A DNA stretch of 64,000 nt from an uncultured Rhizobiaceae group bacterium (lineage in GTDB: Bacteria; Pseudomonadota; Alphaproteobacteria; Rhizobiales; Rhizobiaceae): assembly GCA_937930845.1 (NCBI GenBank), contig CALHBJ010000010.1:1-64000 (forward strand), read 5' to 3'. Below, piece by piece: positions 1 to 64,000 of the stretch; the first letter of the stretch is position 1; each line of letters opens with the position of its first letter. The position numbers and the translations under genes are program-made. Below the pieces are notes generated by a model. That model worked only from the letters and a program-made list of their open reading frames with translations, had not been told where the DNA came from and did not search any database.

Positions 1-1980
1 GCGGGTGGCATTCCACAGTTTGGTGCCAAAGTTCCTGTACCCGGCGATACGGGCCGGATCGAGCTTCACATCCCTGCCCTGCGCCGCCATGATTGCCAGG
101 GTAAAGCGCAATGCATCCGTGCCGTATTCATCCATCAGTTCCAGCGGATCAACCACATTGCCCTTGGACTTGGACATTTTCTGCCCGTCCTTATCGCGCA
201 CCAGTGCATGGACATAAACCGTGTGGAACGGCTCAACCGGATTACCCTCTTCATCTTCCATCAGATGAAGCCCCATCATCATCATCCGGGCGACCCAGAA
301 GAAAATGATATCAAATCCAGTGACCAGCACATCGGTCTGGTAGTATTTCGCAAGCTCTGGCGTCTTTTCCGGCCAGCCCAGTGTTGAGAATGGCCAAAGC
401 GCCGACGAAAACCATGTATCCAGAACGTCTTCATCGCGCTTAAGATCAACGTCTTCGCCATAATGCGCCCGCGCTTCGGCTTCTGCCTCATCGTCAGACT
501 TGGCAACAAAAATGGTGCCATCCGGCCCATACCAGGCTGGAATCCGGTGTCCCCACCACAATTGCCGTGAAATACACCAGGGCTGAATGTTCTCCATCCA
601 GTTGAAATAGGTGTTTTCCCAACTCTTCGGCACGAAGTTCGTGCGACCTTCCTTGACCGATGCCAAAGCCGGCTTCGCCAGTGTTTCAGCATCCGCGAAC
701 CACTGGTCGGTCAGCATGGGTTCAACAACCACCTTGGAACGGTCAGCCGTGGGCTGCTGCATCTTGTTATTTTCAACCAGAGGAACAGCATTGCCCTCCT
801 CATCCGTGGTCATTACCGCATTGCCTTCAGCCGTGATCGCCGCAATGATTTTCGTGCGCGCTTCATAGCGATCAAGACCGCGATAAGCGTCCGGCACCAG
901 ATTGATGGCGTCGACCGTGTTTTCGTCAGGCAATTCGCCCAAGTCCACAATCGCTTTTGCTTTCGCTGCCTCATCCGCATAGGGTGCGCCATCGGCACGC
1001 AATGCAGCCCGCGTATCCATCAGGCGATACATGGGAATGTCGTTGCGTTTGGCGACCATATAGTCGTTGAAGTCGTGCGCGCCGGTGATTTTCACCGCAC
1101 CGGAACCGAAATCCTTGTCAGGATATTCATCCGTGATGATCGGGATCAGGCGGCGGTGTTCTTTGGGTCCAACGGGAATTTCACACAATTTGCCAATGAT
1201 CGGCGCATAGCGCGTGTCCGATGGATGAACCGCCACCGCCCCATCGCCCAACATGGTTTCAGGGCGCGTGGTGGCGATGGAAATATAGTCGCGCGTTTCT
1301 TTCAGCGTGACATTTCCGTCCTCGTCCTTCTCCACATATTCATATGTCGCACCACCGGCCAGGGGATATTTGAAATGCCACATGAAGCCATCGACTTCAA
1401 CATTCTCCACCTCAAGGTCGGAAATTGCGGTTTCAAAATGCGGATCCCAATTGACCAATCGTTTGCCGCGATAGATCAACCCTTCATTATACAGGCGCAC
1501 AAAGACTTCCAGAACGGCCTTTGAAAGACCCTCATCCATCGTGAAGCGCTCACGCGACCAATCGCAGCTCGCGCCCAAGCGCTTGAGCTGGTTGAAAATC
1601 GTGCCGCCGCTTTCTTCTTTCCATTCCCAAACCCGCTCGACAAATTTTTCACGGCCCATTTCCCTGCGGCCGGGTTGCTGGCGTTCTGCAAGTTCGCGTT
1701 CCACCACCATCTGCGTGGCAATGCCCGCATGGTCCATGCCGGGTTGCCAAAGCACATTCTTGCCCCGCATTCGCTCAAAGCGAACCAGTATGTCCTGCAA
1801 TGTGTTGTTCAGCGCATGGCCCATATGCAGCGAACCGGTCACATTGGGCGGGGGAATGACGATGCAAAACGGGTCCGCATCCGGCTTGGCACCGGCACCG
1901 GCAGCAAAGGCATCCGCTTCATCCCATTGAGCCGCAATGCGGGGCTCAACACTGGCTGCATCGTAGTTTTTTTCTAACAT
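1..1980 (-). CDS. valS: Valyl-tRNA synthetase, N-terminal ~660 residues (truncated by window edge)
   Basis: Class I aminoacyl-tRNA synthetase that charges tRNA-Val in the cytoplasm. The frame is open from an ATG at 1980 to the left edge with no stop, which is why the ORF track omits it. My reverse-strand translation begins [20 protein letters not shown] and contains the HIGH-type signature [13 protein letters not shown] (about residues 48-60). Near position 170 the KMSKS loop appears as [14 protein letters not shown]. The [14 protein letters not shown] and [11 protein letters not shown] blocks typical of ValRS are also present. The remaining third (anticodon-binding domain and C-terminal coiled coil) lies outside the window. 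In related bacteria valS is the next gene after popZ, as here (gap 141 nt). Identification is firm. Confidence 0.97.
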
Positions 1981-2121
1981 GACTGATCTCTGATGCCTCA
2001 GCATCACGGGCTAACACTATTGCCCTTGTCTAAAGACAAAGCCCGCAATCAAGTCAACAATTCAACCGGAATTTGCAAGCAAACAGGCGTCTAAGAAGAA
2101 ATTGCCGTCAATGCCGGCGCT

Positions 2122-2955
2122 TTAGCCTGCTTTGGCTTCTGGCCCGTTGGAGACCCGTTCAATTTCTTCGCGCACCAGTTTTTCCACCAATGAGGGCAGA
2201 TTATTGGCCAGCCAGGTGCGCACGATGGGGCGCATGAGGTCTCCCAAAATGCCTTCAATCTCCTTGGCCTTTTCTTCCATCATGCTCGCCGCCATCTGTT
2301 CGGCAATGGCCGCTGTGGTTGGCAAAATGGGAACAGCCGCCACAGGCGCAGGCGCTACCGGTTGAACGCTTGCAGCGACCGGCGGGGCCACAGGGGCAGC
2401 AACAGGCGCGGCAATAGGTGCAGCTACAGGTTGTGGCCGGGCAGGCACGGTTTCCGCCAATTGTTCCAGATTGGATTTTCCGCGAATGCGGTATTTCGCC
2501 AATCGTTCGTCAAGGGTCAGTCCCTCGCCCGCGGCGGCAATTTCTGCTTTCACCCGTTCAGCACGCTGCGCCAGGGTCAGGGGCTTGTCCGGTGTTTGGG
2601 AAGCCGCAACCACCGCTGTTGCTGCGGCGGCAGCTACAGGCAAAGCCTCACTGGCGGTCATATCATCAGCCATGGAACCAAGCTCGGCTTCCATCGCCGC
2701 TTCCATATCGATCATCACCTGATCCTGCGGGCTGACAGAATCCACCCCCTTATCAGGATTACCCGTTTCAGCCGCATTGCTGTTGGAATGGTCGGTGGGG
2801 TGTGTATAGCGCTCACGTTCGCTCAACCCGTCATCGGGCTGCTCATCATCTGCAATAATCTCGCGAATGGACGCGAGAATTTCTTCCATAGACGGTTCCT
2901 CTTTCGTCTCCGCCTGTGGTGTCTGCTGTGACGCATTGGATAAAACGCCGCTCAT
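2122..2955 (-). CDS. popZ: PopZ/DUF2497 polar organizing protein
   Basis: A 277-residue protein with the PopZ architecture. A short conserved N-terminal helix (EEPSMEEILASIREIIADDE, about residues 19-38) is followed by a long Pro/Ala-rich, low-complexity acidic linker. A conserved C-terminal helical block follows (LMRPIVRTWLANNLPSLVEK then LVREEIERV, about residues 240-268). In Caulobacter this family self-assembles into a pole-localised matrix that anchors ParB/parS and recruits regulators through the N-terminal helix; the same role here is inferred. The ATG start is preceded by GGGAAAG. The gene lies directly upstream of valS on the same strand. The linker (PVAAPIAAPVAAPVAPP) is repetitive, so length should vary among strains. 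Confidence 0.9.
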   Translation of the reverse strand: MSGVLSNASQQTPQAETKEEPSMEEILASIREIIADDEQPDDGLSERERYTHPTDHSNSNAAETGNPDKGVDSVSPQDQVMIDMEAAMEAELGSMADDMTASEALPVAAAAATAVVAASQTPDKPLTLAQRAERVKAEIAAAGEGLTLDERLAKYRIRGKSNLEQLAETVPARPQPVAAPIAAPVAAPVAPPVAASVQPVAPAPVAAVPILPTTAAIAEQMAASMMEEKAKEIEGILGDLMRPIVRTWLANNLPSLVEKLVREEIERVSNGPEAKAG

Positions 2956-3178
2956 GTGCTTTCCCTTCGACCCATTTTCTTCGAACCGTCTTCTTCGAAC
3001 CGTCTTCTCAGAACTAAGGGTCGCCTGCTAAACTTGCCCATCCCGATTGAAACAAACCAGGTGATTCGCCAATCACTATACCGGAATTAAGGGAAGTTCG
3101 GGAACGCCATTGCGCGCCGATTCGCAGCTCACCGACAGATGTACACTGAAATCAGCATCGCCCTGCCCAGGCCAATGC

Positions 3179-3841
3179 CTAAAATACGAATTCGGCCTTG
3201 GCCTGGAAACCGGGCAACGACTTAACGGCACAATTGAACGCCACATTGGCGGAGGTCACATCGCCGACCCGCGTATAAAGTTTGGCAACGCCCGCATTGC
3301 CATGCCCTTCGACAACCACCAAGCGGCCGCCATCCTTGAGCTGTGCCAGCAGACCTTCGGGAACAAAGTCCACAGCGCCACCCACAAAGACCACGTCATA
3401 GGGGCCTTCCTTGGCATAACCGCTTTCCAAATTACCGGAAACCACCACCGCATTGTCACAGCCGAGATCGGTCAACGCAGCCCCGGCAAATGTCGCCAAT
3501 TCCTCATCGCTTTCCAGCGCCACAACTGAATCGCACAATTTGGAAATGATCGCCGTGGAATAGCCCGTGGCGCAGCCAATATCGAGAACAATGCAGCCAG
3601 AATCGATCCCAGCCAATTGCACCAGTTTTGACAGGGACATCACTTCCATCAAGAAGCGTCGCCCATTGGAACTGGAAACAGGTAAATCCTCGTCAATATA
3701 AGCAAGGGCACGTTCAGCAGAACCAACGAAACGCTCACGAGGAATTTCCAAAAACGCTTTCAGCACGCGATAGTCGGTCACGTCATTAGGGCGAATCTGG
3801 CAATCCACCATGGTTTCGCGTGCCTTGTCGAAATCTATCAT
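3179..3841 (-). CDS. pcm: Protein-L-isoaspartate O-methyltransferase family protein
   Basis: A SAM-dependent methyltransferase of the PCMT family, predicted to act on damaged isoaspartyl residues. The 220-residue product has motif I as VLDIGCATGYSTAIIS and the downstream YDVVFVGGAV and GGRLVVVEG strands of the Rossmann fold. The ORF track extends the frame to 3964, but that would run through the tRNA-Cys gene. I take the ATG at 3841 (MIDFDKARETMVDCQIRPND), which matches how this alphaproteobacterial subfamily begins. In many Hyphomicrobiales this gene precedes tolC, popZ and valS; here popZ follows but tolC is missing. Whether this divergent subfamily really repairs proteins is unproven. Confidence 0.85.
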   Translation of the reverse strand: MIDFDKARETMVDCQIRPNDVTDYRVLKAFLEIPRERFVGSAERALAYIDEDLPVSSSNGRRFLMEVMSLSKLVQLAGIDSGCIVLDIGCATGYSTAIISKLCDSVVALESDEELATFAGAALTDLGCDNAVVVSGNLESGYAKEGPYDVVFVGGAVDFVPEGLLAQLKDGGRLVVVEGHGNAGVAKLYTRVGDVTSANVAFNCAVKSLPGFQAKAEFVF

Positions 3842-3896
3842 CGAAATTCTGCCCGCTCTTACAAACCACAGGTTAGATGCCCACAGGTTAGATGTT

Positions 3897-3970
3897 TGGA
3901 GGCCTCGCCCGGAATCGAACCGGGGTGCAAGGATTTGCAGTCCTCTGCGTAACCACTCCGCCACGAGGCC
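3897..3970 (-). tRNA. tRNA-Cys (GCA)
   Basis: Read on the minus strand, the 7-bp acceptor stem GGCCTCG/CGAGGCC closes a complete cloverleaf. The T-arm is CCCCGGTTCGATTCCGGG, the anticodon loop in GGACTGCAAATCC has GCA at 34-36, the discriminator is U, and CCA is encoded. It lies 55 bp upstream of pcm and is not interrupted. Confidence 0.96.
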
Positions 3971-4089
3971 TCATTAAGCAATTGAATGCTATCCATCTAT
4001 GGACGGCACGGCTTATCAAATGGCCCTACCCTTGCCAAGCCCAACACGCATTGCGAATGCGCTTTTCTTGTACAAGCGCTTCGTGACAC

Positions 4090-4335
4090 TCAATTTGAGT
4101 TACCAAAGCCCTGTTTGGCGCTGTTCAACCGCCTTTGGCCCCACACCTGAAGCCTGCGCCGCACACGCCGCACTGCGTGATAATCGTGGGACAAGACCAA
4201 CAGACCAAGAGGAATCATCCAGAAACCGAGGATGGGCAAGAATCCCAAAACCCCGCCAAGGACCAATAGCGAGCCCACAATCAGCCGGCCCGGCTTCGTT
4301 TTCGGCATGGAAAATCTGTTCAAGTGGCCAATCAT
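4090..4335 (-). CDS. Small conserved membrane protein (PGPGW-like)
   Basis: An 81-residue protein of unknown function. A basic N-terminus (MPKTKPGR) leads into a long hydrophobic stretch, LIVGSLLVLGGVLGFLPILG then FWMIPLGLLVLSHD. This is consistent with one hairpin or two closely spaced transmembrane helices, followed by a very basic, cytoplasm-facing tail (RRVRRRLQVWGQRR). The pattern resembles the small PGPGW-type transmembrane proteins common in Alphaproteobacteria. The ORF track starts at a TTG (4341). I prefer the ATG two codons later, and an internal ATG (4308) is also possible because no clear ribosome-binding site discriminates. It stands alone between tRNA-Cys and tRNA-Asn. Confidence 0.6.
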   Translation of the reverse strand: MIGHLNRFSMPKTKPGRLIVGSLLVLGGVLGFLPILGFWMIPLGLLVLSHDYHAVRRVRRRLQVWGQRRLNSAKQGFGNSN

Positions 4336-4423
4336 CGTCAATATATGGAATTTGCGCTTGCGATTATCAATGAAGTTTTGCTAAGAGCGCTCATCCGGTC
4401 AAACGCCTTGGTCGTTCCGGTGT

Positions 4424-4498
4424 TCCCCGGTAGCTCAGTGGTAGAGCAATCGACTGTTAATCGATCGGTCGCTGGTTCGAATCCGGCCCGGGGAGCCA
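4424..4498 (+). tRNA. tRNA-Asn (GTT)
   Basis: Acceptor stem TCCCCGG/CCGGGGA, D-arm GCTCAGTGGTAGAGC, anticodon stem-loop ATCGACTGTTAATCGAT with GTT at 34-36, T-arm CTGGTTCGAATCCGG, discriminator G and an encoded CCA. It is transcribed toward the OmpA-type lipoprotein gene, with a strong bidirectional hairpin terminator in between. Confidence 0.97.
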
Positions 4499-4620
4499 AA
4501 TTTTCTCAACATTTTCAAAATTGTCCAATGTGCCCTGCCAAATCGTGCGCTTGGCACAATGACAGGCGCAATTTACGATTCTTTGGTGATCTGTTCCAAT
4601 ATGTGTTTGATCACCATGAA

Positions 4621-4657
4621 AAAAGCCCGCCGGTTGCATCACAACCGCCGGGCTTTT
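4621..4657. terminator. Bidirectional rho-independent terminator
   Basis: A 16-bp stem with one mismatch (AAAAGCCCGCCGGTTG pairs with CAACCGCCGGGCTTTT) and a 5-nt loop. It carries A-runs on the left and T-runs on the right. It sits between the convergent tRNA-Asn (+) and OmpA-type lipoprotein (-) genes and can serve both. Confidence 0.9.
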
Positions 4658-4695
4658 GTACTTGTACGGTGCCGCAAGGGCTGCCGAATTATGTA

Positions 4696-5358
4696 TCAGG
4701 CGCCTCTTAGAGGCTCGATCTTGATTTCCACGCGGCGGTTTTGTGCTTTGCCATTGGCAGTCGCATTGGTTGCAATCGGACGCTCTTCGCCAAAACCAAC
4801 CACATAGAAGCGGCGCACATCCGTTCCCCTATTCACCAGGTAACGCGCCACAGCTGTACCCCGGCGTTCAGAAAGCTGTTGGTTGAACTGGATCGAACCG
4901 TCACTGTCCGTATGGCCGTAAATATCAACTGTTGTGCGATTGAATTCCTTCAACACCAGCGCAACGGAATCCAGCACCGAATAGAACTGACCCTTCAATT
5001 CGGACTGGCCGGAATCAAAAGTGATGTTTTCGGGCATGTTGAGAATAATTGTGTCGCCCTGGCGGGTCACGCTGACGCCGGAATTGCGAAGCTGTTCGCG
5101 CAGTTTGGCCTCCTGCCGGTCCTGATAGAGGCCAATACCACCACCGGTCAAAGCGCCAATCCCGGCACCAATCAGAACTGACTTGCGAGTGCTTGCATTG
5201 GTGGTTTTACCAACGATAAGGCCACCAAGAGCCCCCAGCGCAGCGCCACCCCCGGCACCAATAGCGGTGCGCGAAACCTGTTGTTGCCCGGTGAAGGGAT
5301 CGGTGGTGCAGGCGGCAAGAAGGACCGCAGAGGCGGCAAATAAAGTAAGTTTTTTCAT
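4696..5358 (-). CDS. OmpA-family outer-membrane lipoprotein with glycine-zipper
   Basis: A 220-residue peptidoglycan-binding lipoprotein, YiaD-like. The signal peptide MKKLTLFAASAVLLAAC ends in a lipobox (LLAAC) with the lipidated Cys at residue 17. Next comes a glycine-zipper segment (IGAGGGAALGALGGLIVG and IGAGIGALTGGGIGLYQD, about residues 33-80). A C-terminal OmpA domain (about 105-215) includes DIYGHTDSDGS, LSERRGTAVARYLV and QNRRVEIKI, the last containing the peptidoglycan-contacting Arg. It probably tethers the outer membrane to the cell wall. It is monocistronic, with a terminator immediately downstream. The ATG is clear but the ribosome-binding site is weak. Confidence 0.92.
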   Translation of the reverse strand: MKKLTLFAASAVLLAACTTDPFTGQQQVSRTAIGAGGGAALGALGGLIVGKTTNASTRKSVLIGAGIGALTGGGIGLYQDRQEAKLREQLRNSGVSVTRQGDTIILNMPENITFDSGQSELKGQFYSVLDSVALVLKEFNRTTVDIYGHTDSDGSIQFNQQLSERRGTAVARYLVNRGTDVRRFYVVGFGEERPIATNATANGKAQNRRVEIKIEPLRGA

Positions 5359-5505
5359 GTAATTTTTGGCCTTGCAGTAGTTTTAGAGCAATTGGGTTGC
5401 GACATTATGGTCCCATTAACGGAAACATTGGGTTAAAGTGTGGCCGCAGCGGTTTTCCACCTTTAGTGTTTGCGACCACGCATTTATTGCAATTGTTAGA
5501 CACCA

Positions 5506-6957
5506 ATGCCCCCAATTACACAATCGACCCCGGTTATCATGTGGTTTCGCCAGGACTTGCGGCTGGCGGACAATCCTGCCCTCAACCATGCAGCATCCCT
5601 GGGTAAGCCCGTACTTCCCATATTCATCCTCGATGAAGTATCGCCCGAGTGTCGCGCCATGGGGGCGGCACAAAAATGGTGGCTGCACCACTCACTTGTC
5701 AGCCTGTCCGATGATCTGAAGCGTCTGGGAGTACCACTCACGCTTTTGCGGGGTGCGGCCACCGATGTGATTGATGCCCTGTGCCAGGAGACCGGCGCTG
5801 ATTCGATCTGCTGGAACCGCCGGTATGGCGCGGGCGAACAGGCCGTCGACGCCACGATCAAATCCACGTTCAGAGGAACAGCCAAGAGTTTCGGCGGGCA
5901 TTTGTTACATGAACCCAGCCTCGTACGCACAGGTACGGACATGCCTTATCGTGTCTATACGCCATTTTGGAAAAAATTCTGTGCTATGGGGCCACCGCGT
6001 CAGCCCGTCTCAGCGCCTAAAACCCTGACACCGTGTGTGACATTGCCCACAGGTGACGCCCTGGACGATTGGAAGCTATTGCCCCGCAAGCCTGACTGGT
6101 CCCCCTCTCTGGCACAGGCATGGACGCCGGGAGAAGCGGGGGCGCATCAGCGCCGCAACGCATTTTTGGCCGACAATTTACGCGCCTATGACACCGCACG
6201 AGACCTGCCCGGCCCGGACCGCACATCGAGACTTTCCCCGCATCTGCGATTTGGCGAAATCAGCCCCTATCAATTGTGGCATGATGCGTTTGACACGCGC
6301 CACACCGCCGAAGGGAAAGCCCGTGAGATCTGGGCCAAGGAACTGGTGTGGCGCGAATTTGCCTATCACCTGCTGCAGGAATATCCCCATCTGGACGAAA
6401 GCAATTTCAACGGGAAATTCGATACATTCCCGTGGCAAAGCAATCCGCAAGCCCTCTCGGCCTGGCAAAAGGGACAGACCGGCTATCCCATTATCGATGC
6501 GGGCATGCGCCAGCTCTACCAGACCGGATGGATGCACAATCGGGTGCGGATGATTGTCGGCTCATTTCTGGTAAAACATCTGCTGATCGACTGGCGCGAA
6601 GGCGAAAAATGGTTTTGGGACACACTTGTGGATGGTGATCCGGCAAGTAATCCAGCCCAGTGGCAATGGGTGGCTGGAACAGGCGCCGACGCGGCACCCT
6701 ATTTCCGCATATTCAATCCCATCATGCAGGCACAGAAGTTTGATACAGATGGCAGCTATATTCACAAATACGTGCCTGAGCTCAAAAATCTGCCAGCCCA
6801 ACACCTCCCCGCTCCGTGGGAAGCGCCTGAAAGCGTTCTAAGACAGGCAGGGGTTGAATTGGGCAAAACCTATCCAAAACCCATTGTAGACCACAAGCAG
6901 GCCCGGGCGCGCGCCCTGGAGGCGCTAAACCAAAGCAAGGACGCAATTGCCCCATGA
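5506..6957 (+). CDS. phrB: Deoxyribodipyrimidine photolyase (class I)
   Basis: A 483-residue flavoprotein that repairs UV-induced cyclobutane pyrimidine dimers using blue light. The N-terminal antenna-cofactor domain starts with VIMWFRQDLRLADNPAL (about residues 10-26). The C-terminal FAD-binding helical domain carries the CPD-photolyase signatures KELVWREFAYHLL, YPIIDAGMRQLYQTGWMHNR, and DGDPASNPAQWQWVAGTGAD followed by APYFRIFNP. Length is normal. The gene is followed by cfa and an MFS gene on the same strand, with gaps of about 150 and 123 nt. In Rhodobacter sphaeroides a photolyase and a cfa gene are co-regulated by the singlet-oxygen sigma factor RpoE, but I could not find a convincing RpoE site here. 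Confidence 0.95.
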   Translation: MPPITQSTPVIMWFRQDLRLADNPALNHAASLGKPVLPIFILDEVSPECRAMGAAQKWWLHHSLVSLSDDLKRLGVPLTLLRGAATDVIDALCQETGADSICWNRRYGAGEQAVDATIKSTFRGTAKSFGGHLLHEPSLVRTGTDMPYRVYTPFWKKFCAMGPPRQPVSAPKTLTPCVTLPTGDALDDWKLLPRKPDWSPSLAQAWTPGEAGAHQRRNAFLADNLRAYDTARDLPGPDRTSRLSPHLRFGEISPYQLWHDAFDTRHTAEGKAREIWAKELVWREFAYHLLQEYPHLDESNFNGKFDTFPWQSNPQALSAWQKGQTGYPIIDAGMRQLYQTGWMHNRVRMIVGSFLVKHLLIDWREGEKWFWDTLVDGDPASNPAQWQWVAGTGADAAPYFRIFNPIMQAQKFDTDGSYIHKYVPELKNLPAQHLPAPWEAPESVLRQAGVELGKTYPKPIVDHKQARARALEALNQSKDAIAP

Positions 6958-7106
6958 GCGCCCCCTGTTCCCGACTTGACCACATTCGGCCAGTGATCAA
7001 CAATCATGGCTGAAAAGAGGTTTGCCCCGTAGCTTATTGATGCGGAAAGCAAATCCAAACTGGTGTCCGCTTCGTAACAGTTAAACTACGGCCCCGGAGG
7101 AACGAA

Positions 7107-8399
7107 ATGGCGAACCAATCTCATAGCGTTGTTGGCGCAAGCGGCAATTCCGGCCATCGCGAACACACGATTGTCGACATCAGCCGTGAGAACCTGAACG
7201 AGGCTTTGGCGGACCTGCCACGCAAGGCCGGGTTCGTGTTGAAATCGTTGGCGATGATCCGTTTTGGCAGCCTGGAGATCACCATTCCCGGCGGCAAGAT
7301 CATTCGCTACCAAGCGCCCGAACATGGCCCCCATGCCGTTGCCACGCTGCACAATTGGGGCGTTGTGCGCCGCGCCGTGTCTTCTGGCTCCCTGGGTGTG
7401 GCGGAAAGCTATCTCGACGGCGAATGGGACAGTCCCGATGTGACCAGTTTTCTGGAACTGTTTCTGCTCAATGCCTATGGCGCAGGAACGGACCATTTTT
7501 TCGACCGCAATCCGATCATCAATTTCTTTTCCAAAATCAGCCATTGGCTCAACCGCAACACCCGTTCAGGATCAAAACGCAATATTTCCGCCCATTACGA
7601 CCTGGGAAATGCCTTTTATACCCAATGGCTTGACCCATCGATGACCTATTCAAGCGCCTTGTTTCAGGATGGTGCAAATTCGCTGGAAGAAGCCCAGGAA
7701 GCAAAATACCGCGCCCTTGCAAAGGCCATCGACATTCGCCCCGAACATCATGTGCTTGAAATTGGCTGCGGCTGGGGCGGGTTTGCAGAATATGTGGCAA
7801 GCAAAATCGGGGCAAAAATGACCTGCCTCACCATTTCTCAGGAACAGTTTGATTTTGCCCGCGCCCGCATAGAAAAAGCAGGGCTTTCCGACAAGGTCGA
7901 GATCAAGTTCCAGGACTATCGCGACGAAACCGGCACCTATGACCGCATTGGGTCCATCGAAATGTTTGAAGCTGTCGGCGAAAGCTATTGGCCATCCTAT
8001 TTCAGCCAATTGAACGCTTGCCTGAAACCGGGCGGACGCGCCGGATTGCAATATATATCCATCAAGGAAGAGGATTTTGAAGGCTATCGGCGCGCACCGG
8101 ATTTCATCCAGAAATACATCTTCCCCGGTGGCATGTTGCCCACTGAGAGCATTATGACCGATATGGGGATCAAAAACGGCCTGAAACAAATTGCCAGCCG
8201 CCCCTTTGGCCACGATTATGCCGCAACCCTGCGCGCCTGGCGCATCACCTTCAATGAAAAATGGGAAACCATCAAACCACTCGGCTTTGATGACAGATTT
8301 CGGCGCATGTGGAACTTCTATTTTCACTATTGCGAGGCCGGGTTTCTGGTCGGCTCCATCAACGTCCATCAAATCGTCTATAAAAAACCGGCAAACTGA
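7107..8399 (+). CDS. cfa: Cyclopropane-fatty-acyl-phospholipid synthase family methyltransferase
   Basis: A 430-residue SAM-dependent enzyme that methylenates double bonds of membrane phospholipid acyl chains. The C-terminal half shows the family hallmarks NISAHYDLGNAFYTQWLD, MTYSSALF, the SAM loop VLEIGCGWGGFAEYVASK (about residues 214-231), FDRIGSIEMFEAVGE-type motif V, and FIQKYIFPGGMLP. The N-terminal lipid-binding domain (about 40-140) is also present. The start is well supported by GGAGG seven bases upstream of the ATG. The neighbouring photolyase suggests a membrane/DNA photo-stress grouping. Confidence 0.94.
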   Translation: MANQSHSVVGASGNSGHREHTIVDISRENLNEALADLPRKAGFVLKSLAMIRFGSLEITIPGGKIIRYQAPEHGPHAVATLHNWGVVRRAVSSGSLGVAESYLDGEWDSPDVTSFLELFLLNAYGAGTDHFFDRNPIINFFSKISHWLNRNTRSGSKRNISAHYDLGNAFYTQWLDPSMTYSSALFQDGANSLEEAQEAKYRALAKAIDIRPEHHVLEIGCGWGGFAEYVASKIGAKMTCLTISQEQFDFARARIEKAGLSDKVEIKFQDYRDETGTYDRIGSIEMFEAVGESYWPSYFSQLNACLKPGGRAGLQYISIKEEDFEGYRRAPDFIQKYIFPGGMLPTESIMTDMGIKNGLKQIASRPFGHDYAATLRAWRITFNEKWETIKPLGFDDRFRRMWNFYFHYCEAGFLVGSINVHQIVYKKPAN

Positions 8400-8522
8400 T
8401 CTGGATTGACCGGCACACCGCCCGCACCTCCTTCAATATCAAGATGCGTTGTTTTCAACGCCATCCGCCTATTCTGGCCTGAGCATCCATAGTCACAATA
8501 CCCAACAGGACGCATTTTACGT

Positions 8523-9860
8523 ATGGACCATAAGAAACAGGCCGCAACTATTCCAACTTCCCGGCTGTTTCTCTATGCATTGCCAGCAGTGCCCCTCGCC
8601 GCGCTGACATTTCCGCTCTATTCGTTCATCCCAACATTTTACGCCGAAGCCCTAGGTCTTTCCCTGGCTTCAATCGGGTTCGTCCTGTTTGCAGTGAGGG
8701 CTTTTGACGCGATCAATGATCCGCTCATCGGCTGGTTGTCAGACCGTTTCAGGCCAGCATTTGGCCGCCGTCGCACCTGGTTTGCCCTCTCCATCCCCGT
8801 CATCATGATTGGCGTGTGGAAATTGTTCTGGCCCCCTGTGGACGCCACGGTGAATTATGTGGGCATTTGGACGCTGGTTCTTTCAATTGGCTACACAGGC
8901 GCAATCCTTTCCTACACCGCATGGGGAGCGGAACTGGAAACCAGCTATGCGGGGCGATCACGGGTCGCCTCCACCCGCGAAGCGCTCACACTCATTGGCG
9001 TGGTTGCCGCAATCATCATTCCATTTGCCCTGGGGTGGGCCGATGCTGGCGAGTTCCACGGCTTTGCGCTCCTGGCCACAATCATTGTTGTTACGTTGCC
9101 CATTTTTGCAATTGCCACGCTATATGGTGTTGTTGAGCCGAGAGAATATACCCGCCAGCGCATCAGCCTGCGTGAGGGCTTGAGCCATATGAGCAAAAAT
9201 GCCCCGTTTCGGCGTTTACTGCTGGCTTTTCTGCTCAACGGGTTTGCCAATTCCATACCGGCTACCCTGTTTCTCCTTTACGCCGCCCAGCGCCTTGGCA
9301 TGGGCGATGAACGCGGCCTTTACATCTTGATCTATTTCGCCTTTGGCATTGTTGGCGTACCCCTGTGGAATGCGGTGGCCAACAGAACCAGCAAACATCG
9401 TGCCTGGTGTCTGGCCATGCTGTTCGCCATGCTTGTCTTCAGCCCCACGCCTTTCCTGTCGCAAGGCGATGCGGTTGCATTTGGCATTATATGCGTGTTG
9501 TCGGGCCTCACACTTGGTGCCGATCTAACGCTCCCGGCCGCCATACAGGCTGATGTGATTGACGTGGATACGGCGCGTTCAGGTGAGCAACGTTCCGGCG
9601 CGTATTTTGCCATCTGGAGCCTGGCCACAAAAATGGCGCTGGCGCTGACAATCGTGACCATTTTGCCGTTTCTGGAATTCATCGGCTTCTCGGCAAGCGA
9701 TTCATCCGCCTCGTCCCCCGTCAGCATTGTCTGGCTTGGATTTATCTATGGCTGGGGCGCGATCGCCCTTAAAATTCCAGCCGTTGTGCTTATCTGGAAC
9801 TTTCCCATAGGTCGCGCCGAAGTAGATGCCCTGCGGGCATCCATCGACAGGCCATCATAA
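8523..9860 (+). CDS. MFS transporter, GPH (glycoside-pentoside-hexuronide) type
   Basis: A 445-residue polytopic inner-membrane protein with about 12 predicted helices. The GPH signatures are visible: FDAINDPLIGWLSDRFRP followed by FGRRRTWFALSIP after helix 2, and DVIDVDTARSGEQRSGAYFA in the second half, matching the melibiose-carrier-like loop. Such proteins usually couple solute uptake to Na+ or H+. The substrate cannot be deduced. Members next to cfa and photolyase genes in Alphaproteobacteria are uncharacterised and may move lipids or small organic solutes; that is speculation. Start ATG at 8523 as in the ORF track. Confidence 0.88.
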   Translation: MDHKKQAATIPTSRLFLYALPAVPLAALTFPLYSFIPTFYAEALGLSLASIGFVLFAVRAFDAINDPLIGWLSDRFRPAFGRRRTWFALSIPVIMIGVWKLFWPPVDATVNYVGIWTLVLSIGYTGAILSYTAWGAELETSYAGRSRVASTREALTLIGVVAAIIIPFALGWADAGEFHGFALLATIIVVTLPIFAIATLYGVVEPREYTRQRISLREGLSHMSKNAPFRRLLLAFLLNGFANSIPATLFLLYAAQRLGMGDERGLYILIYFAFGIVGVPLWNAVANRTSKHRAWCLAMLFAMLVFSPTPFLSQGDAVAFGIICVLSGLTLGADLTLPAAIQADVIDVDTARSGEQRSGAYFAIWSLATKMALALTIVTILPFLEFIGFSASDSSASSPVSIVWLGFIYGWGAIALKIPAVVLIWNFPIGRAEVDALRASIDRPS

Positions 9861-9965
9861 CGAAAATTCTTGCTCCACATCGGCCCTCCTTTTGCACTTC
9901 CATTGCTTGCGACCAAAGCCCTGCAGGCGTAGTTTTGCGCAAATCAAATTCCGGACTGGACCATT

Positions 9966-11009
9966 ATGAGCATCAACAAATCCGTCATTGACCTGATCGG
10001 CAACACACCCCTCATCCGCCTCAACAAGGTTTCTGACGAAACAGGCTGCGAAATTCTGGGAAAGGCTGAATTCCTGAACCCCGGCCAATCGGTCAAAGAC
10101 CGTGCTGCCCTGTCGATCATTCGCCAGGCCGAACGCGAAGGCTCAATTCGGCCCGGCGGCATTATCGTGGAAGGCACCGCAGGCAATACCGGCATCGGCC
10201 TCGCCATGGTAGGCAATGCGCTGGGATATCGTTCCGTTATTGTTATTCCAGACAGCCAAAGCCAGGAAAAGAAAGATGCCATTCGTGCCTTTGGCGCAGA
10301 GCTGATTGAAGTGCCGCCCAAACCCTATAGCAATCCAAACAATTTCGTGCGCCTGTCCGGCAGGCTTGCCGAACAATTAAACAAGACCCACGATGCAGGT
10401 GCCGTGTGGGCCAACCAGTTTGACAACACGGCCAATCGTCAGGCCCATATCGATACAACAGGCCCGGAAATCTGGGACCAGACCGATGGTAAAGTGGACG
10501 CATTCATCTGCGCTTGCGGCAGCGGCGGCACACTGGCAGGCGTGGCATCGGCCCTGCGCGAACGCAATCCAATCATCAAGATTGGCCTTGCGGACCCAGG
10601 TGGCGCGGCACTTTATGGCTATTACGCCCATGGCGAATTGAAAGCCGAGGGCACATCCATATCGGAAGGCATCGGCCAGGGCCGCATTACGGCCAACCTG
10701 GAAGGTCTGGAAGTGGATTTCCCCTATCGTATTTCAGATAATGAAGCCCTGCCCATTGTGTTCGATCTGATGGAACAGGAAGGACTGGTTCTGGGGGGAT
10801 CGTCCGGCATCAACATCGCGGGCGCCGTGCGTCTGGCAAAGGAACTGGGGCCCGGCCACACCATTGTCACCATCCTGTGTGACTACGGCACCCGCTATCA
10901 GGCCAAACTGTTCAATCCCGAATTCCTGCGTTCCAAGGATTTGCCCGTTGCGGCATGGATGGAAAACCGGCCCAACATCGACATTCCCTTTGAAGAGGTT
11001 CCTGAATGA
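9966..11009 (+). CDS. cysK: Cysteine synthase (O-acetylserine sulfhydrylase) family
   Basis: A fold-type II PLP enzyme of 347 residues that makes L-cysteine from O-acetyl-L-serine and sulfide. Visible motifs are IGNTPLIRLNKV, the PLP lysine in LNPGQSVKDRAAL, the substrate loop VEGTAGNTGIGLA, the phosphate-binding CGSGGTLAGVASAL, and EGLVLGGSSGINIAGA. It is longer than E. coli CysK (about 323 aa) because of a C-terminal extension (LFNPEFLRSKDLPVAAWMEN). That places it in the longer CysK-like group, and an O-acetylserine-dependent rather than cystathionine role is likely but not certain. Its stop overlaps the alaX start (ATGA), so the two are translationally coupled. Confidence 0.92.
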   Translation: MSINKSVIDLIGNTPLIRLNKVSDETGCEILGKAEFLNPGQSVKDRAALSIIRQAEREGSIRPGGIIVEGTAGNTGIGLAMVGNALGYRSVIVIPDSQSQEKKDAIRAFGAELIEVPPKPYSNPNNFVRLSGRLAEQLNKTHDAGAVWANQFDNTANRQAHIDTTGPEIWDQTDGKVDAFICACGSGGTLAGVASALRERNPIIKIGLADPGGAALYGYYAHGELKAEGTSISEGIGQGRITANLEGLEVDFPYRISDNEALPIVFDLMEQEGLVLGGSSGINIAGAVRLAKELGPGHTIVTILCDYGTRYQAKLFNPEFLRSKDLPVAAWMENRPNIDIPFEEVPE

Positions 11010-11740
11010 CGGTTCCGCTATTTGCCAGCGATGCCTATCTGTCAACCTGTGATGCACGGGTAACCACTATAACGGAAAACAACGGCATCATTCTTGATCA
11101 AACCGTTTTCTACGCCACAAGTGGCGGACAGTCCGGTGACAGTGGTTTTCTTGAATGGGAAGATGGCAGCAAGACTGAAATTGAAGTGGCGTCCTATGAA
11201 CCGGGCAACAAAACCAGGATCATCCATGTGCCGGTTGAAGACGCCCAATTGCCGGAAGCCGGCGCGAAACTGGTGGCCCATATCGATTGGGAGCGCCGCT
11301 ACGACCTGATGCGCATGCATACGGCCTGTCATTTGCTATCGGTCGTTTGTCCAATGCCCATCACAGGTGCAGCAGTTTCGGTGAGCGACAGCCGCATCGA
11401 TTTTGACATGACGGAGACCGCGGACAAGGGCGAACTTACCGACAAAATTCAGGCACTGGTTGAAGCCAATCATCCCGTTTACACGCGCTGGATCGAGGAA
11501 GCCGAACTGGATGCCAATCCCGGGCTGGTAAAGTCAAAGAACGTAAAGCCCCCACGCGGTATTGGAAAAATCCGCCTTGTGTGCATCGGTGATGAGGCCG
11601 CAATCGACTCCCAGCCCTGTGGCGGCACCCATGTGGGCGAAACGCGGGAAATCGGTGAGATCCATATCGGCAAAATCGAGAAAAAGGGACGTGAAAACCG
11701 CCGGATGCGCTTGCGCTTTGGCCCCCTCCCCCAAACCTGA
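11006..11740 (+). CDS. alaX: AlaX-type alanyl-tRNA editing hydrolase
   Basis: A 244-residue free-standing editing domain that hydrolyses mischarged Ser- or Gly-tRNA-Ala in trans. It shows the AlaRS-like N-terminal motif DQTVFYATSGGQSGDSG (about residues 32-48). The zinc ligands are in MRMHTACHLL (HxxxH, about residues 107-111) and in SQPCGGTHVGE (Cys and His, about residues 207-211). The size and the N-terminal beta-barrel fit AlaX-M. ATGA overlap with cysK couples its translation to cysteine synthesis, and sseA follows after 11 nt. The pairing with a serine-derived pathway is notable because serine is the main mischarging substrate. Confidence 0.92.
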   Translation: MTVPLFASDAYLSTCDARVTTITENNGIILDQTVFYATSGGQSGDSGFLEWEDGSKTEIEVASYEPGNKTRIIHVPVEDAQLPEAGAKLVAHIDWERRYDLMRMHTACHLLSVVCPMPITGAAVSVSDSRIDFDMTETADKGELTDKIQALVEANHPVYTRWIEEAELDANPGLVKSKNVKPPRGIGKIRLVCIGDEAAIDSQPCGGTHVGETREIGEIHIGKIEKKGRENRRMRLRFGPLPQT

Positions 11741-11751
11741 AAGAGCACCCC

Positions 11752-12600
11752 ATGAGTACCCAAAATCCGTTTCTGGTAGATACCGACTGGCTGCTCGCCC
11801 GTCTGGATAATCCTGATGTCTCCATTGTGGATGCATCATGGTATCTGCCGAACATGAACCGCGATGGCCGCGCAGAATTTGATGCGCAACACATTCCAGG
11901 TGCCGTATTTTTTGACATCGACAAAATCGTTGATCCCGCGTCCACCCTTCCCCATGCCCTTGCTCCAGCTGACATATTCGCCAAGGCCGTTGGGGAACTC
12001 GGCATTTCAGACCAAAACACCATTGTCGTTTATGACGGGATGGGTCTGTTTTCCGCCGCCCGCGCCTGGTGGAATTTTCGTGTCATGGGGGCCACAAAAG
12101 TGGTCCTGCTTGATGGCGGACTGCCCAAATGGATTGAAGACCGCTTGCCGATTGAATCAGGCTCCGCACCAATTGCACCTCGAAAATTTGAGGCCAAATT
12201 CAATCCCAATGCAGTCGCCGATCTGGCAAAGATGCAGTCTGTCGTCCAGTCTCGCACCATGCAGGTGGCAGACGCGCGCCCTGCACCGCGCTTCTCCGGC
12301 GAACAGCCAGAACCGCGCCCCGGTGTGCGCTCAGGCCATATGCCCGGTGCGCACTCACTGCCATTCGACAAACTGGTCGTGGATGGAAAATTGCTGGAAG
12401 CGGACCAGTTGCGCGAAGCTTTTCAGGCCCAGGGCATCGATCTTTCCAAACCCATCGCGACTAGCTGCGGGTCCGGTGTCACCGCATCAATTATCACCCT
12501 GGCACTTGAGACACTGGGCCACAGCAACCACGTGCTTTACGATGGATCATGGGCCGAATGGGGCACCCAGAAGGATACCCCGGTGGTGACCGGAGACTGA
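11752..12600 (+). CDS. sseA: 3-Mercaptopyruvate / thiosulfate sulfurtransferase
   Basis: A 282-residue tandem rhodanese. The N-terminal inactive domain (about residues 8-140) includes IPGAVFFDIDKI and VYDGMGLFSAARAWW. The C-terminal domain (about 160-280) has RSGHMPGAHSLPF and the catalytic Cys in the loop TSCGSGVTASI. CGSGVT is the mercaptopyruvate-type loop rather than the CRKGVT of thiosulfate sulfurtransferase. It transfers sulfane sulfur from 3-mercaptopyruvate to thiol acceptors. It is the last gene of the cysK-alaX-sseA unit, consistent with cysteine turnover. Confidence 0.93.
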   Translation: MSTQNPFLVDTDWLLARLDNPDVSIVDASWYLPNMNRDGRAEFDAQHIPGAVFFDIDKIVDPASTLPHALAPADIFAKAVGELGISDQNTIVVYDGMGLFSAARAWWNFRVMGATKVVLLDGGLPKWIEDRLPIESGSAPIAPRKFEAKFNPNAVADLAKMQSVVQSRTMQVADARPAPRFSGEQPEPRPGVRSGHMPGAHSLPFDKLVVDGKLLEADQLREAFQAQGIDLSKPIATSCGSGVTASIITLALETLGHSNHVLYDGSWAEWGTQKDTPVVTGD

Positions 12601-12658
12601 TACGATCAGCAAGGTGATGTTTCACCCCTGCCAGGACATGGGCGCATTGAGCTAATCA

Positions 12659-12675
12659 CCGGGCAGAACGCCCGG
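12659..12675. terminator. Candidate hairpin between convergent sseA and L,D-transpeptidase genes
   Basis: CCGGGC-AGAAC-GCCCGG forms a perfect 6-bp stem with a 5-nt loop in the 104-nt gap between convergent genes. There is no clear T-run on either side, so function as a terminator is only possible. Confidence 0.3.
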
Positions 12676-12704
12676 CCACCGGATCTTTAAGAATGTGGAA
12701 TGCG

Positions 12705-13517
12705 CTAGCGCGAAGCGATCATGTCATTATTGACATAGTCACGCACCAACACCTGGCCCTTAGTGCCCACGCGGCCATAGAGGTCCATCACGTCCTGATT
12801 GATCATTCTAAAACAACCCGACGAAGCAGCCTTGCCGATTGAATAAGGCTTTGTGGTTCCGTGAATGCGATACAACGTATCGCGGCCATCCTTGAACAGA
12901 TACATGGCACGTGCACCAAGAGGATTGTCTGTACTCCCCTTCAGTCCATCAGCGTATTTTTTCAGTTCAGGTTTGCGCTCGATCATTTCCGCTGGCGGTG
13001 TCCAGGTCGGCCATTTTTGCTTCCACTGGAGCACCGAATTGCCGGTCCAGCCATAACCTTCCTTGCCCACAGCAATGCCGTAGCGCATGGCCATGCCGCC
13101 GGGCTCGACCAGATACAGCAATTTCTGCCGGGCATCGACAACAATGGTTCCAGGCTTTTCCGGTCCAAAATAGCGAACCTGCTGGCGTAAATAGCGAGAA
13201 TTCATCTTGGTATAATCAAACGCAGGAACGAACACCTCGCCATCCTGCACCGAACTATAAATAGAGGCGTAATCAAACTGTTGCGGTTGTGGCCGCGCGT
13301 TTATAGCCGCATCACGGATCCGATAGCTGCGCTGGTCACTGGTCAACTGGCTCACCTTGGGCGGCGATGTCAGCGCGGCATAGGCAGATGTGGAAGTGCT
13401 GGTGGTCGATGAACACCCTTGCGCGACCAATGCGGCCCCCAACAGCGCCACGATCGTTGCTGGCCGCAGGGCATCGCCCAACGAAAATCTGGATTTATCA
13501 TTTTGAATATCAGTCAT
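12705..13517 (-). CDS. L,D-transpeptidase (YkuD/ErfK family)
   Basis: A 270-residue periplasmic enzyme predicted to make 3-3 peptidoglycan cross-links or attach proteins to the wall. The YkuD domain (about residues 120-265) has the catalytic HxnSxGCxR block: IHGTTKPYSIGKAASSGCFR contains the His and, 17 residues on, the nucleophilic Cys. The N-terminus has a basic stretch, a hydrophobic segment (ATIVALLGAALVAQGC) and then Ser/Thr-rich sequence, so it may be a lipoprotein with a weak lipobox (AQGC). The ORF track extends to 13619, but I prefer the ATG at 13517 (MTDIQND) because the upstream extension looks non-coding. Hyphomicrobiales rely heavily on L,D-transpeptidases. Confidence 0.9.
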   Translation of the reverse strand: MTDIQNDKSRFSLGDALRPATIVALLGAALVAQGCSSTTSTSTSAYAALTSPPKVSQLTSDQRSYRIRDAAINARPQPQQFDYASIYSSVQDGEVFVPAFDYTKMNSRYLRQQVRYFGPEKPGTIVVDARQKLLYLVEPGGMAMRYGIAVGKEGYGWTGNSVLQWKQKWPTWTPPAEMIERKPELKKYADGLKGSTDNPLGARAMYLFKDGRDTLYRIHGTTKPYSIGKAASSGCFRMINQDVMDLYGRVGTKGQVLVRDYVNNDMIASR

Positions 13518-13692
13518 TGCGCACTCACTAGCCCGACGAGATAAGATCGAATATCGATCAGCTTTCTGCCCCGGATACACGCATATCGGCATGTATTTGA
13601 GTGCTATTGTGCACAACAAAACGTGCGCGAGTCAAAATATTCACCATCTTATGGTTTCCACGCCAGGCTGCCTGGCGGGTCGTCCAAAAGAT

Positions 13693-13723
13693 AAAAGGCC
13701 GCGACGGAAACCGTCACGGCCTT
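13693..13723 (-). terminator. rho-independent terminator of rpoC
   Basis: On the minus strand AAGGCCGTGACGG-TTT-CCGTCGCGGCCTT forms a 13-bp stem with one mismatch, followed by TTATCTTTT. It begins 33 nt past the rpoC stop codon. rpoC is therefore the end of its operon here, rather than reading into rpsL/rpsG. Confidence 0.88.
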
Positions 13724-13755
13724 CTACATGTTTGAATTATTTAGGCTTTAGAGCC

Positions 13756-16700
13756 TTATTCAGCGGCCTCGCCTTCGCTCATATCCGCCAGCATTGCTGC
13801 TTCGGCTTCCTGAACCTTGCGCTCTTCCTCGATGATCAAATCATCGCGAGAATTGGCAACACGGCGTACCTGGTTCATCACACCGCCCGTACCGGCCGGG
13901 ATCAGACGACCCACAATCACGTTCTCTTTCAGGCCTTCCAGCGTATCGGACTTGCCGGCAACCGCCGCTTCCGTCAACACGCGGGTTGTTTCCTGGAACG
14001 ATGCCGCGGAGATGAAGGAACGTGTCTGCAACGACGCTTTCGTGATGCCCAGCAAAACCGGCTCGCCAACCGCAGGCGCACGGCCTTCTTCGGCAAGTTT
14101 TTCGTTCATCAGGTCCATTTCGATGCGGTCCATCTGTTCGCCTTTCACAAGACCGGACTCGCCCGGCTCGGAAATTTCGACCTTCTGGAGCATCTGACGC
14201 ACGATGACTTCGATGTGCTTGTCGTTGATGCCAACGCCCTGCAATCGATAGACTTCCTGCACTTCGTCAACCAGATAGGACGCCAACGCTTCAACGCCTT
14301 TGACCGCAAGAATGTCATGCGGCGCAGGGTTGCCGTCGAGCAGATAGTCGCCCTTCTCGATTGGATCGCCATCCTGGTGGTGGAACGGCTTGCCTTTCGG
14401 GATGAGATGCTCGACCGGTTCAACGGTCTCGTCATTTGGCTCAATGTGGATCCGGCGCTTGTTCTTGTAGTCACGGCCAAAACGGATGGTTCCGTCAATT
14501 TCCGCAATCACAGCCGCGTCTTTTGGACGCCGTGCTTCAAACAATTCCGCCACCCGCGGCAAACCACCGGTGATGTCTTTGGTCTTGGCACTTTCCAGAG
14601 GCACACGGGCCAGCACGTCACCGGCATGAACCGCTGCATCTGGCTCGACCGACAGAATTGCGTCCACAGAAAGCAGGAAGCGGGCTTCGCCCCCCTGTTC
14701 CGATGTGACCACATTGCCCTTGGCATCCTTCACCACGAGAGCTGGTTTAAGATCAGCCCCGCGCGGGTTGGTGCGCCAGTCAATGACCATGCGCTTGACG
14801 ATACCGGTATTCTCATCGGCAGATTCTGAAACGGAAACACCTTCAATCAGATCTTCAAACTCAACCGTGCCGCCAGCAGGCGTCAAAATTGGGCGTGTGT
14901 AGGGATCCCATTCAGCGATACGCTCGCCCTGGTTGACCTTGTCACCATCATCCACATGCAAACGCGAACCATAAGTGAGACGATGAACCGCCCGCTCATT
15001 GCCCTGCTCGTCGAGGATGAGGATCGCCATATTGCGGCCCATCGCCATCAGACGGTTATCGGAATCGCGCACAACGTTGCGGTTGCGCACTTTAACGACA
15101 CCTTCATAGGAAGCTTCGATGAAGGAGGAATCCACAACCTGTGCCGTACCACCAATGTGGAAGGTACGCATGGTCAACTGGGTTCCAGGCTCACCGATGG
15201 ACTGGGCAGCGATAACGCCGACAGCTTCACCCATATTAACGGGTGTGCCCCGTGCCAGGTCACGGCCATAACAGGTTGCGCAAATGCCGGTGCGGGTTTC
15301 ACATGTCAGAGCCGAGCGGATTTTCACCTGCTGAATTCCAGCTTCCTCAATGCGGGCCGCGTCAGTTTCTTCAATCGACTGCCCCGCAGCAACAATCACT
15401 TCCCCGGTTTCGGGGTGGGTGATCTCTTCTGCAGAAGCACGACCGGAGATACGCTGGCTCAAGGATGCAACCATTTGGCCGGCATCCACAATGGCTTGCA
15501 TTGTGAGGCCGTTCTCGGTGCCACAATCGGTTTCGTTGATGATGCAATCCTGAGCCACGTCAACCAGACGGCGGGTCAGATAACCGGAGTTTGCAGTTTT
15601 CAGAGCCGTGTCAGCGAGACCTTTACGGGCACCGTGGGTGGAGTTGAAGTACTCCATCACAGACAAGCCTTCTTTAAAGTTCGAGATGATCGGCGTTTCG
15701 ATGATCTCACCGGAAGGCTTGGCCATCAGGCCGCGCATTCCCGCAAGCTGTTTCATCTGAGCTGGCGAACCACGCGCCCCGGAGCGGGACATCATGTACA
15801 CCGAGTTCATCTGCAACTGGCGACCATTTTCATCGAACTTGGTTTCCTGCAGGCCACTCATCATTTCGTCGGCAACCTTGTCGCCGCATTTCGCCCAGGC
15901 ATCCACAACCTTGTTGTATTTTTCGCCCTGGGTGATGAGACCATCATTATACTGCTGCTCAAATTCCTTGGCTTGCGCCTGGGTATCGGCAACCAGTTTT
16001 TCCTTGGTGGGCGGAATGACCATGTCATCCTTACCAAAGGAAATCCCGGCCTTACACGCCTGCTCGAAACCAAGCTTCATGATCTGGTCACAGAAGATGA
16101 CCGTGTCTTTCTGGCCGCAATTGCGGTAAACCTTGTCGATCATCGCGGAGATGTTCTTCTTGGTCATTTCCTGATTGACGATGTCCATGCCAACGCCAAC
16201 CTGGCGCGGCAGAAGTTCTGCCATCATCATCCGGCCCGGCGTTGTATCGTGCAGCTCGTTGACGAGATTGCCTTCCTCATCAACCGTTGTGAAACGGCCT
16301 TTGATTTTGGCATGCAGCGTCACGACGCCATTGTCGAGCGCGTGGCGCAATTCGCCCATATCAGCAAATGCCATGCCCTGTCCTGGCTCACCCTCTGCCT
16401 CAATCGACAGATAGTAGAGACCCAAAACGATGTCCTGCGACGGCACGATGATCGGCTGACCATTGGCCGGGTGCAGGATGTTGTTGGTGGACATCATCAA
16501 CACGCGCGCTTCCAGCTGTGCTTCCAGCGAAAGTGGCACGTGAACAGCCATCTGGTCGCCATCAAAGTCCGCGTTAAACGCCGCACAAACAAGCGGGTGC
16601 AGGTGAATGGCCTTGCCTTCAATCAGCACGGGCTCAAACGCCTGAATGCCAAGACGGTGAAGGGTTGGCGCACGGTTCAGCAGAACCGGATGCTCGCGGA

Positions 16701-17952
16701 TCACCTCGTCGAGAATATCCCAGACTTCGGGCTTTTCTTTCTCAACCAGCTTTTTCGCCTGTTTGACCGTGGATGAATAACCCTTGGCATCAAGACGCGC
16801 ATAGATGAACGGCTTGAACAGTTCCAGAGCCATTTTCTTGGGCAGGCCACACTGGTGCAGTTTGAGTTCTGGACCAACCACAATCACGGAACGGCCGGAA
16901 TAGTCGACGCGCTTGCCGAGCAGGTTTTGACGGAAACGCCCCTGCTTGCCTTTCAGCATGTCGGAAAGTGATTTCAACGGACGCTTGTTGGCACCTGTAA
17001 TGGTGCGGCCACGGCGACCATTGTCGAACAGCGCATCAACGGATTCCTGCAACATACGCTTTTCGTTGCGGATGATGATATCAGGCGCACGCAGTTCCAT
17101 CAGGCGTTTCAGACGGTTGTTCCGGTTGATCACCCGACGGTAAAGGTCGTTAAGATCAGAGGTTGCAAAGCGGCCACCATCCAGTGGCACCAGCGGACGC
17201 AGGTCCGGTGGAATCACAGGGATGGTTTTCATGATCATCCATTCCGGGCGGTTGCCGGAATCCAGGAACGCTTCGGCTGTTTTCAAGCGCTTCGACAGCT
17301 TCTTGTATTTCAGCTCGGAAGTCGTCGTGACGATCTCTTCGCGCAACTCATTGACGAGTTTTTCAAGATCAAGACCCGACAGCATCTCATGGATGGCTTC
17401 CGCGCCAATCATCGCTGTGAAGGAATCATCGCCATATTCTTCCTGGGCGATCATATGCTCTTCTTCGGTGAGCAGCTGGAACTCTTTCAGCGGTGTCAGG
17501 CCCGGTTCAATAACCACGAAATTCTCAAAATAGAGAACCCGCTCCAGGTCTTTCAGCGTGATGTCCAGCAACAGGCCAATGCGCGAAGGCAGTGATTTCA
17601 GAAACCAGATATGGGCAACCGGCGAGGCCAGGTCGATGTGGCCCATGCGCTCACGCCGCACCCGCGACAGGGTGACTTCAACGCCACATTTCTCGCAGAT
17701 AATACCCTTGTATTTCATACGCTTATATTTGCCGCACAGGCATTCGTAATCCTTGATCGGGCCAAAGATACGGGCGCAGAACAGGCCATCGCGCTCCGGT
17801 TTGAACGTGCGATAGTTGATGGTTTCCGGCTTTTTAATTTCGCCGAACGACCACGATAGAATTTTTTCCGGGCTGGCAATCGAAATCCGGATGGAATCGA
17901 AAGTCTGGGCAACAACCTGCGGATTGAAGAGATTCATGACCTCATGGTTCAT
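13756..17952 (-). CDS. rpoC: DNA-directed RNA polymerase subunit beta'
   Basis: Largest core subunit of RNA polymerase, 1398 residues with the start used here. The N-terminal zinc site is [19 protein letters not shown] (about residues 71-89). The catalytic Mg2+ loop is [12 protein letters not shown], the trigger-loop/bridge-helix region includes [19 protein letters not shown], and the second zinc site spans [15 protein letters not shown]. The ORF track begins at 18009; the ATG at 17952 ([11 protein letters not shown]) is preceded by AAAGGAG at good spacing and matches the usual alphaproteobacterial start. It lies 128 nt downstream of rpoB and ends in a strong terminator. Confidence 0.98.
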
Positions 17953-18080
17953 GTGGAGTTCTCCTTTTGGGGACTTTGGCCCCTTGGTAATTCTGTTTCT
18001 TGTAACCACGCTTCGCGGGTTACCGGCAGATTGGAAAGGCAGCAGGGCTTAATCCGACGCCGCCTCTCCTGTTGTTCGGT

Positions 18081-21000
18081 TTATTCAGCAGCGTCCGGCA
18101 TGTCGAAATCGACATTGTCCTGATCTTCTTCTTCTTCCGGTTCGATCTTGGAATTCTCCAATTCGACCGAAAGACCAAGGGACCGCATCTCTTTGACAAG
18201 CACGTTGAAGCTTTCTGGAATGCCGCTTTCAAACGTGTCATCGCCGCGCACGATGGATTCGTACACTTTGGTACGACCCGCCACGTCATCCGATTTCACA
18301 GTCAGCATTTCCTGCAACGTGTATGCAGCGCCGTAGGCTTCCAGCGCCCAGACCTCCATCTCCCCGAAGCGCTGGCCACCAAACTGCGCCTTACCACCCA
18401 GCGGCTGCTGCGTAACAAGCGAGTATGGACCAATCGAACGGGCGTGGATTTTATCATCCACAAGGTGGTGCAGTTTGAGCATATAGATATAGCCCATGGT
18501 CACCGGACGGTCGAAGGCTTCACCTGTGCGACCATCATAGAGAGTGGATTGTCCCGAAGCATCGAGACCGGCCTGCTCCAGCATGTCCACAATGTCTGGC
18601 TCGTGGGCACCGTCAAATACGGGTGTTGCAATGCGCACACCGGTTTTCAGCTGTTCAGCGATACGAACGATGGATTCATCATCATAGTCACGCACCGGCT
18701 CATTGCGATCATTGGCGGGATAAATCGCCTCAATCTCCTGGCGCAAAGCTTCCTGCTTGCCGTTCTTTTCGTATTCTTCCAGCAGGCCACCAATCTTGCG
18801 ACCCATGCCAGCGCAGGCCCAACCCAGATGGGTTTCAAGGATCTGACCAACATTCATGCGCGACGGAACGCCAAGCGGGTTCAACACGATGTCAGCATGG
18901 GTTCCATCTTCAAGGAACGGCATGTCTTCAATCGGCATGATCCGGGAAACAACACCTTTGTTGCCGTGACGGCCAGCCATTTTGTCGCCAGGCTGCAGCT
19001 TGCGTTTGATGGCCACGAAAACCTTGACCATTTTCATCACACCAGGCGGCAGCTCGTCACCGCGCTGCAGCTTTTCGACCTTGTCCATGAAGCGGCCTTC
19101 GAGCATTCCTTTGGACTCGTCATACTGGCCGCGCAGAGCTTCGATCTGGCCTTGCAGCTTCTCGTTATCGACAGCAAACATCCACCACTGACTGCGGGGG
19201 TGCTCTTCCATCAATTCCGGCGTGATCTTGGTGCCTTTTTTGTAGCCCTTAGGCCCGGCAACGCCTTCTTTGTTCTTGAGCATATCGGCCAGGCGGCCAT
19301 ACACGTTACGGTCGAGGATGGCCTGCTCGTCATCGCGGTCTTTGGCGAGGGTTTCAATTTCCTCGCGCTCAATCGCCATGGCGCGCTCGTCTTTTTCGAT
19401 GCCGTGACGGTTGAAGACACGAACTTCAACAACCGTGCCGAAAGCACCCGGGCTCATGCGCAGGGACGTATCACGCACATCGGAGGCTTTTTCACCAAAA
19501 ATGGCGCGCAGAAGCTTTTCTTCCGGTGTCATTGGGCTTTCGCCCTTTGGCGTGATCTTGCCAACAAGAATATCGCCGGGACCAACTTCAGCACCGATAT
19601 AGGTGATGCCCGCTTCATCGAGGTTTTTCAAAGCCTCTTCAGAAACATTGGGAATGTCACGGGTGATTTCTTCCGGCCCCAGCTTGGTGTCACGGGCCAT
19701 CACTTCGAATTCTTCAAGGTGAATGGAGGTGAACACGTCGTCACGCACAATACGCTCGGACAGCAGGATGGAGTCTTCGAAATTATAGCCGTTCCAGGGC
19801 ATGAACGCGACGAGCACGTTACGGCCCAGCGCCAGATCACCCAGGTCGGTCGATGGACCGTCGGCGATAATGTCACCCTTGTTCAAAATATCACCCACAC
19901 GCACCAGCGGCCGCTGGTTGATACAGGTTGACTGGTTGGAACGCTGGAACTTCTGCAAGCGGTAGATGTCAACGCCGGGCTTGGCCGGGTCGAGATCTTC
20001 AGTGGCGCGCACAACAATACGTGTCGCATCCACCTGATCCACCACACCGCCACGGCGGGCACCAATCGCAGCACCGGAATCGCGGGCCACAATAGGCTCC
20101 ATGCCGGTTCCAACAAATGGCGCTTCAGCACGCACAAGTGGCACGGCCTGACGCATCATGTTGGAGCCCATGAGCGCACGGTTGGCGTCATCGTTTTCCA
20201 GGAACGGGATCAGCGCCGCAGCAACCGATACCAGCTGTTTGGGCGACACATCCATCAGATCCACATTGGCGACGGGCATGTTCTGCACGTCCCCTGCCTG
20301 ACGACAGATCACGAACTCATTGATAAACGTGCCTTTTTCATCCAAAGGCGCGTTTGCCTGGGCCACCACATATTTGGCTTCTTCCATGGCGGACAAATAC
20401 ACAACATCGCTTGTGACCTTGCCATCAACAACCTTGCGGTATGGGCTTTCGATGAAGCCATATTTGTTGATGCGGGCAAAGGTCGCCAGCGAGTTGATCA
20501 GGCCAATGTTCGGACCTTCCGGCGTTTCAATCGGGCAGATACGGCCATAATGGGTTGGATGAACGTCACGCACTTCAAAGCCTGCGCGTTCGCGGGTCAG
20601 ACCACCGGGTCCAAGCGCCGACAAACGGCGTTTGTGGGTGATTTCTGACAGCGGGTTCGTTTGGTCCATAAACTGCGACAGCTGGGAAGAACCAAAGAAT
20701 TCACGCACCGCAGCAGCAGCAGGCTTCGCGTTAATCAGATCCTGCGGCATTACCGTATCGATCTCGATCGACGACATGCGCTCCTTGATGGCGCGCTCCA
20801 TGCGCAACAGACCAACGCGGTACTGGTTTTCCATCAATTCGCCAACCGAGCGAACCCGGCGGTTGCCCAGGTTGTCGATATCATCAATCGAGCCATTACC
20901 ATCACGCAATTCAACCAGCGTTTTCATGACCGCCAGAATGTCTTCCTTGCGCAGGACACGCACAGTGTCTTCCGCATCAAGGTCGAGACGGGAATTCATT

Positions 21001-22280
21001 TTCACGCGGCCAACAGCCGACAGGTCATAGCGCTCACGGTCAAAGAACAGCGACTGGAACATGGCTTCTGCCGTTTCCAGTGTGGGCGGCTCGCCTGGGC
21101 GCATGACGCGGTAGATATCAAACAAGGCATCCTGACGGGCCTGGTTTTTATCCGCCGCCAATGTCGAACGCATGTAAGCGCCGATATTGACGTGGTCGAT
21201 ATCGAGCACATCGATTGTCGTATAGCCCATGTCGAGAAGCTCAACGACGGAACCGGAAGCGTCACCGGTCTTCTCGTCGACCTCATAGGACAGTTCGTCA
21301 CCGGCTTCGAAATAAATCTCGCCGGTTTCCATGTTGACGATGTCTTCGGCGATATAGCGGCCGTGCAGGGCTTCAGGCGTCACACGAACGGCCTTCACCT
21401 TGTCTCCAAGATCCTTGACGGTACGGGCAGTGACTTTTTTACCCGCTTCGATGATTGTTTTGCCGGTCTTGGCATCAACAATATCTTCGGTCGGCTTGGA
21501 ACCTTTCAGGCGCTCCGCGTCGAACGGCATGCTCCAGCCTTTTTTCGCGTCATATTCGAACGCCACCTTGTTGTAGAAGAAATCGAGGATTTCTTCGCCA
21601 TCAAGGCCAAGCGCCATCAGCAGCGATGTGGCAGGAATCTTCCGGCGACGGTCGATGCGAGCATACACAATGTCTTTGGCATCAAATTCAATGTCCAGCC
21701 ACGATCCACGGTAAGGAATGATGCGCGAAGCAAACAACAACTTGCCGGATGAATGGGTCTTGCCCTTGTCGTGGTCAAAAAATACGCCCGGCGAACGGTG
21801 CATCTGAGAAACGATCACCCGCTCCGTGCCGTTGATGATGAACGTACCATTGCCGGTCATGAGCGGCATGTCGCCCATATACACTTCCTGCTCCTTGATA
21901 TCCTTCACGGACTTGGCGCCCGTATCCTCGTCGATATCAAATACGATCAGGCGCAAAGTCACCTTCAGCGGCGCTGAATAGGTCATATCGCGCTGGCGGC
22001 ACTCTTCGGTATCATATTTCGGCGCTTCAAAATCATAGCGAACGAAATCCAGCTGCGCTGCACCGGAAAAATCCTTGATCGGGAAAACGGAATTGAACAC
22101 CGCCTGCAATCCCTCATCGCCGCGCCCGCCATCGGGTTCCTGAACCATGAGAAATGCATCATAGGAAGACATCTGAACCTCGATGAGGTTCGGCATATCC
22201 GTCACTTCGGTAATATTGCCATAGACCTTGCGGACACGCTTGCGACCGTTAAAGACGTGGGATTTGCTGGATTTTGCCAT
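18081..22280 (-). CDS. rpoB: DNA-directed RNA polymerase subunit beta
   Basis: A 1399-residue core subunit. The rifampicin pocket reads [20 protein letters not shown] followed by [13 protein letters not shown], so the key Asp, His and Ser residues (E. coli 516, 526, 531) are wild type and sensitivity is expected. Other landmarks are [36 protein letters not shown] and [20 protein letters not shown]. The start is ATG, with an AGGAG-like ribosome-binding site about 10 nt upstream. Upstream lies a 365-nt non-coding leader with its own promoter, not rplL, because a catabolic island separates the two. Confidence 0.98.
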
Positions 22281-22436
22281 ATGAAGGCGGCTCCTGTGGA
22301 TGGCCCGGAAAGAGGATTATTCCAGGTTAAAACATGTTCGCGCACGGTGATCCGCACGCTTTGACGTGAACGCAGCCATGCGCACAATCTGAAAGCCCTC
22401 ACCCGCGATATTGTAAACCGCAAACGCCAGCCACCC

Positions 22437-22458
22437 AAAAAGCGCAAAAAACCGCGCT
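22437..22458 (-). promoter_or_regulatory. Attenuator-like hairpin in the rpoB leader
   Basis: On the minus strand AGCGC-GGTTTTTT-GCGCT is followed directly by TTTT, a short 5-bp stem with a U-tail. It lies between the predicted promoter and the rpoB start, so it could act as a weak intrinsic terminator or attenuator. The stem is short, so function is uncertain. Confidence 0.3.
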
Positions 22459-22552
22459 AACACCCATCCATTCGGTGAAGCCGGTTAAAAGACACAGATA
22501 CGAAATACATTTCAGACCCCATGCAACCGGGCCATATCAATGCGTTACCCTG

Positions 22553-22581
22553 CTTATAGAGATCACAATATGGCAGCGCAA
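22553..22581 (-). promoter_or_regulatory. Predicted sigma-70 promoter for rpoBC
   Basis: On the minus strand TTGCGC is separated by 17 bp from TATAAG, about 270 nt upstream of the rpoB ATG. The surrounding region (22281-22645, 365 nt) contains no credible gene. An own promoter is expected because rplL is 8 kb away and has its own terminator. Confidence 0.5.
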
Positions 22582-22619
22582 GGGGCAGCCCTGCACAAAT
22601 CACCCCTGTTTCTGTGGCC

Positions 22620-22652
22620 CAGCTACATGCCAGCTACATGGCCAGCTACATG
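22620..22652. repeat. Three tandem copies of CAGCTACATG at the dctM stop codon
   Basis: CAGCTACATG occurs at 22620, 22631 and 22643 (periods 11 and 12). The last copy contains the dctM stop codon (TAG on the minus strand). It is a short slippage-type repeat that could shift the C-terminus of DctM if it expanded. Confidence 0.8.
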
Positions 22653-23935
22653 AATGACGGCAGCCAAAGGGCAAGGCCGGGCACCAGCGCCAGCAGCACC
22701 AGACGGAAGATATCCGCCACCCAAAAGGGCGTCACGCCTTTGAAAATAGTGCTCACGGGCACATCTTTCAACACGCCTTTAAGCACGAACACATTCAGCC
22801 CTATGGGCGGTGTAATCAGGCTGATTTCCGTTGCCACAACCACCAAAATGCCAAACCAGACGATATCAAAACCTAATCCTTCCACCAGTGGCGCAAAAAT
22901 CGGCACGGTGAGCAGAATCATCGACAGGGATTCGAACACGCAGCCCAAAACCAGATATATGGCCAAAATAACAAAGATCACCCCGAGCGGCGACACATCG
23001 AAACTGTTGACGATGTTGATCAGTCCGTCCGGCAAGCCTGCCCGATTGACGAAATTCGAGAAAATCATCGCACCAAACAAGACCATGAACAATTTCGCAG
23101 TCGTCAATGTTGTCTCGCGGGTAACCTCCATGACAACCTGTCGGCTCAAAGCCCCCCGCCACCAGGCGATCACAATCGATCCCGCAGCGCCCATGCCTGC
23201 CGCTTCGGTGGGTGTGAAAGCCCCCACATAGATCCCGCCAATGACAAAGATAAACAGCCCCAGTGTTGACCACACATCGCGCAGGGCCAGCAGGCGTTCG
23301 CCCCACCCGGTACGTTCACCGGCTGGTCCCGCTTCCGGATTGCGGGAAACCACAAACATAACGGCCATCAAATAGAACAGCACGCCGATGAGGCCGGGCA
23401 AAACGCCCGCGATGAACAATTTGCCCACAGATGCATTGGTGATCAGGCCATAGATCACAAGAATAACACTGGGTGGGATCAGGATACCCAATGTCCCGCC
23501 TGCTGCGATGGAAGCGGTCGCCAGGGAATCGCTGTATTTGTAACGGCGCATCTCCGGCATGGAGACTTTTGACATGGTCGCCGCTGTGGCCAAAGACGAA
23601 CCGCAAATGGCGGAGAACATGCCGCAGGCACAGATGGTCGACATGGCAAGGCCGCCGCGCCGGTGCCCCAGGAATACATAAGCCGCCCGGTACAATTCCT
23701 TGGCCATACCGCCCCGTTCCACCATCAACCCCATGAGGATGAACAGCGGCACCACGGACAATCCATAAGACTGGCTGGAATCAATGACGAGACGGCTGGC
23801 GCTGGACATGGCCGCGCGGAAACTCGATTCATAGGTGAAGCCAAGCACCCCAACCAGCCCAAGCGCAACCCCCAAAGGCATGCGCATGAAGGCCAGCACA
23901 AGAACGGCAGCAAACCCAACCAACGCAGAAATCAT
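22646..23935 (-). CDS. dctM: TRAP transporter large permease subunit (DctM-like)
   Basis: A 429-residue inner-membrane protein with about 11-12 hydrophobic helices. It forms the solute channel of a Na+-coupled tripartite ATP-independent periplasmic transporter. DctM-family landmarks are GVALGLVGVLGFTYE, VVPLFILMGLMVERGG, SIAAGGTLGILIPPSVILVI and AFTPTEAAGMGAAGSIVIAW. The start overlaps the dctQ stop by 4 nt. The terminal residues lie in the tandem CAGCTACATG repeat. The substrate is unknown; the divergently transcribed catabolic genes suggest an organic acid or ring compound. Confidence 0.93.
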   Translation of the reverse strand: MISALVGFAAVLVLAFMRMPLGVALGLVGVLGFTYESSFRAAMSSASRLVIDSSQSYGLSVVPLFILMGLMVERGGMAKELYRAAYVFLGHRRGGLAMSTICACGMFSAICGSSLATAATMSKVSMPEMRRYKYSDSLATASIAAGGTLGILIPPSVILVIYGLITNASVGKLFIAGVLPGLIGVLFYLMAVMFVVSRNPEAGPAGERTGWGERLLALRDVWSTLGLFIFVIGGIYVGAFTPTEAAGMGAAGSIVIAWWRGALSRQVVMEVTRETTLTTAKLFMVLFGAMIFSNFVNRAGLPDGLINIVNSFDVSPLGVIFVILAIYLVLGCVFESLSMILLTVPIFAPLVEGLGFDIVWFGILVVVATEISLITPPIGLNVFVLKGVLKDVPVSTIFKGVTPFWVADIFRLVLLALVPGLALWLPSFM

Positions 23936-24459
23936 TGCGCGTCCTCACCCTCGCCTTCATCGCCTGTTCCCGGCCTCGACAACAACATCAAAAACCGAAG
24001 CAGGGTAACGGCGGCGGCAGAAAAAATGGCCGCCGTAATGAAGCCCACCACGAAATAGCGTGGGATCGTCAGATATTCGGTCACATCACCGTCTTCAAAC
24101 GCGCGCACCGCATAGTCATAAACCCGGTCGCCCAACAATATGGCGATGTAAAAGGTGACAGCCAAAAACAACAGTGAAGTGATCCACCCCAGATAGCCCC
24201 GCTTAAAATGCGGCACCAGATCCACGATCACATGGTCATTGCGCAGGAACATCAAGGGAAACGAAAAGAACACAATTGCGCCCATACAGATCTCGACCAG
24301 TTCAACGGCTCCAACCAGCGGCGAATTGAAAAAATACCGGCCAATGACATCCACGCAGGTAAGCACCACCAGCAGGAGCAGAATCAGGGCTGCAATATTG
24401 GCTGCAAAAAGGCTGACGGAATCCGCCAGCCTTTCTGTTTTCGACAGGAAATTTCGCAT
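23932..24459 (-). CDS. dctQ: TRAP transporter small permease subunit (DctQ-like)
   Basis: A 175-residue protein with four predicted transmembrane helices (for example AALILLLLVVLTCVDVIGRY and IVFFSFPLMFLRNDHVIVDL). The R-Y-F-F-N-S-P-L segment after helix 1 and the N-D-H motif after helix 2 are typical of DctQ. The ORF track starts at TTG 24474; I choose the ATG at 24459 (MRNFLSKTE), although the nearest Shine-Dalgarno-like AGGA fits neither start well. It overlaps dctM by 4 nt and follows dctP by about 17 nt. Confidence 0.9.
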   Translation of the reverse strand: MRNFLSKTERLADSVSLFAANIAALILLLLVVLTCVDVIGRYFFNSPLVGAVELVEICMGAIVFFSFPLMFLRNDHVIVDLVPHFKRGYLGWITSLLFLAVTFYIAILLGDRVYDYAVRAFEDGDVTEYLTIPRYFVVGFITAAIFSAAAVTLLRFLMLLSRPGTGDEGEGEDAQ

Positions 24460-24476
24460 TATTGAAACGAACAATC

Positions 24477-25484
24477 CTATTTCAGCATCGACTTCATATG
24501 CTCAAGCGCAGCTTTTGCATCAACGCCGCGGCTGTCGATCTCTGCAAGAACCTCGGCCTGAATAGCGGCTGTTTTCTCTTTGAAATAGGCCCGCTCTTCG
24601 GCGCTGGCTTCGTTGATTTTCAGGCCGGATTTAACAGATTCTGCGCGACCAATCTCATCTGCTTCATCCCAGAATTTGCCGATTGTGCGCGCCATTTCAA
24701 CACCGCGCAATTTGTCGACACAGCCCCGGTGGGCATCAGAGAGACCATCATAGCTGCCCTGGTTCAGGATCAGGCCGAATGAGGTCGTATACATGCCATC
24801 GGGGTTCATGAACGAATATTTGGCAAGTTCGTTGATCTTGAAAGAAAACATTGTTTCCATGGGGAAGAACACGCCTTCAGCGACACCCGACGAAATGGCT
24901 TCATAAACCGCCGGTGCAGGCATGTTCACGCCCGCCGCGCCAAGCGCACTGCCAACGGCATTGGCCACACCGCCACCCACGCGCAGCTTCAAGCCCTCAA
25001 CCTGCTTGTAGGAAGTGATTTCTTCCTTGGTGTGAATGCCACCGGGCCCGTGAACGAAATTGGCCAGCACCTGCACACCTTTGGCTTCCTTGGCGGGCGC
25101 GAAGAATTTTTCATGTGTTGACTGAAACGCCGCCGACAAGGTTTCCGCATTGCCGGTCAGGCCAGGCATTTCGACCATTTTGGTGGTCAGGAATTTGCCC
25201 TTGGTATAGCCGTGCACAATCCAGCCAATATCGGCAACACCGTCACGGATCGTGTCATATTGCGCTGGCGGCGGTGCCAGACCATTTTCTAGTTTGACGC
25301 TGAGCGACCCGCCGGAGCATTTTTTCAGCTCTTCATTCAGCCAGGGCATAACCTTTGTTGCCATGGCATGTTTTGGCCCGGCCCAATGGGAAAATGTGAG
25401 CACTTTGTCCGCAGCCAGCGCGCTGCCTGCAAATGTGCCAATGGCAATCGTCGAGGCAAATAGCCCCTTGAGTATCTTGTTCAT
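24477..25484 (-). CDS. dctP: TRAP transporter periplasmic solute-binding protein (DctP-like)
   Basis: A 335-residue extracytoplasmic solute receptor. A cleavable signal peptide (MNKILKGLFASTIAIGTFAG then SALA) leads into the mature start ADKVLTFSHWAGP. The conserved arginine that contacts substrate carboxylates is probably in LRVGGGVANAVGSALGA (about residue 169), followed by the P-A-P-A-V-Y-E-A-I-SSG helix. The ribosome-binding site is strong (GGGAGG, 5 nt before the ATG). It is the first gene of dctPQM. The Trp in FSHW and the GWIVHGYTKGKF region resemble TRAP receptors for carboxylate-bearing organics, but the ligand cannot be named. Confidence 0.92.
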   Translation of the reverse strand: MNKILKGLFASTIAIGTFAGSALAADKVLTFSHWAGPKHAMATKVMPWLNEELKKCSGGSLSVKLENGLAPPPAQYDTIRDGVADIGWIVHGYTKGKFLTTKMVEMPGLTGNAETLSAAFQSTHEKFFAPAKEAKGVQVLANFVHGPGGIHTKEEITSYKQVEGLKLRVGGGVANAVGSALGAAGVNMPAPAVYEAISSGVAEGVFFPMETMFSFKINELAKYSFMNPDGMYTTSFGLILNQGSYDGLSDAHRGCVDKLRGVEMARTIGKFWDEADEIGRAESVKSGLKINEASAEERAYFKEKTAAIQAEVLAEIDSRGVDAKAALEHMKSMLK

Positions 25485-25727
25485 GTTAACCTCCCAGTTA
25501 AACGCTTTAAGTGCATATTTTGATGAGAATATCGCTTTGGAAAGATCGATGAGTCAACGAAAGAAACGGACATCTGCCCATAATCTGCCTTCCCTTGGTC
25601 AAAGGTATGAGATTCTGGCTCGATTTGGGGCCGCATTTGATGATTTCCAACAAACAAACCGGGCATTATCGACAAAGCTCAAGCGACATGCTGAAATTGG
25701 ACAAACAAGAACCCGTCAAATCCGCCC

Positions 25728-26774
25728 ATGTTCACAGACCGTATTGAAGGCAAATGGATCAACCTGTTTGCTGAACTCTTTTCGCTGAGCGGCGTGTCGC
25801 AGGGCGATGAAGTTGTCATTCTTTCAGAAACCCAATCCCGCCAGATCAACGTGCATCTGGCAGAATTGGCCTTGGTTCAATTGAAGGCAAGACCAGCCCA
25901 TCTGGTGATCACCACGCCCGCCCAGTCGGCCCCGGTGCCCATTCGTTCAACCGGCGCATCAGCCTCTTTGCAAAACCATGGCCCCGCCATGGCCGCCCTG
26001 AAATTTGGCGGATTGATTATCGATTGCACCGTGGAGGGCCTTTTACACGCCCCCGAACTGCCGGGAATTCTAAAGTCCGGATCGCGCGTGTTGATGATCT
26101 CCAATGAACACCCGGAGATTCTAGAACGGGTGGGGTTCGAACCTGCGCTTAAAGAACGGGTGAAAACCGGTATGAAAATGATGCGCGGTGCCAAGGAAAT
26201 GCGTGTCACGTCTGCAGCTGGCACCGACCTCACCATTAATCTTGAAAGCGCTGTTGTCGGCGGCGGTTGGGGCTTCACCACAACGCCTGGCACAATTACG
26301 AACTGGCCAGGTGGCCTGTGTCTCGCCTTCCCGGCACGCAACACGACAAATGGCATATTGGTGCTCGACCGTGGCGATCAGAATCTGACGTTCAAACGAT
26401 ATCTTGAGCAGCCCGTACGTCTGGTTCTGGAAAACGACTACATCACCGATATTCAGGGCGACACGCTGGACGCCCGGTTGATGCATGAGGCCATCGATGT
26501 TTGGAACGACCCGGACGCCTATGCCACCTCCCATGTGGGCTGGGGCATGAACAATCAAGCAAAATGGGTGTCCATGGCCCATTACGATAAAGGCGACCAC
26601 AACGGCACCGAACAGCGCGTTTTTGCCGGGAATTTCCTTTTTTCAACCGGCGCAAATGAAATCGCAAAACGCTATTCACTGGGCCATTTCGACCTGCCGA
26701 TGCAAGGATGCTCCATCAAGCTCGATGGCCGCGATGTGGTCGTCGATGGCGAGTTGATCGCGGAACTTGCATGA
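25728..26774 (+). CDS. NicX-like 2,5-dihydroxypyridine 5,6-dioxygenase family protein
   Basis: A 348-residue protein that strongly recalls NicX of Pseudomonas putida, the Fe(II) enzyme that opens 2,5-dihydroxypyridine to N-formylmaleamate in nicotinate degradation. It belongs to the fold often misannotated as aminopeptidase T. Shared blocks are PGILKSGSRVL, NWPGGLCLAFP, ATSHVGWGMNNQAKWVSMA, RVFAGNFLFSTGAN and GHFDLPMQGCSI. The metal triad appears conserved as His269 (SHVGWG), His320 and Asp322 (GHFD), matching His265/His318/Asp320 of NicX. It heads a four-gene operon and overlaps the next gene by ATGA. The divergent TRAP operon probably imports its substrate or a precursor. The exact substrate is inferred only. 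Confidence 0.75.
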   Translation: MFTDRIEGKWINLFAELFSLSGVSQGDEVVILSETQSRQINVHLAELALVQLKARPAHLVITTPAQSAPVPIRSTGASASLQNHGPAMAALKFGGLIIDCTVEGLLHAPELPGILKSGSRVLMISNEHPEILERVGFEPALKERVKTGMKMMRGAKEMRVTSAAGTDLTINLESAVVGGGWGFTTTPGTITNWPGGLCLAFPARNTTNGILVLDRGDQNLTFKRYLEQPVRLVLENDYITDIQGDTLDARLMHEAIDVWNDPDAYATSHVGWGMNNQAKWVSMAHYDKGDHNGTEQRVFAGNFLFSTGANEIAKRYSLGHFDLPMQGCSIKLDGRDVVVDGELIAELA

Positions 26775-27544
26775 GCGTTTCCCACACATCTATTGGCGAA
26801 AGCGCCCGGGCAGTTGTCTTTCTCCACGGCGTGGGCAGTGGCAAGGAAGGCTGGATGGCCCAGGCCGATGCGGTCACCCGTGCCGGGTGGCGGTTCATCG
26901 CATTTGATGCGCCGGGCTTTGGACAAACACCCCTGCCCCAACAAGCCGGGTTTGAACCCCACATGCGCGCAGTGATCGATATATTGGACCACTATAAATT
27001 GGAAAATGCCGTAATATGCGGCCATTCGCTTGGGGGCATGACCGCACAGGAAGTCTATGCCGCCCACCCTGACCGTGTGTCCGCGCTCATATTATCCGCC
27101 ACCAGCCCGGCCTTTGGAAAACCCGATGGCGATTTCCAAAAGGAGTTTCTGCGGGCGCGTTTTGAACCATTCGACAATGGCATGACCATGCCGGAATTTG
27201 CCCGCAGCTTTGCGCCAAAACTGTTGGGTTCATCGCCCGACAGCGCCGCGGTTGAAAATGTGGTGGAGGTCATGTCGCGCGTATCTGTCGAGGCCTACCG
27301 TCTCGCCATGCAGACCATTACAGGCTTTGACCAGCGCAGCAATCTGCCCAACATCACCGTCCCCACTCTACTCATTGCCGGTGATCATGACACCAATTCT
27401 CCAGCAAAAATGATGGCACGCATGGCGCAGCATATTGCCAACAGCATCTATGTGGAACTGGAGAATACCGGACATATGGCGCCCATTGAAAACGCACCGG
27501 CGTTCAACCACCATCTCACTTCATTTCTTCAGCGCCTGGATTGA
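26771..27544 (+). CDS. Alpha/beta-hydrolase (candidate N-formylmaleamate deformylase-like)
   Basis: A 257-residue alpha/beta-hydrolase. The ORF track begins at 26708, but the ATG at 26771 (MSVSHTSIGE) overlaps the upstream stop as ATGA and is clearly the start. The oxyanion motif is VVFLHGVGSGKEGW, the nucleophile elbow CGHSLGGMTAQE (Ser about 89), the acid probably Asp in LIAGDHDTNS, and the catalytic His in NTGHMAPIENA. Next to a NicX-like dioxygenase the obvious analogue is NicD, which deformylates the ring-opened product. Enol-lactonase or ester-hydrolase activity is the alternative. Confidence 0.82.
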   Translation: MSVSHTSIGESARAVVFLHGVGSGKEGWMAQADAVTRAGWRFIAFDAPGFGQTPLPQQAGFEPHMRAVIDILDHYKLENAVICGHSLGGMTAQEVYAAHPDRVSALILSATSPAFGKPDGDFQKEFLRARFEPFDNGMTMPEFARSFAPKLLGSSPDSAAVENVVEVMSRVSVEAYRLAMQTITGFDQRSNLPNITVPTLLIAGDHDTNSPAKMMARMAQHIANSIYVELENTGHMAPIENAPAFNHHLTSFLQRLD

Positions 27545-27547
27545 TCA

Positions 27548-28771
27548 ATGAACATCGCCCCCCAAAACTTCTTCCCCACGATCACAAGCAAGTCCACCGA
27601 AGAAGAACTGATCAGTGCGGCACGTTGGCTGGGGCAAAACCGTTTTGCCGATCGGGCAGAAGAATATGATCTGGAGGCAAAGTTTCCCACGGAGAATTAC
27701 GAAGACCTGCGCGCCGCCGGATTTCTCGGCCTCACCATTCCAGCCGACTATGGTGGCATTGGTGTCAGCTATGAAACCTATTGCAAAATATCCCAGGAAA
27801 TTGCCCGCTGGTGCGGGGCCACAGCTCTGACATTCAACATGCATGCGCAAACCATGTTCTGGACCGGCAGTGTGTTTGATACGACCCCCGGCTTTGACGA
27901 ACTGCGCGAAGAACAAAACCGGCGGCGCGCCAAACTCTATGCCCGTGTCCTTGAGGATGGAGCGATATTCGCTCAACCCTTCTCCGAACCCAATTCAGCA
28001 GCCGCTGCGGGCAAGGCACCTTTTGGCACCACGGCGCGCAAAGTTGAGGGCGGATGGATTGTCAACGGCGTCAAGCATTTTGCCTCTCTTGCCGGTGCTG
28101 CAAGTTATTACTCCATGATCTGCACGGTTGAGGGAATGGAGGGTCGCGACAAGATCAAGAAGGCGGTCTATTTATGCGTTCCCGAAAGCGCCGAGGGATT
28201 TGAGATATTCGGTCCCTGGGATCCGGTTGGCATGCGCGCAACCGTCTCGCGCGGGTTGAAAATGGAAGAGGTATTCGTGCCCGACGAGTTGGAATTGCTC
28301 CCGCCCGGTGTCTATTATGAATTGTCTCTAAAATGGCCACACATGTTCTTCACCCTGTGCCCCACCTATATGGGCATTTCCCAGGCAGCATTTGATTTTA
28401 CCGTCGAATATTTGCGCCCGGGCCTGCGCGACATACCGTCGAAACAGCATGCGGTTGCCCAGATGCGTCTGAAGCTGGAACAGTCCCGCGCCCTGTTTGA
28501 AACCACAATCGCCGACGCCGCCTATGGCCCGACAAAAGCACAGCGTATGCGCGCCTATGCAGCGCAATATACGATCATGGAACATTCACAGGATATCTGT
28601 TCGCTGGCCATGCGAACCTGCGGTGGGCGCACATTGTTAAAAAGCATGCCGCTTGAGCGCCTGTATCGCGAGAGCCGGTGCGGCTCGCTGATGTTGCCCT
28701 GGACAGCCGAAATCGCCGAAAACCGATTGGGTGAAGAAAGTCTGTTTGAACCGGGCGAACCCCGCGAATAG
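27548..28771 (+). CDS. Acyl-CoA dehydrogenase family protein
   Basis: A 407-residue flavoprotein of the acyl-CoA dehydrogenase superfamily. The N-terminal helical domain has LRAAGFLGLTIPADYGGIGV. The middle beta domain has IFAQPFSEPNSA and GWIVNGVKHFASLAG, and the C-terminal domain has MRLKLEQSRALFETTIADAA and CGGRTLLKSMPLERLYRESR. The usual catalytic-Glu segment (YEGT) is not present; the equivalent stretch reads CGSLMLPWTAEIAENRLG. Either the base lies elsewhere, as in some branched-chain enzymes, or the reaction is atypical. It starts 3 nt after the hydrolase stop and precedes a CoA ligase gene. Confidence 0.85.
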   Translation: MNIAPQNFFPTITSKSTEEELISAARWLGQNRFADRAEEYDLEAKFPTENYEDLRAAGFLGLTIPADYGGIGVSYETYCKISQEIARWCGATALTFNMHAQTMFWTGSVFDTTPGFDELREEQNRRRAKLYARVLEDGAIFAQPFSEPNSAAAAGKAPFGTTARKVEGGWIVNGVKHFASLAGAASYYSMICTVEGMEGRDKIKKAVYLCVPESAEGFEIFGPWDPVGMRATVSRGLKMEEVFVPDELELLPPGVYYELSLKWPHMFFTLCPTYMGISQAAFDFTVEYLRPGLRDIPSKQHAVAQMRLKLEQSRALFETTIADAAYGPTKAQRMRAYAAQYTIMEHSQDICSLAMRTCGGRTLLKSMPLERLYRESRCGSLMLPWTAEIAENRLGEESLFEPGEPRE

Positions 28772-28783
28772 GCCGCATACCCT

Positions 28784-30262
28784 ATGAATCTGACACAAAG
28801 ACTGCGCCATTGGGCCACCACCTCACCCCATGCCCCTGCCCTCGTGTTCGAAGGTGAAACAATCACGTTTCACGAACTGCAGAGCCGCTCGCAAACCACA
28901 GCCCAATTATTGGCCATGAAATACGGCGTGAAGCGCGGGGACCGGGTGGCCTTTCTTGGCCTCAATCACCCAAACATTTTATATCTGGTCTATGCCTGCG
29001 CCCATGTGGGGGCGATCTTTTCCCCCTGGAACAGCCGCCTTGCCCGCGACGAATATGCGTATCTGGTGGACAATTGCGAACCGGTGATTTGCTTTTATGA
29101 CGACCATTTTTCCGACACCGTGGCCGCACTTACAAACGCCAATTGCCAGTTCGTTCACACATCAACCCTGGATCACAATGAGCAAGGTTCAGACTGTCCC
29201 GCTGCCGATGTGGCACAGGATGATGCCCTGCTGTTGGTCTACACCTCTGGCACAACCGGCAAACCCAAAGGCGTATTGCTGTCGCGCAGTGCCGTTGATG
29301 CAAATATTGAAAACGGCAATGCCCTTTATGGGTTTCTACCGGGGCAGAACGTGTTGATCACACTGCCCCTGTTTCACGTAGGCGGATTATGTATTCTGTT
29401 GCTGCCTGCCCTGACCAATGGGGCAACGATTTATCTCCACGCAAAATTCGATCCCGGCGAAACGCTGAATGCACTGCAACGCGACCGCATTATCACCAGC
29501 ATTTTTGTCCCTGCCCAAATGTCAGCGATGATGGGCCTGGAGGGTTGGCAAGACGCCCGTTTCGACGCCATGAAATATGTTGTCATGGGATCATCAATCG
29601 TGCCCATGAATCAAACAAAAGCCTGGCACGACAAGGGCATTCCACTGAGCCAGGTTTATGGCGCAACAGAAACCGGCCCCACAGCCATCGCCATGCCCGT
29701 CGCACACGCCGTGCAGGCCGAAGGCTCCGCCGGATCGCCAGCCCACTTGTGCGAAATCGACATTCGCGATGCCCAGGGCGCATCCTGCCGCACGGGCGTC
29801 AATGGGGAAATCTGGGTCAGCGGACCCAACATATTGAGCTGCTATTGGCGCAACCACAATGAGACCGACAAAGTTCTGCAAAACGGCTGGTACAATACCG
29901 GCGACATCGGCCATGTGGATGCCAACGGCTTTTATTGGATCGTCGACCGGTCAAAAGACGTGATCATCTCCGGTGGGGAGAACATTTATCCGGCCGAAAT
30001 CGAAGCCGTTGCACTCGATCATCCAGCCATCAATGCTATTGCGATTGTTGGGCGGTCCGATCTCCATTGGGGTGAAACACCCGTTGCCGCCGTCGAACTT
30101 GCGCCGGGTGCATCATTGGAAATTGAGGAGCTGACCGCGTTTTTCAAAGACCGCATTGCCCGTTTCAAACAGCCAAAAGCGGTAATCACATTCACCAATT
30201 TGCCGCGCAATAGCATGGGTAAAATCGACAAAACAGCCATCCGCAAGGCTGTAAATTCTTAG
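28784..30262 (+). CDS. Acyl-CoA synthetase (AMP-forming, class I adenylate-forming)
   Basis: A 492-residue ANL-superfamily ligase. The P-loop is LLVYTSGTTGKPKGVLLS (A3), followed by SQVYGATETGPTAIAMP (A5), GWYNTGDIGHVDANGFYWIV (A7), DRSKDVIISGGENIYPAEIE (A8 plus hinge) and the A10 lysine in LPRNSMGKIDKTAIRKA. It activates an unknown carboxylic acid with ATP and CoA. Class features suit a short- or medium-chain or aromatic acid rather than long fatty acids. Last gene of the NicX-like operon, convergent with rplL and separated from it by a terminator hairpin. A CoA ligase and dehydrogenase are not part of the classical nicotinate pathway, so the route must differ. Confidence 0.9.
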   Translation: MNLTQRLRHWATTSPHAPALVFEGETITFHELQSRSQTTAQLLAMKYGVKRGDRVAFLGLNHPNILYLVYACAHVGAIFSPWNSRLARDEYAYLVDNCEPVICFYDDHFSDTVAALTNANCQFVHTSTLDHNEQGSDCPAADVAQDDALLLVYTSGTTGKPKGVLLSRSAVDANIENGNALYGFLPGQNVLITLPLFHVGGLCILLLPALTNGATIYLHAKFDPGETLNALQRDRIITSIFVPAQMSAMMGLEGWQDARFDAMKYVVMGSSIVPMNQTKAWHDKGIPLSQVYGATETGPTAIAMPVAHAVQAEGSAGSPAHLCEIDIRDAQGASCRTGVNGEIWVSGPNILSCYWRNHNETDKVLQNGWYNTGDIGHVDANGFYWIVDRSKDVIISGGENIYPAEIEAVALDHPAINAIAIVGRSDLHWGETPVAAVELAPGASLEIEELTAFFKDRIARFKQPKAVITFTNLPRNSMGKIDKTAIRKAVNS

Positions 30263-30290
30263 CCCACTGACCAAGATACACGTTCAGATA

Positions 30291-30325
30291 CAAAAATGGC
30301 CCCGCATCGTTTGTTGCGGAGCCAT
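30291..30325 (-). terminator. rho-independent terminator of rplJL
   Basis: On the minus strand ATGGCTCCGCA/TGCGGGGCCAT forms a 10-11-bp stem with an 8-nt loop, followed by TTTTTG, just past the rplL stop. rplJL transcription is therefore uncoupled from rpoBC in this genome. Confidence 0.85.
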
Positions 30326-30353
30326 TGAATTGTGTCTCGAAAGACCTGCGAAC

Positions 30354-30728
30354 TTACTTCAGTTCGACAGAAGCACCAGCTTCTTCGAGCTGTTTCTTCA
30401 GCTCTTCTGCTTCGCCTTTTGAGATGCCTTCTTTGATAGGCTTTGGAGCGCCTTCGACGAGGTCTTTGGCTTCTTTCAGGCCAAGACCCGTGATGCCGCG
30501 AACTTCTTTGATGACGTTGATTTTCTTGTCGCCAGCAGCAGTCAAAATGACGTCAAACTCGTCTTTTTCTTCAGCAGCTTCAGCAGCAGGTGCAGCACCA
30601 GCAGCAGCAACAGCCACAGGAGCAGCGGCGGAAACGCCCCAGTGCTCTTCCAGCATTTTTGAAAGTTCAGCAGCTTCCAGCACGGTCAGTGCGGACAGGT
30701 CGTCTACGATCTTTTGAAGATCAGCCAT
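30354..30728 (-). CDS. rplL: 50S ribosomal protein L7/L12
   Basis: A 124-residue stalk protein that recruits translation factors to the ribosome. It has the N-terminal dimerisation helix ([20 protein letters not shown]), an Ala/Pro hinge ([19 protein letters not shown]) and the C-terminal factor-binding domain ([20 protein letters not shown]). Two ATGs lie 6 nt apart. The second (30728) has AAGGAA at 7-nt spacing while the first has none, so I start there. It follows rplJ by 79 nt. Unusually, rpoB does not follow; a terminator does. Confidence 0.97.
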
Positions 30729-30807
30729 ATTCATATTCCTTGCGTATGTTCGTCAATTCGAACGAATGGTTGAAATGCCCTCGCGGGCGTAATTGGGTTG
30801 AAGTCCG

Positions 30808-31326
30808 CTACGCGGCTTCCTCTTTTGTCGAGTAGGCCCCGATGACACGTGCCACAGCACCAGCCGGTGCGTTGGTCAGCATCGCGATGCGCTGTGCAGG
30901 CGTATTGATCATACCAATGATCTTACCGCGCAGTTCATCAATCGACGGCATTGTGGCCAGAGCCTTCACACCGTTTTCATCGAGGTTGGTCGCGCCCATG
31001 GCGCCGCCCAGAATAACGAGCTTGTCGTTTTTCTTGGCGAACTCACTGGCCGCTTTCGGGGCTGCCACAGGATCGTCTGCAAAGGCGATCAGTGTCGGGC
31101 CTGTAAACAGGCCAGACATGTGTTCAGCTTCCGTACCCTCAAGAGCAAGCTTGACGAGGCGGTTCTTCGCGACTTTGACTGTGCCACCTGCAGCGCGCAT
31201 CGACGACCGAAAATCGGTCATTTCTGCCACTGACAGACCGGCATAATGTGCCACCACGACGGAGCCCGCGCCCGAAAGCGTGTCCTTCATCTCAGCGACA
31301 AATTCGCGTTTTTCCGCTCTTTCCAA
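30808..31326 (-). CDS. rplJ: 50S ribosomal protein L10 (TTG start)
   Basis: A 172-residue stalk base protein that anchors L7/L12 dimers. The family sequence [12 protein letters not shown] begins at a TTG codon (31326), which has GGAG about 8 nt upstream. The ORF track start at 31413 adds an N-terminal extension unlike L10. Conserved [20 protein letters not shown] and [20 protein letters not shown] are present. Divergent from a NUDIX gene, and separated from rplA by that gene and a phosphate transporter. L10-L12 usually represses its own mRNA. Confidence 0.96.
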
Positions 31327-31560
31327 TTTGTCTCTCCAGTATGCCCCTCCCCAATATGGAGAAAAGCGCACAAATGTACGCCGGGGGCGGTTTCCGTTTA
31401 CAACCGATCCCAAGGGAACCCAGGGGATCAGTTGCGCTCAGTTCCTGCCCCCTTGCATTTTCAATGGAAAAAACAAGGCAATCGTTCGAACCATACCGTC
31501 CCGCCAAAGCGGGAACAAAATCCGGTTCTTCCGTCTGTGCAGGCAATTAAGGCTTGCGCC
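31327..31560 (-). promoter_or_regulatory. Candidate rplJ 5' leader (possible L10-type autoregulatory RNA)
   Basis: The 450-nt gap between rplJ and the NUDIX gene holds no credible gene. On the minus strand it contains two hairpins upstream of the rplJ ribosome-binding site: TCCCGC-TTT-GGCGGGA, and GATCCC paired with GGGATC around CCCTTG. A structured L10 leader is known upstream of rplJ in many bacteria. I cannot confirm the kink-turn consensus by eye, so this stays tentative. Confidence 0.3.
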
Positions 31561-31776
31561 TCCTGCAGTCTTGGACAGGGTGGAAAGCATCAGCCTTCCT
31601 TCACACCATAAGGTGCGGCGGTGATATGACAGAGCTCGGCGCAATTATCAAGTGGCAATCACCGCCACAACAATGAGGTAACCGCCCCTGCTCGTGTTGA
31701 AGCCTGCCACAAAACTCCCCAATTGCAGAATAGTGCGACAGGGGTATTCTGTTGCAAAAGCAAATCGGTGATTCCC

Positions 31777-32214
31777 ATGCATAGAATTGGTACTATTCCA
31801 TTTGACATAAAAGGCGACCTGATGGCCCTGTTGTTTGTCACGTCCCAGACCCGGGGCCGCTGGATATTGCCCAAGGGCCTGGCCAAACAGGGCGAGACCC
31901 ATGCGCAAACCTGCGAGCGCGAAAGCTTTGAAGAAGCGGGTATCAAGGGCATCGTCATGGAGAATTTCCCCGTGACGGTTTCCATCAACAAGCAATCGGA
32001 AGATGGCAAAAAGGCTATTCCTGTCACCTACTATCCCCTGCTGGTGGAAGATCAGTATGACGAATGGCCGGAAATGAATAAACGGGAACGGCACTGGGCG
32101 CTCCTAAACGATGCGTCCAAAGTGACCTATCGGGAAGACTATCTGGGATTGATCAAGAGCTTTGAGGCAATTGCACCCTGGGTCAAAGAAGCTGCAAAAG
32201 AGCATAGATCGTAG
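31777..32214 (+). CDS. NUDIX hydrolase (diphosphoinositol/diadenosine polyphosphate type)
   Basis: A nucleoside-diphosphate-X hydrolase of about 145 residues. The complete Nudix box is GLAKQGETHAQTCERESFEE followed by AGI (Gx5Ex7REUxEExGU). The preceding FVTSQTRGRWILPKG matches the DIPP/Ap4A-type subfamily. The ORF track starts at a TTG (31723). I use the ATG at 31777, but no strong ribosome-binding site supports either. The 3' end overlaps the convergent phosphate transporter by 32 nt. The pair sits as an insertion between rplA and rplJ; polyphosphate or diphosphoinositol substrates would suit a phosphate-transporter neighbour. Confidence 0.85.
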   Translation: MHRIGTIPFDIKGDLMALLFVTSQTRGRWILPKGLAKQGETHAQTCERESFEEAGIKGIVMENFPVTVSINKQSEDGKKAIPVTYYPLLVEDQYDEWPEMNKRERHWALLNDASKVTYREDYLGLIKSFEAIAPWVKEAAKEHRS

Positions 32215-33673
32215 CAGCCAGCGCGGCAGATGCCGGAACGGTGATAACCCAGGCCGCCGCAATGGACATCACAAAGCGCCGCCGAACCAGATAGCGCTTG
32301 CGGCGTTGTGACGGGGTCGCAAATGCGTCCTCAGACGTGGCATTGAGCTTGTGACCGGGGCGCAACTTCTTGCGATTGGGATTTTCTGAATATTCCCGAA
32401 GGAATCCCACGCCAAATACCGCACCCACGGCAATATGCGTTGAACTCACGGGCAGACCCAGTGTTGTGGCGATGAGCACTGTCACAGCCGCCGAGAGCGC
32501 CACACAATAAGCCCTTGGCGAATTAAGCCGGGTAATTTTCTCCCCCACAACCGCAATCAGTTTGGGGCCAAACAATCCCAGTCCCAGCGCGATGCCGAAC
32601 GCACCAACCACCATCACCCACAAGGGAATTGAAACACTTTTGGCAATCTCGCTGTCGCCAATGGTCGACACGATAGCGGCCAGTGGTCCCACAGCATTGG
32701 CCACATCATTTGCCCCATGGGCAAACGATAACAACGCTGCACCAATGATCAAGGGCACGTTGAAGAGCTTGTAGACTTCCTTTTTCGTGTTCTCCATTCC
32801 CACCACGCGATTGCGAATATAGGGGCGCGAAAGAAAGTAGGCGACGCCGAACGACAGACAGGAAAACAGGAACACTTCGATCAGGGATGGCCTCCAGATC
32901 TTTTTCAGCCCCTTCATCGCCATATAGGCAGCAAAGGCAGCCGCCATCAGCCCAATCATCACGGGCACCCAACGCTTTGCCGCCGCCAAACGATCTGGAA
33001 CGTTGAAGATATTCACCTTGATGAACAGCAACAACCCCGCGGCAACCAAGGCACCAAACACAGGCGAAATGATCCAGCTGGCCGCAATTGCCGACATGGT
33101 CACCCAATTGACCAGACCAACACCGGCAGCTGCGACCCCTGCACCGAGCACGCCGCCCACAATTGAATGGGTTGTGGACACCGGCGCGCTCAATACGGTC
33201 GCCAGATTGATCCACAATCCCGCCGCCAGCAAAGCGCTGAGCATGAGATAACGGAATTCTTCAACCGAGACCTCGCCACCGGGGGAAATAATGCCCTTCG
33301 ACACCGTCTTCACCACATCACCACCGGCCAGCAAGGCCCCTGCACTTTCGCAAATTGCAGCAATAACCACGGCAGCGCCCACAGTTAAAACGCGGCCACC
33401 CACAGCCGGGCCCATATTATTGGCCACATCATTGGCGCCAATATTGAGGGCCATATAACCGCCAATCACAGCAGCAATAACGATCAGCAGAGTTTCCTCG
33501 CCCAACCCCACATGGGAACGCCCCACAAACACCGCCACCAGCGCCAAAAACACCAGCGAAAGACCAACAGGCACAACGATGCCGCTGACAGACATGAACT
33601 GGGACTGGCCGAACCGGAACCGGCGCAAATCGTTGATATATCTGTTCTCGGAACTCTTTTCGGAAGGGCTCAT
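32183..33673 (-). CDS. pitA: PiT-family inorganic phosphate transporter
   Basis: A 496-residue inner-membrane symporter for (metal-)phosphate. The two inverted PiT signatures are NIGANDVANNMGPAVGGR near the N-terminus and FAHGANDVANAVGPLAAIV in the second half. Further landmarks are SAPVSTTHSIVGGVLGAG and LPVSSTHIAVGAVFGVG. A cytoplasmic basic loop (NPNRKKLRPGHK) precedes the last helix. The ORF track starts at TTG 33688; the ATG at 33673 (MSPSEKSSENRYIND) is preferred. No PhoU-like partner is adjacent. It overlaps the NUDIX gene tail-to-tail. Confidence 0.93.
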   Translation of the reverse strand: MSPSEKSSENRYINDLRRFRFGQSQFMSVSGIVVPVGLSLVFLALVAVFVGRSHVGLGEETLLIVIAAVIGGYMALNIGANDVANNMGPAVGGRVLTVGAAVVIAAICESAGALLAGGDVVKTVSKGIISPGGEVSVEEFRYLMLSALLAAGLWINLATVLSAPVSTTHSIVGGVLGAGVAAAGVGLVNWVTMSAIAASWIISPVFGALVAAGLLLFIKVNIFNVPDRLAAAKRWVPVMIGLMAAAFAAYMAMKGLKKIWRPSLIEVFLFSCLSFGVAYFLSRPYIRNRVVGMENTKKEVYKLFNVPLIIGAALLSFAHGANDVANAVGPLAAIVSTIGDSEIAKSVSIPLWVMVVGAFGIALGLGLFGPKLIAVVGEKITRLNSPRAYCVALSAAVTVLIATTLGLPVSSTHIAVGAVFGVGFLREYSENPNRKKLRPGHKLNATSEDAFATPSQRRKRYLVRRRFVMSIAAAWVITVPASAALAATIYALLQLL

Positions 33674-33884
33674 GAATTTCGTCGCCAAAACTGGGAAAAC
33701 GCATCGCGTAACGGTGCCGCACTCTAGCCACGAATGGGGGTGTTCAGAAATCGAAAATTTGAGTTGTACAAAGACTTCTCACCGGCGTGTTTTAGCCGTT
33801 TTGCCCTGCAACGGGCATCATTTGCGCGCAAATGCTCCCATGTCGGGCCGGTACAGATGCGCAATCCCACCATCAAACCCAAAC

Positions 33885-33916
33885 AAAAAAGGCCCCGGAT
33901 TGCGCCGGGGCCTTTT
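33885..33916 (-). terminator. rho-independent terminator of rplKA
   Basis: On the minus strand AAAAGGCCCCGG-CGCAAT-CCGGGGCCTTTTTTG gives a very strong GC-rich stem plus T-run, 24 nt after the rplA stop. It isolates the rplK-rplA transcript from rplJL downstream. Confidence 0.93.
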
Positions 33917-33940
33917 AGAATTTGATTGGAAATGCCTGCC

Positions 33941-34642
33941 TTAGCTGGCTGGCATCACAGTCGACGGATCCACTTTAACGCCTGGGCCCATTGTCGAAGA
34001 AATCGCAATGCGCTTCACGTAAGTACCCTTAGCGCCGGCTGGCTTGGCTTTGAGCACAGCTTCAGCGAGCGCTTTGATATTTTCTTCAAGCGCGGCGGCG
34101 TCAAAGCTGGCCTTGCCGATACCGGCATGGATGACACCGGCTTTTTCCACGCGGAACTCCACCGAACCACCTTTGGCGTCTTTAACCGCCTGGGTCACGT
34201 CTGGTGTGACGGTTCCAACACGCGGGTTTGGCATCAGGCCGCGAGGACCAAGCACCTTACCCAAACGACCCACAAGGGCCATCATGTCGGGCGTGGCGAT
34301 GATCCGGTCAAACGGAATGTCGCCGCCCTGGATGCGTTCCATCAGCTCTTCTGCACCCACCACATCAGCACCGGCAGCAGTTGCTTCTTCAGCTTTTGCA
34401 TCACGTGCAAATACGGCCACACGCATGTTCTTGCCGGTTCCGTTTGGCATGGTGATCACACCACGAACCATCTGGTCCGCATGGCGTGGGTCAACACCCA
34501 GGTTCATGGCAACTTCAACGGTTTCGTCAAATTTTGCCTTGGCGCCATTCTTGATGACGGTGATCGCTTCACTAAGAGCGTAAAGCTTTTTGCGGTCGAG
34601 TCCCTCACGGGCAGCCTCTAGGCGTTTTCCTGCTTTTGCCAT
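33941..34642 (-). CDS. rplA: 50S ribosomal protein L1
   Basis: A 233-residue ribosomal protein of the L1 stalk and translational repressor of the rplKA mRNA. Signatures include [35 protein letters not shown] and the L1 motif [21 protein letters not shown]-type segment (here ending [12 protein letters not shown]). It starts 4 nt downstream of rplK and ends before a strong terminator. Confidence 0.98.
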
Positions 34643-34646
34643 CTGA

Positions 34647-35075
34647 TTAACCCTCTACCTTCAGGCCCATGGAACGGGCGGAACCTTCGATCATCAGCAT
34701 TGCCTGATCGATATCGTTGGCGTTGAGGTCTTTCATTTTTGCTTCCGCAATTTCACGGACCTGATCACGGCTCACAGAACCAGCAACCGAACGGCCCGGT
34801 TCCTTGGAACCGGATTTCAGGTTGGCAGCCTTCTTCAAAAGATAGGACGCCGGCGGCGTCTTCATTTTGAAAGTAAAGGATTTATCCTGGAAAATCGTGA
34901 TGGTAACAGGCACAGGTGCGCCTTTTTCCATGTCCTGTGAAGCCGCGTTAAACGCCTTACAGAATTCCATGATGTTCAATCCGCGTTGACCCAAAGCCGG
35001 GCCGATGGGCGGGGAAGGAGAAGCACTGCCCGCAGGCACCTGCAGCTTCAGGTAACCCTGAATTTTCTTGGCCAT
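34647..35075 (-). CDS. rplK: 50S ribosomal protein L11
   Basis: A 142-residue GTPase-centre protein that binds 23S rRNA and factors. It has the N-terminal domain [20 protein letters not shown] with [11 protein letters not shown], and the C-terminal RNA-binding domain ending in [18 protein letters not shown]. The ATG start is standard. It follows nusG after a 212-nt gap containing a candidate L1 target. Confidence 0.98.
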
Positions 35076-35160
35076 TTTCTCTGCCTTTTATTATGCGCCA
35101 GATAGACTGGAGCGTTTCATGTGAATGTTCGAAAGCATGACGCTGGCGAACGTTGCAGCT

Positions 35161-35207
35161 GCGTGGTTTGGAATTGGAAACCGGCCAGGCCCCTCACCTC
35201 CCACACA
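35161..35207 (-). promoter_or_regulatory. Candidate ribosomal protein L1 binding site in the rplKA leader
   Basis: On the minus strand GTGTGGGAGG and AAACCACGC can pair (GTGG/CCAC) around a bulged GAGG...GGCC region about 85-130 nt upstream of rplK. L1 represses rplKA by binding a leader element with a GTGGGA...CCAC arrangement. Position and core sequence fit, but I have not folded or aligned it. Confidence 0.4.
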
Positions 35208-35287
35208 GATTTTCCAGACCCGTGGCCCATTGGCCAGCATCTGGAATTTCGTTTCCGCCGCCAGACGCATCCGGCAGCTGGAAAAAA

Positions 35288-35818
35288 TCAGACTTTCTCG
35301 ACCTGCCCATATTCCAGATCGACAGGTGTTGCCCGACCGAAGATCGACACTTCCACCTTGAGGCGGGCACGTTCCTCATCAACTTCTTCAACGGTTCCGC
35401 TGAATGAAGCAAATGGGCCATCGGAAACCCGAACGCTTTCGCCAATTTCGAACATGACGGAGGGTTTGGGACGATCAACACCTTCCTGAACCTGATTCAG
35501 GATGCGGTCGGCTTCTTTGTTGGTAATCGGCAACGGCTTGTTGTCGGCACCCAGAAAGCCGGTCACTTTGGGCGTATTTTTAATCAGGTGATAGGCTTCG
35601 TCGGTCATTTCCATACGGGCCAGCACATAGCCTGGGAAAAACTTCCGCTCCGCATCGACCTTGCGGCCCTTGCGCACTTCGACAACCTTTTCAACCGGCA
35701 CGAGAATCTGCTCGAACAAATGCTCAAGCCCCTTCTGACGCGCTTGCTCTTCAATTGCTTCAACTACCTTTTTTTCGAAATTCGAATAGGCGTGAATGAT
35801 GTACCACCGCATGGCCAT
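35288..35818 (-). CDS. nusG: Transcription termination/antitermination factor NusG
   Basis: A 176-residue elongation factor that bridges RNA polymerase to Rho or ribosomes. The NGN domain begins RWYIIHAYSNFEKKV and contains FFPGYVLARM and LIKNTPKVTGFLG. The C-terminal KOW domain has GESVRVSDGPFASFSGTVEEV. Two in-frame ATGs occur 6 nt apart (35818 and 35812) and either may be used. It follows secE after 28 nt, as in the standard secE-nusG pair. Confidence 0.97.
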   Translation of the reverse strand: MAMRWYIIHAYSNFEKKVVEAIEEQARQKGLEHLFEQILVPVEKVVEVRKGRKVDAERKFFPGYVLARMEMTDEAYHLIKNTPKVTGFLGADNKPLPITNKEADRILNQVQEGVDRPKPSVMFEIGESVRVSDGPFASFSGTVEEVDEERARLKVEVSIFGRATPVDLEYGQVEKV

Positions 35819-35846
35819 GAATTAGGTCCGTCCTCGTTTGCAGCTT

Positions 35847-36038
35847 CTAGCTGAACAATAGCCCTGTGCCGTAGCTCAAGAACTGGTCAACGATAAAAAA
35901 GAATACCGCTGTCATAAAAACGAGTATCAACGTCATGATGGTCGTGGTCACCGTCTCACGACGAGTTGGCCAAACAACTTTTGCAACTTCAGCACGTACC
36001 TGCTGGAGAAATGTAAATGGATTGGTTTTGGAAGCCAC
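35847..36038 (-). CDS. secE: Preprotein translocase subunit SecE (GTG start)
   Basis: A 63-residue single-span SecE of the SecYEG translocon. The amphipathic helix FLQQVRAEVAKVVWPTRRET precedes one transmembrane helix (TTIMTLILVFMTAVFFFIVD). The start codon is GTG with GAGG 8 nt upstream. It is first in the secE-nusG-rplK-rplA run. The tRNA-Trp that usually precedes it in Proteobacteria is absent. Confidence 0.95.
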   Translation of the reverse strand: MASKTNPFTFLQQVRAEVAKVVWPTRRETVTTTIMTLILVFMTAVFFFIVDQFLSYGTGLLFS

Positions 36039-36151
36039 GAACTTAACCTCTTCAGGGAGCGGCCACCTGGTGCGACGACAACCTGTTTTTAAACAGCAAA
36101 CGGGGTGCGCTTAACTCGTTAAGAGTAAAACACACCCGATCTAGAACCGAG

Positions 36152-36180
36152 TATCTATATCCCACGCCGCGCACATGCAA
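36152..36180 (-). promoter_or_regulatory. Possible sigma-70 promoter of secE-nusG
   Basis: On the minus strand TTGCAT is followed by an AT-rich block GATATAGATAC that offers a -10 at 15-17-bp spacing, about 115 nt before secE. The downstream leader contains the palindrome CTGTTTAAAAACAG. The exact hexamer is ambiguous. Confidence 0.35.
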
Positions 36181-36235
36181 GTGGCATGGGAAGAAATTGC
36201 CCCTGGAAATGCCATTGGCAGCACAATGAAATTGC

Positions 36236-38365
36236 CTATTCCCCAACCACTGCGTCCAGCGTGTCCCGCAATTGGAATTTAAGCGCAGAGCCGCCCGGCC
36301 AAATCTTCGCTGGCGAAACGCGCCGGGACACAGAACCTGTTGTGCGCCGGTCAATGGACGTTTCTTCGCCCCCATTGGCAGGAATAGGGGCTTGAGGCGC
36401 AACGGATTTCAGCTTTTGTTGTTTTTGCCAGCGTTGAATGCGCGCGTTCCAGCCCTTGGTTGAGATGTTCAACCGCGAACGCAATTTCTTGGCGAAATAG
36501 ATGGAACCGGCTTCATTGAGATGGTGCGCATCGCGATATAAGAGCTGCCCCCTGTGGAAGAATTTACACATGCTGTCGAAACACTGAAGGTCATTCACCT
36601 CCACCATTTCCGGCATCAGGCGAGCCAGCCCCCGATTGTAGCGTAGTTCGCGGTCCGCGGCCTTTGGATCCCCCGTACAACGCCGCGCGATATCCAGATC
36701 GGACAGCGCGTAGGCTGGCACATTCACACAATTGGCCAGCGACGCGCCGGGGCGGATAAAGTCGCCCAGGAAAATCACCCGGTGGTCTGTATTGGCAAAT
36801 TTGTCGAGCAGAATGCGTGTTGGCTTGTAAATCCGTGTCGCGCTGGCACGCTTGGCCGATGAGATAATGATATGCGCAGGACGCGCCGCCTGCAGCAGTT
36901 CAATCGCCTTGCGGTTGCGGGCCACGCATTTTTGCGTCCCGCTGGAACGGAAATCGCGCACATAGCCACCTAGCCCCGACTGGGGCACACAGCCGTTCAT
37001 ATACAACGCATAGACATTGTAGTTCTTGTAAACCGTCGACAGGCCAGCAATCAGATGTTGCGCATGGCTGTCGCCAAATAAATAGATATCGTGTTTCTTG
37101 CCGCGAAAATTTTGACACGTGACAATATCGCGATTGTCCCCGGCGAATGTGCCTTCAGGCGCAAATGACGTGCAATAAGTATTGTGAACATGGCGTCGTG
37201 ATTCCACATCCGTGCGGGCAATCAAGCGATCGGCGGGCACCCGCCACGACATCCCTTGCGTATAGTAAGCTGCCGCTGACGGCACGGCGATCAAGGCTGC
37301 GCAAATGCCTGCAAATCCGGCAAAACGCAGATCCTTGCCCGGTTCGCCATGGCGAAAACGGCTTTCTACGAATCGGTATTGCAACCAGCCAAGCACCAGG
37401 GACAATCCCATGATCAGCCATTTCATCACGGTGTTGGGCTGGGTCTGGGTGATCAAAAAGGTGAACACAATCACCGGCCAATGGACCAGATAAAGCGAAT
37501 AGCTGATCTTGCCGACCCAGACCATGAAGGCCAGCCGCAAAGGGGCCGCTGCAAAACGTGCCCGCGAACAGGCGATGAACGCAGCCGTGCCAAGACAAGG
37601 CCAAAGCGCGGTGATGCCAGGGAACGGGGTGTCGTGATTGTAACTGATAATGCTCCAGATAATCACGGCCAGACCCGTGAAAGCACCAATCTCCAAAATC
37701 ATGGGCGACTTGATGCGATGTGTCGGCAACCACACGAGCGCTGCACCAATACCCAATTCCACAACCCGCGCTGGCAGCAGATAAAAAGCCGCATCCCGGT
37801 CCGTGCTGACCCAATATTCCGCCAACATGAGGCTTGCCGCCCCCAACAGGCCCAAAAACACCAGCGCAATGGCACGGTTCGCCTTGGCAAACCCAAAAAC
37901 GACAAGCGCGGGCCAGATCAAATAAAACTGCTCTTCCACCGACAATGACCAGGTATGAAGCAAAGGCTTGGTGCTGGATGCTGCGTCAAAATAGTCAGCT
38001 TCAAACCAGAAATAGATATTCGACAAACTGGTAAGTGCAGCCAGCGTCGAAGCTCCAAAGTCCTGCATCTGTTCCGGCGACAGGAACAGAAACCCACCAA
38101 TCCAGGAAGCCAGAACGGTGCTGAGCAATGCGGGCACAAGACGGCGAATGCGGCGCAGATAAAAACGGCCAAACTGGAACGAACCGGTTTCATTGACCTC
38201 GCGCAAAATCAGGCTGGTGATCAGATAGCCGGATATGACGAAAAATACATCAACCCCCACATAGCCGCCGCCCAGCAATGAGAAGCCTGCGTGATACAGC
38301 ACCACTGACAACACCGCGATCGCCCGCAGCCCGTCAATTTCCGGTTGATATCTCAATTGCGCCAT
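36236..38365 (-). CDS. OafA/YrhL-type acyltransferase-3 with C-terminal SGNH domain
   Basis: A 709-residue inner-membrane O-acyltransferase predicted to acetylate cell-surface glycans. The N-terminal acyltransferase-3 domain starts YQPEIDGLRAIAVLSVVLYH and continues VGVDVFFVISGYLITSLI, with the R/R-R motif FYLRRIRRLVPAL and SLSVEEQFYLIWP. About ten helices span residues 10-370. The C-terminal periplasmic SGNH hydrolase-like domain (about 420-650) has YLFGDSHAQHL (nucleophile Ser) and a distal DAHHLNEAG (Asp/His). The start at 38365 (MAQLRYQ) replaces the GTG at 38398 in the ORF track. Next upstream on the same strand is a formyltransferase gene, 105 nt away. Confidence 0.92.
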   Translation of the reverse strand: MAQLRYQPEIDGLRAIAVLSVVLYHAGFSLLGGGYVGVDVFFVISGYLITSLILREVNETGSFQFGRFYLRRIRRLVPALLSTVLASWIGGFLFLSPEQMQDFGASTLAALTSLSNIYFWFEADYFDAASSTKPLLHTWSLSVEEQFYLIWPALVVFGFAKANRAIALVFLGLLGAASLMLAEYWVSTDRDAAFYLLPARVVELGIGAALVWLPTHRIKSPMILEIGAFTGLAVIIWSIISYNHDTPFPGITALWPCLGTAAFIACSRARFAAAPLRLAFMVWVGKISYSLYLVHWPVIVFTFLITQTQPNTVMKWLIMGLSLVLGWLQYRFVESRFRHGEPGKDLRFAGFAGICAALIAVPSAAAYYTQGMSWRVPADRLIARTDVESRRHVHNTYCTSFAPEGTFAGDNRDIVTCQNFRGKKHDIYLFGDSHAQHLIAGLSTVYKNYNVYALYMNGCVPQSGLGGYVRDFRSSGTQKCVARNRKAIELLQAARPAHIIISSAKRASATRIYKPTRILLDKFANTDHRVIFLGDFIRPGASLANCVNVPAYALSDLDIARRCTGDPKAADRELRYNRGLARLMPEMVEVNDLQCFDSMCKFFHRGQLLYRDAHHLNEAGSIYFAKKLRSRLNISTKGWNARIQRWQKQQKLKSVAPQAPIPANGGEETSIDRRTTGSVSRRVSPAKIWPGGSALKFQLRDTLDAVVGE

Positions 38366-38470
38366 GCCCGCTTCACGCCCCTTGCGATGCCACCACAAAA
38401 CACAAGCGTCACGGCGGTGACTTACTATCGGGCGGGCCGGTTAATTGTCGTTTAAACGCAATGCAATTTG

Positions 38471-39442
38471 TCAGGGCAAAAATGCGGGCTTGATACGTTG
38501 AAAGGAAATGTAGCGGTGCGCTCTGCGCTTCAGGCTGCCCCAATAGGATTCCCGGCGAATTTTCACACGGCAATCGGCAAGGTTAAATTCGACACTGAAA
38601 AACCCGACTTTATCCGGCTGTTGAGTGACCGGCCCAATTTTTTGAGGAACGCCAACAAGGCTCAATCTCTTGTGCTTAACGAAATCGGGCCTCACAGTCA
38701 CCTTCGGCACCCGACCCAGCATTACTTCCATGAAATGGTTGGCGCGCTCCACAGACCAGTCCCGCGACAGGGCGGACGGCGTTTCATTTGCATTGTAGTA
38801 GGTCGCGATGCTTTCGTCTTGAGGTATCGACCCCAATTTGTCGTCCAGAAACGCCATCAATTGTGTATCCACCAGATGGGCACCGGCATTGCTGATGTTC
38901 AGCCGCCATTCTTCAAAACCCTTGTCTTCCAGGGGAACGGCAACCTGCCCGATGATCTCGCCTTCATCAATGCCACGGGTCATTAGATGCAGCGTCATGC
39001 CACCATATCTGTTGGCCAACCCATTGAGTATCAGCGCCTGCAAGGGTTTCGGCCCCCTACAAACCGGCAAAAGTGCCGGATGCAGGTTGAATACACGCTC
39101 TGGCATCGCATCCAGCACGGGTTGACGGACGATCACCGTTGAACCGCTGCAAAGGATGAAATCGACCGGCCCAACCTCTTCCAGCCGCTCCATCATGTCT
39201 TCAGATGTGATCGGCACCACTGGAATTTCCATGTCGGTGATTTGGCGAACCACATCCCAATGCCGGGCTGCGAGCAGACGCTTCAAGCCCCTGCGCGGCT
39301 TGAAATAACCAGCATATGCGCTCCAGATTTCCCGAACCTCAATGTCATTTTTGCGCAAAGCCCTGACCACCGCCAACAGCGTATGACTGTTTTCACCCAA
39401 AACGATGCAAACCCGTTTCGCGCTATCTTTAGAATCTGAAAT
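38471..39442 (-). CDS. Formyltransferase-domain protein (Fmt/sugar N-formyltransferase-like), probable ATT start
   Basis: A hydroxymethyl-/formyltransferase-fold protein predicted to move a formyl group from 10-formyl-tetrahydrofolate. The catalytic triad is intact: Asn and His in VFNLHPALLPVCRGPKP, and Asp in HLMTRGIDEGEIIGQ. The ORF track starts at a TTG (39400), but the frame upstream encodes the expected first strand (KRVCIVLGENSH), so the true start is earlier. No ATG, GTG or TTG exists between that strand and the upstream in-frame stop. An ATT at 39442 is preceded by AAGGAAGAG at 7-nt spacing, giving a 323-residue product. It differs from housekeeping Fmt in lacking the usual C-terminal tRNA-binding domain. 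It is divergent from the RiPP precursor genes. Confidence 0.8.
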   Translation of the reverse strand: MSDSKDSAKRVCIVLGENSHTLLAVVRALRKNDIEVREIWSAYAGYFKPRRGLKRLLAARHWDVVRQITDMEIPVVPITSEDMMERLEEVGPVDFILCSGSTVIVRQPVLDAMPERVFNLHPALLPVCRGPKPLQALILNGLANRYGGMTLHLMTRGIDEGEIIGQVAVPLEDKGFEEWRLNISNAGAHLVDTQLMAFLDDKLGSIPQDESIATYYNANETPSALSRDWSVERANHFMEVMLGRVPKVTVRPDFVKHKRLSLVGVPQKIGPVTQQPDKVGFFSVEFNLADCRVKIRRESYWGSLKRRAHRYISFQRIKPAFLP

Positions 39443-39536
39443 CTGCTCTTCCTTCGCCTCAGCCTGTGGCCCGCGGGCCCGGTGTGTGGATTATGACACA
39501 GTTTGTTAATATTGCCTCTTAACGAGATGAGAAAGA

Positions 39537-39564
39537 TTGACCCTTATCAACGCATTACTATAAG
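39537..39564 (+). promoter_or_regulatory. Predicted sigma-70 promoter of the RiPP precursor genes
   Basis: TTGACC, 16-bp spacer, TATAAG. It points toward precursor A and would give a leader of about 250 nt. The 380-nt gap 39443-39822 contains no other credible gene, only very short frames. Confidence 0.55.
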
Positions 39565-39822
39565 AAAACGGACGGGCTGATGGTGTGGGAATCGGTCTGA
39601 ATGTTATGGAACGCTAGCTGTGTATTGGATAAACACAGGATTGCAGCTGAGTGGTCAGACATAGAGTTAGAAACACTGAATTTGCCTGCGAACTAGGAAG
39701 TATCGATTGGAAACACCTGATTGATAGCAAAAAAATTATCTTCGTTAGGGGCACTTCACATCTTCATGCGTGAATTGGAATTTTTCGGACACACGGCATG
39801 AACTAACTTTAAGGACAGAACC

Positions 39823-39945
39823 ATGAAAAAATCATACGAAACACCCGTGCTAAGCCGTCGCGAAAAAGCGTCAAACGTTACCGCTGGTGTATTTTCGACT
39901 AAGAGAGTTCCGCTTCCGGTATCGGGCCAAGTTGTCAACAATTGA
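39823..39945 (+). CDS. RiPP precursor peptide A with lasso-type leader
   Basis: A 40-residue peptide gene missing from the ORF track because of its size. AAGGA lies 7 nt before the ATG. The N-terminal half matches the lasso-RiPP leader pattern Y-x-x-P-x-L...T: YETPVLSRREK then SNVTA, placing Thr20 at the -2 position if cleavage follows Ala21. The predicted core is GVFSTKRVPLPVSGQVVNN, which contains no Asp or Glu at all. Paralog B lies exactly 272 bp downstream, with 21/40 identical residues. At eight shared residues (L10, E14, S17, N18, T20, A21, K27, R28) the codons differ only synonymously, strong evidence that the frame is coding and the leader under selection. Leader peptidase, leader-binding and kinase genes are nearby. 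Confidence 0.85.
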   Translation: MKKSYETPVLSRREKASNVTAGVFSTKRVPLPVSGQVVNN

Positions 39946-39955
39946 CCTGAACAAG

Positions 39956-39988
39956 TCCGCTGGAATGACGGTTCAATTGTTTCAGCAG
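39956..39988 (+). repeat. 33-nt conserved element, copy 1 (downstream of precursor A)
   Basis: Begins TCCGCTGGAATGACGGTTCA, 11 nt after the precursor A stop. It matches copy 2 at 32 of 33 positions. Within it GCTGGAA can pair with TTTCAGC (7 bp, one G-U) around a 14-nt loop. It is more conserved than the adjacent precursor coding sequence, so an RNA or regulatory role is possible. Confidence 0.8.
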
Positions 39989-40094
39989 ATTTTCCTGCAT
40001 TTGGTAACTTTGCTTGCCTGCACGAGGCAATCCACTTGCGCGTTGACACAAGGCAGTTAGCACGACTGCACGACATAATATTGAGAGTAGAACT

Positions 40095-40217
40095 ATGAAA
40101 AAATCATACGCAACACCCGAATTAAACCTGCGCGAGAAAACGTCGAATGTTACTGCGGTAACGATAACGTCCAAACGGATGGCGGTTCCGATATCGGGCG
40201 AATTTAACTACGCTTAA
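40095..40217 (+). CDS. RiPP precursor peptide B with lasso-type leader
   Basis: A 40-residue paralog of precursor A, also absent from the ORF track. The leader reads YATPELNLREK then SNVTA. The predicted core is VTITSKRMAVPISGEFNYA, whose only acidic residue is Glu at core position 15, too far for a lasso ring. Shared core features with peptide A are K27-R28 and P32-x-S34-G35. The ribosome-binding site is poor (GAGAG). It lies 149 nt after precursor A and about 90 nt before the nucleotidyltransferase gene, on the same strand. Confidence 0.82.
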   Translation: MKKSYATPELNLREKTSNVTAVTITSKRMAVPISGEFNYA

Positions 40218-40227
40218 ACTGTGCAAT

Positions 40228-40260
40228 TCCGCTGGAATGATGGTTCAATTGTTTCAGCAG
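40228..40260 (+). repeat. 33-nt conserved element, copy 2 (downstream of precursor B)
   Basis: Same element as at 39956 with a single C/T change, again starting 11 nt after the precursor stop codon and offering the same 7-bp stem. It lies between precursor B and the nucleotidyltransferase gene. Confidence 0.8.
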
Positions 40261-40307
40261 GCATTTAAGCATCTGGTGCGTTTACCTGTCGGCACGAAGC
40301 ACCTCAA

Positions 40308-41318
40308 GTGCACGAATTTGATACGGAGGCAGTCAGCATTTTGACCAACTTCCTCCGTACACTTTTTCTGCAGATTGCCGACCCCCTCGCAACTGCGATC
40401 GAGCCGGGGCAACTCGAGTCTCAAACGGTTCCTGAACTTTTGGAACTGTTGGACAATCATGGCATGGAAGCCATTGCCTTGCGCAAGCTGCGCGGGTTGA
40501 AATCTCTCGATCCCCAAATAGATACTTGGCTCGAAAAAGCTGAAACCAGCCAGTTTGGGGCCAATATTGTCTCCATGAAACTGATATCCGAGTGGGATAC
40601 GGTGGGCGAGAGACTAGCTGAGGCCAATATCGCCCATGAGGTGGTCAAGGGGCCACTTTTCGCCGAAGACATTTATCCCAACCTGTCTGATCGGCCGTTC
40701 ACCGATATCGATCTGATTGTCGGTGCTGACGACTTTTCGCGCACACGGCCCATTATGGAGCCCCTGGGTTTTTATCTGGGTCTGCGTTCCAATACGGATA
40801 AGTCCGATCATTATCTGGAGCAAAAATGGCAACGCGGCACGTCGCCCATGATCCTCATCGAAATTCATGCCGACATGATTCACTATCCCGGGCTAAGACG
40901 TCAGGCATCCTTTGGACTGCACCAAATTCGCGAATGTGACGCCATAAGCCGTGAATTACGGCACCTGTTTACCGCCATCGTCCACGGCTTGAGCGGCCAC
41001 AAGCTTCACAATTTTCATTTTCTGGTTGATATCCTTCAGGCGTGGCGCGCCCTTGGTGTTGCCGACCGCGCGCACCTGAAACCCATGGCGGAAAAACTCA
41101 ATCTTCTGCGCGAACTGGTCGCTGGCCTGTGGCTGGTCGATCAGGCATTTGCGCCGCCGGAGTTGAACGAAACGCTGGCCGAAATTGCGGGCCCCAAAGG
41201 CGCTGCAAAACTGGCAAGCCCACTGACCCTGGATGCCGTGCTGGACGCCCCTTTCAATTCAAAATCATCGCGGGTTCGCCGCAACGCATTCCGAATGCGC
41301 CAAAATATTGGTGCCTGA
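40308..41318 (+). CDS. Nucleotidyltransferase-fold protein (NTP_transf_5 type) of the RiPP cluster
   Basis: A 336-residue protein with the polymerase-beta-like signature EVVKGPLFAEDIYPNLSDRP then FTDIDLIVG: a KG...Y...R...DxDLxV arrangement typical of the uncharacterised nucleotidyltransferase family found in lasso and related RiPP loci. It probably transfers a nucleotidyl group from NTP to a phosphorylated peptide or other acceptor; that is inference. The start is uncertain. The ORF track uses GTG 40308, while a TTG at 40341 has GGAGG 11 nt upstream. It is convergent with the HprK-like gene, only 8 nt apart. Confidence 0.82.
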   Translation: MHEFDTEAVSILTNFLRTLFLQIADPLATAIEPGQLESQTVPELLELLDNHGMEAIALRKLRGLKSLDPQIDTWLEKAETSQFGANIVSMKLISEWDTVGERLAEANIAHEVVKGPLFAEDIYPNLSDRPFTDIDLIVGADDFSRTRPIMEPLGFYLGLRSNTDKSDHYLEQKWQRGTSPMILIEIHADMIHYPGLRRQASFGLHQIRECDAISRELRHLFTAIVHGLSGHKLHNFHFLVDILQAWRALGVADRAHLKPMAEKLNLLRELVAGLWLVDQAFAPPELNETLAEIAGPKGAAKLASPLTLDAVLDAPFNSKSSRVRRNAFRMRQNIGA

Positions 41319-41325
41319 GCAGGCA
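41312..41325. terminator. Palindrome between convergent nucleotidyltransferase and kinase genes
   Basis: TGCCTGAGCAGGCA is a perfect 14-bp inverted repeat spanning the nucleotidyltransferase stop and the 8-nt gap before the HprK-like stop. It is a compact hairpin that could limit read-through both ways; there is no T-run. Confidence 0.3.
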
Positions 41326-41326
41326 A

Positions 41327-42325
41327 TCAAACAGGTTCCAATTCAAATTCTTCGCGAACCTTGGCGACAATCTCTTCGGGCGAACCATCCACACTCAATT
41401 GGCGCACACGCACCGTGCTAAGCATATTTACAAACAAATCGAAACGCGAAGCGTCGTGATCGGTCAATCCGTCATCACCGATCAACACACGATCGGCCAC
41501 AACCTTGGCCAATGCTTCCGCTGGCAGGTAGGGGACGATTGACACCCCCTCGCCGTCAACCCTGCGCAAATCAATGAAAGTGTGGATCCGCTTCATGTCA
41601 AAGTCAGAAACGGATGCAACGGTTCCAAGTGTTTCGCGGGTAAGCTGCTGTTCTTCGTTCTTGTCCCACAATTTTGCATCCATGAATGGCTCCAAAAACG
41701 GCAGCAGTTCCACCGTATGACGGCTCACTTTGCCCGGGCGAGGTAATCCCAGGCACCAGCCGCGCCCATCGCGAAAAAAGACGATGGCTGTGTCATCACC
41801 GGAAAGCCCGAAACCGGCTTTCGATAGTGCCACTGAAGTTGTGGTCTTGCCGGTGCCGCTTTCGGCATAAAGCAGCAAGCGTTCGTCAGTACCGGGAATG
41901 TCCATGCTGGCACAATGCAACAACGCGCCGCCAACACTGCGAACCCCCTGATCCATGGCAAAAATGCAAGCCAGCTGCAAATCGGCAGACTTGATATTTG
42001 CCCCCAGATAGACACGCGAACATTTGTTCACATGATCCATTTCCAACCCGAATTCGCCGGTCCGATACATGATGGACATATCATTGGAATAATACGCCTT
42101 GCAGGGGTCGTACATTTCAATCTTGCAGTCTTTGCTTGCATCAATGACAGATTGGGGCGGTTGATAATCCCCTTCTACACAATGAATGATTGAAGTCGGC
42201 AGGCTTTCATCAAGCGGCTCATCCGTGGCGAACGCGCCAACAAACCAATCCAGTGCCTTTTCAAATTCCGCCGATTGCGTTTCCAGTCCCAAATAACCGT
42301 AGCGCAAATCATACCATTTCGTCAT
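41327..42325 (-). CDS. HPr-kinase-like peptide kinase (HprK-related)
   Basis: A 332-residue protein related to the C-terminal domain of HPr kinase/phosphorylase. The Walker A loop is LLYAESGTGKTTTSVALSKA (P-loop about residues 154-161), followed by GFGLSGDDTAIVFF, the HprK-type loop with the catalytic acidic residues. It lacks the HprK N-terminal regulatory domain. Homologues in lasso-peptide clusters (for example the paeninodin kinase) phosphorylate a precursor serine. ATG 42325 (MTKWYDLRY) overlaps the B2 stop by ATGA, so the ORF track start at 42418 is too early. It is likely to phosphorylate the neighbouring precursor peptides. Confidence 0.85.
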   Translation of the reverse strand: MTKWYDLRYGYLGLETQSAEFEKALDWFVGAFATDEPLDESLPTSIIHCVEGDYQPPQSVIDASKDCKIEMYDPCKAYYSNDMSIMYRTGEFGLEMDHVNKCSRVYLGANIKSADLQLACIFAMDQGVRSVGGALLHCASMDIPGTDERLLLYAESGTGKTTTSVALSKAGFGLSGDDTAIVFFRDGRGWCLGLPRPGKVSRHTVELLPFLEPFMDAKLWDKNEEQQLTRETLGTVASVSDFDMKRIHTFIDLRRVDGEGVSIVPYLPAEALAKVVADRVLIGDDGLTDHDASRFDLFVNMLSTVRVRQLSVDGSPEEIVAKVREEFELEPV

Positions 42326-42741
42326 GTGCCCGTCCCTTCCGGAGAATGGATATGGATCAGATCCATGTCCGGCAAAATATCGTTTATGACCGGGGTGCCA
42401 TCCAGCACGACCCAGCAATGGGCTGAAATGCGGGGGCTGTTGATCGACTTCCGCTCAATGCCAAAATGAAGTTCCGGCCGATAGCCTGAAAGTCGCAGGA
42501 AGTGAAACCCCAACATGCCCTGGCGCAGGCACCGGCGATCTCGCATGAAGAAGGGGCGGCGCGTAACCTTGCGCGTATAACGGGCAATCTTGGAGGCCTC
42601 GACACCGGCAAAACGTGGCGCGCTTTGCGCCTCAGTCATATCCATGAGCTGCTGCAAATCCTTGCGCCAAACCCGCAACGGCAACGCTTTGGCCCAAAGC
42701 CACATTTCCAAACGCAGCCGGACACGCGCAAACAGGTTCAT
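42322..42741 (-). CDS. Lasso B2-type leader peptidase (transglutaminase-like)
   Basis: A 139-residue transglutaminase-fold cysteine protease of the lasso-peptide B2 family, which cuts the leader from the core. The catalytic residues are visible: Cys71 in DRRCLRQGMLGFHFL, His108 in SAHCWVVLDG and Asp121 in PVINDILPD. Length is normal for stand-alone B2. The start ATG follows the PqqD-like stop by 11 nt, and the stop overlaps the kinase start. In the split B1/B2 systems this subunit needs the leader-binding B1 partner, which is the adjacent gene. Confidence 0.87.
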   Translation of the reverse strand: MNLFARVRLRLEMWLWAKALPLRVWRKDLQQLMDMTEAQSAPRFAGVEASKIARYTRKVTRRPFFMRDRRCLRQGMLGFHFLRLSGYRPELHFGIERKSINSPRISAHCWVVLDGTPVINDILPDMDLIHIHSPEGTGT

Positions 42742-42752
42742 ATCAACTCAAT

Positions 42753-43052
42753 TCAGGCAGCGCCGCCAACCGGCACAACCACGCTTTCTTCTTCAAGCTT
42801 GCCGATGAAATCAGCCAGATCAGCATTCAGTTGGTCACGCCCAACTTCAAACTCTTCCAGAACCAAATCAATCAGTTCGGCAAATTTGCGCTGCCCATCA
42901 ATGCCTTTGACAAAAGCGCGCGCAGTGTCGTTGCAAGTGTAAATCTGGCCGGAAACCGTATTCAGCAAAATGCCGCTCTCCCCCACTTCCCGAAACGAGA
43001 TGTTCGGCCCCAACGCATAAGTCTTTTCGTGTGCACCCAATTTTCTATCCAA
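42753..43052 (-). CDS. PqqD-like leader-binding protein (B1/RRE), TTG start
   Basis: A 99-residue RiPP recognition element. The PqqD fold is suggested by SFREVGESGILLNTVSGQIY (beta hairpin), the following helix (TARAFVKGIDGQ) and the winged helices (FAELIDLVLEEFEVGRDQLN then ADLADFIGKLEEES). Its role is to bind the leader and present the peptide to the B2 peptidase and modifying enzymes. No ATG is available; the TTG at 43052 has GGGA at 8-nt spacing. First gene of PqqD-B2-kinase on the minus strand. Confidence 0.85.
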   Translation of the reverse strand: MDRKLGAHEKTYALGPNISFREVGESGILLNTVSGQIYTCNDTARAFVKGIDGQRKFAELIDLVLEEFEVGRDQLNADLADFIGKLEEESVVVPVGGAA

Positions 43053-43123
43053 CGTTTCAGTCCCAAACTTGAACGCAAACTAGGATGAACGCTCCTTTGT
43101 TGGAAGTGCAGAAAAGCTAATCT

Positions 43124-43831
43124 TTACTTATCAACAAGTTGCAGGAGGTTTTCAGCAAGGACAGAATTGCTGGACATAACCGGTTTTCCAATTGCCTGAC
43201 TCACTTCATCGAGCAGGTCGATGGTTTTGAGATTGGTGCAGGACATAAACACCGCTTCAACCTCATCGCGAACACCAAGGGATTTGGCAGCATCAACAAT
43301 CGATTGACGGTCAATCCAGGCCACACGTGAATCATTGGCCTCGTTGAACGATCCAAATACCGGCGATTCAATGCCGTGTTCGGCCAGGACAGACCGCAAA
43401 TGCGCACTCACCGATTCCGTATAGGGAGACAGGAATGCAATCCGCGATATATTGCGTCGGCGGCAGGCATCCACCAGTGACGAAACCGGCTCGGTCACGG
43501 CATCGCAATCACAGCCCTGTTTGACCAGTTCACCAATCCGGCCCACGCCAATAACCGATGTGCCCGATGTGCAGCAATAGGCGACGCCCTTGAAGTGGGC
43601 GTTGCGGGGAAACAATTGCGCCGATCCTGAAATTTCATCCGCCATCGCACCTAAAGTTTCGTGGGTCACTTCAGTTCCATTAGGCACCCGGCTGACAAAC
43701 AGATTGCATTTTTCCGGCGGCAAAAGGCGGCGCAAATCGCTTTCAATCGTCTCATCGGTTTGCAGCACAATGATGCCCACATTTGGCAAACGCTCCGATT
43801 GGGAGATCATTTCATAGGCAAAATCTGTCAT
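43124..43831 (-). CDS. Asp/Glu racemase superfamily protein (maleate isomerase / EutA-like)
   Basis: A 235-residue two-cysteine isomerase/decarboxylase-type enzyme. The two catalytic cysteines are in AYCCTSGTSVIG and VFMSCTNLKTIDL, the arrangement seen in maleate isomerase and arylmalonate decarboxylase. EutA of the rhizobial ectoine-utilisation operon belongs to the same family. The start is ATG 43831, overlapping the M24 gene stop as ATGA, not the 43867 start in the ORF track. Last gene of the coupled operon. Substrate unknown; maleate-like diacids or a hydantoin/ectoine intermediate are options. Confidence 0.82.
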   Translation of the reverse strand: MTDFAYEMISQSERLPNVGIIVLQTDETIESDLRRLLPPEKCNLFVSRVPNGTEVTHETLGAMADEISGSAQLFPRNAHFKGVAYCCTSGTSVIGVGRIGELVKQGCDCDAVTEPVSSLVDACRRRNISRIAFLSPYTESVSAHLRSVLAEHGIESPVFGSFNEANDSRVAWIDRQSIVDAAKSLGVRDEVEAVFMSCTNLKTIDLLDEVSQAIGKPVMSSNSVLAENLLQLVDK

Positions 43832-45006
43832 ATCGCTTGATCCAGTACAGGCAGTCCCTTTGGGCACGGTTTGGTCAGATAGCGCGCACCCGTTTCTTCA
43901 ATAACCACGTTTTCCTCATGTACGAGCATGCATCCGTCACGGGTCAATATGGAAGGCTCCAGCGTCAACACCATTCCGGTTTTAAGTTCGCTCGTATCAC
44001 CGGGAATGAGTGAGGGCCATTCGGTCAGTTGAATGCCAAGGCCGTGGCCAAGGCGACCGTTTTCAGACGTTCCTGCCCCGCCGGTCAGTACCTGATCCAT
44101 CGCGGCAAATATATCGCAGGCCCGCTGTCCTGGCCTGATCGCTTCAAACCCGGCCTGGGTTGCTTCGATAAGTACATCGTAGGCGGCAGCTGTTTCATTA
44201 TCCGCCGGGCCGAGGGAGAAATTGCGGTCAAAATCACAAAAATAACCGTCCCAAACCAGCCCGGTATCCAGCATGAGAATATCACCATTTTGCAAGGGCG
44301 CACTGGTGGCCGGCGAAATGACATCATCATAACCACAGGGCCCGTGCCCACCTGCAAGATAGGGCACCCAATCCGCCCCTTGCGCCAAACACGCCCGCTG
44401 AAATTCACGGCAAACCATGTCGAAACCAACACCGGGCCGGGCAAATTCACGCACGTTTGCAAATGCCCGTTCAGCGATCCCACAGGCATTTTCAATCTTT
44501 TCGATTTCGGCCTGGGATTTCACCATGCGCAAATTGGCAACAATCCCACAATCGCCCTCAATGCGCACAGGTCCAACCATCTGCGTGAGACGCTGAAAAT
44601 CGGCCAGCGGCATACGAACATGGGTTTCAATCCCGTCCGGCGTTCCCACGCGCCCGTCTTTAAACAGTTCAGACAGTGTATCCGCCAACAGCGACACACC
44701 ATCATCTTTCAAATCAGGCGACGACCATGTGCGGATATCGCGAACCGCCGTGCGCCGCATCAAGGGTGCACCAATGGTTGGGATCACTGCCACCGGCTCC
44801 CCGGACTGGGGAATAATGAGAAACCATGGCCGTGTCGGGCTTTCCCAGAAACGGGTCAGAAAACCGGTGAAATAATAAAACTCCGCCGGAGTGGTCAGCA
44901 GCAGTCCGTCCAAGTTATTGCGCGCCAGTTCAGCTTGTGCACCCGCAATGCGCCGGGCAAATTCGCCAGCGGCAAAACCACGAGCAGGCGCAGCTTTTTC
45001 CATCAT
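43828..45006 (-). CDS. M24-family metallohydrolase (Xaa-Pro dipeptidase / ectoine-hydrolase-like)
   Basis: A 392-residue pita-bread-fold enzyme with the creatinase-type N-terminal domain. The dinuclear metal ligands are visible: Asp in DILMLDTGLVWDGYFCDFDR (two Asp), His in GRLGHGLGIQ, Glu in LTLEPSI and Glu in LVHEENVVI. Close functional analogues are Xaa-Pro dipeptidases and the ring-opening ectoine hydrolase DoeA/EutD. Coupled by ATGA to the PLP-lyase gene upstream and the EutA-like gene downstream. In ectoine operons the same three families co-occur. Confidence 0.85.
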   Translation of the reverse strand: MMEKAAPARGFAAGEFARRIAGAQAELARNNLDGLLLTTPAEFYYFTGFLTRFWESPTRPWFLIIPQSGEPVAVIPTIGAPLMRRTAVRDIRTWSSPDLKDDGVSLLADTLSELFKDGRVGTPDGIETHVRMPLADFQRLTQMVGPVRIEGDCGIVANLRMVKSQAEIEKIENACGIAERAFANVREFARPGVGFDMVCREFQRACLAQGADWVPYLAGGHGPCGYDDVISPATSAPLQNGDILMLDTGLVWDGYFCDFDRNFSLGPADNETAAAYDVLIEATQAGFEAIRPGQRACDIFAAMDQVLTGGAGTSENGRLGHGLGIQLTEWPSLIPGDTSELKTGMVLTLEPSILTRDGCMLVHEENVVIEETGARYLTKPCPKGLPVLDQAI

Positions 45007-46076
45007 GCAGGCCCTTCACTCAAAACCGCCAGGACAACGGATTCCCGGTTCAGCGAAATCGCCTGTGCCACAGCCTCGTCAAAAAGTGCAGCAACCCCCG
45101 CGCCCCCCGAAGGCGATGTGGCGAGATCCATATGCGCCAGGCGTGCCACCATTTCCGCCACCTGTTCATCGCTCAAAGTCACGAAATAATCGGCGTCACG
45201 GGCCAGGCCTTTCAGGGCAATCAACGACGCTTCCTTACAGTCCAAACGCCCCATATTGGATGTTGGCCCAACCGTGTTCACCAACTGCCCCGCCTCAATG
45301 CTGGCCTGCAAGGCTGGCGCAAAAACAGGCTCAACAACCGCTATGACAGGACCATCCCCCCACACCTTACGGAAAAAAGCTGCAAGTGCGGCAGCCATAC
45401 CACCAACACCGGCTTGCAGGAATATATGGCTTGGAGCAGACGCCATTTGCTCAGCAGCTTCAGCAGCAGCAACAAGATAGCCTTCCATCAGCCGGTAGGG
45501 CGTGTCGAAATAGCCCTCCCAGGAGGTGTCGGAGAGCACAATCATATCTTCCGATTTGGCCGCCTCCAGCGCCGCATTCATGCTTTGCTCATAGTCTGAA
45601 CCATGAATGCGCACATCCGCCCCCATGTCGCGAAGTCGTTCAGCAAAGGAAGCTGGCACGGTTTCCGCCAGATAAATAACCGCCTTGGCGCCAAAAATGC
45701 GCGCCCCCGCCGCAACCGACAATCCGTGATTGCCCGCACTAGCCGTGACAAAGGTTTCGCCCGTGAGAGCTGAGGCATAGTCTTCACCCACCACCCGTTC
45801 AGCCGCCTTGTGCGCGATGACATAGGCCGCACCCAGGGCCTTGAAACTGCCCAGCCCCATGCGGCTTCGTTCATCCTTGATGAACACGTTCTTCACACCA
45901 GCCTCGTTGGCAAGTTGCTCATGTTCCACAAGCGGCGTATTTGCCGCTGCCGGACACAGCGCCAACAGCTTTTGCACCGCTGCCACATCAACGCTTGGAT
46001 ATGGCGTCTGCTTCGGCAGATCGATTGCCTGTTTGGATATCCGCCAGGCATTGGCGAGAACTGTTGAATTGCTCAT
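45003..46076 (-). CDS. PLP-dependent ammonia-lyase (diaminopropionate ammonia-lyase-like)
   Basis: A 357-residue fold-type II PLP enzyme. The PLP lysine lies in FIKDERSRMGLGSFKALGAA. The motif SDTSWEGYFDTPYRLMEGYL and the glycine loop QAGVGGMAAALAAFF resemble 2,3-diaminopropionate ammonia-lyase (YgeX) more than threonine dehydratase. It would deaminate a 2,3-diamino- or 3-substituted amino acid to a keto acid plus ammonia. ATGA overlaps on both sides. The equivalent slot in ectoine operons is held by the threonine-dehydratase homologue EutB, so the substrate may differ. Confidence 0.83.
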   Translation of the reverse strand: MSNSTVLANAWRISKQAIDLPKQTPYPSVDVAAVQKLLALCPAAANTPLVEHEQLANEAGVKNVFIKDERSRMGLGSFKALGAAYVIAHKAAERVVGEDYASALTGETFVTASAGNHGLSVAAGARIFGAKAVIYLAETVPASFAERLRDMGADVRIHGSDYEQSMNAALEAAKSEDMIVLSDTSWEGYFDTPYRLMEGYLVAAAEAAEQMASAPSHIFLQAGVGGMAAALAAFFRKVWGDGPVIAVVEPVFAPALQASIEAGQLVNTVGPTSNMGRLDCKEASLIALKGLARDADYFVTLSDEQVAEMVARLAHMDLATSPSGGAGVAALFDEAVAQAISLNRESVVLAVLSEGPA

Positions 46077-47047
46077 GAGTTTGCAAACACCTGTTTTTCA
46101 ATCCAGTCATAAGTTGGCTTCAACCCATCAGCCAGTGATGTGGAAGGTTGCCAACCCAGTTTTTGCGCAATGAGTTGGTTATCACTGTTGCGCCCACGCA
46201 CCCCTTGCGGGCCAGGAATATGGTTTTTTCTAAGCTCTTTTCCAGCAATGGAACTCACAATGTCTACGAGGCTGTTGATCGTCACCATTTCATCGGAGCC
46301 GATGTTCACCGGCCCTTGAAAATCGGAATGCATCAGCCGCAAAAACCCTTCCACGCATTCATCCACATACAGGAATGAACGGGTCTGCAACCCATCCCCC
46401 CAGATTTCCACTTCGCCGCCGGACTGGGCGGTGGCAACTTTTCGGCAAATGGCAGCGGGCGCTTTCTCACGCCCATCGCGCCAGCTGCCTTCCGGGCCAA
46501 AAATATTATGCAACCGGGCCACCCGCGGTTCGATCCCGTGATTGCGGCCATAGGCGAGATAGAGTCTTTCGGAAAACAGTTTCTCCCAACCATATTCACT
46601 GTCTGGCGCGGCAGGATAGGCGGAATCTTCGGCGCAATTTGGATTGTCAGGATCCAGCTGATTGTGTTCAGGATACATGCAGGCGGAGGATGTATAGAAT
46701 ATCCGTTTGATGTTTCGCTTGTGACAGGCGTCAAGAACATTGAGATTGATGGTCGCTGAATTGTGCATCACATCGGCATCATTTTCGCCGGTGAAGATGT
46801 ATCCTGCGCCCCCCATATCAGCAGCCAGTTGATAAACCTCATCAAAACGCTGGTCGACGGCCCGGGCAACGAAAGCCTGATCGCGCAAATCGCCCACGAC
46901 AAAATCATCCGCATCGGTTTCAGAATATTCAGGAAACTTCAAATCGGTTCCCCGCACCCAATAGCCTTCAGCTTTCAACCGGCGCACCAGATGATGCCCG
47001 ATAAAGCCCCCTGCTCCGCACACCAAAACCCGTTTGCGTTCAGCCAT
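46073..47047 (-). CDS. NAD-dependent epimerase (GDP-mannose 3,5-epimerase-like)
   Basis: A 324-residue extended short-chain dehydrogenase. The NAD(P) loop is VLVCGAGGFIGHHLVRRL. The catalytic Tyr/Lys is in EYGWEKLFSERL and the preceding serine in YTSSACMYPEHN. QLAADMGGAGYIF, NIFGPEGSWRDGREKAPAAI and WGDGLQTRSFLYVDECVEG are close to plant-type GDP-mannose 3,5-epimerase. It should make GDP-L-galactose/gulose or a related sugar nucleotide. It is unexpectedly coupled (ATGA) to an amino-acid lyase gene; the bond may be accidental or point to a sugar-amino-acid substrate. Confidence 0.85.
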   Translation of the reverse strand: MAERKRVLVCGAGGFIGHHLVRRLKAEGYWVRGTDLKFPEYSETDADDFVVGDLRDQAFVARAVDQRFDEVYQLAADMGGAGYIFTGENDADVMHNSATINLNVLDACHKRNIKRIFYTSSACMYPEHNQLDPDNPNCAEDSAYPAAPDSEYGWEKLFSERLYLAYGRNHGIEPRVARLHNIFGPEGSWRDGREKAPAAICRKVATAQSGGEVEIWGDGLQTRSFLYVDECVEGFLRLMHSDFQGPVNIGSDEMVTINSLVDIVSSIAGKELRKNHIPGPQGVRGRNSDNQLIAQKLGWQPSTSLADGLKPTYDWIEKQVFANS

Positions 47048-47130
47048 ACCAAGGCACCTTTATCTCGTCGCTGCGCTACAAATCGTTTGGCTCATTTGCG
47101 CGCATCATGCAAACAACCACAGGTTCGGTT

Positions 47131-48027
47131 TTAAGAGTTTCGCCCTCGCGCTGCCCGCGCCAACAATTTTTCAGCCTTGCGCAAATGTGGACGATCCAGC
47201 ATCTGCCCCTCCACACCCAGCACCCCTGGATTTCCAGCCGCCGCAAAAGCATCGACAATGGCCTGCCCCTTTGCCAGTTCCTCTGCCGATGGCGTGAAGA
47301 CCTCGTTGATGACAGGAACCTGGGCTGGGTGGATCGCCATTTTGCCAACAAAACCGTCCAGCATTGCGTTCACACATTCTGCCCGGAAACCGGCCTCATC
47401 ACGAAAATCCGGATAGACCGTATCCAGCGCATCCACCTGTGCCGCCACCGCCCCCAACAGGGTTTGCACACGGGCAAATCTGAACACATCGCGATAGCTG
47501 CCATCATCATTGCGCCGCCGCATAGCGCCAATATCAGCCGACAAATCTTCCGCCCCCCAGGTCACTGCGGCCAGCCGCTTGCTAGACCTGCGATAAGTGC
47601 CAGCATTCAATGTGCCAATTGCCGTTTCGGTAATTATCGCGATAATTTCCGTGCTGCCATCGGCAAGGCCATGGTCAACTTCGTGAACCCGCAAAAGAGC
47701 GTCGAGCCGCGTAACATCCTGCCCATGCTCGCTCTTGGGCAACACAATGCCATGGGGTGCCGCGGCCATCACCGCAGTCAGATCATCCCCGGTCAACTCC
47801 GTATCAAATGCATTCACCCGCACAAACAGTCTTGGGCGAAGTGCCACCGCATCAGCGGATAATTGGCCGTGTGCCTGCAAAAAATTCGCCGTAATTTCAC
47901 GTGCGGCCTGTTTATTGTCCAGCGCAACGCTGTCTTCCAGATCAATCAACAACCCATCAGCGCCGCTCGTGAGCGCCTTTTCCAGCTTGCGCGCGCTGTC
48001 ACCGGGGACGAATAGCCAGGAGCGCAT
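47131..48027 (-). CDS. HpcH/HpaI (CitE-like) CoA-ester lyase
   Basis: A 298-residue TIM-barrel lyase of the citrate-lyase-beta/malyl-CoA-lyase family. Conserved blocks are RSWLFVPGDSARKLEKAL, GLLIDLEDSVALDNK (metal-binding acidic residues), LFVRVNAFDT, IIAIITETAIGTLNA, VTWGAEDLSADIG and GKMAIHPAQVPVINEVF. It cleaves or forms a beta-hydroxyacyl-CoA such as malyl- or methylmalyl-CoA. The MaoC stop and this start overlap as TGATG, so the hydratase and lyase act together. The pair resembles mesaconyl-CoA hydratase plus malyl-CoA lyase. Confidence 0.88.
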   Translation of the reverse strand: MRSWLFVPGDSARKLEKALTSGADGLLIDLEDSVALDNKQAAREITANFLQAHGQLSADAVALRPRLFVRVNAFDTELTGDDLTAVMAAAPHGIVLPKSEHGQDVTRLDALLRVHEVDHGLADGSTEIIAIITETAIGTLNAGTYRRSSKRLAAVTWGAEDLSADIGAMRRRNDDGSYRDVFRFARVQTLLGAVAAQVDALDTVYPDFRDEAGFRAECVNAMLDGFVGKMAIHPAQVPVINEVFTPSAEELAKGQAIVDAFAAAGNPGVLGVEGQMLDRPHLRKAEKLLARAARGRNS

Positions 48028-48479
48028 CAGGACGGTTCACGCAACATCATGGCCTGACGGTGGCAACTGCACACCAGTTCGCCATCCTGATTATAGCCCT
48101 TATGCAGGAAATCGACGATGCCACGATCGGGTTTTGACCGCGATTCCCGCACGGCGATAACCTCGGTCACCGCATGTATTGTATCCCCCTGAAACACCGG
48201 GTTCGGGAAGCTGGTTTCCTTAAAGCCAAGATTCCCAATCGTGGTGCCCAGGGTCGTATCCCCAACCGACACGCCAATCACCAAACCAAGCGTGATAATG
48301 GAATTCACCAGCGGTTTGCCCCACATGGTCTGTTCGGCAAAATGCCGGTCTATGTGAAGCGGCTGGGGGTTCAAAGTCATGTTGGAAAACAGCATATTGT
48401 CGCTTTCCGTAATGGTTTTTCGCAACTCGTGCTCAAACACCTGACCCATAAAAAAGGCATCAAAATACAAACCAGCCAT
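48027..48479 (-). CDS. MaoC-like (R)-specific hydratase
   Basis: A 150-residue hot-dog-fold hydratase. The catalytic Asp/His pattern of the hydratase-2 motif is in NPQPLHIDRHFAEQTMWGKP. GKPLVNSIITLGLVIGVSVG, FKETSFPNPVFQGDTIHAVT and DFLHKGYNQDGELVCSCHRQ are typical of the MaoC proteins paired with CitE-like lyases. It probably hydrates an enoyl-CoA to the beta-hydroxyacyl-CoA used by the next gene. First gene of the minus-strand run reaching to 43.1 kb. The 216-nt gap upstream holds no gene. Confidence 0.88.
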   Translation of the reverse strand: MAGLYFDAFFMGQVFEHELRKTITESDNMLFSNMTLNPQPLHIDRHFAEQTMWGKPLVNSIITLGLVIGVSVGDTTLGTTIGNLGFKETSFPNPVFQGDTIHAVTEVIAVRESRSKPDRGIVDFLHKGYNQDGELVCSCHRQAMMLREPS

Positions 48480-48695
48480 CGGACTTTCCCGCAGATTGCA
48501 ACGCGATCAGGCTAAGGTCTGACACAAGTGAGAGCAAGCAAAACCAGCGCTTTGGCGCGACAATCATGGTTACCAACCCCCAAATATTCATAGTGAACGA
48601 AGGATTAAGGTTTGTGCGTTACAAACAGGGTTAGCCCAAAGTGTTTCGGGCGTTGTTTTGTTGCGTAAGTTGCGTTGAGTAGTGTGGAGTAGAGT

Positions 48696-49820
48696 ATGTT
48701 TGTAGAGCGCTTTATGGCGTGGGCTGACGAGGCCTGCGCAATCGAACGGGCGGCTGCTGTTGAAGAACTGGCCCGCCATTACGTCGGTCAAAATATTGCA
48801 GATGAAGACATCGCAGCGACCGAACAGGTTTTCACCATTTTATTGAATGACGACGCCTGCGCGGTGCGGCTGGCAATGGCTCAACGGCTTTCGCCCTGCC
48901 CTTTCACGCCGCGCGTCATCATTTTCAGCCTTGCTCACGATATTGCTGATATCGCCAGCGCGGTTTATGCCGCAGCGCCACATTTTTCCCCCCAGGAACT
49001 GGCGCTGGCCATATCCCACCCCGATCCGTCGGTTCGTCTGGCCATTGCAAACCGCAAGGAACTTGAAGCACCCACCGTGCGCGCCATTTGTGAAGATGGG
49101 TGCCGTGAAACGGTTGTAGCCCTGCTGGACAATCCCATGGTGCGCCTTGGGCCACATTTCATGCATGATATCGCACTGCGGCTGGGCAGCGACGCCGCCA
49201 TTCGTGACCGGTTGAGCGCATGTGATGACATTTTGCCGGTCACCCGCCAGCAATTGGCACACAATCTGGCACAAAGCCTTACAGGGTCCACTGGCCTTAT
49301 CCGCCTGTGCGAAGCCGGTCGCCTGGGTCATGCCGCCCTTGATGCCTGCAACCGTGCCACTGTGGAAATTGCAGCCGCGTGCGATGAAGCCGCCATGTAT
49401 ACCTATGTGGAACATCTTTGCGCATCCGGCCAACTCACCCCTGCTCTTCTGGCGCGCTCCATTTGTGATGGTGAACTGTCTTTGTTTGTCCACGCCCTGG
49501 CCAACCTCACCGGCAGTTCGGTCAAGCGTGTATCAGCGATCATCAGCGATGCCCGCATTCCCGCCTTCCAGGCCTTGTATAAAGCCAGCGGATTGCCCCA
49601 GGGTGCTTACGGCGTGTTTGTGGCAGCCATCGTCAGCATCAACACGGATGCTTCCATGAACATGGTCCTGGAAGACGTGATGGAAGCAGTTGCCGATGAT
49701 GACACCGTCAGCGGCGATGTACTTGCCCTGCTTGGTCGTATGGCAGCTGAACGGGGACGCGCCACTGCCCGGGCGACCTCTTTGGAACAGCCTGCGGAAT
49801 TGTTCCTGGAAGCGGCTTAA
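48696..49820 (+). CDS. DUF2336 domain protein (HEAT-like helical repeats)
   Basis: A 374-residue, all-helical cytoplasmic protein of unknown function, typical of Alphaproteobacteria. Repeats with a HEAT-like cadence are visible, for example DDACAVRLAMAQRLS, HPDPSVRLAIANRKEL and CRETVVALLDNPMVRLG. The C-terminal half (about 200-340) has the DUF2336 pattern of paired helices ending GLPQGAYGVFVAAIVSINTD. GGAG precedes the ATG by 8 nt. Followed by a hairpin and tRNA-Leu on the same strand. Confidence 0.85.
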   Translation: MFVERFMAWADEACAIERAAAVEELARHYVGQNIADEDIAATEQVFTILLNDDACAVRLAMAQRLSPCPFTPRVIIFSLAHDIADIASAVYAAAPHFSPQELALAISHPDPSVRLAIANRKELEAPTVRAICEDGCRETVVALLDNPMVRLGPHFMHDIALRLGSDAAIRDRLSACDDILPVTRQQLAHNLAQSLTGSTGLIRLCEAGRLGHAALDACNRATVEIAAACDEAAMYTYVEHLCASGQLTPALLARSICDGELSLFVHALANLTGSSVKRVSAIISDARIPAFQALYKASGLPQGAYGVFVAAIVSINTDASMNMVLEDVMEAVADDDTVSGDVLALLGRMAAERGRATARATSLEQPAELFLEAA

Positions 49821-49843
49821 GCGACTTAAAAAAACAATAGCAC

Positions 49844-49863
49844 AGGCGGCATCAATGCCGCCT
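49844..49863. terminator. Candidate hairpin after the DUF2336 gene
   Basis: AGGCGGC-ATCAAT-GCCGCCT is a perfect 7-bp stem, extendable to 9 bp with a 2-nt loop. The A-run lies to its left and only TT follows, so plus-strand termination would be weak. Confidence 0.35.
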
Positions 49864-49932
49864 TGCGCCCACCTGCAACGCTTGGTAAGAGCGACCCATT
49901 CCGGCACCCAAGTCGCTGGAAAGCCAAAGCGC

Positions 49933-50017
49933 GCGGCTGTGGCGGAACTGGTAGACGCGCCAGATTTAGGTTCTGGTATCGCAAGATGTGGGGGTTCGAG
50001 TCCCTTCAGCCGCACCA
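49933..50017 (+). tRNA. tRNA-Leu (TAG)
   Basis: 85 nt with a class II variable arm. Acceptor GCGGCTG/CAGCCGC, D-arm with GGCGGAACTGGTAGACGC, anticodon stem-loop CCAGATTTAGGTTCTGG (TAG), variable arm TATCGCAAGATGTG, T-arm GGGGTTCGAGTCCCT, discriminator A and encoded CCA. Confidence 0.96.
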
Positions 50018-50058
50018 TCAACAAATCCAATACCCGTTTGCAAAAATTGCAGCACGGC

Positions 50059-50841
50059 TTATTGGACAGCTTTTGCTTTTTTCTTGCCCTTATTGCGCAA
50101 CACATGGCTGTAGGCTGGATTGTACAAATCGCTGTCACGAAATTCCACATCCCCCATCACCGGGCCAACGAGAATGAGCGCCGTGCGGGTGATTTTTGCC
50201 TTGCGCACCTCGTCCTTCATTTCTGCCAGCGTGGTGCGAATGTATAATTCATCCGGCCAGGTCGCCCGATAGGCAATCACCACGGGGCAGTCGGCCCCGT
50301 AATAGGGTTCCAGCGCTTCACGAATATAGACCAGATTGCGAATGGACAGGTGAATGGCGAGTGTCGCGCCGGACTGGCCCAAAATCTCCAACTGTTCACC
50401 CGGCGGCATGCTGGAAGCCTTCATGCCCGTGCGTGTGATGATCACGGTTTGGGCGATTTCCGGCAGGGTCAGTTCGGTTTTCAATTTCGCAGCCGCCCCG
50501 GCAAAAGCCGGCACGCCAGGCACCACATCATAATCGATCCCCAGGGCATCGAGACGGCGCATTTGTTCGGCAACCGCGCCGTAAATTGCCGGATCACCCG
50601 AATGCACCCGCGCCACATCCTCGCCACGCTCATGGGCAGCACGCATTTCTTCCACAATGGCATCAAGATGCATGGGCGCGGTGTCCATCACCAACGCATC
50701 GTCGGGCGCTGCTGCAACGATTTCCTCCGGTACCAGCGACCCGGCATAGAGGCACACGGGACACTTTTCGATCAACCGCAAACCGCGCACAGTAATGAGG
50801 TCCGGTGCCCCCGGCCCGGCGCCAATAAAATATACACTCAT
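50059..50841 (-). CDS. cobM: Precorrin-4 C11-methyltransferase
   Basis: A 260-residue SAM-dependent corrin methyltransferase (CobM/CbiF) that methylates C-11 of (cobalt-)precorrin-4. It has the N-terminal glycine loop VYFIGAGPGAPDLITVRGLR, the CLYAGSLVPEE segment, VHSGDPAIYGAVAEQM, the CbiF-type substrate region VVPGVPAFAGAAAKLKTEL and IITRTGMKASSMPPGE. The basic tail (RNKGKKKAKA) is unusual. Last gene of the cob run, coupled to cbiG/cobJ by ATGA. Confidence 0.95.
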   Translation of the reverse strand: MSVYFIGAGPGAPDLITVRGLRLIEKCPVCLYAGSLVPEEIVAAAPDDALVMDTAPMHLDAIVEEMRAAHERGEDVARVHSGDPAIYGAVAEQMRRLDALGIDYDVVPGVPAFAGAAAKLKTELTLPEIAQTVIITRTGMKASSMPPGEQLEILGQSGATLAIHLSIRNLVYIREALEPYYGADCPVVIAYRATWPDELYIRTTLAEMKDEVRKAKITRTALILVGPVMGDVEFRDSDLYNPAYSHVLRNKGKKKAKAVQ

Positions 50842-52673
50842 GAACTGCTCCCGATTTGTGTGCCTTCTTTCGCCGCATAGCCACGTGGCGTATACACCCA
50901 GGTTTTACCGTCTCCAGTCATCACCGTGCGCGTATCGCTGGACCCAACGATGACAACGGTGAGCATGTCCACATCATCCACCTGCAAATCCGCCAGATCG
51001 ACCACCCGCATAGTTTCACCCGGCCGCCCCAGATTGTTAGCCAGTATGACCGGGGTGTTGGCAGGCCGGTGTTGCAGCAACACATCACGTGCATAGGCAA
51101 GCTGGGTGCGGCGGCGCTTGGACACCGGGTTGTAAAACGCAATGACGAAATCCCCTTCAGCCGCAGCTTTGACCCGCATCTGGATCGAGGGCCAGGGCGT
51201 CAACAGATCGGAAAGTGAGATGGTGCAAAAATCGTGGCCCAATGGCGCTCCGGCCCGGGCCGCAGCGCCCTGCAGGGCCGAAATGCCCGGCGATACATCA
51301 ATGGCGATCCGGCCAGCCCCATCGCTCAGTCCGCCATTTTGCAACAACTCGAATACCAGCGTGGCCATGGCATAGATGCCCGCATCACCGGAACACACCA
51401 GCGCCACGTCACGCCCGGTTCCCGCCAGTTCCATGGCGTGTCGAACCCGATCTTCTTCACGCCCCAGGTCAAAATCATGCCGGGTTTTGCCCACGGCTAA
51501 ATCGCCCAACAGGTCCAGATAAAGCGAATAGCCCACCAGATCACTGGCGCGGCGCACATAATCCGTCACCTCCGGGGAGCGCCAGCCATCGCTTCCAGGC
51601 CCAATGCCCACCACATAAAGATGGCCACGCGATCTCGCCCTGTTTTCCGGTTCTGACGTGCCCAACTGCGCCACTGCAAGGGTCGCTCTGGTTGATTTGA
51701 CTTTAGGAACGATCAGTTTTCCCTGCGGGCCAACAGCGGCCAGGGCGGCGCCTTCACTGACCCCGTGGCAGCCAACTTCCGCAAACACGATGTCAGATGG
51801 GTTTTGCAGACGATGGGTTTCTTCTTCCAGCGCCTGTGCCGTGAAAAATTCAACCGAAACACCAAGGCGCTCGCCCAGTGCGTTGATGGCCACCTCATCA
51901 GCCTTAAGATCAATCGACACAACCCGCGCAATCCGTTCCAACGCGATGTCATGGTTGCTTAAAGTCTCAGCCAACAGCTCGTTTATTTCAGATGGCGCAG
52001 CCCCCCGTTCGCACCCCGCGCCGACAACCAGGTCGCGTTTGTAAAATACCAAATGGGAATCGCCCGCTAGCAGGGGAACGCTGGTGGCCGAAATCGTTAC
52101 TTCGCCTGTTTCGTTTTTCCCAGCCAGGGGCAGATCCGCCTTTTGCAGCCAGTCCGCCTCCTCCAAAAGATCGCCGCCAAACGATACTTTTCCCCCGGCC
52201 AGCAATGCCGCCATCACCGGTTTCGCCGCCTGCGGGTTGGCCAGAACCCAGCCATACGGCGGTTCGTCCAGTGCCACGCCAAACCGCAAATCACCCGCCG
52301 TGGTGATGGCAGCATGCCCCCCAAGCCTGTCGGCGATAACACGGGCAATCTGATTGGCGCCATGGTGGCCACCCAATGCAGGCACCACGCTGGACCCATC
52401 ATCAGCCACGCAAACCACGGGAGGCTCTGTGGTCTTGTCCCCCAGATGCGGGGCCAGCAATCGCACAACCGCGCCAGTTGCCATGACCGCAATGATCGTT
52501 TCGCCAGCATTAAATAACGCGCCAAGATGCGCACCAATATTGGAGAACATCACTTCGGCAGTTCCAATGCGCCCCTCCAGCCCATGCAATATGCCACCTG
52601 TTAGAGCACAGATTTCTTCCGCCACCGGCAGGGCCGAGACAGACAGCACGACGACCGCAGGTTTACTTGTCAT
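50838..52673 (-). CDS. cobJ: Fused cobalt-precorrin-5A hydrolase (CbiG) / precorrin-3B C17-methyltransferase (CobJ)
   Basis: A 611-residue two-domain protein. Residues 1 to about 345 are CbiG: GILHGLEGRIGTAEVMFSNI, IAVMATGAVVRLLAPHLGDK, DDGSSVVPALGGHHGANQIA, and a C-terminal CobE-like part with GAGCERGAAPSEI and FAEVGCHGVSEGAAL. Residues about 351-611 are CobJ: YVVGIGPGSDGWRSPEV, CSGDAGIYAMATLVFELL, DVSPGISALQGAAARAGAPL and VIAFYNPVSKRRRTQL. It performs ring contraction/C17 methylation and opening of the acetyl-lactone. The ORF-track start at 52862 runs into cobI; ATG 52673 (MTSKPAVVVLS) is right, 7 nt after the cobI stop. Confidence 0.94.
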   Translation of the reverse strand: MTSKPAVVVLSVSALPVAEEICALTGGILHGLEGRIGTAEVMFSNIGAHLGALFNAGETIIAVMATGAVVRLLAPHLGDKTTEPPVVCVADDGSSVVPALGGHHGANQIARVIADRLGGHAAITTAGDLRFGVALDEPPYGWVLANPQAAKPVMAALLAGGKVSFGGDLLEEADWLQKADLPLAGKNETGEVTISATSVPLLAGDSHLVFYKRDLVVGAGCERGAAPSEINELLAETLSNHDIALERIARVVSIDLKADEVAINALGERLGVSVEFFTAQALEEETHRLQNPSDIVFAEVGCHGVSEGAALAAVGPQGKLIVPKVKSTRATLAVAQLGTSEPENRARSRGHLYVVGIGPGSDGWRSPEVTDYVRRASDLVGYSLYLDLLGDLAVGKTRHDFDLGREEDRVRHAMELAGTGRDVALVCSGDAGIYAMATLVFELLQNGGLSDGAGRIAIDVSPGISALQGAAARAGAPLGHDFCTISLSDLLTPWPSIQMRVKAAAEGDFVIAFYNPVSKRRRTQLAYARDVLLQHRPANTPVILANNLGRPGETMRVVDLADLQVDDVDMLTVVIVGSSDTRTVMTGDGKTWVYTPRGYAAKEGTQIGSSS

Positions 52674-52680
52674 TTCGGGA

Positions 52681-53439
52681 TCACTCACGTTCGGCAGCCT
52701 TGTTTGAATTATCTGCAAGATTGAACGGCAGGCTGGCAATCCAGTCCTCCTCTCCCTTGTAGATGAGGATGATTGAAAAATAGGGAGCCGCACCTTCGTG
52801 CACATCGCACAGGCGCTTGATTTCCTGATTGTCCAAAGTGACCCGCTCCAGATAGGCCGCACGGTTCATCAGCCCCGCCTGGTCGATCAAATCGCGCATA
52901 CGCTCGATGTGACGCCCAACTTTAATAATGGCAACCGCATCGGCGGCTTCCAGAGCCTGCGAAATCTTGTCATCATCCATGGGTGCCGGAACAATGGTCA
53001 ACTGATCATTGCGGGCGGCCAATGGCCGGCCAAGCACGGCTGCTGATGCCATCAGGGACGAAATTCCCGGCACAACCTCGCAGGCGTATTTGTGAGCAAG
53101 CCGCTCGTAAAGATACATAAAAGAACCGTAGAAAAACGGATCCCCCTCGCACAACACAACCACGTCCCGACCTGAATCCAGTTCTGCGGCAATCTCGACA
53201 GCAGCCTGATCATAAACAGATTTCGCCGGAAACCGCTCAACCCGCATCGGCACGATGATCGCGATTTCCTTTTGATCCGGGCGCAAATATTGCGACACGA
53301 TTGAGCGGGCAAAACTCTGCCCGTGGTCTGGTGCCGGATAGGCGATAACCTGCGCCACTTCCAGCAATCTATGGGCTTTCAATGTGAGCAATTCAGGATC
53401 ACCTGGGCCAACACCGATACCGTATAATGTGCCGCTCAT
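52681..53439 (-). CDS. cobI: Precorrin-2 C20-methyltransferase
   Basis: A 252-residue SAM-dependent methyltransferase (CobI/CbiL). Motifs are LYGIGVGPGDPELLTLKAHR, VVVLCEGDPFFYGSFMYLYE, CEVVPGISSLMASAAVLGRP and AVAIIKVGRHIERMRDL. The start ATG at 53439 (MSGTLYGIG) overlaps the cobL stop (ATGA), so the longer ORF in the track is wrong. It feeds precorrin-3A into the CobJ step of the adjacent fusion. Confidence 0.95.
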   Translation of the reverse strand: MSGTLYGIGVGPGDPELLTLKAHRLLEVAQVIAYPAPDHGQSFARSIVSQYLRPDQKEIAIIVPMRVERFPAKSVYDQAAVEIAAELDSGRDVVVLCEGDPFFYGSFMYLYERLAHKYACEVVPGISSLMASAAVLGRPLAARNDQLTIVPAPMDDDKISQALEAADAVAIIKVGRHIERMRDLIDQAGLMNRAAYLERVTLDNQEIKRLCDVHEGAAPYFSIILIYKGEEDWIASLPFNLADNSNKAAERE

Positions 53440-54662
53440 TCGCCACGACCCCCGCGTTTGACAACCGACCATTGAGTCACCGGCATGGCCGCGCGCCATC
53501 CCCGGTAGGGGCCAACCGGCTCTGCGATTTGCACCCCAATACGCACCAGTTCCCCACCGTGACGCGCGTGAAGAGCGGCTAACCGCGCCTCGCTTTCCAA
53601 TGTGACCACATTGGCAACAAGCCGCCCTCCATTACGCAATGCTTCCCAACAGGTTTCAAACACACCTTCACTTGTCAGTCCGCCGCCAATGAAAATCGCA
53701 TCGGGCACAGCCAAACCGCTCAACGCGCCGGGCGCTTTACCTTCAATAAGCTCAATCTTTTCGGTTCCCAATTGAACAGCGTTGGTGGCGATCATCTCGC
53801 GGCGGGATTGGTTGGGCTCAATGGCCAGCGCCAGGGCTCCACGCGCGGCGCGCATCCATTCAATGCCGACCGAACCGCACCCTGCTCCCACATCCCAAAG
53901 AACGGCATCTGGATAGGGCGCCAGTTTGGAAAGTGTCACCGCCCGCACATCTCGCTTAGTCATTTGTCCGTCATGAATAAATGCATCGTCGGGCAATCCG
54001 CCGGTGCGCGGATACCATGTGGCGTCCTCATCGGCGATGCATTCCACCGCGAGAATATGAAAATCCGGTATTGCGTGACGCCATGATTTTGCATGACCAT
54101 CAAAATGCTGTTCCCGCTCTCCGCCCAATGCGGCCAGCGCCCACATACGGCTGTCGCCAAATCCCCGCTCAACCAGCAATTTCGCCACAGCGTCTGGACT
54201 TTCACTGTTTTGGGTCAAAATCAGCAGCCGTGTATTGGGAGCCAAATGGGAAACGATTTGACTATTCGCCCGCCCGTGGATCGTCAGCGTGGCCAGATCG
54301 GCCAGGCTCCAGCCCAACCGCGCACTGGCCCATTGGAAGGCAGATAATTGCGGATGAAACCGGATTTCGCCGGGGGGGATGGCACGGCAAATGCGTGCGC
54401 CCACCGAATACCAAAGCGGATCACCTGTCACCAGAACGACCAGATTACGGCCCTCATAGCTGCGGATCGTCTCGATCATGGCGTCAAAAGGCGATGGCCA
54501 GCTCACACGTTGAGCGCCCACGCTTGGGGCAAGCGTGTGGTGCCGGTCGCCGCCAATAATCACCTGTGCCGCATCCAACCGCGCCCGCGCCTGGGATGAC
54601 AATCCATCGACACCGTCCTCACCAATGCCAATGATATCCAGCCATGGTTTCTTATCGCTCAT
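53436..54662 (-). CDS. cobL: Precorrin-6Y C5,15-methyltransferase (decarboxylating)
   Basis: A 408-residue bifunctional enzyme. The N-terminal CbiE-type methyltransferase (about 1-200) has DIIGIGEDGVDGLSSQARAR, VVLVTGDPLWYSVGARI and FHPQLSAFQWASARLGWSLA. The C-terminal CbiT-type domain (about 215-400) has MTKRDVRAVTLSKLAPYPDA, LWDVGAGCGSVGIEWMRAAR and PDAIFIGGGLTSEGVFETCW. It methylates C-5 and C-15 and decarboxylates the C-12 acetate. ATGA overlaps on both ends. Confidence 0.96.
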   Translation of the reverse strand: MSDKKPWLDIIGIGEDGVDGLSSQARARLDAAQVIIGGDRHHTLAPSVGAQRVSWPSPFDAMIETIRSYEGRNLVVLVTGDPLWYSVGARICRAIPPGEIRFHPQLSAFQWASARLGWSLADLATLTIHGRANSQIVSHLAPNTRLLILTQNSESPDAVAKLLVERGFGDSRMWALAALGGEREQHFDGHAKSWRHAIPDFHILAVECIADEDATWYPRTGGLPDDAFIHDGQMTKRDVRAVTLSKLAPYPDAVLWDVGAGCGSVGIEWMRAARGALALAIEPNQSRREMIATNAVQLGTEKIELIEGKAPGALSGLAVPDAIFIGGGLTSEGVFETCWEALRNGGRLVANVVTLESEARLAALHARHGGELVRIGVQIAEPVGPYRGWRAAMPVTQWSVVKRGGRGE

Positions 54663-55291
54663 GCGGCATCCAACGCCAGTGCGTTGAGCACAGCACTCGC
54701 CATCGCCGAACCGCCTCGGCGGCCATGAACTGTGATGAATTCGATGCCTGAAGAATTTTGAGCAAGCGCTTGTTTTGATTCAACAGCACCCACAAACCCA
54801 ACCGGAATTCCAATCACCAGCGCGGGGCGCGGCCCGCCTTCTGCAATACGTTCCAGCAGGCGAAAAAGAGCCGTGGGCGCATTGCCTATGACTGCGATGG
54901 CGTCCGCCAGATCATCGTGCCAAAAGTCCACGGCTGCTGCCGATCTGGTATTGGCGATGGAGGCGGCATGATCCACAACGCGATCATCATTCAACGTACA
55001 CAGCACCGCGTTATTGGCCGGCAATGAGCGTTGAATAATGCCCGATCTGACCATTTCCACATCGCAATAAACCGAACAGCCTGCACGAAGGGCGGCAATG
55101 CCGTTTGCCGCCGCGCGCGCTGAATACTCAAGGTCACCGATCACATCCACCATACCGCACGAATGGATCAACCGGGTGGCCACATTGGCCATGTCGCCCG
55201 GCAGCAGTTCCAATCCCGCCTCCTTCGCGACAATTGCAAATGATTGCCGGTAGATTTCTGCAGGATCGCGGATGTAGTCAAAACCGGCCAC
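54659..55291 (-). CDS. cobH: Precorrin-8X methylmutase (GTG start)
   Basis: A 210-residue enzyme that moves the C-11 methyl to C-12, giving hydrogenobyrinate. It has the N-terminal YIRDPAEIYRQSFAIV, the catalytic His in VATRLIHSCGMVDV, CSVYCDVEMVRSGI, IGNAPTALFRLLERI and GIPVGFVGAVESKQAL, with the end block ITVHGRRGGSAMASAV. The GTG start lies 5 nt after the cbiX stop, with a GGGCGA-like ribosome-binding site. Confidence 0.95.
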   Translation of the reverse strand: MAGFDYIRDPAEIYRQSFAIVAKEAGLELLPGDMANVATRLIHSCGMVDVIGDLEYSARAAANGIAALRAGCSVYCDVEMVRSGIIQRSLPANNAVLCTLNDDRVVDHAASIANTRSAAAVDFWHDDLADAIAVIGNAPTALFRLLERIAEGGPRPALVIGIPVGFVGAVESKQALAQNSSGIEFITVHGRRGGSAMASAVLNALALDAA

Positions 55292-55296
55292 GTGGA

Positions 55297-56436
55297 TCAG
55301 TCGCCCTTTTTCATGGAATTGGGTCCATGGGGATGATCGGCATGGGGATAGGGGTGGTGATGATGCCCATGGTCATGGTCATGATCATGATTATGGTCAT
55401 GCGAATGGTCGTGCCCGTGAGTATGAACAGCTTCCAGGGATGCCGGAGAATCGTGGCTGTGAACCGGTGTCCAGGGCAAGCCATGCTGCTTACAAAAGGC
55501 TTCATCACGACATGATGCATCGCAGTCACCTTTACAGGGACACCCTTCCAGACCGCCGCCAACACCTTCCACATGGTGGTGATGGCTTTCCTGCGCCAAG
55601 CCAACCTGGTCTTCAAATCCCAACACTTGTTCGCGATATTTGCACATCTGGCAATTCATCACATTTTGACCGGCTTCAATCTCGTTGACCCGATCTTCAA
55701 ATGTCGACAGCACCAGTGCGTGATCGTTGAGATAGGAGGCTTTTACAAATTCAATGTGGGGATGCCGCGCCGCCACTTCGTCGGTAAAGGCGTAGATGCG
55801 CTTAATGAGAACACCGGTAAACAGGAAATAGGGAAACACGATAATGCGCTTGTATCCAAGCTTCGCCGCATGCTCCAGGCCCGGCTCCACGAGCGGAAAC
55901 GTGACCCCTGAATAGCACACTTCTCCCCAGCCAAATCCAAAGCCTTCCCACAACATCCGCATGATTTTGTTGATGTTTGAATTCGCATCAGGGTCCGAAG
56001 AGCCGCGCCCCACCACCATCAGCAATGTGTCATGCTTTTCAACTTCTGCCGCAGCCCCATCAATCGCTTCTTGAATGCGCGCTGCCGCTGCCCGGATCAT
56101 CTTCAAATCAACGCCCAATTCCCGTCCATACAGAATTTGCATCTGCGGGTGCTGGGCCTGATAGGTGTTGAGCACGGAAGGGATATCGTTCTTGGCATGA
56201 CCGGCAGCAAATAACATGCCTGGCACTGCCAGCACTTTGGTGCACCCCTGTTCGCGCAACTTGTCCAAACCGTGAGAAATCACAGGATTGGCAAATTCCA
56301 GATAACCATATTCAACAGGTACTGAGCCAAACCGCCCCTTCAACCCTTCAGACACGGAGGCGAATTCTTTCATGGCATTTTGATTGCGGCTGCCATGGCC
56401 GCAAATCATGATGCCCAGCTTTTCGGTATTGCTCAC
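55297..56436 (-). CDS. cbiX: Sirohydrochlorin cobaltochelatase, long form with Cys motifs and His-rich tail (GTG start)
   Basis: A 379-residue CbiX. Two chelatase half-domains (about 1-125 and 130-255) carry metal-binding His in GIMICGHGSRNQN and GMLFAAGHAKNDIPS. A Cys-rich segment follows: an M-x-C-x-x-C motif (NVMNCQMCKYRE, about 258-269) and CPCKGDCDASC (299-309). The C-terminal tail (about 325-372) is a His/Asp repeat such as HDHSHDHNHDHDHDHGHHHH. Known long CbiX proteins bind an Fe-S cluster and have a His-rich region thought to store cobalt. GTG overlaps the stop of the small membrane gene (GTGA). Confidence 0.93.
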   Translation of the reverse strand: MSNTEKLGIMICGHGSRNQNAMKEFASVSEGLKGRFGSVPVEYGYLEFANPVISHGLDKLREQGCTKVLAVPGMLFAAGHAKNDIPSVLNTYQAQHPQMQILYGRELGVDLKMIRAAAARIQEAIDGAAAEVEKHDTLLMVVGRGSSDPDANSNINKIMRMLWEGFGFGWGEVCYSGVTFPLVEPGLEHAAKLGYKRIIVFPYFLFTGVLIKRIYAFTDEVAARHPHIEFVKASYLNDHALVLSTFEDRVNEIEAGQNVMNCQMCKYREQVLGFEDQVGLAQESHHHHVEGVGGGLEGCPCKGDCDASCRDEAFCKQHGLPWTPVHSHDSPASLEAVHTHGHDHSHDHNHDHDHDHGHHHHPYPHADHPHGPNSMKKGD

Positions 56437-56669
56437 GCTGTCTCTCCCTGGGCTTCGCCATCCGCGTCTTCAGTTTCTTCCAACGACTGTTCTTTCCCCT
56501 TGCGGCCGGCGGCGAGCGCGGCGGCCAAAGCCGCTGCAGCAGCCCCCGCCCCAATAGCAATCCAATGCCCGTGTCCGGCCAATTCTCCCACATGGCCCCA
56601 ATGGGCCAACGCGGGTGCAATGGGCATGACAAACAGCGCAATCGCGGTGAAGGAGAAGAGTTTCGACAT
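56433..56669 (-). CDS. Small membrane protein of the cob locus (DUF6732-like)
   Basis: A 78-residue protein of unknown function. A signal-like first helix (MSKLFSFTAIALFVMPIAPA) ends at a possible AHWGH cleavage/turn. A short His-containing stretch (HWGHVGELAGHGHW) then precedes a second, very Ala-rich helix (AIGAGAAAAALAAALAAG) and an acidic tail. Similar small proteins sit in alphaproteobacterial cobalamin loci. The five exposed histidines could touch metal, but this is a guess. Start ATG 56669 instead of the track's 56720. The 238-nt gap upstream shows no gene and no convincing B12 riboswitch. Confidence 0.65.
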   Translation of the reverse strand: MSKLFSFTAIALFVMPIAPALAHWGHVGELAGHGHWIAIGAGAAAAALAAALAAGRKGKEQSLEETEDADGEAQGETA

Positions 56670-56907
56670 CGTTGCGGCCTCGTTAAATTTCGTTTCATAC
56701 AAACGAGGCCAGCCAGACATTGCCCAAAAGCAATACCCATTCTGTTTCGAAGGTTCCGGCCATGGCCCCCTAATTGGGTCAGCCGCACCGAAATCATTCT
56801 CAGCCCATCCCGGGGCACCATCGAATTCTAGAATGGGAAACTAGACGCCACTGCCCGGCGGTGCAAATGGTTTCGCGCCCTTTGGCACTCACAATGCGAC
56901 ATGAATG

Positions 56908-57306
56908 TCAGCTCACGTGCAAAAGCTTACGCACATGTTCCAGCAAATCGCTTTCAAGCGGGTGAAAATCGCCATCCGACCGGGCAAGATCATCCAATCG
57001 TTTGACCATAAGCTCGCGTTCCGATTCAGCCAGTTGCTGGTTTAAAATAGCCGCGAAGGAAAACAGGCCAGGCGCCGCCACGTCTTCGCGCGCAGCAGAT
57101 GCAATAATGTCGTCCAGTTCTTCGCTCGACCAGGCGAATTGCTGCACCAGCATGCTGCGGAATTTTTCAGTTTCTTCCCGTGTCACCACACCATCAGCAT
57201 TGATCATGTGGAAATACAAAACGGCAATGGCGAGCGACACATCCCGCTGGGTGAACCCAGCTTCCCCAGTGCCGGCTTTCAGCACTTCCACTACCCGGTC
57301 AAACAT
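56908..57306 (-). CDS. TerB-family protein (second of two)
   Basis: A 132-residue, all-helical acidic protein with the TerB (tellurite-resistance B) fold. The metal-binding-type acidic helix-turn pattern is MINADGVVTREETEKFRSML and, later, LARSDGDFHPLESDLLEHVR. No signal peptide, so cytoplasmic. Lies 30 nt downstream of a related gene within the cob run. The biological role of TerB in cobalamin loci is unknown; divalent-metal sensing or buffering is one reading. Confidence 0.75.
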   Translation of the reverse strand: MFDRVVEVLKAGTGEAGFTQRDVSLAIAVLYFHMINADGVVTREETEKFRSMLVQQFAWSSEELDDIIASAAREDVAAPGLFSFAAILNQQLAESERELMVKRLDDLARSDGDFHPLESDLLEHVRKLLHVS

Positions 57307-57336
57307 TGCGTGGATGCTCTGTTGAAAAGGCCGCCA

Positions 57337-57765
57337 TCAACCCGGCAACATCTGGCGGATCTGTTCGGGCGTGTATCCCAGCACACCAGCCACCTTTTCC
57401 AGAACCGCCTTTTCGCCCTCTTTCAGCTTGGAATCGGCCATGGCCATCATCATCAAATGAGTCATCAACTCCTGCTTGCGGGTCGCGGACAGTCCATCAA
57501 ACATGCCAGCCGCCTGCTCGTGATCGGTCTCGTAACTGACCTCTCTCAAAAAGCGGATCACCTCCGGCACATCCTCTTCGGGGATGTTGAACAGGGAAAG
57601 ACAAAGCTGTTTGAACAGCGCCAGCTCTTCGGCAACCATTTCTCCGTCGGCAAACATCGTGCGAATGAGCAACAGAATTTCTGCCGACATCTGTGGGTCA
57701 TCCGCCACCATTTGCACGGAAGATTTCTTATTTAGAAATTCACCAAGCGTATCAAGTATCCGCAT
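57337..57765 (-). CDS. TerB-family protein (first of two)
   Basis: A 142-residue helical protein of the TerB superfamily. The typical duplicated acidic motifs are visible as IRTMFADGEMVAEELALFKQ and MAMADSKLKEGEKAVLEKVA. Located 84 nt after cobO and 30 nt before its paralog, all on one strand. Sequence similarity to the second copy is limited to the motif pattern, so the duplication is old or the two were recruited separately. Function unknown. Confidence 0.75.
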   Translation of the reverse strand: MRILDTLGEFLNKKSSVQMVADDPQMSAEILLLIRTMFADGEMVAEELALFKQLCLSLFNIPEEDVPEVIRFLREVSYETDHEQAAGMFDGLSATRKQELMTHLMMMAMADSKLKEGEKAVLEKVAGVLGYTPEQIRQMLPG

Positions 57766-57849
57766 GTTTCACTCAACCCTTCCCCGGTCTTTGGCTTGCG
57801 CCATCGCACTCATTGCGCAGGCCACCAGAACAATGTTCCAGAAACAGAA

Positions 57850-58488
57850 TCAGAATTCTATTCCCACCTGCGCTTTTACACCATCGCGGAAGGGATGTTT
57901 CACCATCGTCATCTCGGTGACAAGGTCTGCAAAGTCCATCAACTCATCTTTGGCGTTCCGCCCGGTAATAATGACGTGTTTCATTTCCGGTTTCTGGCGC
58001 AGCACTTCCAGAATTTCTTCAACCGGCAAATAGTCATAGCGCAACACGATATTCAATTCGTCACACAGAACCAGATCGTGCTCATCATCCATGATCATCG
58101 CCTTGGCACGTTCCCAGGCGGCGCGGGCGGCATCAATATCACGCTGCCTGTCCTGGGTTTCCCAGGTAAACCCATCCCCCATGGCGGTCATGGTCACCTG
58201 ATCACCCAATTTATCCAGAATAACCCGCTCGCCCGTTTGCCACTTGCCTTTGACGAATTGAACGACCCCCACTTTCATGCCATTGCCCAGCGCACGAAAA
58301 ACCACACCAAAGGCGGCTGTTGACTTGCCCTTGCCTTTACCGGTGTGAACCATCACCAGGCCCTTTTCGCGGGTCTTTGTTGCAATAATCTTATCCCGCG
58401 CCGCCTTCTTCTTTTTCATTTTGTCGGTGTGGCGCGCGTTGAGTTCCTCTTCGCTCATCTTGCTGAGCGCTTCTGCTTTTTTAGCCAT
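57850..58488 (-). CDS. cobO: Cob(I)yrinic acid a,c-diamide adenosyltransferase
   Basis: A 212-residue CobA/CobO/BtuR-type ATP:corrinoid adenosyltransferase that adds the 5'-deoxyadenosyl group to cobalt. The P-loop is VMVHTGKGKGKSTAAFGVVF, followed by VVQFVKGKWQTGE, the DLVLCDELNIVLRYDYL block and VIITGRNAKDELMDFADLVT. A lysine-rich N-terminal extension (KMKKKKAARDK) is typical. ATG 58488 has AGGAAGAG upstream; the ORF track start (58512) is 8 codons early. 23 nt downstream of cobN. Confidence 0.96.
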   Translation of the reverse strand: MAKKAEALSKMSEEELNARHTDKMKKKKAARDKIIATKTREKGLVMVHTGKGKGKSTAAFGVVFRALGNGMKVGVVQFVKGKWQTGERVILDKLGDQVTMTAMGDGFTWETQDRQRDIDAARAAWERAKAMIMDDEHDLVLCDELNIVLRYDYLPVEEILEVLRQKPEMKHVIITGRNAKDELMDFADLVTEMTMVKHPFRDGVKAQVGIEF

Positions 58489-58511
58489 TGTCTCTTCCTC
58501 CTGATTGCACA

Positions 58512-61500
58512 CTATAGTGGGTTGTCGGGCCGAACGGCCAATTGCTCCAGTTCAAATTTTGCCGAGTTTGAGCGCGGATTCCACAGGCCGCGTTCCTGCG
58601 CTTCGAGCAAACGGTCCGCCATTTCGCGCAAAGCGTCCGGGTTCTTTTCCATCAGAAAATCACGCACCTGATCGTCACCCAGAAATGCCTGATAGACCGC
58701 ATCAAAATGCGGGTCGCGCACGGCACCGGTTGTGGCCGAGAAGGCAAACAGGTAGTCCACGGTGGCGGCCATTTCGAAAGCGCCTTTATAGCCGTGGCGC
58801 ATCACACCGGCGATCCATTTTGGATTGACAACACGGGCGCGCACCACGCGCGCAATCTCTTCTTCCAATGTGCGGATGACAGGTTTTTCCGGGCGGGAAT
58901 GATCATTGTGATACACCACGGGCCGGGCACCGGAGAGCGCCTCAACCGTTGCCGTCATCCCTCCTTCAAACTGGTAGTAATCGTCTGAGTCCAGCAGGTC
59001 GTGCTCGCGATTGTCCTGATTGTGAACCACCGCCTCAACGCCCTTCAGCCTGGATTCAAATTGGCTGCGCGCCGCATCACCGTCAGTGGCCACACCATAG
59101 GCATAACTGCCCCATGTGAGATAGGCCTCAGCAAGGTCAGCCTTGTCGGTCCAGCCTTTTTCATCAATCAGCGCCTGCAAGCCTGCCCCATAGGCCCCGG
59201 GCTTGGAGCCAAACACCCGGTAGCTCGCCTGCCTGCGCGCCTGATCAGGCGCCGCGCCGGATTGTGCCAACTTGGCCGCTTCGTCCGCCACGCTGGCGGC
59301 AATGGGGTTGTCAGCGGCGTCTTCATCAAGCCCTGCAACCATCGCAACAGCCTTGTCGAACAATTCGATTTGCGCGGGGAATGCATCACGAAAGAAGCCG
59401 GATATGCGCAAGGTCACATCCACCCGCGGGCGCGCCAGTTCGGCAAGGCTGATCACTTCAAAGCCGGTTACACGGCGTGATCCGTGGTCCCAGACCGGCC
59501 GCACCCCAATCAATGCCAGCGCCTGGGCGATATCGTCTCCACCCGTGCGCATGTTGGATGTTCCCCATGCGGAAAGCCCAAGCGATGTGGGCCACGCCCC
59601 GTGTTCCTGCCGGTGGCGGCGGATCAACAATTCGGCGGATTTTTGTCCCAGATGCCACGCCGCAGGCGTGGGGACGGCACGGGAATCCACGGAATAGAAA
59701 TTCCGCCCGGTCGGCAAAACATCAATGCGCCCCCGGCTTGGCGCGCCGGAGGGGCCAGGTGCAACAAACCGGCCATCAAGCCCATCCAGAAAGGCTGAAA
59801 GCTCACTTGGGCCGCATGCATCAATATTGGGCAGAATTGAGCTGTGCAGCGTATCCATGACCTGGCGAACACGAGACCAGGATTGCGCAAGTTCCACCGC
59901 TCCATCCACAAGCGCGGTGGCCAGCAATTCCAGCCGCTCCACCGTATCTCCATAAGTGCGCCATGGATCATCGCAAAGATTGGCCAATATGGTCGGGCGT
60001 TGCCCCTGCCAGGCCTGCCCCATTACACAGTCCAGTGGATCAAAAGCCAGGTCCAGATCATCTGCCATCGCCCGCAACAGGCTGGCGTCTGCCCCCTCGC
60101 CCACGCCGCGTGGAGAACGCGCCAGCGCCACGGCAAGGTCACCGCGCAATCGCCCCTCCGGCGAAGCCCCAAAAATATGCAATCCATCGCGGATCTGCAT
60201 TTCTTTAAGTTCGCACAAATAGGTATCCAGCCGCTCCAGCGCTTCATCACCATCGCTATCACCGACAATGCCCGCATCCGCGTCCAGCCCGGTGTCTTGC
60301 AACAGGTCGAGGATTTGTTTTTTCAAATATCCCAGTCGGCGTGGGTCTATGCCGGATGCATCGTAATATTCATCCACCAATGCCTCCAGTTGTTTCAGCG
60401 GCCCATAGCTTTCCGCACGGGTTAAAGGCGGAGTGAGATGGTCAATAATCACCGCGCTTGTACGCCGTTTGGCCTGGGTTCCTTCACCGGGATCATTGAC
60501 GATAAACGGATAAAGCTGCGGCATCGCCCCAAGCACGGCTTCAGGATAGCAGGAGTTGGATAGCGCCAGGGATTTGCCCGGTAACCATTCCAGATTTCCA
60601 TGTTTGCCCATATGGGCAATGGCATGAACGCCAGCCTCACGGCGCAAAAATAAATAGAAGGCGAAATAGCCATAGGGTGGCACAAGATCAGGCGAATGAT
60701 AGGTTTCGCTTGGGTCAATATTGTACCCCCGCGCCGGTTGCACGCCCACATAAGTTTCGCCAAATCGCGCCAGCGGCAATGCAAATGCGTCTGCCGATTC
60801 CAGATAAAACGGATCATCCTGCGGGGCACCCCATCGCGCCCGCACTTCATCTTGAATCTGAACGGGAAGCTCACTGAACAACGCATTGAATTGATTCATG
60901 GAAAGGGTTTCGCGAATTTCACGCCCGTCCCTCGCCGCATTTGTTGGCCCGCGTTTCAAATGGTCGATCAGCGCGTCCCCATCAGCGGGAAGATCACCGG
61001 TTTGGTAACCGCCACTCGCCATCGCGCGCAACACGTTCATGGTGCCCGCTGGCGTATCGAGGCCAACCCCATTGGCAAGTCGGCCATCCCGGTTGGGATA
61101 GTTCGCCAACACAAGCGCAATACGACGCTCCGCCGGTTTGGTCTGGCGCAAACGCGCCCATGCGGCGGCAAGTTCTGCAACAAACGCCACACGATCCAAC
61201 ACGGCTTCGTGGCGCACAATATTGGCTTGCGTCACCGGGTCGTAATTGTCTGCATTCTTAAAGGCGACAGCGCGGGTTAGCACCCGGCCATCAATTTCCG
61301 GCAGAACCACATTCATGGCCAGATCGCGGGCCGAGAGCCCGTTTAAGCCCGCGCGCCAGGCCGCCTCATCCCCCCCAGCCAGCACTGCCTGCAACACCAC
61401 GCGACCGGGTTCATCCAACACGGTTGGCACATGCGCATTACTGCCATTGCCAACGGCAAACCCTGTCAGATTGATGATGACAGATGGCGAAGCTTCGCTG

Positions 61501-62276
61501 AACACTTCACGCACAGTGGCCTGCGAGATCGCTTCCTTGAGGGACGATACAAATAGGGGCAGGGCGTTCAGGCCGGCATCGGCCAGTGCAGCCACCAATG
61601 CGGAAATCGGCTGCGTGTTCCCCGCCTGCACAAGGGCACGATAAAAAATGACAGGTACAATGGGTGCACCAGGCTGCCAGTTGGACTGAATATCACTCAG
61701 GCGCGGCATCTGATGATCAGGCCACCACAATCCCGCCCGCAAAAGTGGCGCAGCCGACGCGATTTCCAGCACTTCGTCTTGCAAAGAAGTGCTTGCAAGC
61801 TGCAACAGGTTTTGCATATTCGCCGGGCCGCCTTCGACAAGGTAGGACCAAAGCGCTAGGCCGATTTCCCTGGAACCGGTGGTAAACCGTTCCAGCGATG
61901 GATCCGGCTTGTCGTCCCCCGGCAAAACATAAAGCGGCACGTTATTTTGCACACAGGTCGCATGCAGAGTTTCCAGCCCATAGGACCAATAGCTTTCACC
62001 ACCCAAAACACGGGCAATCACACATTTGGAACCGGCGATCGTGTTTTGACAATAAACATCAACCGAAAGCGGGTGAGCCAGTGCCATTAAATTGGCCAGA
62101 CGCAGGCTGGGTGCTGCCTCTCCCGCCATCGACGAAACCTGCCCATGGGCATCACTTAGGGCCGCAATTTCGGTATCGGCAGCGGTCACATAGACAATAT
62201 CTGCTGGGGACTGGCCCAGATCAATGGCCTCATCGCTGTCAGCAAGCGAACCTTTTTGAGCCAGCAGAAGATGCAT
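58512..62276 (-). CDS. cobN: Aerobic cobaltochelatase subunit CobN
   Basis: A 1254-residue large subunit of the ATP-dependent CobNST complex that inserts Co2+ into hydrogenobyrinic acid a,c-diamide. CobN/magnesium-chelatase-H landmarks include VALRLANLMALAHPL-like SLRLANLMALAHPLSVDVY, VLANYPNRDGRLANGVGLDT, HAIAHMGKHGNLEWLPGKSL, RTSAVIIDHLTPPLTRAESY and YRVFGSKPGAYGAGLQALID. Length is normal. CobS and CobT are not in the window and must lie elsewhere. 6 nt after cobW. Confidence 0.96.
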   Translation of the reverse strand: MHLLLAQKGSLADSDEAIDLGQSPADIVYVTAADTEIAALSDAHGQVSSMAGEAAPSLRLANLMALAHPLSVDVYCQNTIAGSKCVIARVLGGESYWSYGLETLHATCVQNNVPLYVLPGDDKPDPSLERFTTGSREIGLALWSYLVEGGPANMQNLLQLASTSLQDEVLEIASAAPLLRAGLWWPDHQMPRLSDIQSNWQPGAPIVPVIFYRALVQAGNTQPISALVAALADAGLNALPLFVSSLKEAISQATVREVFSEASPSVIINLTGFAVGNGSNAHVPTVLDEPGRVVLQAVLAGGDEAAWRAGLNGLSARDLAMNVVLPEIDGRVLTRAVAFKNADNYDPVTQANIVRHEAVLDRVAFVAELAAAWARLRQTKPAERRIALVLANYPNRDGRLANGVGLDTPAGTMNVLRAMASGGYQTGDLPADGDALIDHLKRGPTNAARDGREIRETLSMNQFNALFSELPVQIQDEVRARWGAPQDDPFYLESADAFALPLARFGETYVGVQPARGYNIDPSETYHSPDLVPPYGYFAFYLFLRREAGVHAIAHMGKHGNLEWLPGKSLALSNSCYPEAVLGAMPQLYPFIVNDPGEGTQAKRRTSAVIIDHLTPPLTRAESYGPLKQLEALVDEYYDASGIDPRRLGYLKKQILDLLQDTGLDADAGIVGDSDGDEALERLDTYLCELKEMQIRDGLHIFGASPEGRLRGDLAVALARSPRGVGEGADASLLRAMADDLDLAFDPLDCVMGQAWQGQRPTILANLCDDPWRTYGDTVERLELLATALVDGAVELAQSWSRVRQVMDTLHSSILPNIDACGPSELSAFLDGLDGRFVAPGPSGAPSRGRIDVLPTGRNFYSVDSRAVPTPAAWHLGQKSAELLIRRHRQEHGAWPTSLGLSAWGTSNMRTGGDDIAQALALIGVRPVWDHGSRRVTGFEVISLAELARPRVDVTLRISGFFRDAFPAQIELFDKAVAMVAGLDEDAADNPIAASVADEAAKLAQSGAAPDQARRQASYRVFGSKPGAYGAGLQALIDEKGWTDKADLAEAYLTWGSYAYGVATDGDAARSQFESRLKGVEAVVHNQDNREHDLLDSDDYYQFEGGMTATVEALSGARPVVYHNDHSRPEKPVIRTLEEEIARVVRARVVNPKWIAGVMRHGYKGAFEMAATVDYLFAFSATTGAVRDPHFDAVYQAFLGDDQVRDFLMEKNPDALREMADRLLEAQERGLWNPRSNSAKFELEQLAVRPDNPL

Positions 62277-62282
62277 GATCGC

Positions 62283-63365
62283 CTATTGGAAACTGCGCGA
62301 CAGGGCAGCGCGAATGGCGGCTTCATCCATATCGTGCAATCCAATCACCACGAGCCGCGACGCCCGCGCCTCCTGCGGCTGCCAATCCCGGTCAAAATAA
62401 TGGTCGATGCGCTTGCCAACAGCCTGAACAACCTGCCGCATAGGCTTGCCTTCCACATCGACAAAACCTTTCAGGCGCAAAATATCATGTTCGCCGATAA
62501 CCGCTTCCAGTTCCCCCATCAGGGACGCAGCATCGCGCACCGGACCCATTTCAACCACAAAACTCTCAAACTCATCATGGTCGTGCTCATGCCCGTCAGC
62601 ATGGTGCATCTCATGATGACTTTTACGGGCCTCCAGATCAGCTTCACTGCCAACACCAAGGCCAAGCAGAACATCCGCACCGGGCACTTTGTCCACTCCG
62701 GCCTGAATGATTTTCACCCGCCGCTCCGTGGCATGGCCCACTTCGTGTTCGGCCTTGGCAATAGCTTCCGCATTCACCAGATCGGTCTTGTTCAAGATAA
62801 TCATATCGGCACAGGCGATCTGGTCTTCGAACAATTCTTCCAGCGGGCTCTCGTGATCGAGATTCTCGTCTTCTTCGCGTTGCACCTGCACCGCATGATG
62901 ATCATGGGCAAAACGTCCATCGGCAATAGCGGCACAATCCACAACCGTGATCACGCCATCCACTGTTACCTGTTCACGAATGTCGGGCCAGTTGAACGCA
63001 TTGACCAGCGGTTGCGGCAAGGCGAGGCCGGATGTTTCAATGACGATGTGATCGGGCCTGCGGTCACTTTCCATCAGCTTCGTAATTGTGGGAATAAAGT
63101 CGTCTGCTACCGTGCAACAGATGCAACCATTGGTCAGTTCAACAATATCATCTTCCGTGCAGGTTTCATCACCACATCCGGCCAGAACATCCCCATCGAC
63201 GCCCAGATCTCCAAATTCATTGATGATCAGCGCAATGCGCTTGCCGTTGGCCGTTGCCAGCAAATTGCGGATCAGCGTGGTTTTTCCAGCGCCCAGAAAT
63301 CCTGTAATTACTGTGGCGGGAACCTTTTGTGCGTCCATCGTCTTTTCCATTCGATCAAGAGACAT
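62283..63365 (-). CDS. cobW: CobW GTP-dependent cobalt metallochaperone
   Basis: A 360-residue G3E GTPase predicted to deliver Co2+ to CobN. The P-loop is TVITGFLGAGKTTLIRNLL, the metal-binding CxCC is in LTNGCICCTVADDF, Walker B-type IVIETSGLALPQPL, and the base-recognition motif IILNKTDLVNAE. A His-rich loop (HHEMHHADGHEHDHDE, about residues 246-261) is typical of CobW. Three in-frame ATGs (63365, 63350, 63338) compete; the first abuts the cobU stop. Directly upstream of cobN. Confidence 0.96.
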   Translation of the reverse strand: MSLDRMEKTMDAQKVPATVITGFLGAGKTTLIRNLLATANGKRIALIINEFGDLGVDGDVLAGCGDETCTEDDIVELTNGCICCTVADDFIPTITKLMESDRRPDHIVIETSGLALPQPLVNAFNWPDIREQVTVDGVITVVDCAAIADGRFAHDHHAVQVQREEDENLDHESPLEELFEDQIACADMIILNKTDLVNAEAIAKAEHEVGHATERRVKIIQAGVDKVPGADVLLGLGVGSEADLEARKSHHEMHHADGHEHDHDEFESFVVEMGPVRDAASLMGELEAVIGEHDILRLKGFVDVEGKPMRQVVQAVGKRIDHYFDRDWQPQEARASRLVVIGLHDMDEAAIRAALSRSFQ

Positions 63366-63890
63366 TTATTTCAGTTTTTGCGGCAACCCGGCCGTTACGA
63401 ACCACACATGGTCGGCTTGTGCAGCCAGTCTTTGGTGCAACCGGCCAGCATGATCGCGAAAGTCCCGCGACAGCTTCTCCATCGGCACAATCCCCTGCCC
63501 CACCTCGTTGGAAACGAAAATGATGTTGGAACGGCGCATGCCATTCAGCGCTTCAATCAGACGGTCAAATTCCGGCTCCACCGGCTTGTCTGCCATCATC
63601 AGATTTGTCAGCCAAAGTGTTAGACAATCAACCAGAACACAATTGGCGCCATGCCCCACCTGCGCCAGCGCGTCTACCAGAGCAAGCGGCTCTTCCACCA
63701 AGGACCATTCGCGGCCACGGCGTTGTTTGTGCTCCAATATTCGGCTTTCCATCTCGCCATCAAACGCCTGACTCGTGGCGAGATAGATTTTTTTCAGCTG
63801 GCTTTCATCCGTCAGCCGTTCAGCAAATGCGCTCTTGCCCGAACGTGCGCCCCCTAAAACCAAAGAGACACCAGGACGAAAGACCGCCAT
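63366..63890 (-). CDS. cobU: Adenosylcobinamide kinase / adenosylcobinamide-phosphate guanylyltransferase
   Basis: A 174-residue bifunctional enzyme (CobU/CobP) of nucleotide-loop assembly. The P-loop is LVLGGARSGKSAFAERL, then HKQRRGREWSLVEEPLALVD with the family's RxxRgxxW element, CVLVDCLTLWLTNLMMAD and IIFVSNEVGQGIVPMEKLSR. All expected motifs are intact. Its stop abuts the cobW start, so it probably heads this coupled group in the window. Confidence 0.96.
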   Translation of the reverse strand: MAVFRPGVSLVLGGARSGKSAFAERLTDESQLKKIYLATSQAFDGEMESRILEHKQRRGREWSLVEEPLALVDALAQVGHGANCVLVDCLTLWLTNLMMADKPVEPEFDRLIEALNGMRRSNIIFVSNEVGQGIVPMEKLSRDFRDHAGRLHQRLAAQADHVWFVTAGLPQKLK

Positions 63891-63922
63891 TACAAACTCC
63901 AGTGAACCGGATCAGGCCCAGA

Positions 63923-64000
63923 TCAGGCGACGCTGAATGTCATGGCGATGACTTTTTCACCCACCAGCATAAACCCGGCACCGGCAACCATGCCGCCCGC
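63923..64000 (-). CDS. C-terminal end of an unidentified protein (truncated by window edge)
   Basis: On the minus strand the frame is open from the right edge to a TGA at 63923. The last 25 residues read GGMVAGAGFMLVGEKVIAMT then FSVA, small and hydrophobic as in the end of a membrane protein. It lies 32 nt upstream of cobU. By position it could be a cobalt transporter or another cob-locus membrane protein, but the fragment is too short to identify. Confidence 0.5.
   Translation of the reverse strand, partial: AGGMVAGAGFMLVGEKVIAMTFSVA

Follow-up and report, generated by a model that had tools for sequence, protein, structure and literature searches.

A lasso-like gene cluster with no ring-closing enzyme in a Rhizobiaceae bacterium: a probable pathway for linear phosphorylated peptides

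The window analyzed here, a stretch of 64,000 nucleotides from an uncultured Rhizobiaceae group bacterium, carries two short precursor genes together with genes for a B1 protein, a B2 leader peptidase, an HprK-like kinase and a nucleotidyltransferase-fold (NTase) protein. We consider it probable that this locus directs a linear RiPP pathway assembled from lasso-peptide parts without the ring-closing enzyme, a B2-processed counterpart of the linear polyphosphorylated peptides (LPPs) of Bacillota, in which the kinase would phosphorylate Ser34 of the precursors and the NTase-fold enzyme would extend the phosphate. The gene content of the locus, the architecture of the leaders, a serine found in every core, the missing cyclase, the intact catalytic residues and the folds predicted for the kinase and the NTase are described below; together they suggest that Alphaproteobacteria make a type of linear modified peptide about which little is known.

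The locus in the window

The genes and signals of the locus are the following:

38471..39400, minus strand: formyltransferase (Fmt-like, PF00551), divergent from precursor A, a recurrent accessory gene
39823..39945, plus strand: precursor A, an ORF of 40 aa (leader 1-21, core 22-40; leader HMM E=6.6e-11)
39959..39986, plus strand: terminator-like hairpin 3' of precursor A
40095..40217, plus strand: precursor B, an ORF of 40 aa (leader 1-21, core 22-40; leader HMM E=2.3e-5)
40231..40258, plus strand: hairpin 3' of precursor B, near-identical to the hairpin after A
40308..41318, plus strand: NTP_transf_5 nucleotidyltransferase-fold protein (PF14907, E=1.1e-22), downstream of the precursors and on the same strand
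41327..42325, minus strand: HprK-like kinase (profile hit to HPr kinase chains, E=6e-4), convergent with NTP_transf_5
42322..42741, minus strand: lasso-type leader peptidase B2 (NF033537, 57.4 bits with a cut-off of 33; PF13471)
42753..43052, minus strand: B1, a PqqD-like RRE (PF05402, E=5.9e-13)

Precursor A is formed by the leader MKKSYETPVLSRREKASNVTA and the core GVFSTKRVPLPVSGQVVNN, and precursor B by the leader MKKSYATPELNLREKTSNVTA and the core VTITSKRMAVPISGEFNYA; both leaders show Tyr(-17), Pro(-14), Leu(-12) and Thr(-2). The first-pass annotation of this DNA reported that K27-R28 and P32-x-S34-G35 are common to the two cores, and both ORFs read this way; each core has in addition a second serine, Ser25 in A and Ser26 in B, which that annotation did not weigh. 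It also took the synonymous-only codon differences at eight shared residues as a sign of selection on the peptides. The count is exact (L10, E14, S17, N18, T20, A21, K27 and R28, out of 21 shared residues), and the argument stands for the leader but not for the core, given that six of the eight residues belong to the leader and that the NG86 estimate of dN/dS between A and B is 0.11/0.95 (ratio 0.12) for the leader, as compared with 0.64/0.71 for the core; since the constraint falls mostly on the leader, the argument is weaker than was claimed. By their sequences A and B are tandem duplicates that also have the 3' hairpin in common, and therefore their likeness alone is weak evidence for the P-x-S-G motif; what carries the most weight is how they compare with relatives and with paralogues from the same genome. 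The two hairpins, both terminator-like, are better conserved than the cores.

The start codon of the kinase gene (ATG at 42325) overlaps the stop of the B2 gene. In the kinase, H147, K170, D187 and D188 are invariant in 24 sequences, and the model of the protein (pLDDT 92) has the HprK/PEPCK fold; this His-Lys-Asp-Asp set is essential in ThcoK, and is conserved in BsfK too (PMC9266682, PMC10368454). The kinase belongs to the same broad superfamily as HprK-related kinase A (HPr-rel-A, TIGR04352), and membership in that family was rejected, with a score of 17.5 bits against a curated cut-off of 200. Cys71 and His108 of B2 are kept in 12 of 12 sequences, and B2 accounts for all the PF13471 matches in the genome. 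In the NTP_transf_5 protein the invariant residues are K114 and G115 (Lys114-Gly115), D133 and D135 (Asp133-x-Asp135), and E185 (Glu185), and its model also reaches a pLDDT of 92.

The precursor family and the missing cyclase

Precursors at related loci were searched for using the leader alone, and a serine was not demanded. This search yielded 99 precursors at 47 four-gene loci from 25 lineage groups. The spacing of the leader is near-constant: Tyr is followed by Pro at +3, by Thr or Val (in a few cases Ala or Ser) at +15, and, with few exceptions, by Ala at +16; counted in this way, Tyr, Pro and Leu occupy positions -17, -14 and -12, the lasso leader numbering reported for BsfA (PMC10368454). 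The cores (for example IKPVSGPVDF, VASKTF, GANFSGKKGK and EPVSSKN) are mostly 6-19 aa long, and many of those from relatives have just 6-8 aa. Conservation of the serine among homologous precursors, on which the first-pass annotation had made its proposal depend, is complete, given that each of the 99 cores holds one. Serine is the only universal core residue; it is present in 90/90 unique cores, far above chance (no more than 75 in any of 1000 permutations; a frequency of 57% among background ORF tails matched for length), exactly once in 60 of them, and in the relatives it is commonest at core positions 3-5. Some loci carry arrays of precursors, with six copies in L050 and ten in L046 (3995-5465 and 10809-10910); the cores of the latter are near-identical (GANFSGKK...), which amounts to a high dosage of a single peptide type.

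These data bear on the possibility that ORFs A and B are fortuitous or decayed and that the machinery has some other substrate. The ORFs are indeed small, and the core is near-neutral between A and B; nonetheless, the leader shows a dN/dS ratio of 0.12 and matches the leader HMM, multi-copy arrays of precursors lie beside the same enzymes, and the serine is universal, so that we regard this possibility as hardly credible.

Whole genomes were also searched with the precursor alignment, and the matches were then read. In the genome from which the window comes, seven further precursors lie far from the enzymes and all of them have the serine, which brings the total to at least nine. The first three are VSSPTSGVANAYSR, IYQSPASGMTLTWVRPVEEAGD and KLTASGVPIQHRFVEVGEG; the remaining four are one ending in VVSGEMMDQGVSNGHSTT, DTPVSGVAKT, TIVLSNGTVISDFIGDLE and EVPISDERRSK. 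Such trans precursors are present as well in the five Mesorhizobium genomes tested, three of which have no precursor adjacent to the cluster, and the serine is present in 38 of 38 trans cores from other genomes. Since all the trans cores carry it, wherever a precursor was found, adjacent or in trans, we encountered no core in which the serine had been lost while the kinase was kept, the situation that had been named beforehand as contrary to the kinase-target proposal. It is probable that a single set of enzymes handles the products of all these dispersed genes, nine or more in number, and it would act on the distant ones in trans.

Three cytochrome P450s of a single subfamily are divergent from dispersed precursors in the window genome (L133, 5419-7053, contig C13; L134, 5911-9341, contig C1). 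No convincing leader-bearing ORF was found near seven other P450s of the same genome, and none beside P450 relatives in four other genomes. Three precursors of contig C7 (L135: 7608-7703, 7837-7956 and, on the minus strand, 10706-10804) lie amid apparent housekeeping genes with no obvious partner enzyme.

The first-pass annotation stated that the cores could not form a lasso ring, and this is borne out. Assuming cleavage after T20-A21, core A has no Asp or Glu and the sole Glu of core B is at core position 15; hence positions 7-9 hold no acidic residue in either core, and there is no cyclase at the locus. No Asn-synthetase-like cyclase was found near the window locus, and about 90 related loci gave a single one, in L069, which is more than 1 kb away, antisense and beyond B1, and was deemed unrelated. 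A PF00733 search of 28 genomes with the four genes detected, in every one, an Asn synthetase or a weak relative; among those genomes for which a comparison of contig numbers was possible, no match lies beside the cluster.

The locus has in common with lasso systems the YxxPxL leader, Thr at -2, the B1 RRE and the B2 protease, and it lacks a macrolactam cyclase in the cluster and an acidic residue at core 7-9. The lasso-like leader, B1 and B2, along with the Asn synthetase present elsewhere in the genome, could be taken as signs of true lasso peptides whose cyclase is encoded in trans. We find this extremely improbable: neither core has the acidic residue, which occurs at positions 7-9 in only 6 of the 90 unique cores of the relatives, many of these cores have a length of 6-8 aa, the clusters of the relatives are also devoid of a cyclase, and the strong PF00733 match of the window genome is on another contig, amid polysaccharide-type genes, with an apparently intact N-terminal amidotransferase Cys. 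The lasso reading was rejected on core length, composition and the missing cyclase, and lasso formation is effectively excluded.

Distribution and comparison with known systems

B1, B2, HprK and NTP5 occur together in approximately 86 distinct loci; scanning genome contigs with the NTase alignment brought up 80 loci, and kinase relatives were present in 12 of 249 genomes of an order sample. When the kinase profile was run across the class, only the genome of the window was recovered; this is no measure of distribution, given that just five candidates were scored in each genome. The members belong to Mesorhizobium, Devosia, Oricola, Hoeflea, Phreatobacter, Ancylobacter, the Rhodobacteraceae and one gammaproteobacterial MAG (L078); contigs common to different collections indicate that Mesorhizobium falls within the same taxonomic family as the genome of the window. 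About 50 loci, mostly from Mesorhizobium, have no adjacent precursor, and their precursors may be encoded in trans, which is where the five tested Mesorhizobium genomes have theirs. In the open-licence PMC literature we found no published description of cyclase-less B2/HprK clusters in Alphaproteobacteria.

The closest counterpart is the LPP system (lpp of Paenibacillus alginolyticus, PMC13381572, 2026). Both have a discrete RRE, an HprK-like kinase and an NTP transferase, with no cyclase, as well as a YxxP leader with Thr at Y+15; the LPP core serine is phosphorylated, and the window cores carry a serine. In contrast, the LPP systems have a SpI peptidase of archaeal type, a transporter resembling MsbA and the leader YxxPxVLxHQxIxFETxxS, and their authors state that LPPs are restricted to Bacillota (PMC13381572). 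Only YxxP and the Thr at Y+15 of that leader consensus match in the window, and no SpI-like leader peptidase was detected among the neighbouring proteins scanned; the lasso-type B2 takes its place in the window and in the relatives. The family of the window differs further in its occurrence in Alphaproteobacteria plus one gammaproteobacterial MAG, its short cores, its dispersed precursors, and its formyl, acyl and P450 modules.

Phosphorylated lasso peptides, i.e. pseudomycoidin (PsmK/PsmN), paeninodin (PadeK), the SyanK/ThcoK systems and Bsf (BsfK, Ser3), are similar to the window in having B1, B2, an HprK-like kinase with the His-Lys-Asp-Asp set, an NTase in psm and bsf, and a leader with Tyr(-17), Pro(-14) and Leu(-12). 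Unlike the window, they have a macrolactam cyclase and a ring-forming acidic core residue, and their modified serine is C-terminal or Ser3.

The window family represents a B2-processed solution in Alphaproteobacteria, parallel to the LPPs, whose very short cores make for easy synthesis. It also supplies candidate partner enzymes for the missing chemistry, namely the formyltransferase, the AMP-ligase/GNAT/ACP module and the P450s. Tools that demand a precursor beside the enzymes would miss the dispersed precursors.

Candidate acceptor serine, proposed steps and accessory modules

Each core of the window carries two candidate acceptors, which were scored with a serine context model trained on other lineages:

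39895..39897, plus strand: Ser25 of core A (core position 4), alternative acceptor, -1.15 bits
39916..39927, plus strand: P-V-S34-G of core A, favoured acceptor, +5.2 bits
40170..40172, plus strand: Ser26 of core B (core position 5), alternative acceptor, +0.03 bits
40188..40199, plus strand: P-I-S34-G of core B, favoured acceptor, +4.9 bits

Ser34 is favoured because of this model and of the panel of cores from the same genome, 7/9 of which have S-G, a number reached by 0 of 20,000 within-core shuffles. The proposal of the first-pass annotation that the serine of P-[VI]-S-G is a plausible target of the kinase is thereby strengthened on motif grounds, and we consider Ser34 the likely acceptor of a putative phosphorylation. 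What counts against it is that Ser34 is core position 13, that Ser25 and Ser26 are closer to the usual acceptor position, and that the characterized kinases of the HprK-like kind modify core Ser3 or a C-terminal serine; the serine phosphorylated by LppK is core Ser3, in a linear peptide (PMC13381572), and BsfK, together with B1, also phosphorylates Ser3 (PMC10368454).

The same pathway could instead use the leader-proximal Ser25 of A and Ser26 of B, with P-x-S-G as a secondary site or a recognition element. That alternative is consistent with the serine of the relatives being mostly at core 3-5, with the Ser3 targets of LppK and BsfK (PMC13381572, PMC10368454), and with the T-S-K of core B, which is present in some L042 cores as well; nonetheless, we hold it to be unlikely, in view of the scores of Ser25 and Ser26 as compared with about +5 for Ser34, the fact that these two serines are not column-conserved between A and B, the S-G serine at core 9 in L032-L034, and the S-G common to 7/9 cores of the genome. 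Having two serines per core, the window peptides offer a clear test of which one an HprK-like peptide kinase uses.

With Ser34 as the probable acceptor, the order of steps that we infer is as follows. B1 would bind the Y-x-x-P-x-L leader, and the HprK-like kinase would phosphorylate one core serine, most likely that of P-[VI]-S-G. B2 would then cleave after T20-A21 to remove the leader, and the NTP_transf_5 protein would extend the phosphate with a sugar or a nucleotide, by analogy with its pseudomycoidin counterpart. PsmN adds hexoses to phosphoserine, in vivo in the case of pseudomycoidin (PMC8498205, PMC9266682); what was observed of the window enzyme is its PF14907 match and its intact acidic residues. 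Deletion of the LPP NTase gene gave no detectable change in the product (PMC13381572), and therefore the NTase step is uncertain. Lastly, the formyltransferase would probably formylate an amine of the product; more generally, it or the GNAT module would acylate an amine, either of the peptide or of the added group.

The formyltransferase is found within 17 loci of the family, and in the genus relative L112 it immediately precedes B1 in the same orientation. Its residues N105, H107 and D145 are kept in 16 of 17 sequences, and the protein shows similarity both to sugar formylases and to Fmt. In Mesorhizobium, a Lys is present in a core at 9/10 loci with the formyltransferase vs 3/13 loci without it (p=0.003, uncorrected for relatedness; L073, L082, L086, L089, L095, L096, L100, L108 and L110 vs L083-L085, L099 and L104). 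In the window, an acyltransferase-3/SGNH (OafA-like) protein (36236-38398, minus strand) adjoins the formyltransferase. An AMP-ligase, a GNAT and an acyl-carrier protein occur together beside NTP5 in about 15 other loci; this module was noted in L032-L036, L038, L042, L046, L066, L069, L072, L079, L091 and L112, and is absent from the window locus.

The target of the acylation could be different. The NTase-fold protein might transfer a nucleotide, an alditol-phosphate or an amino sugar, and the formyltransferase, or the AMP-ligase/GNAT/ACP module, would then acylate the added group and not the peptide. In the PDB, the fold of the NTase model gave only weak matches (best E 0.03) to MenT, LnuA, ANT(2'') and FKRP, and a sequence search with the NTase profile gave no match; given such weak fold matches the donor is not predictable. 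The presence among them of ANT(2''), and of FKRP solved with CDP-ribitol, the resemblance to sugar formylases, and the recurrence of both accessory modules beside NTP5 speak for an acylated added group, whereas the weakness of these matches speaks against it and the association of the formyltransferase with Lys, with the relatedness of the loci uncorrected, fits formylation of the peptide itself. On balance we judge acylation of the added group to be rather improbable.

A broader scheme, which we put forward tentatively and with less than even confidence, is a modular system in which a central set of kinase, NTase and protease would act in trans on leader-tagged short peptides encoded throughout the genome; the S-G serine would be phosphorylated, the phosphate would become part of a conjugate carrying a formyl or acyl group, and further chemistry would come from dedicated partners, for instance the P450s next to the dispersed precursors of the window genome. 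If true, a modular phosphopeptide system of this kind is without precedent in the literature searched.

Four precursor leaders are fused to Peptidase_S74 (endosialidase chaperone) domains; no such domain was found in the genome of the window. The fusions are:

L024, 5857-6252, minus strand: leader fused to Peptidase_S74
L112, 7683-8084, minus strand: leader fused to Peptidase_S74
L142, 7588-7932, minus strand: leader fused to Peptidase_S74
L151, 6689-7141: leader fused to Peptidase_S74

If these domains undergo the self-cleavage usual for Peptidase_S74, Ser-bearing cores of about 11 aa would be freed from the L112 and L024 proteins.
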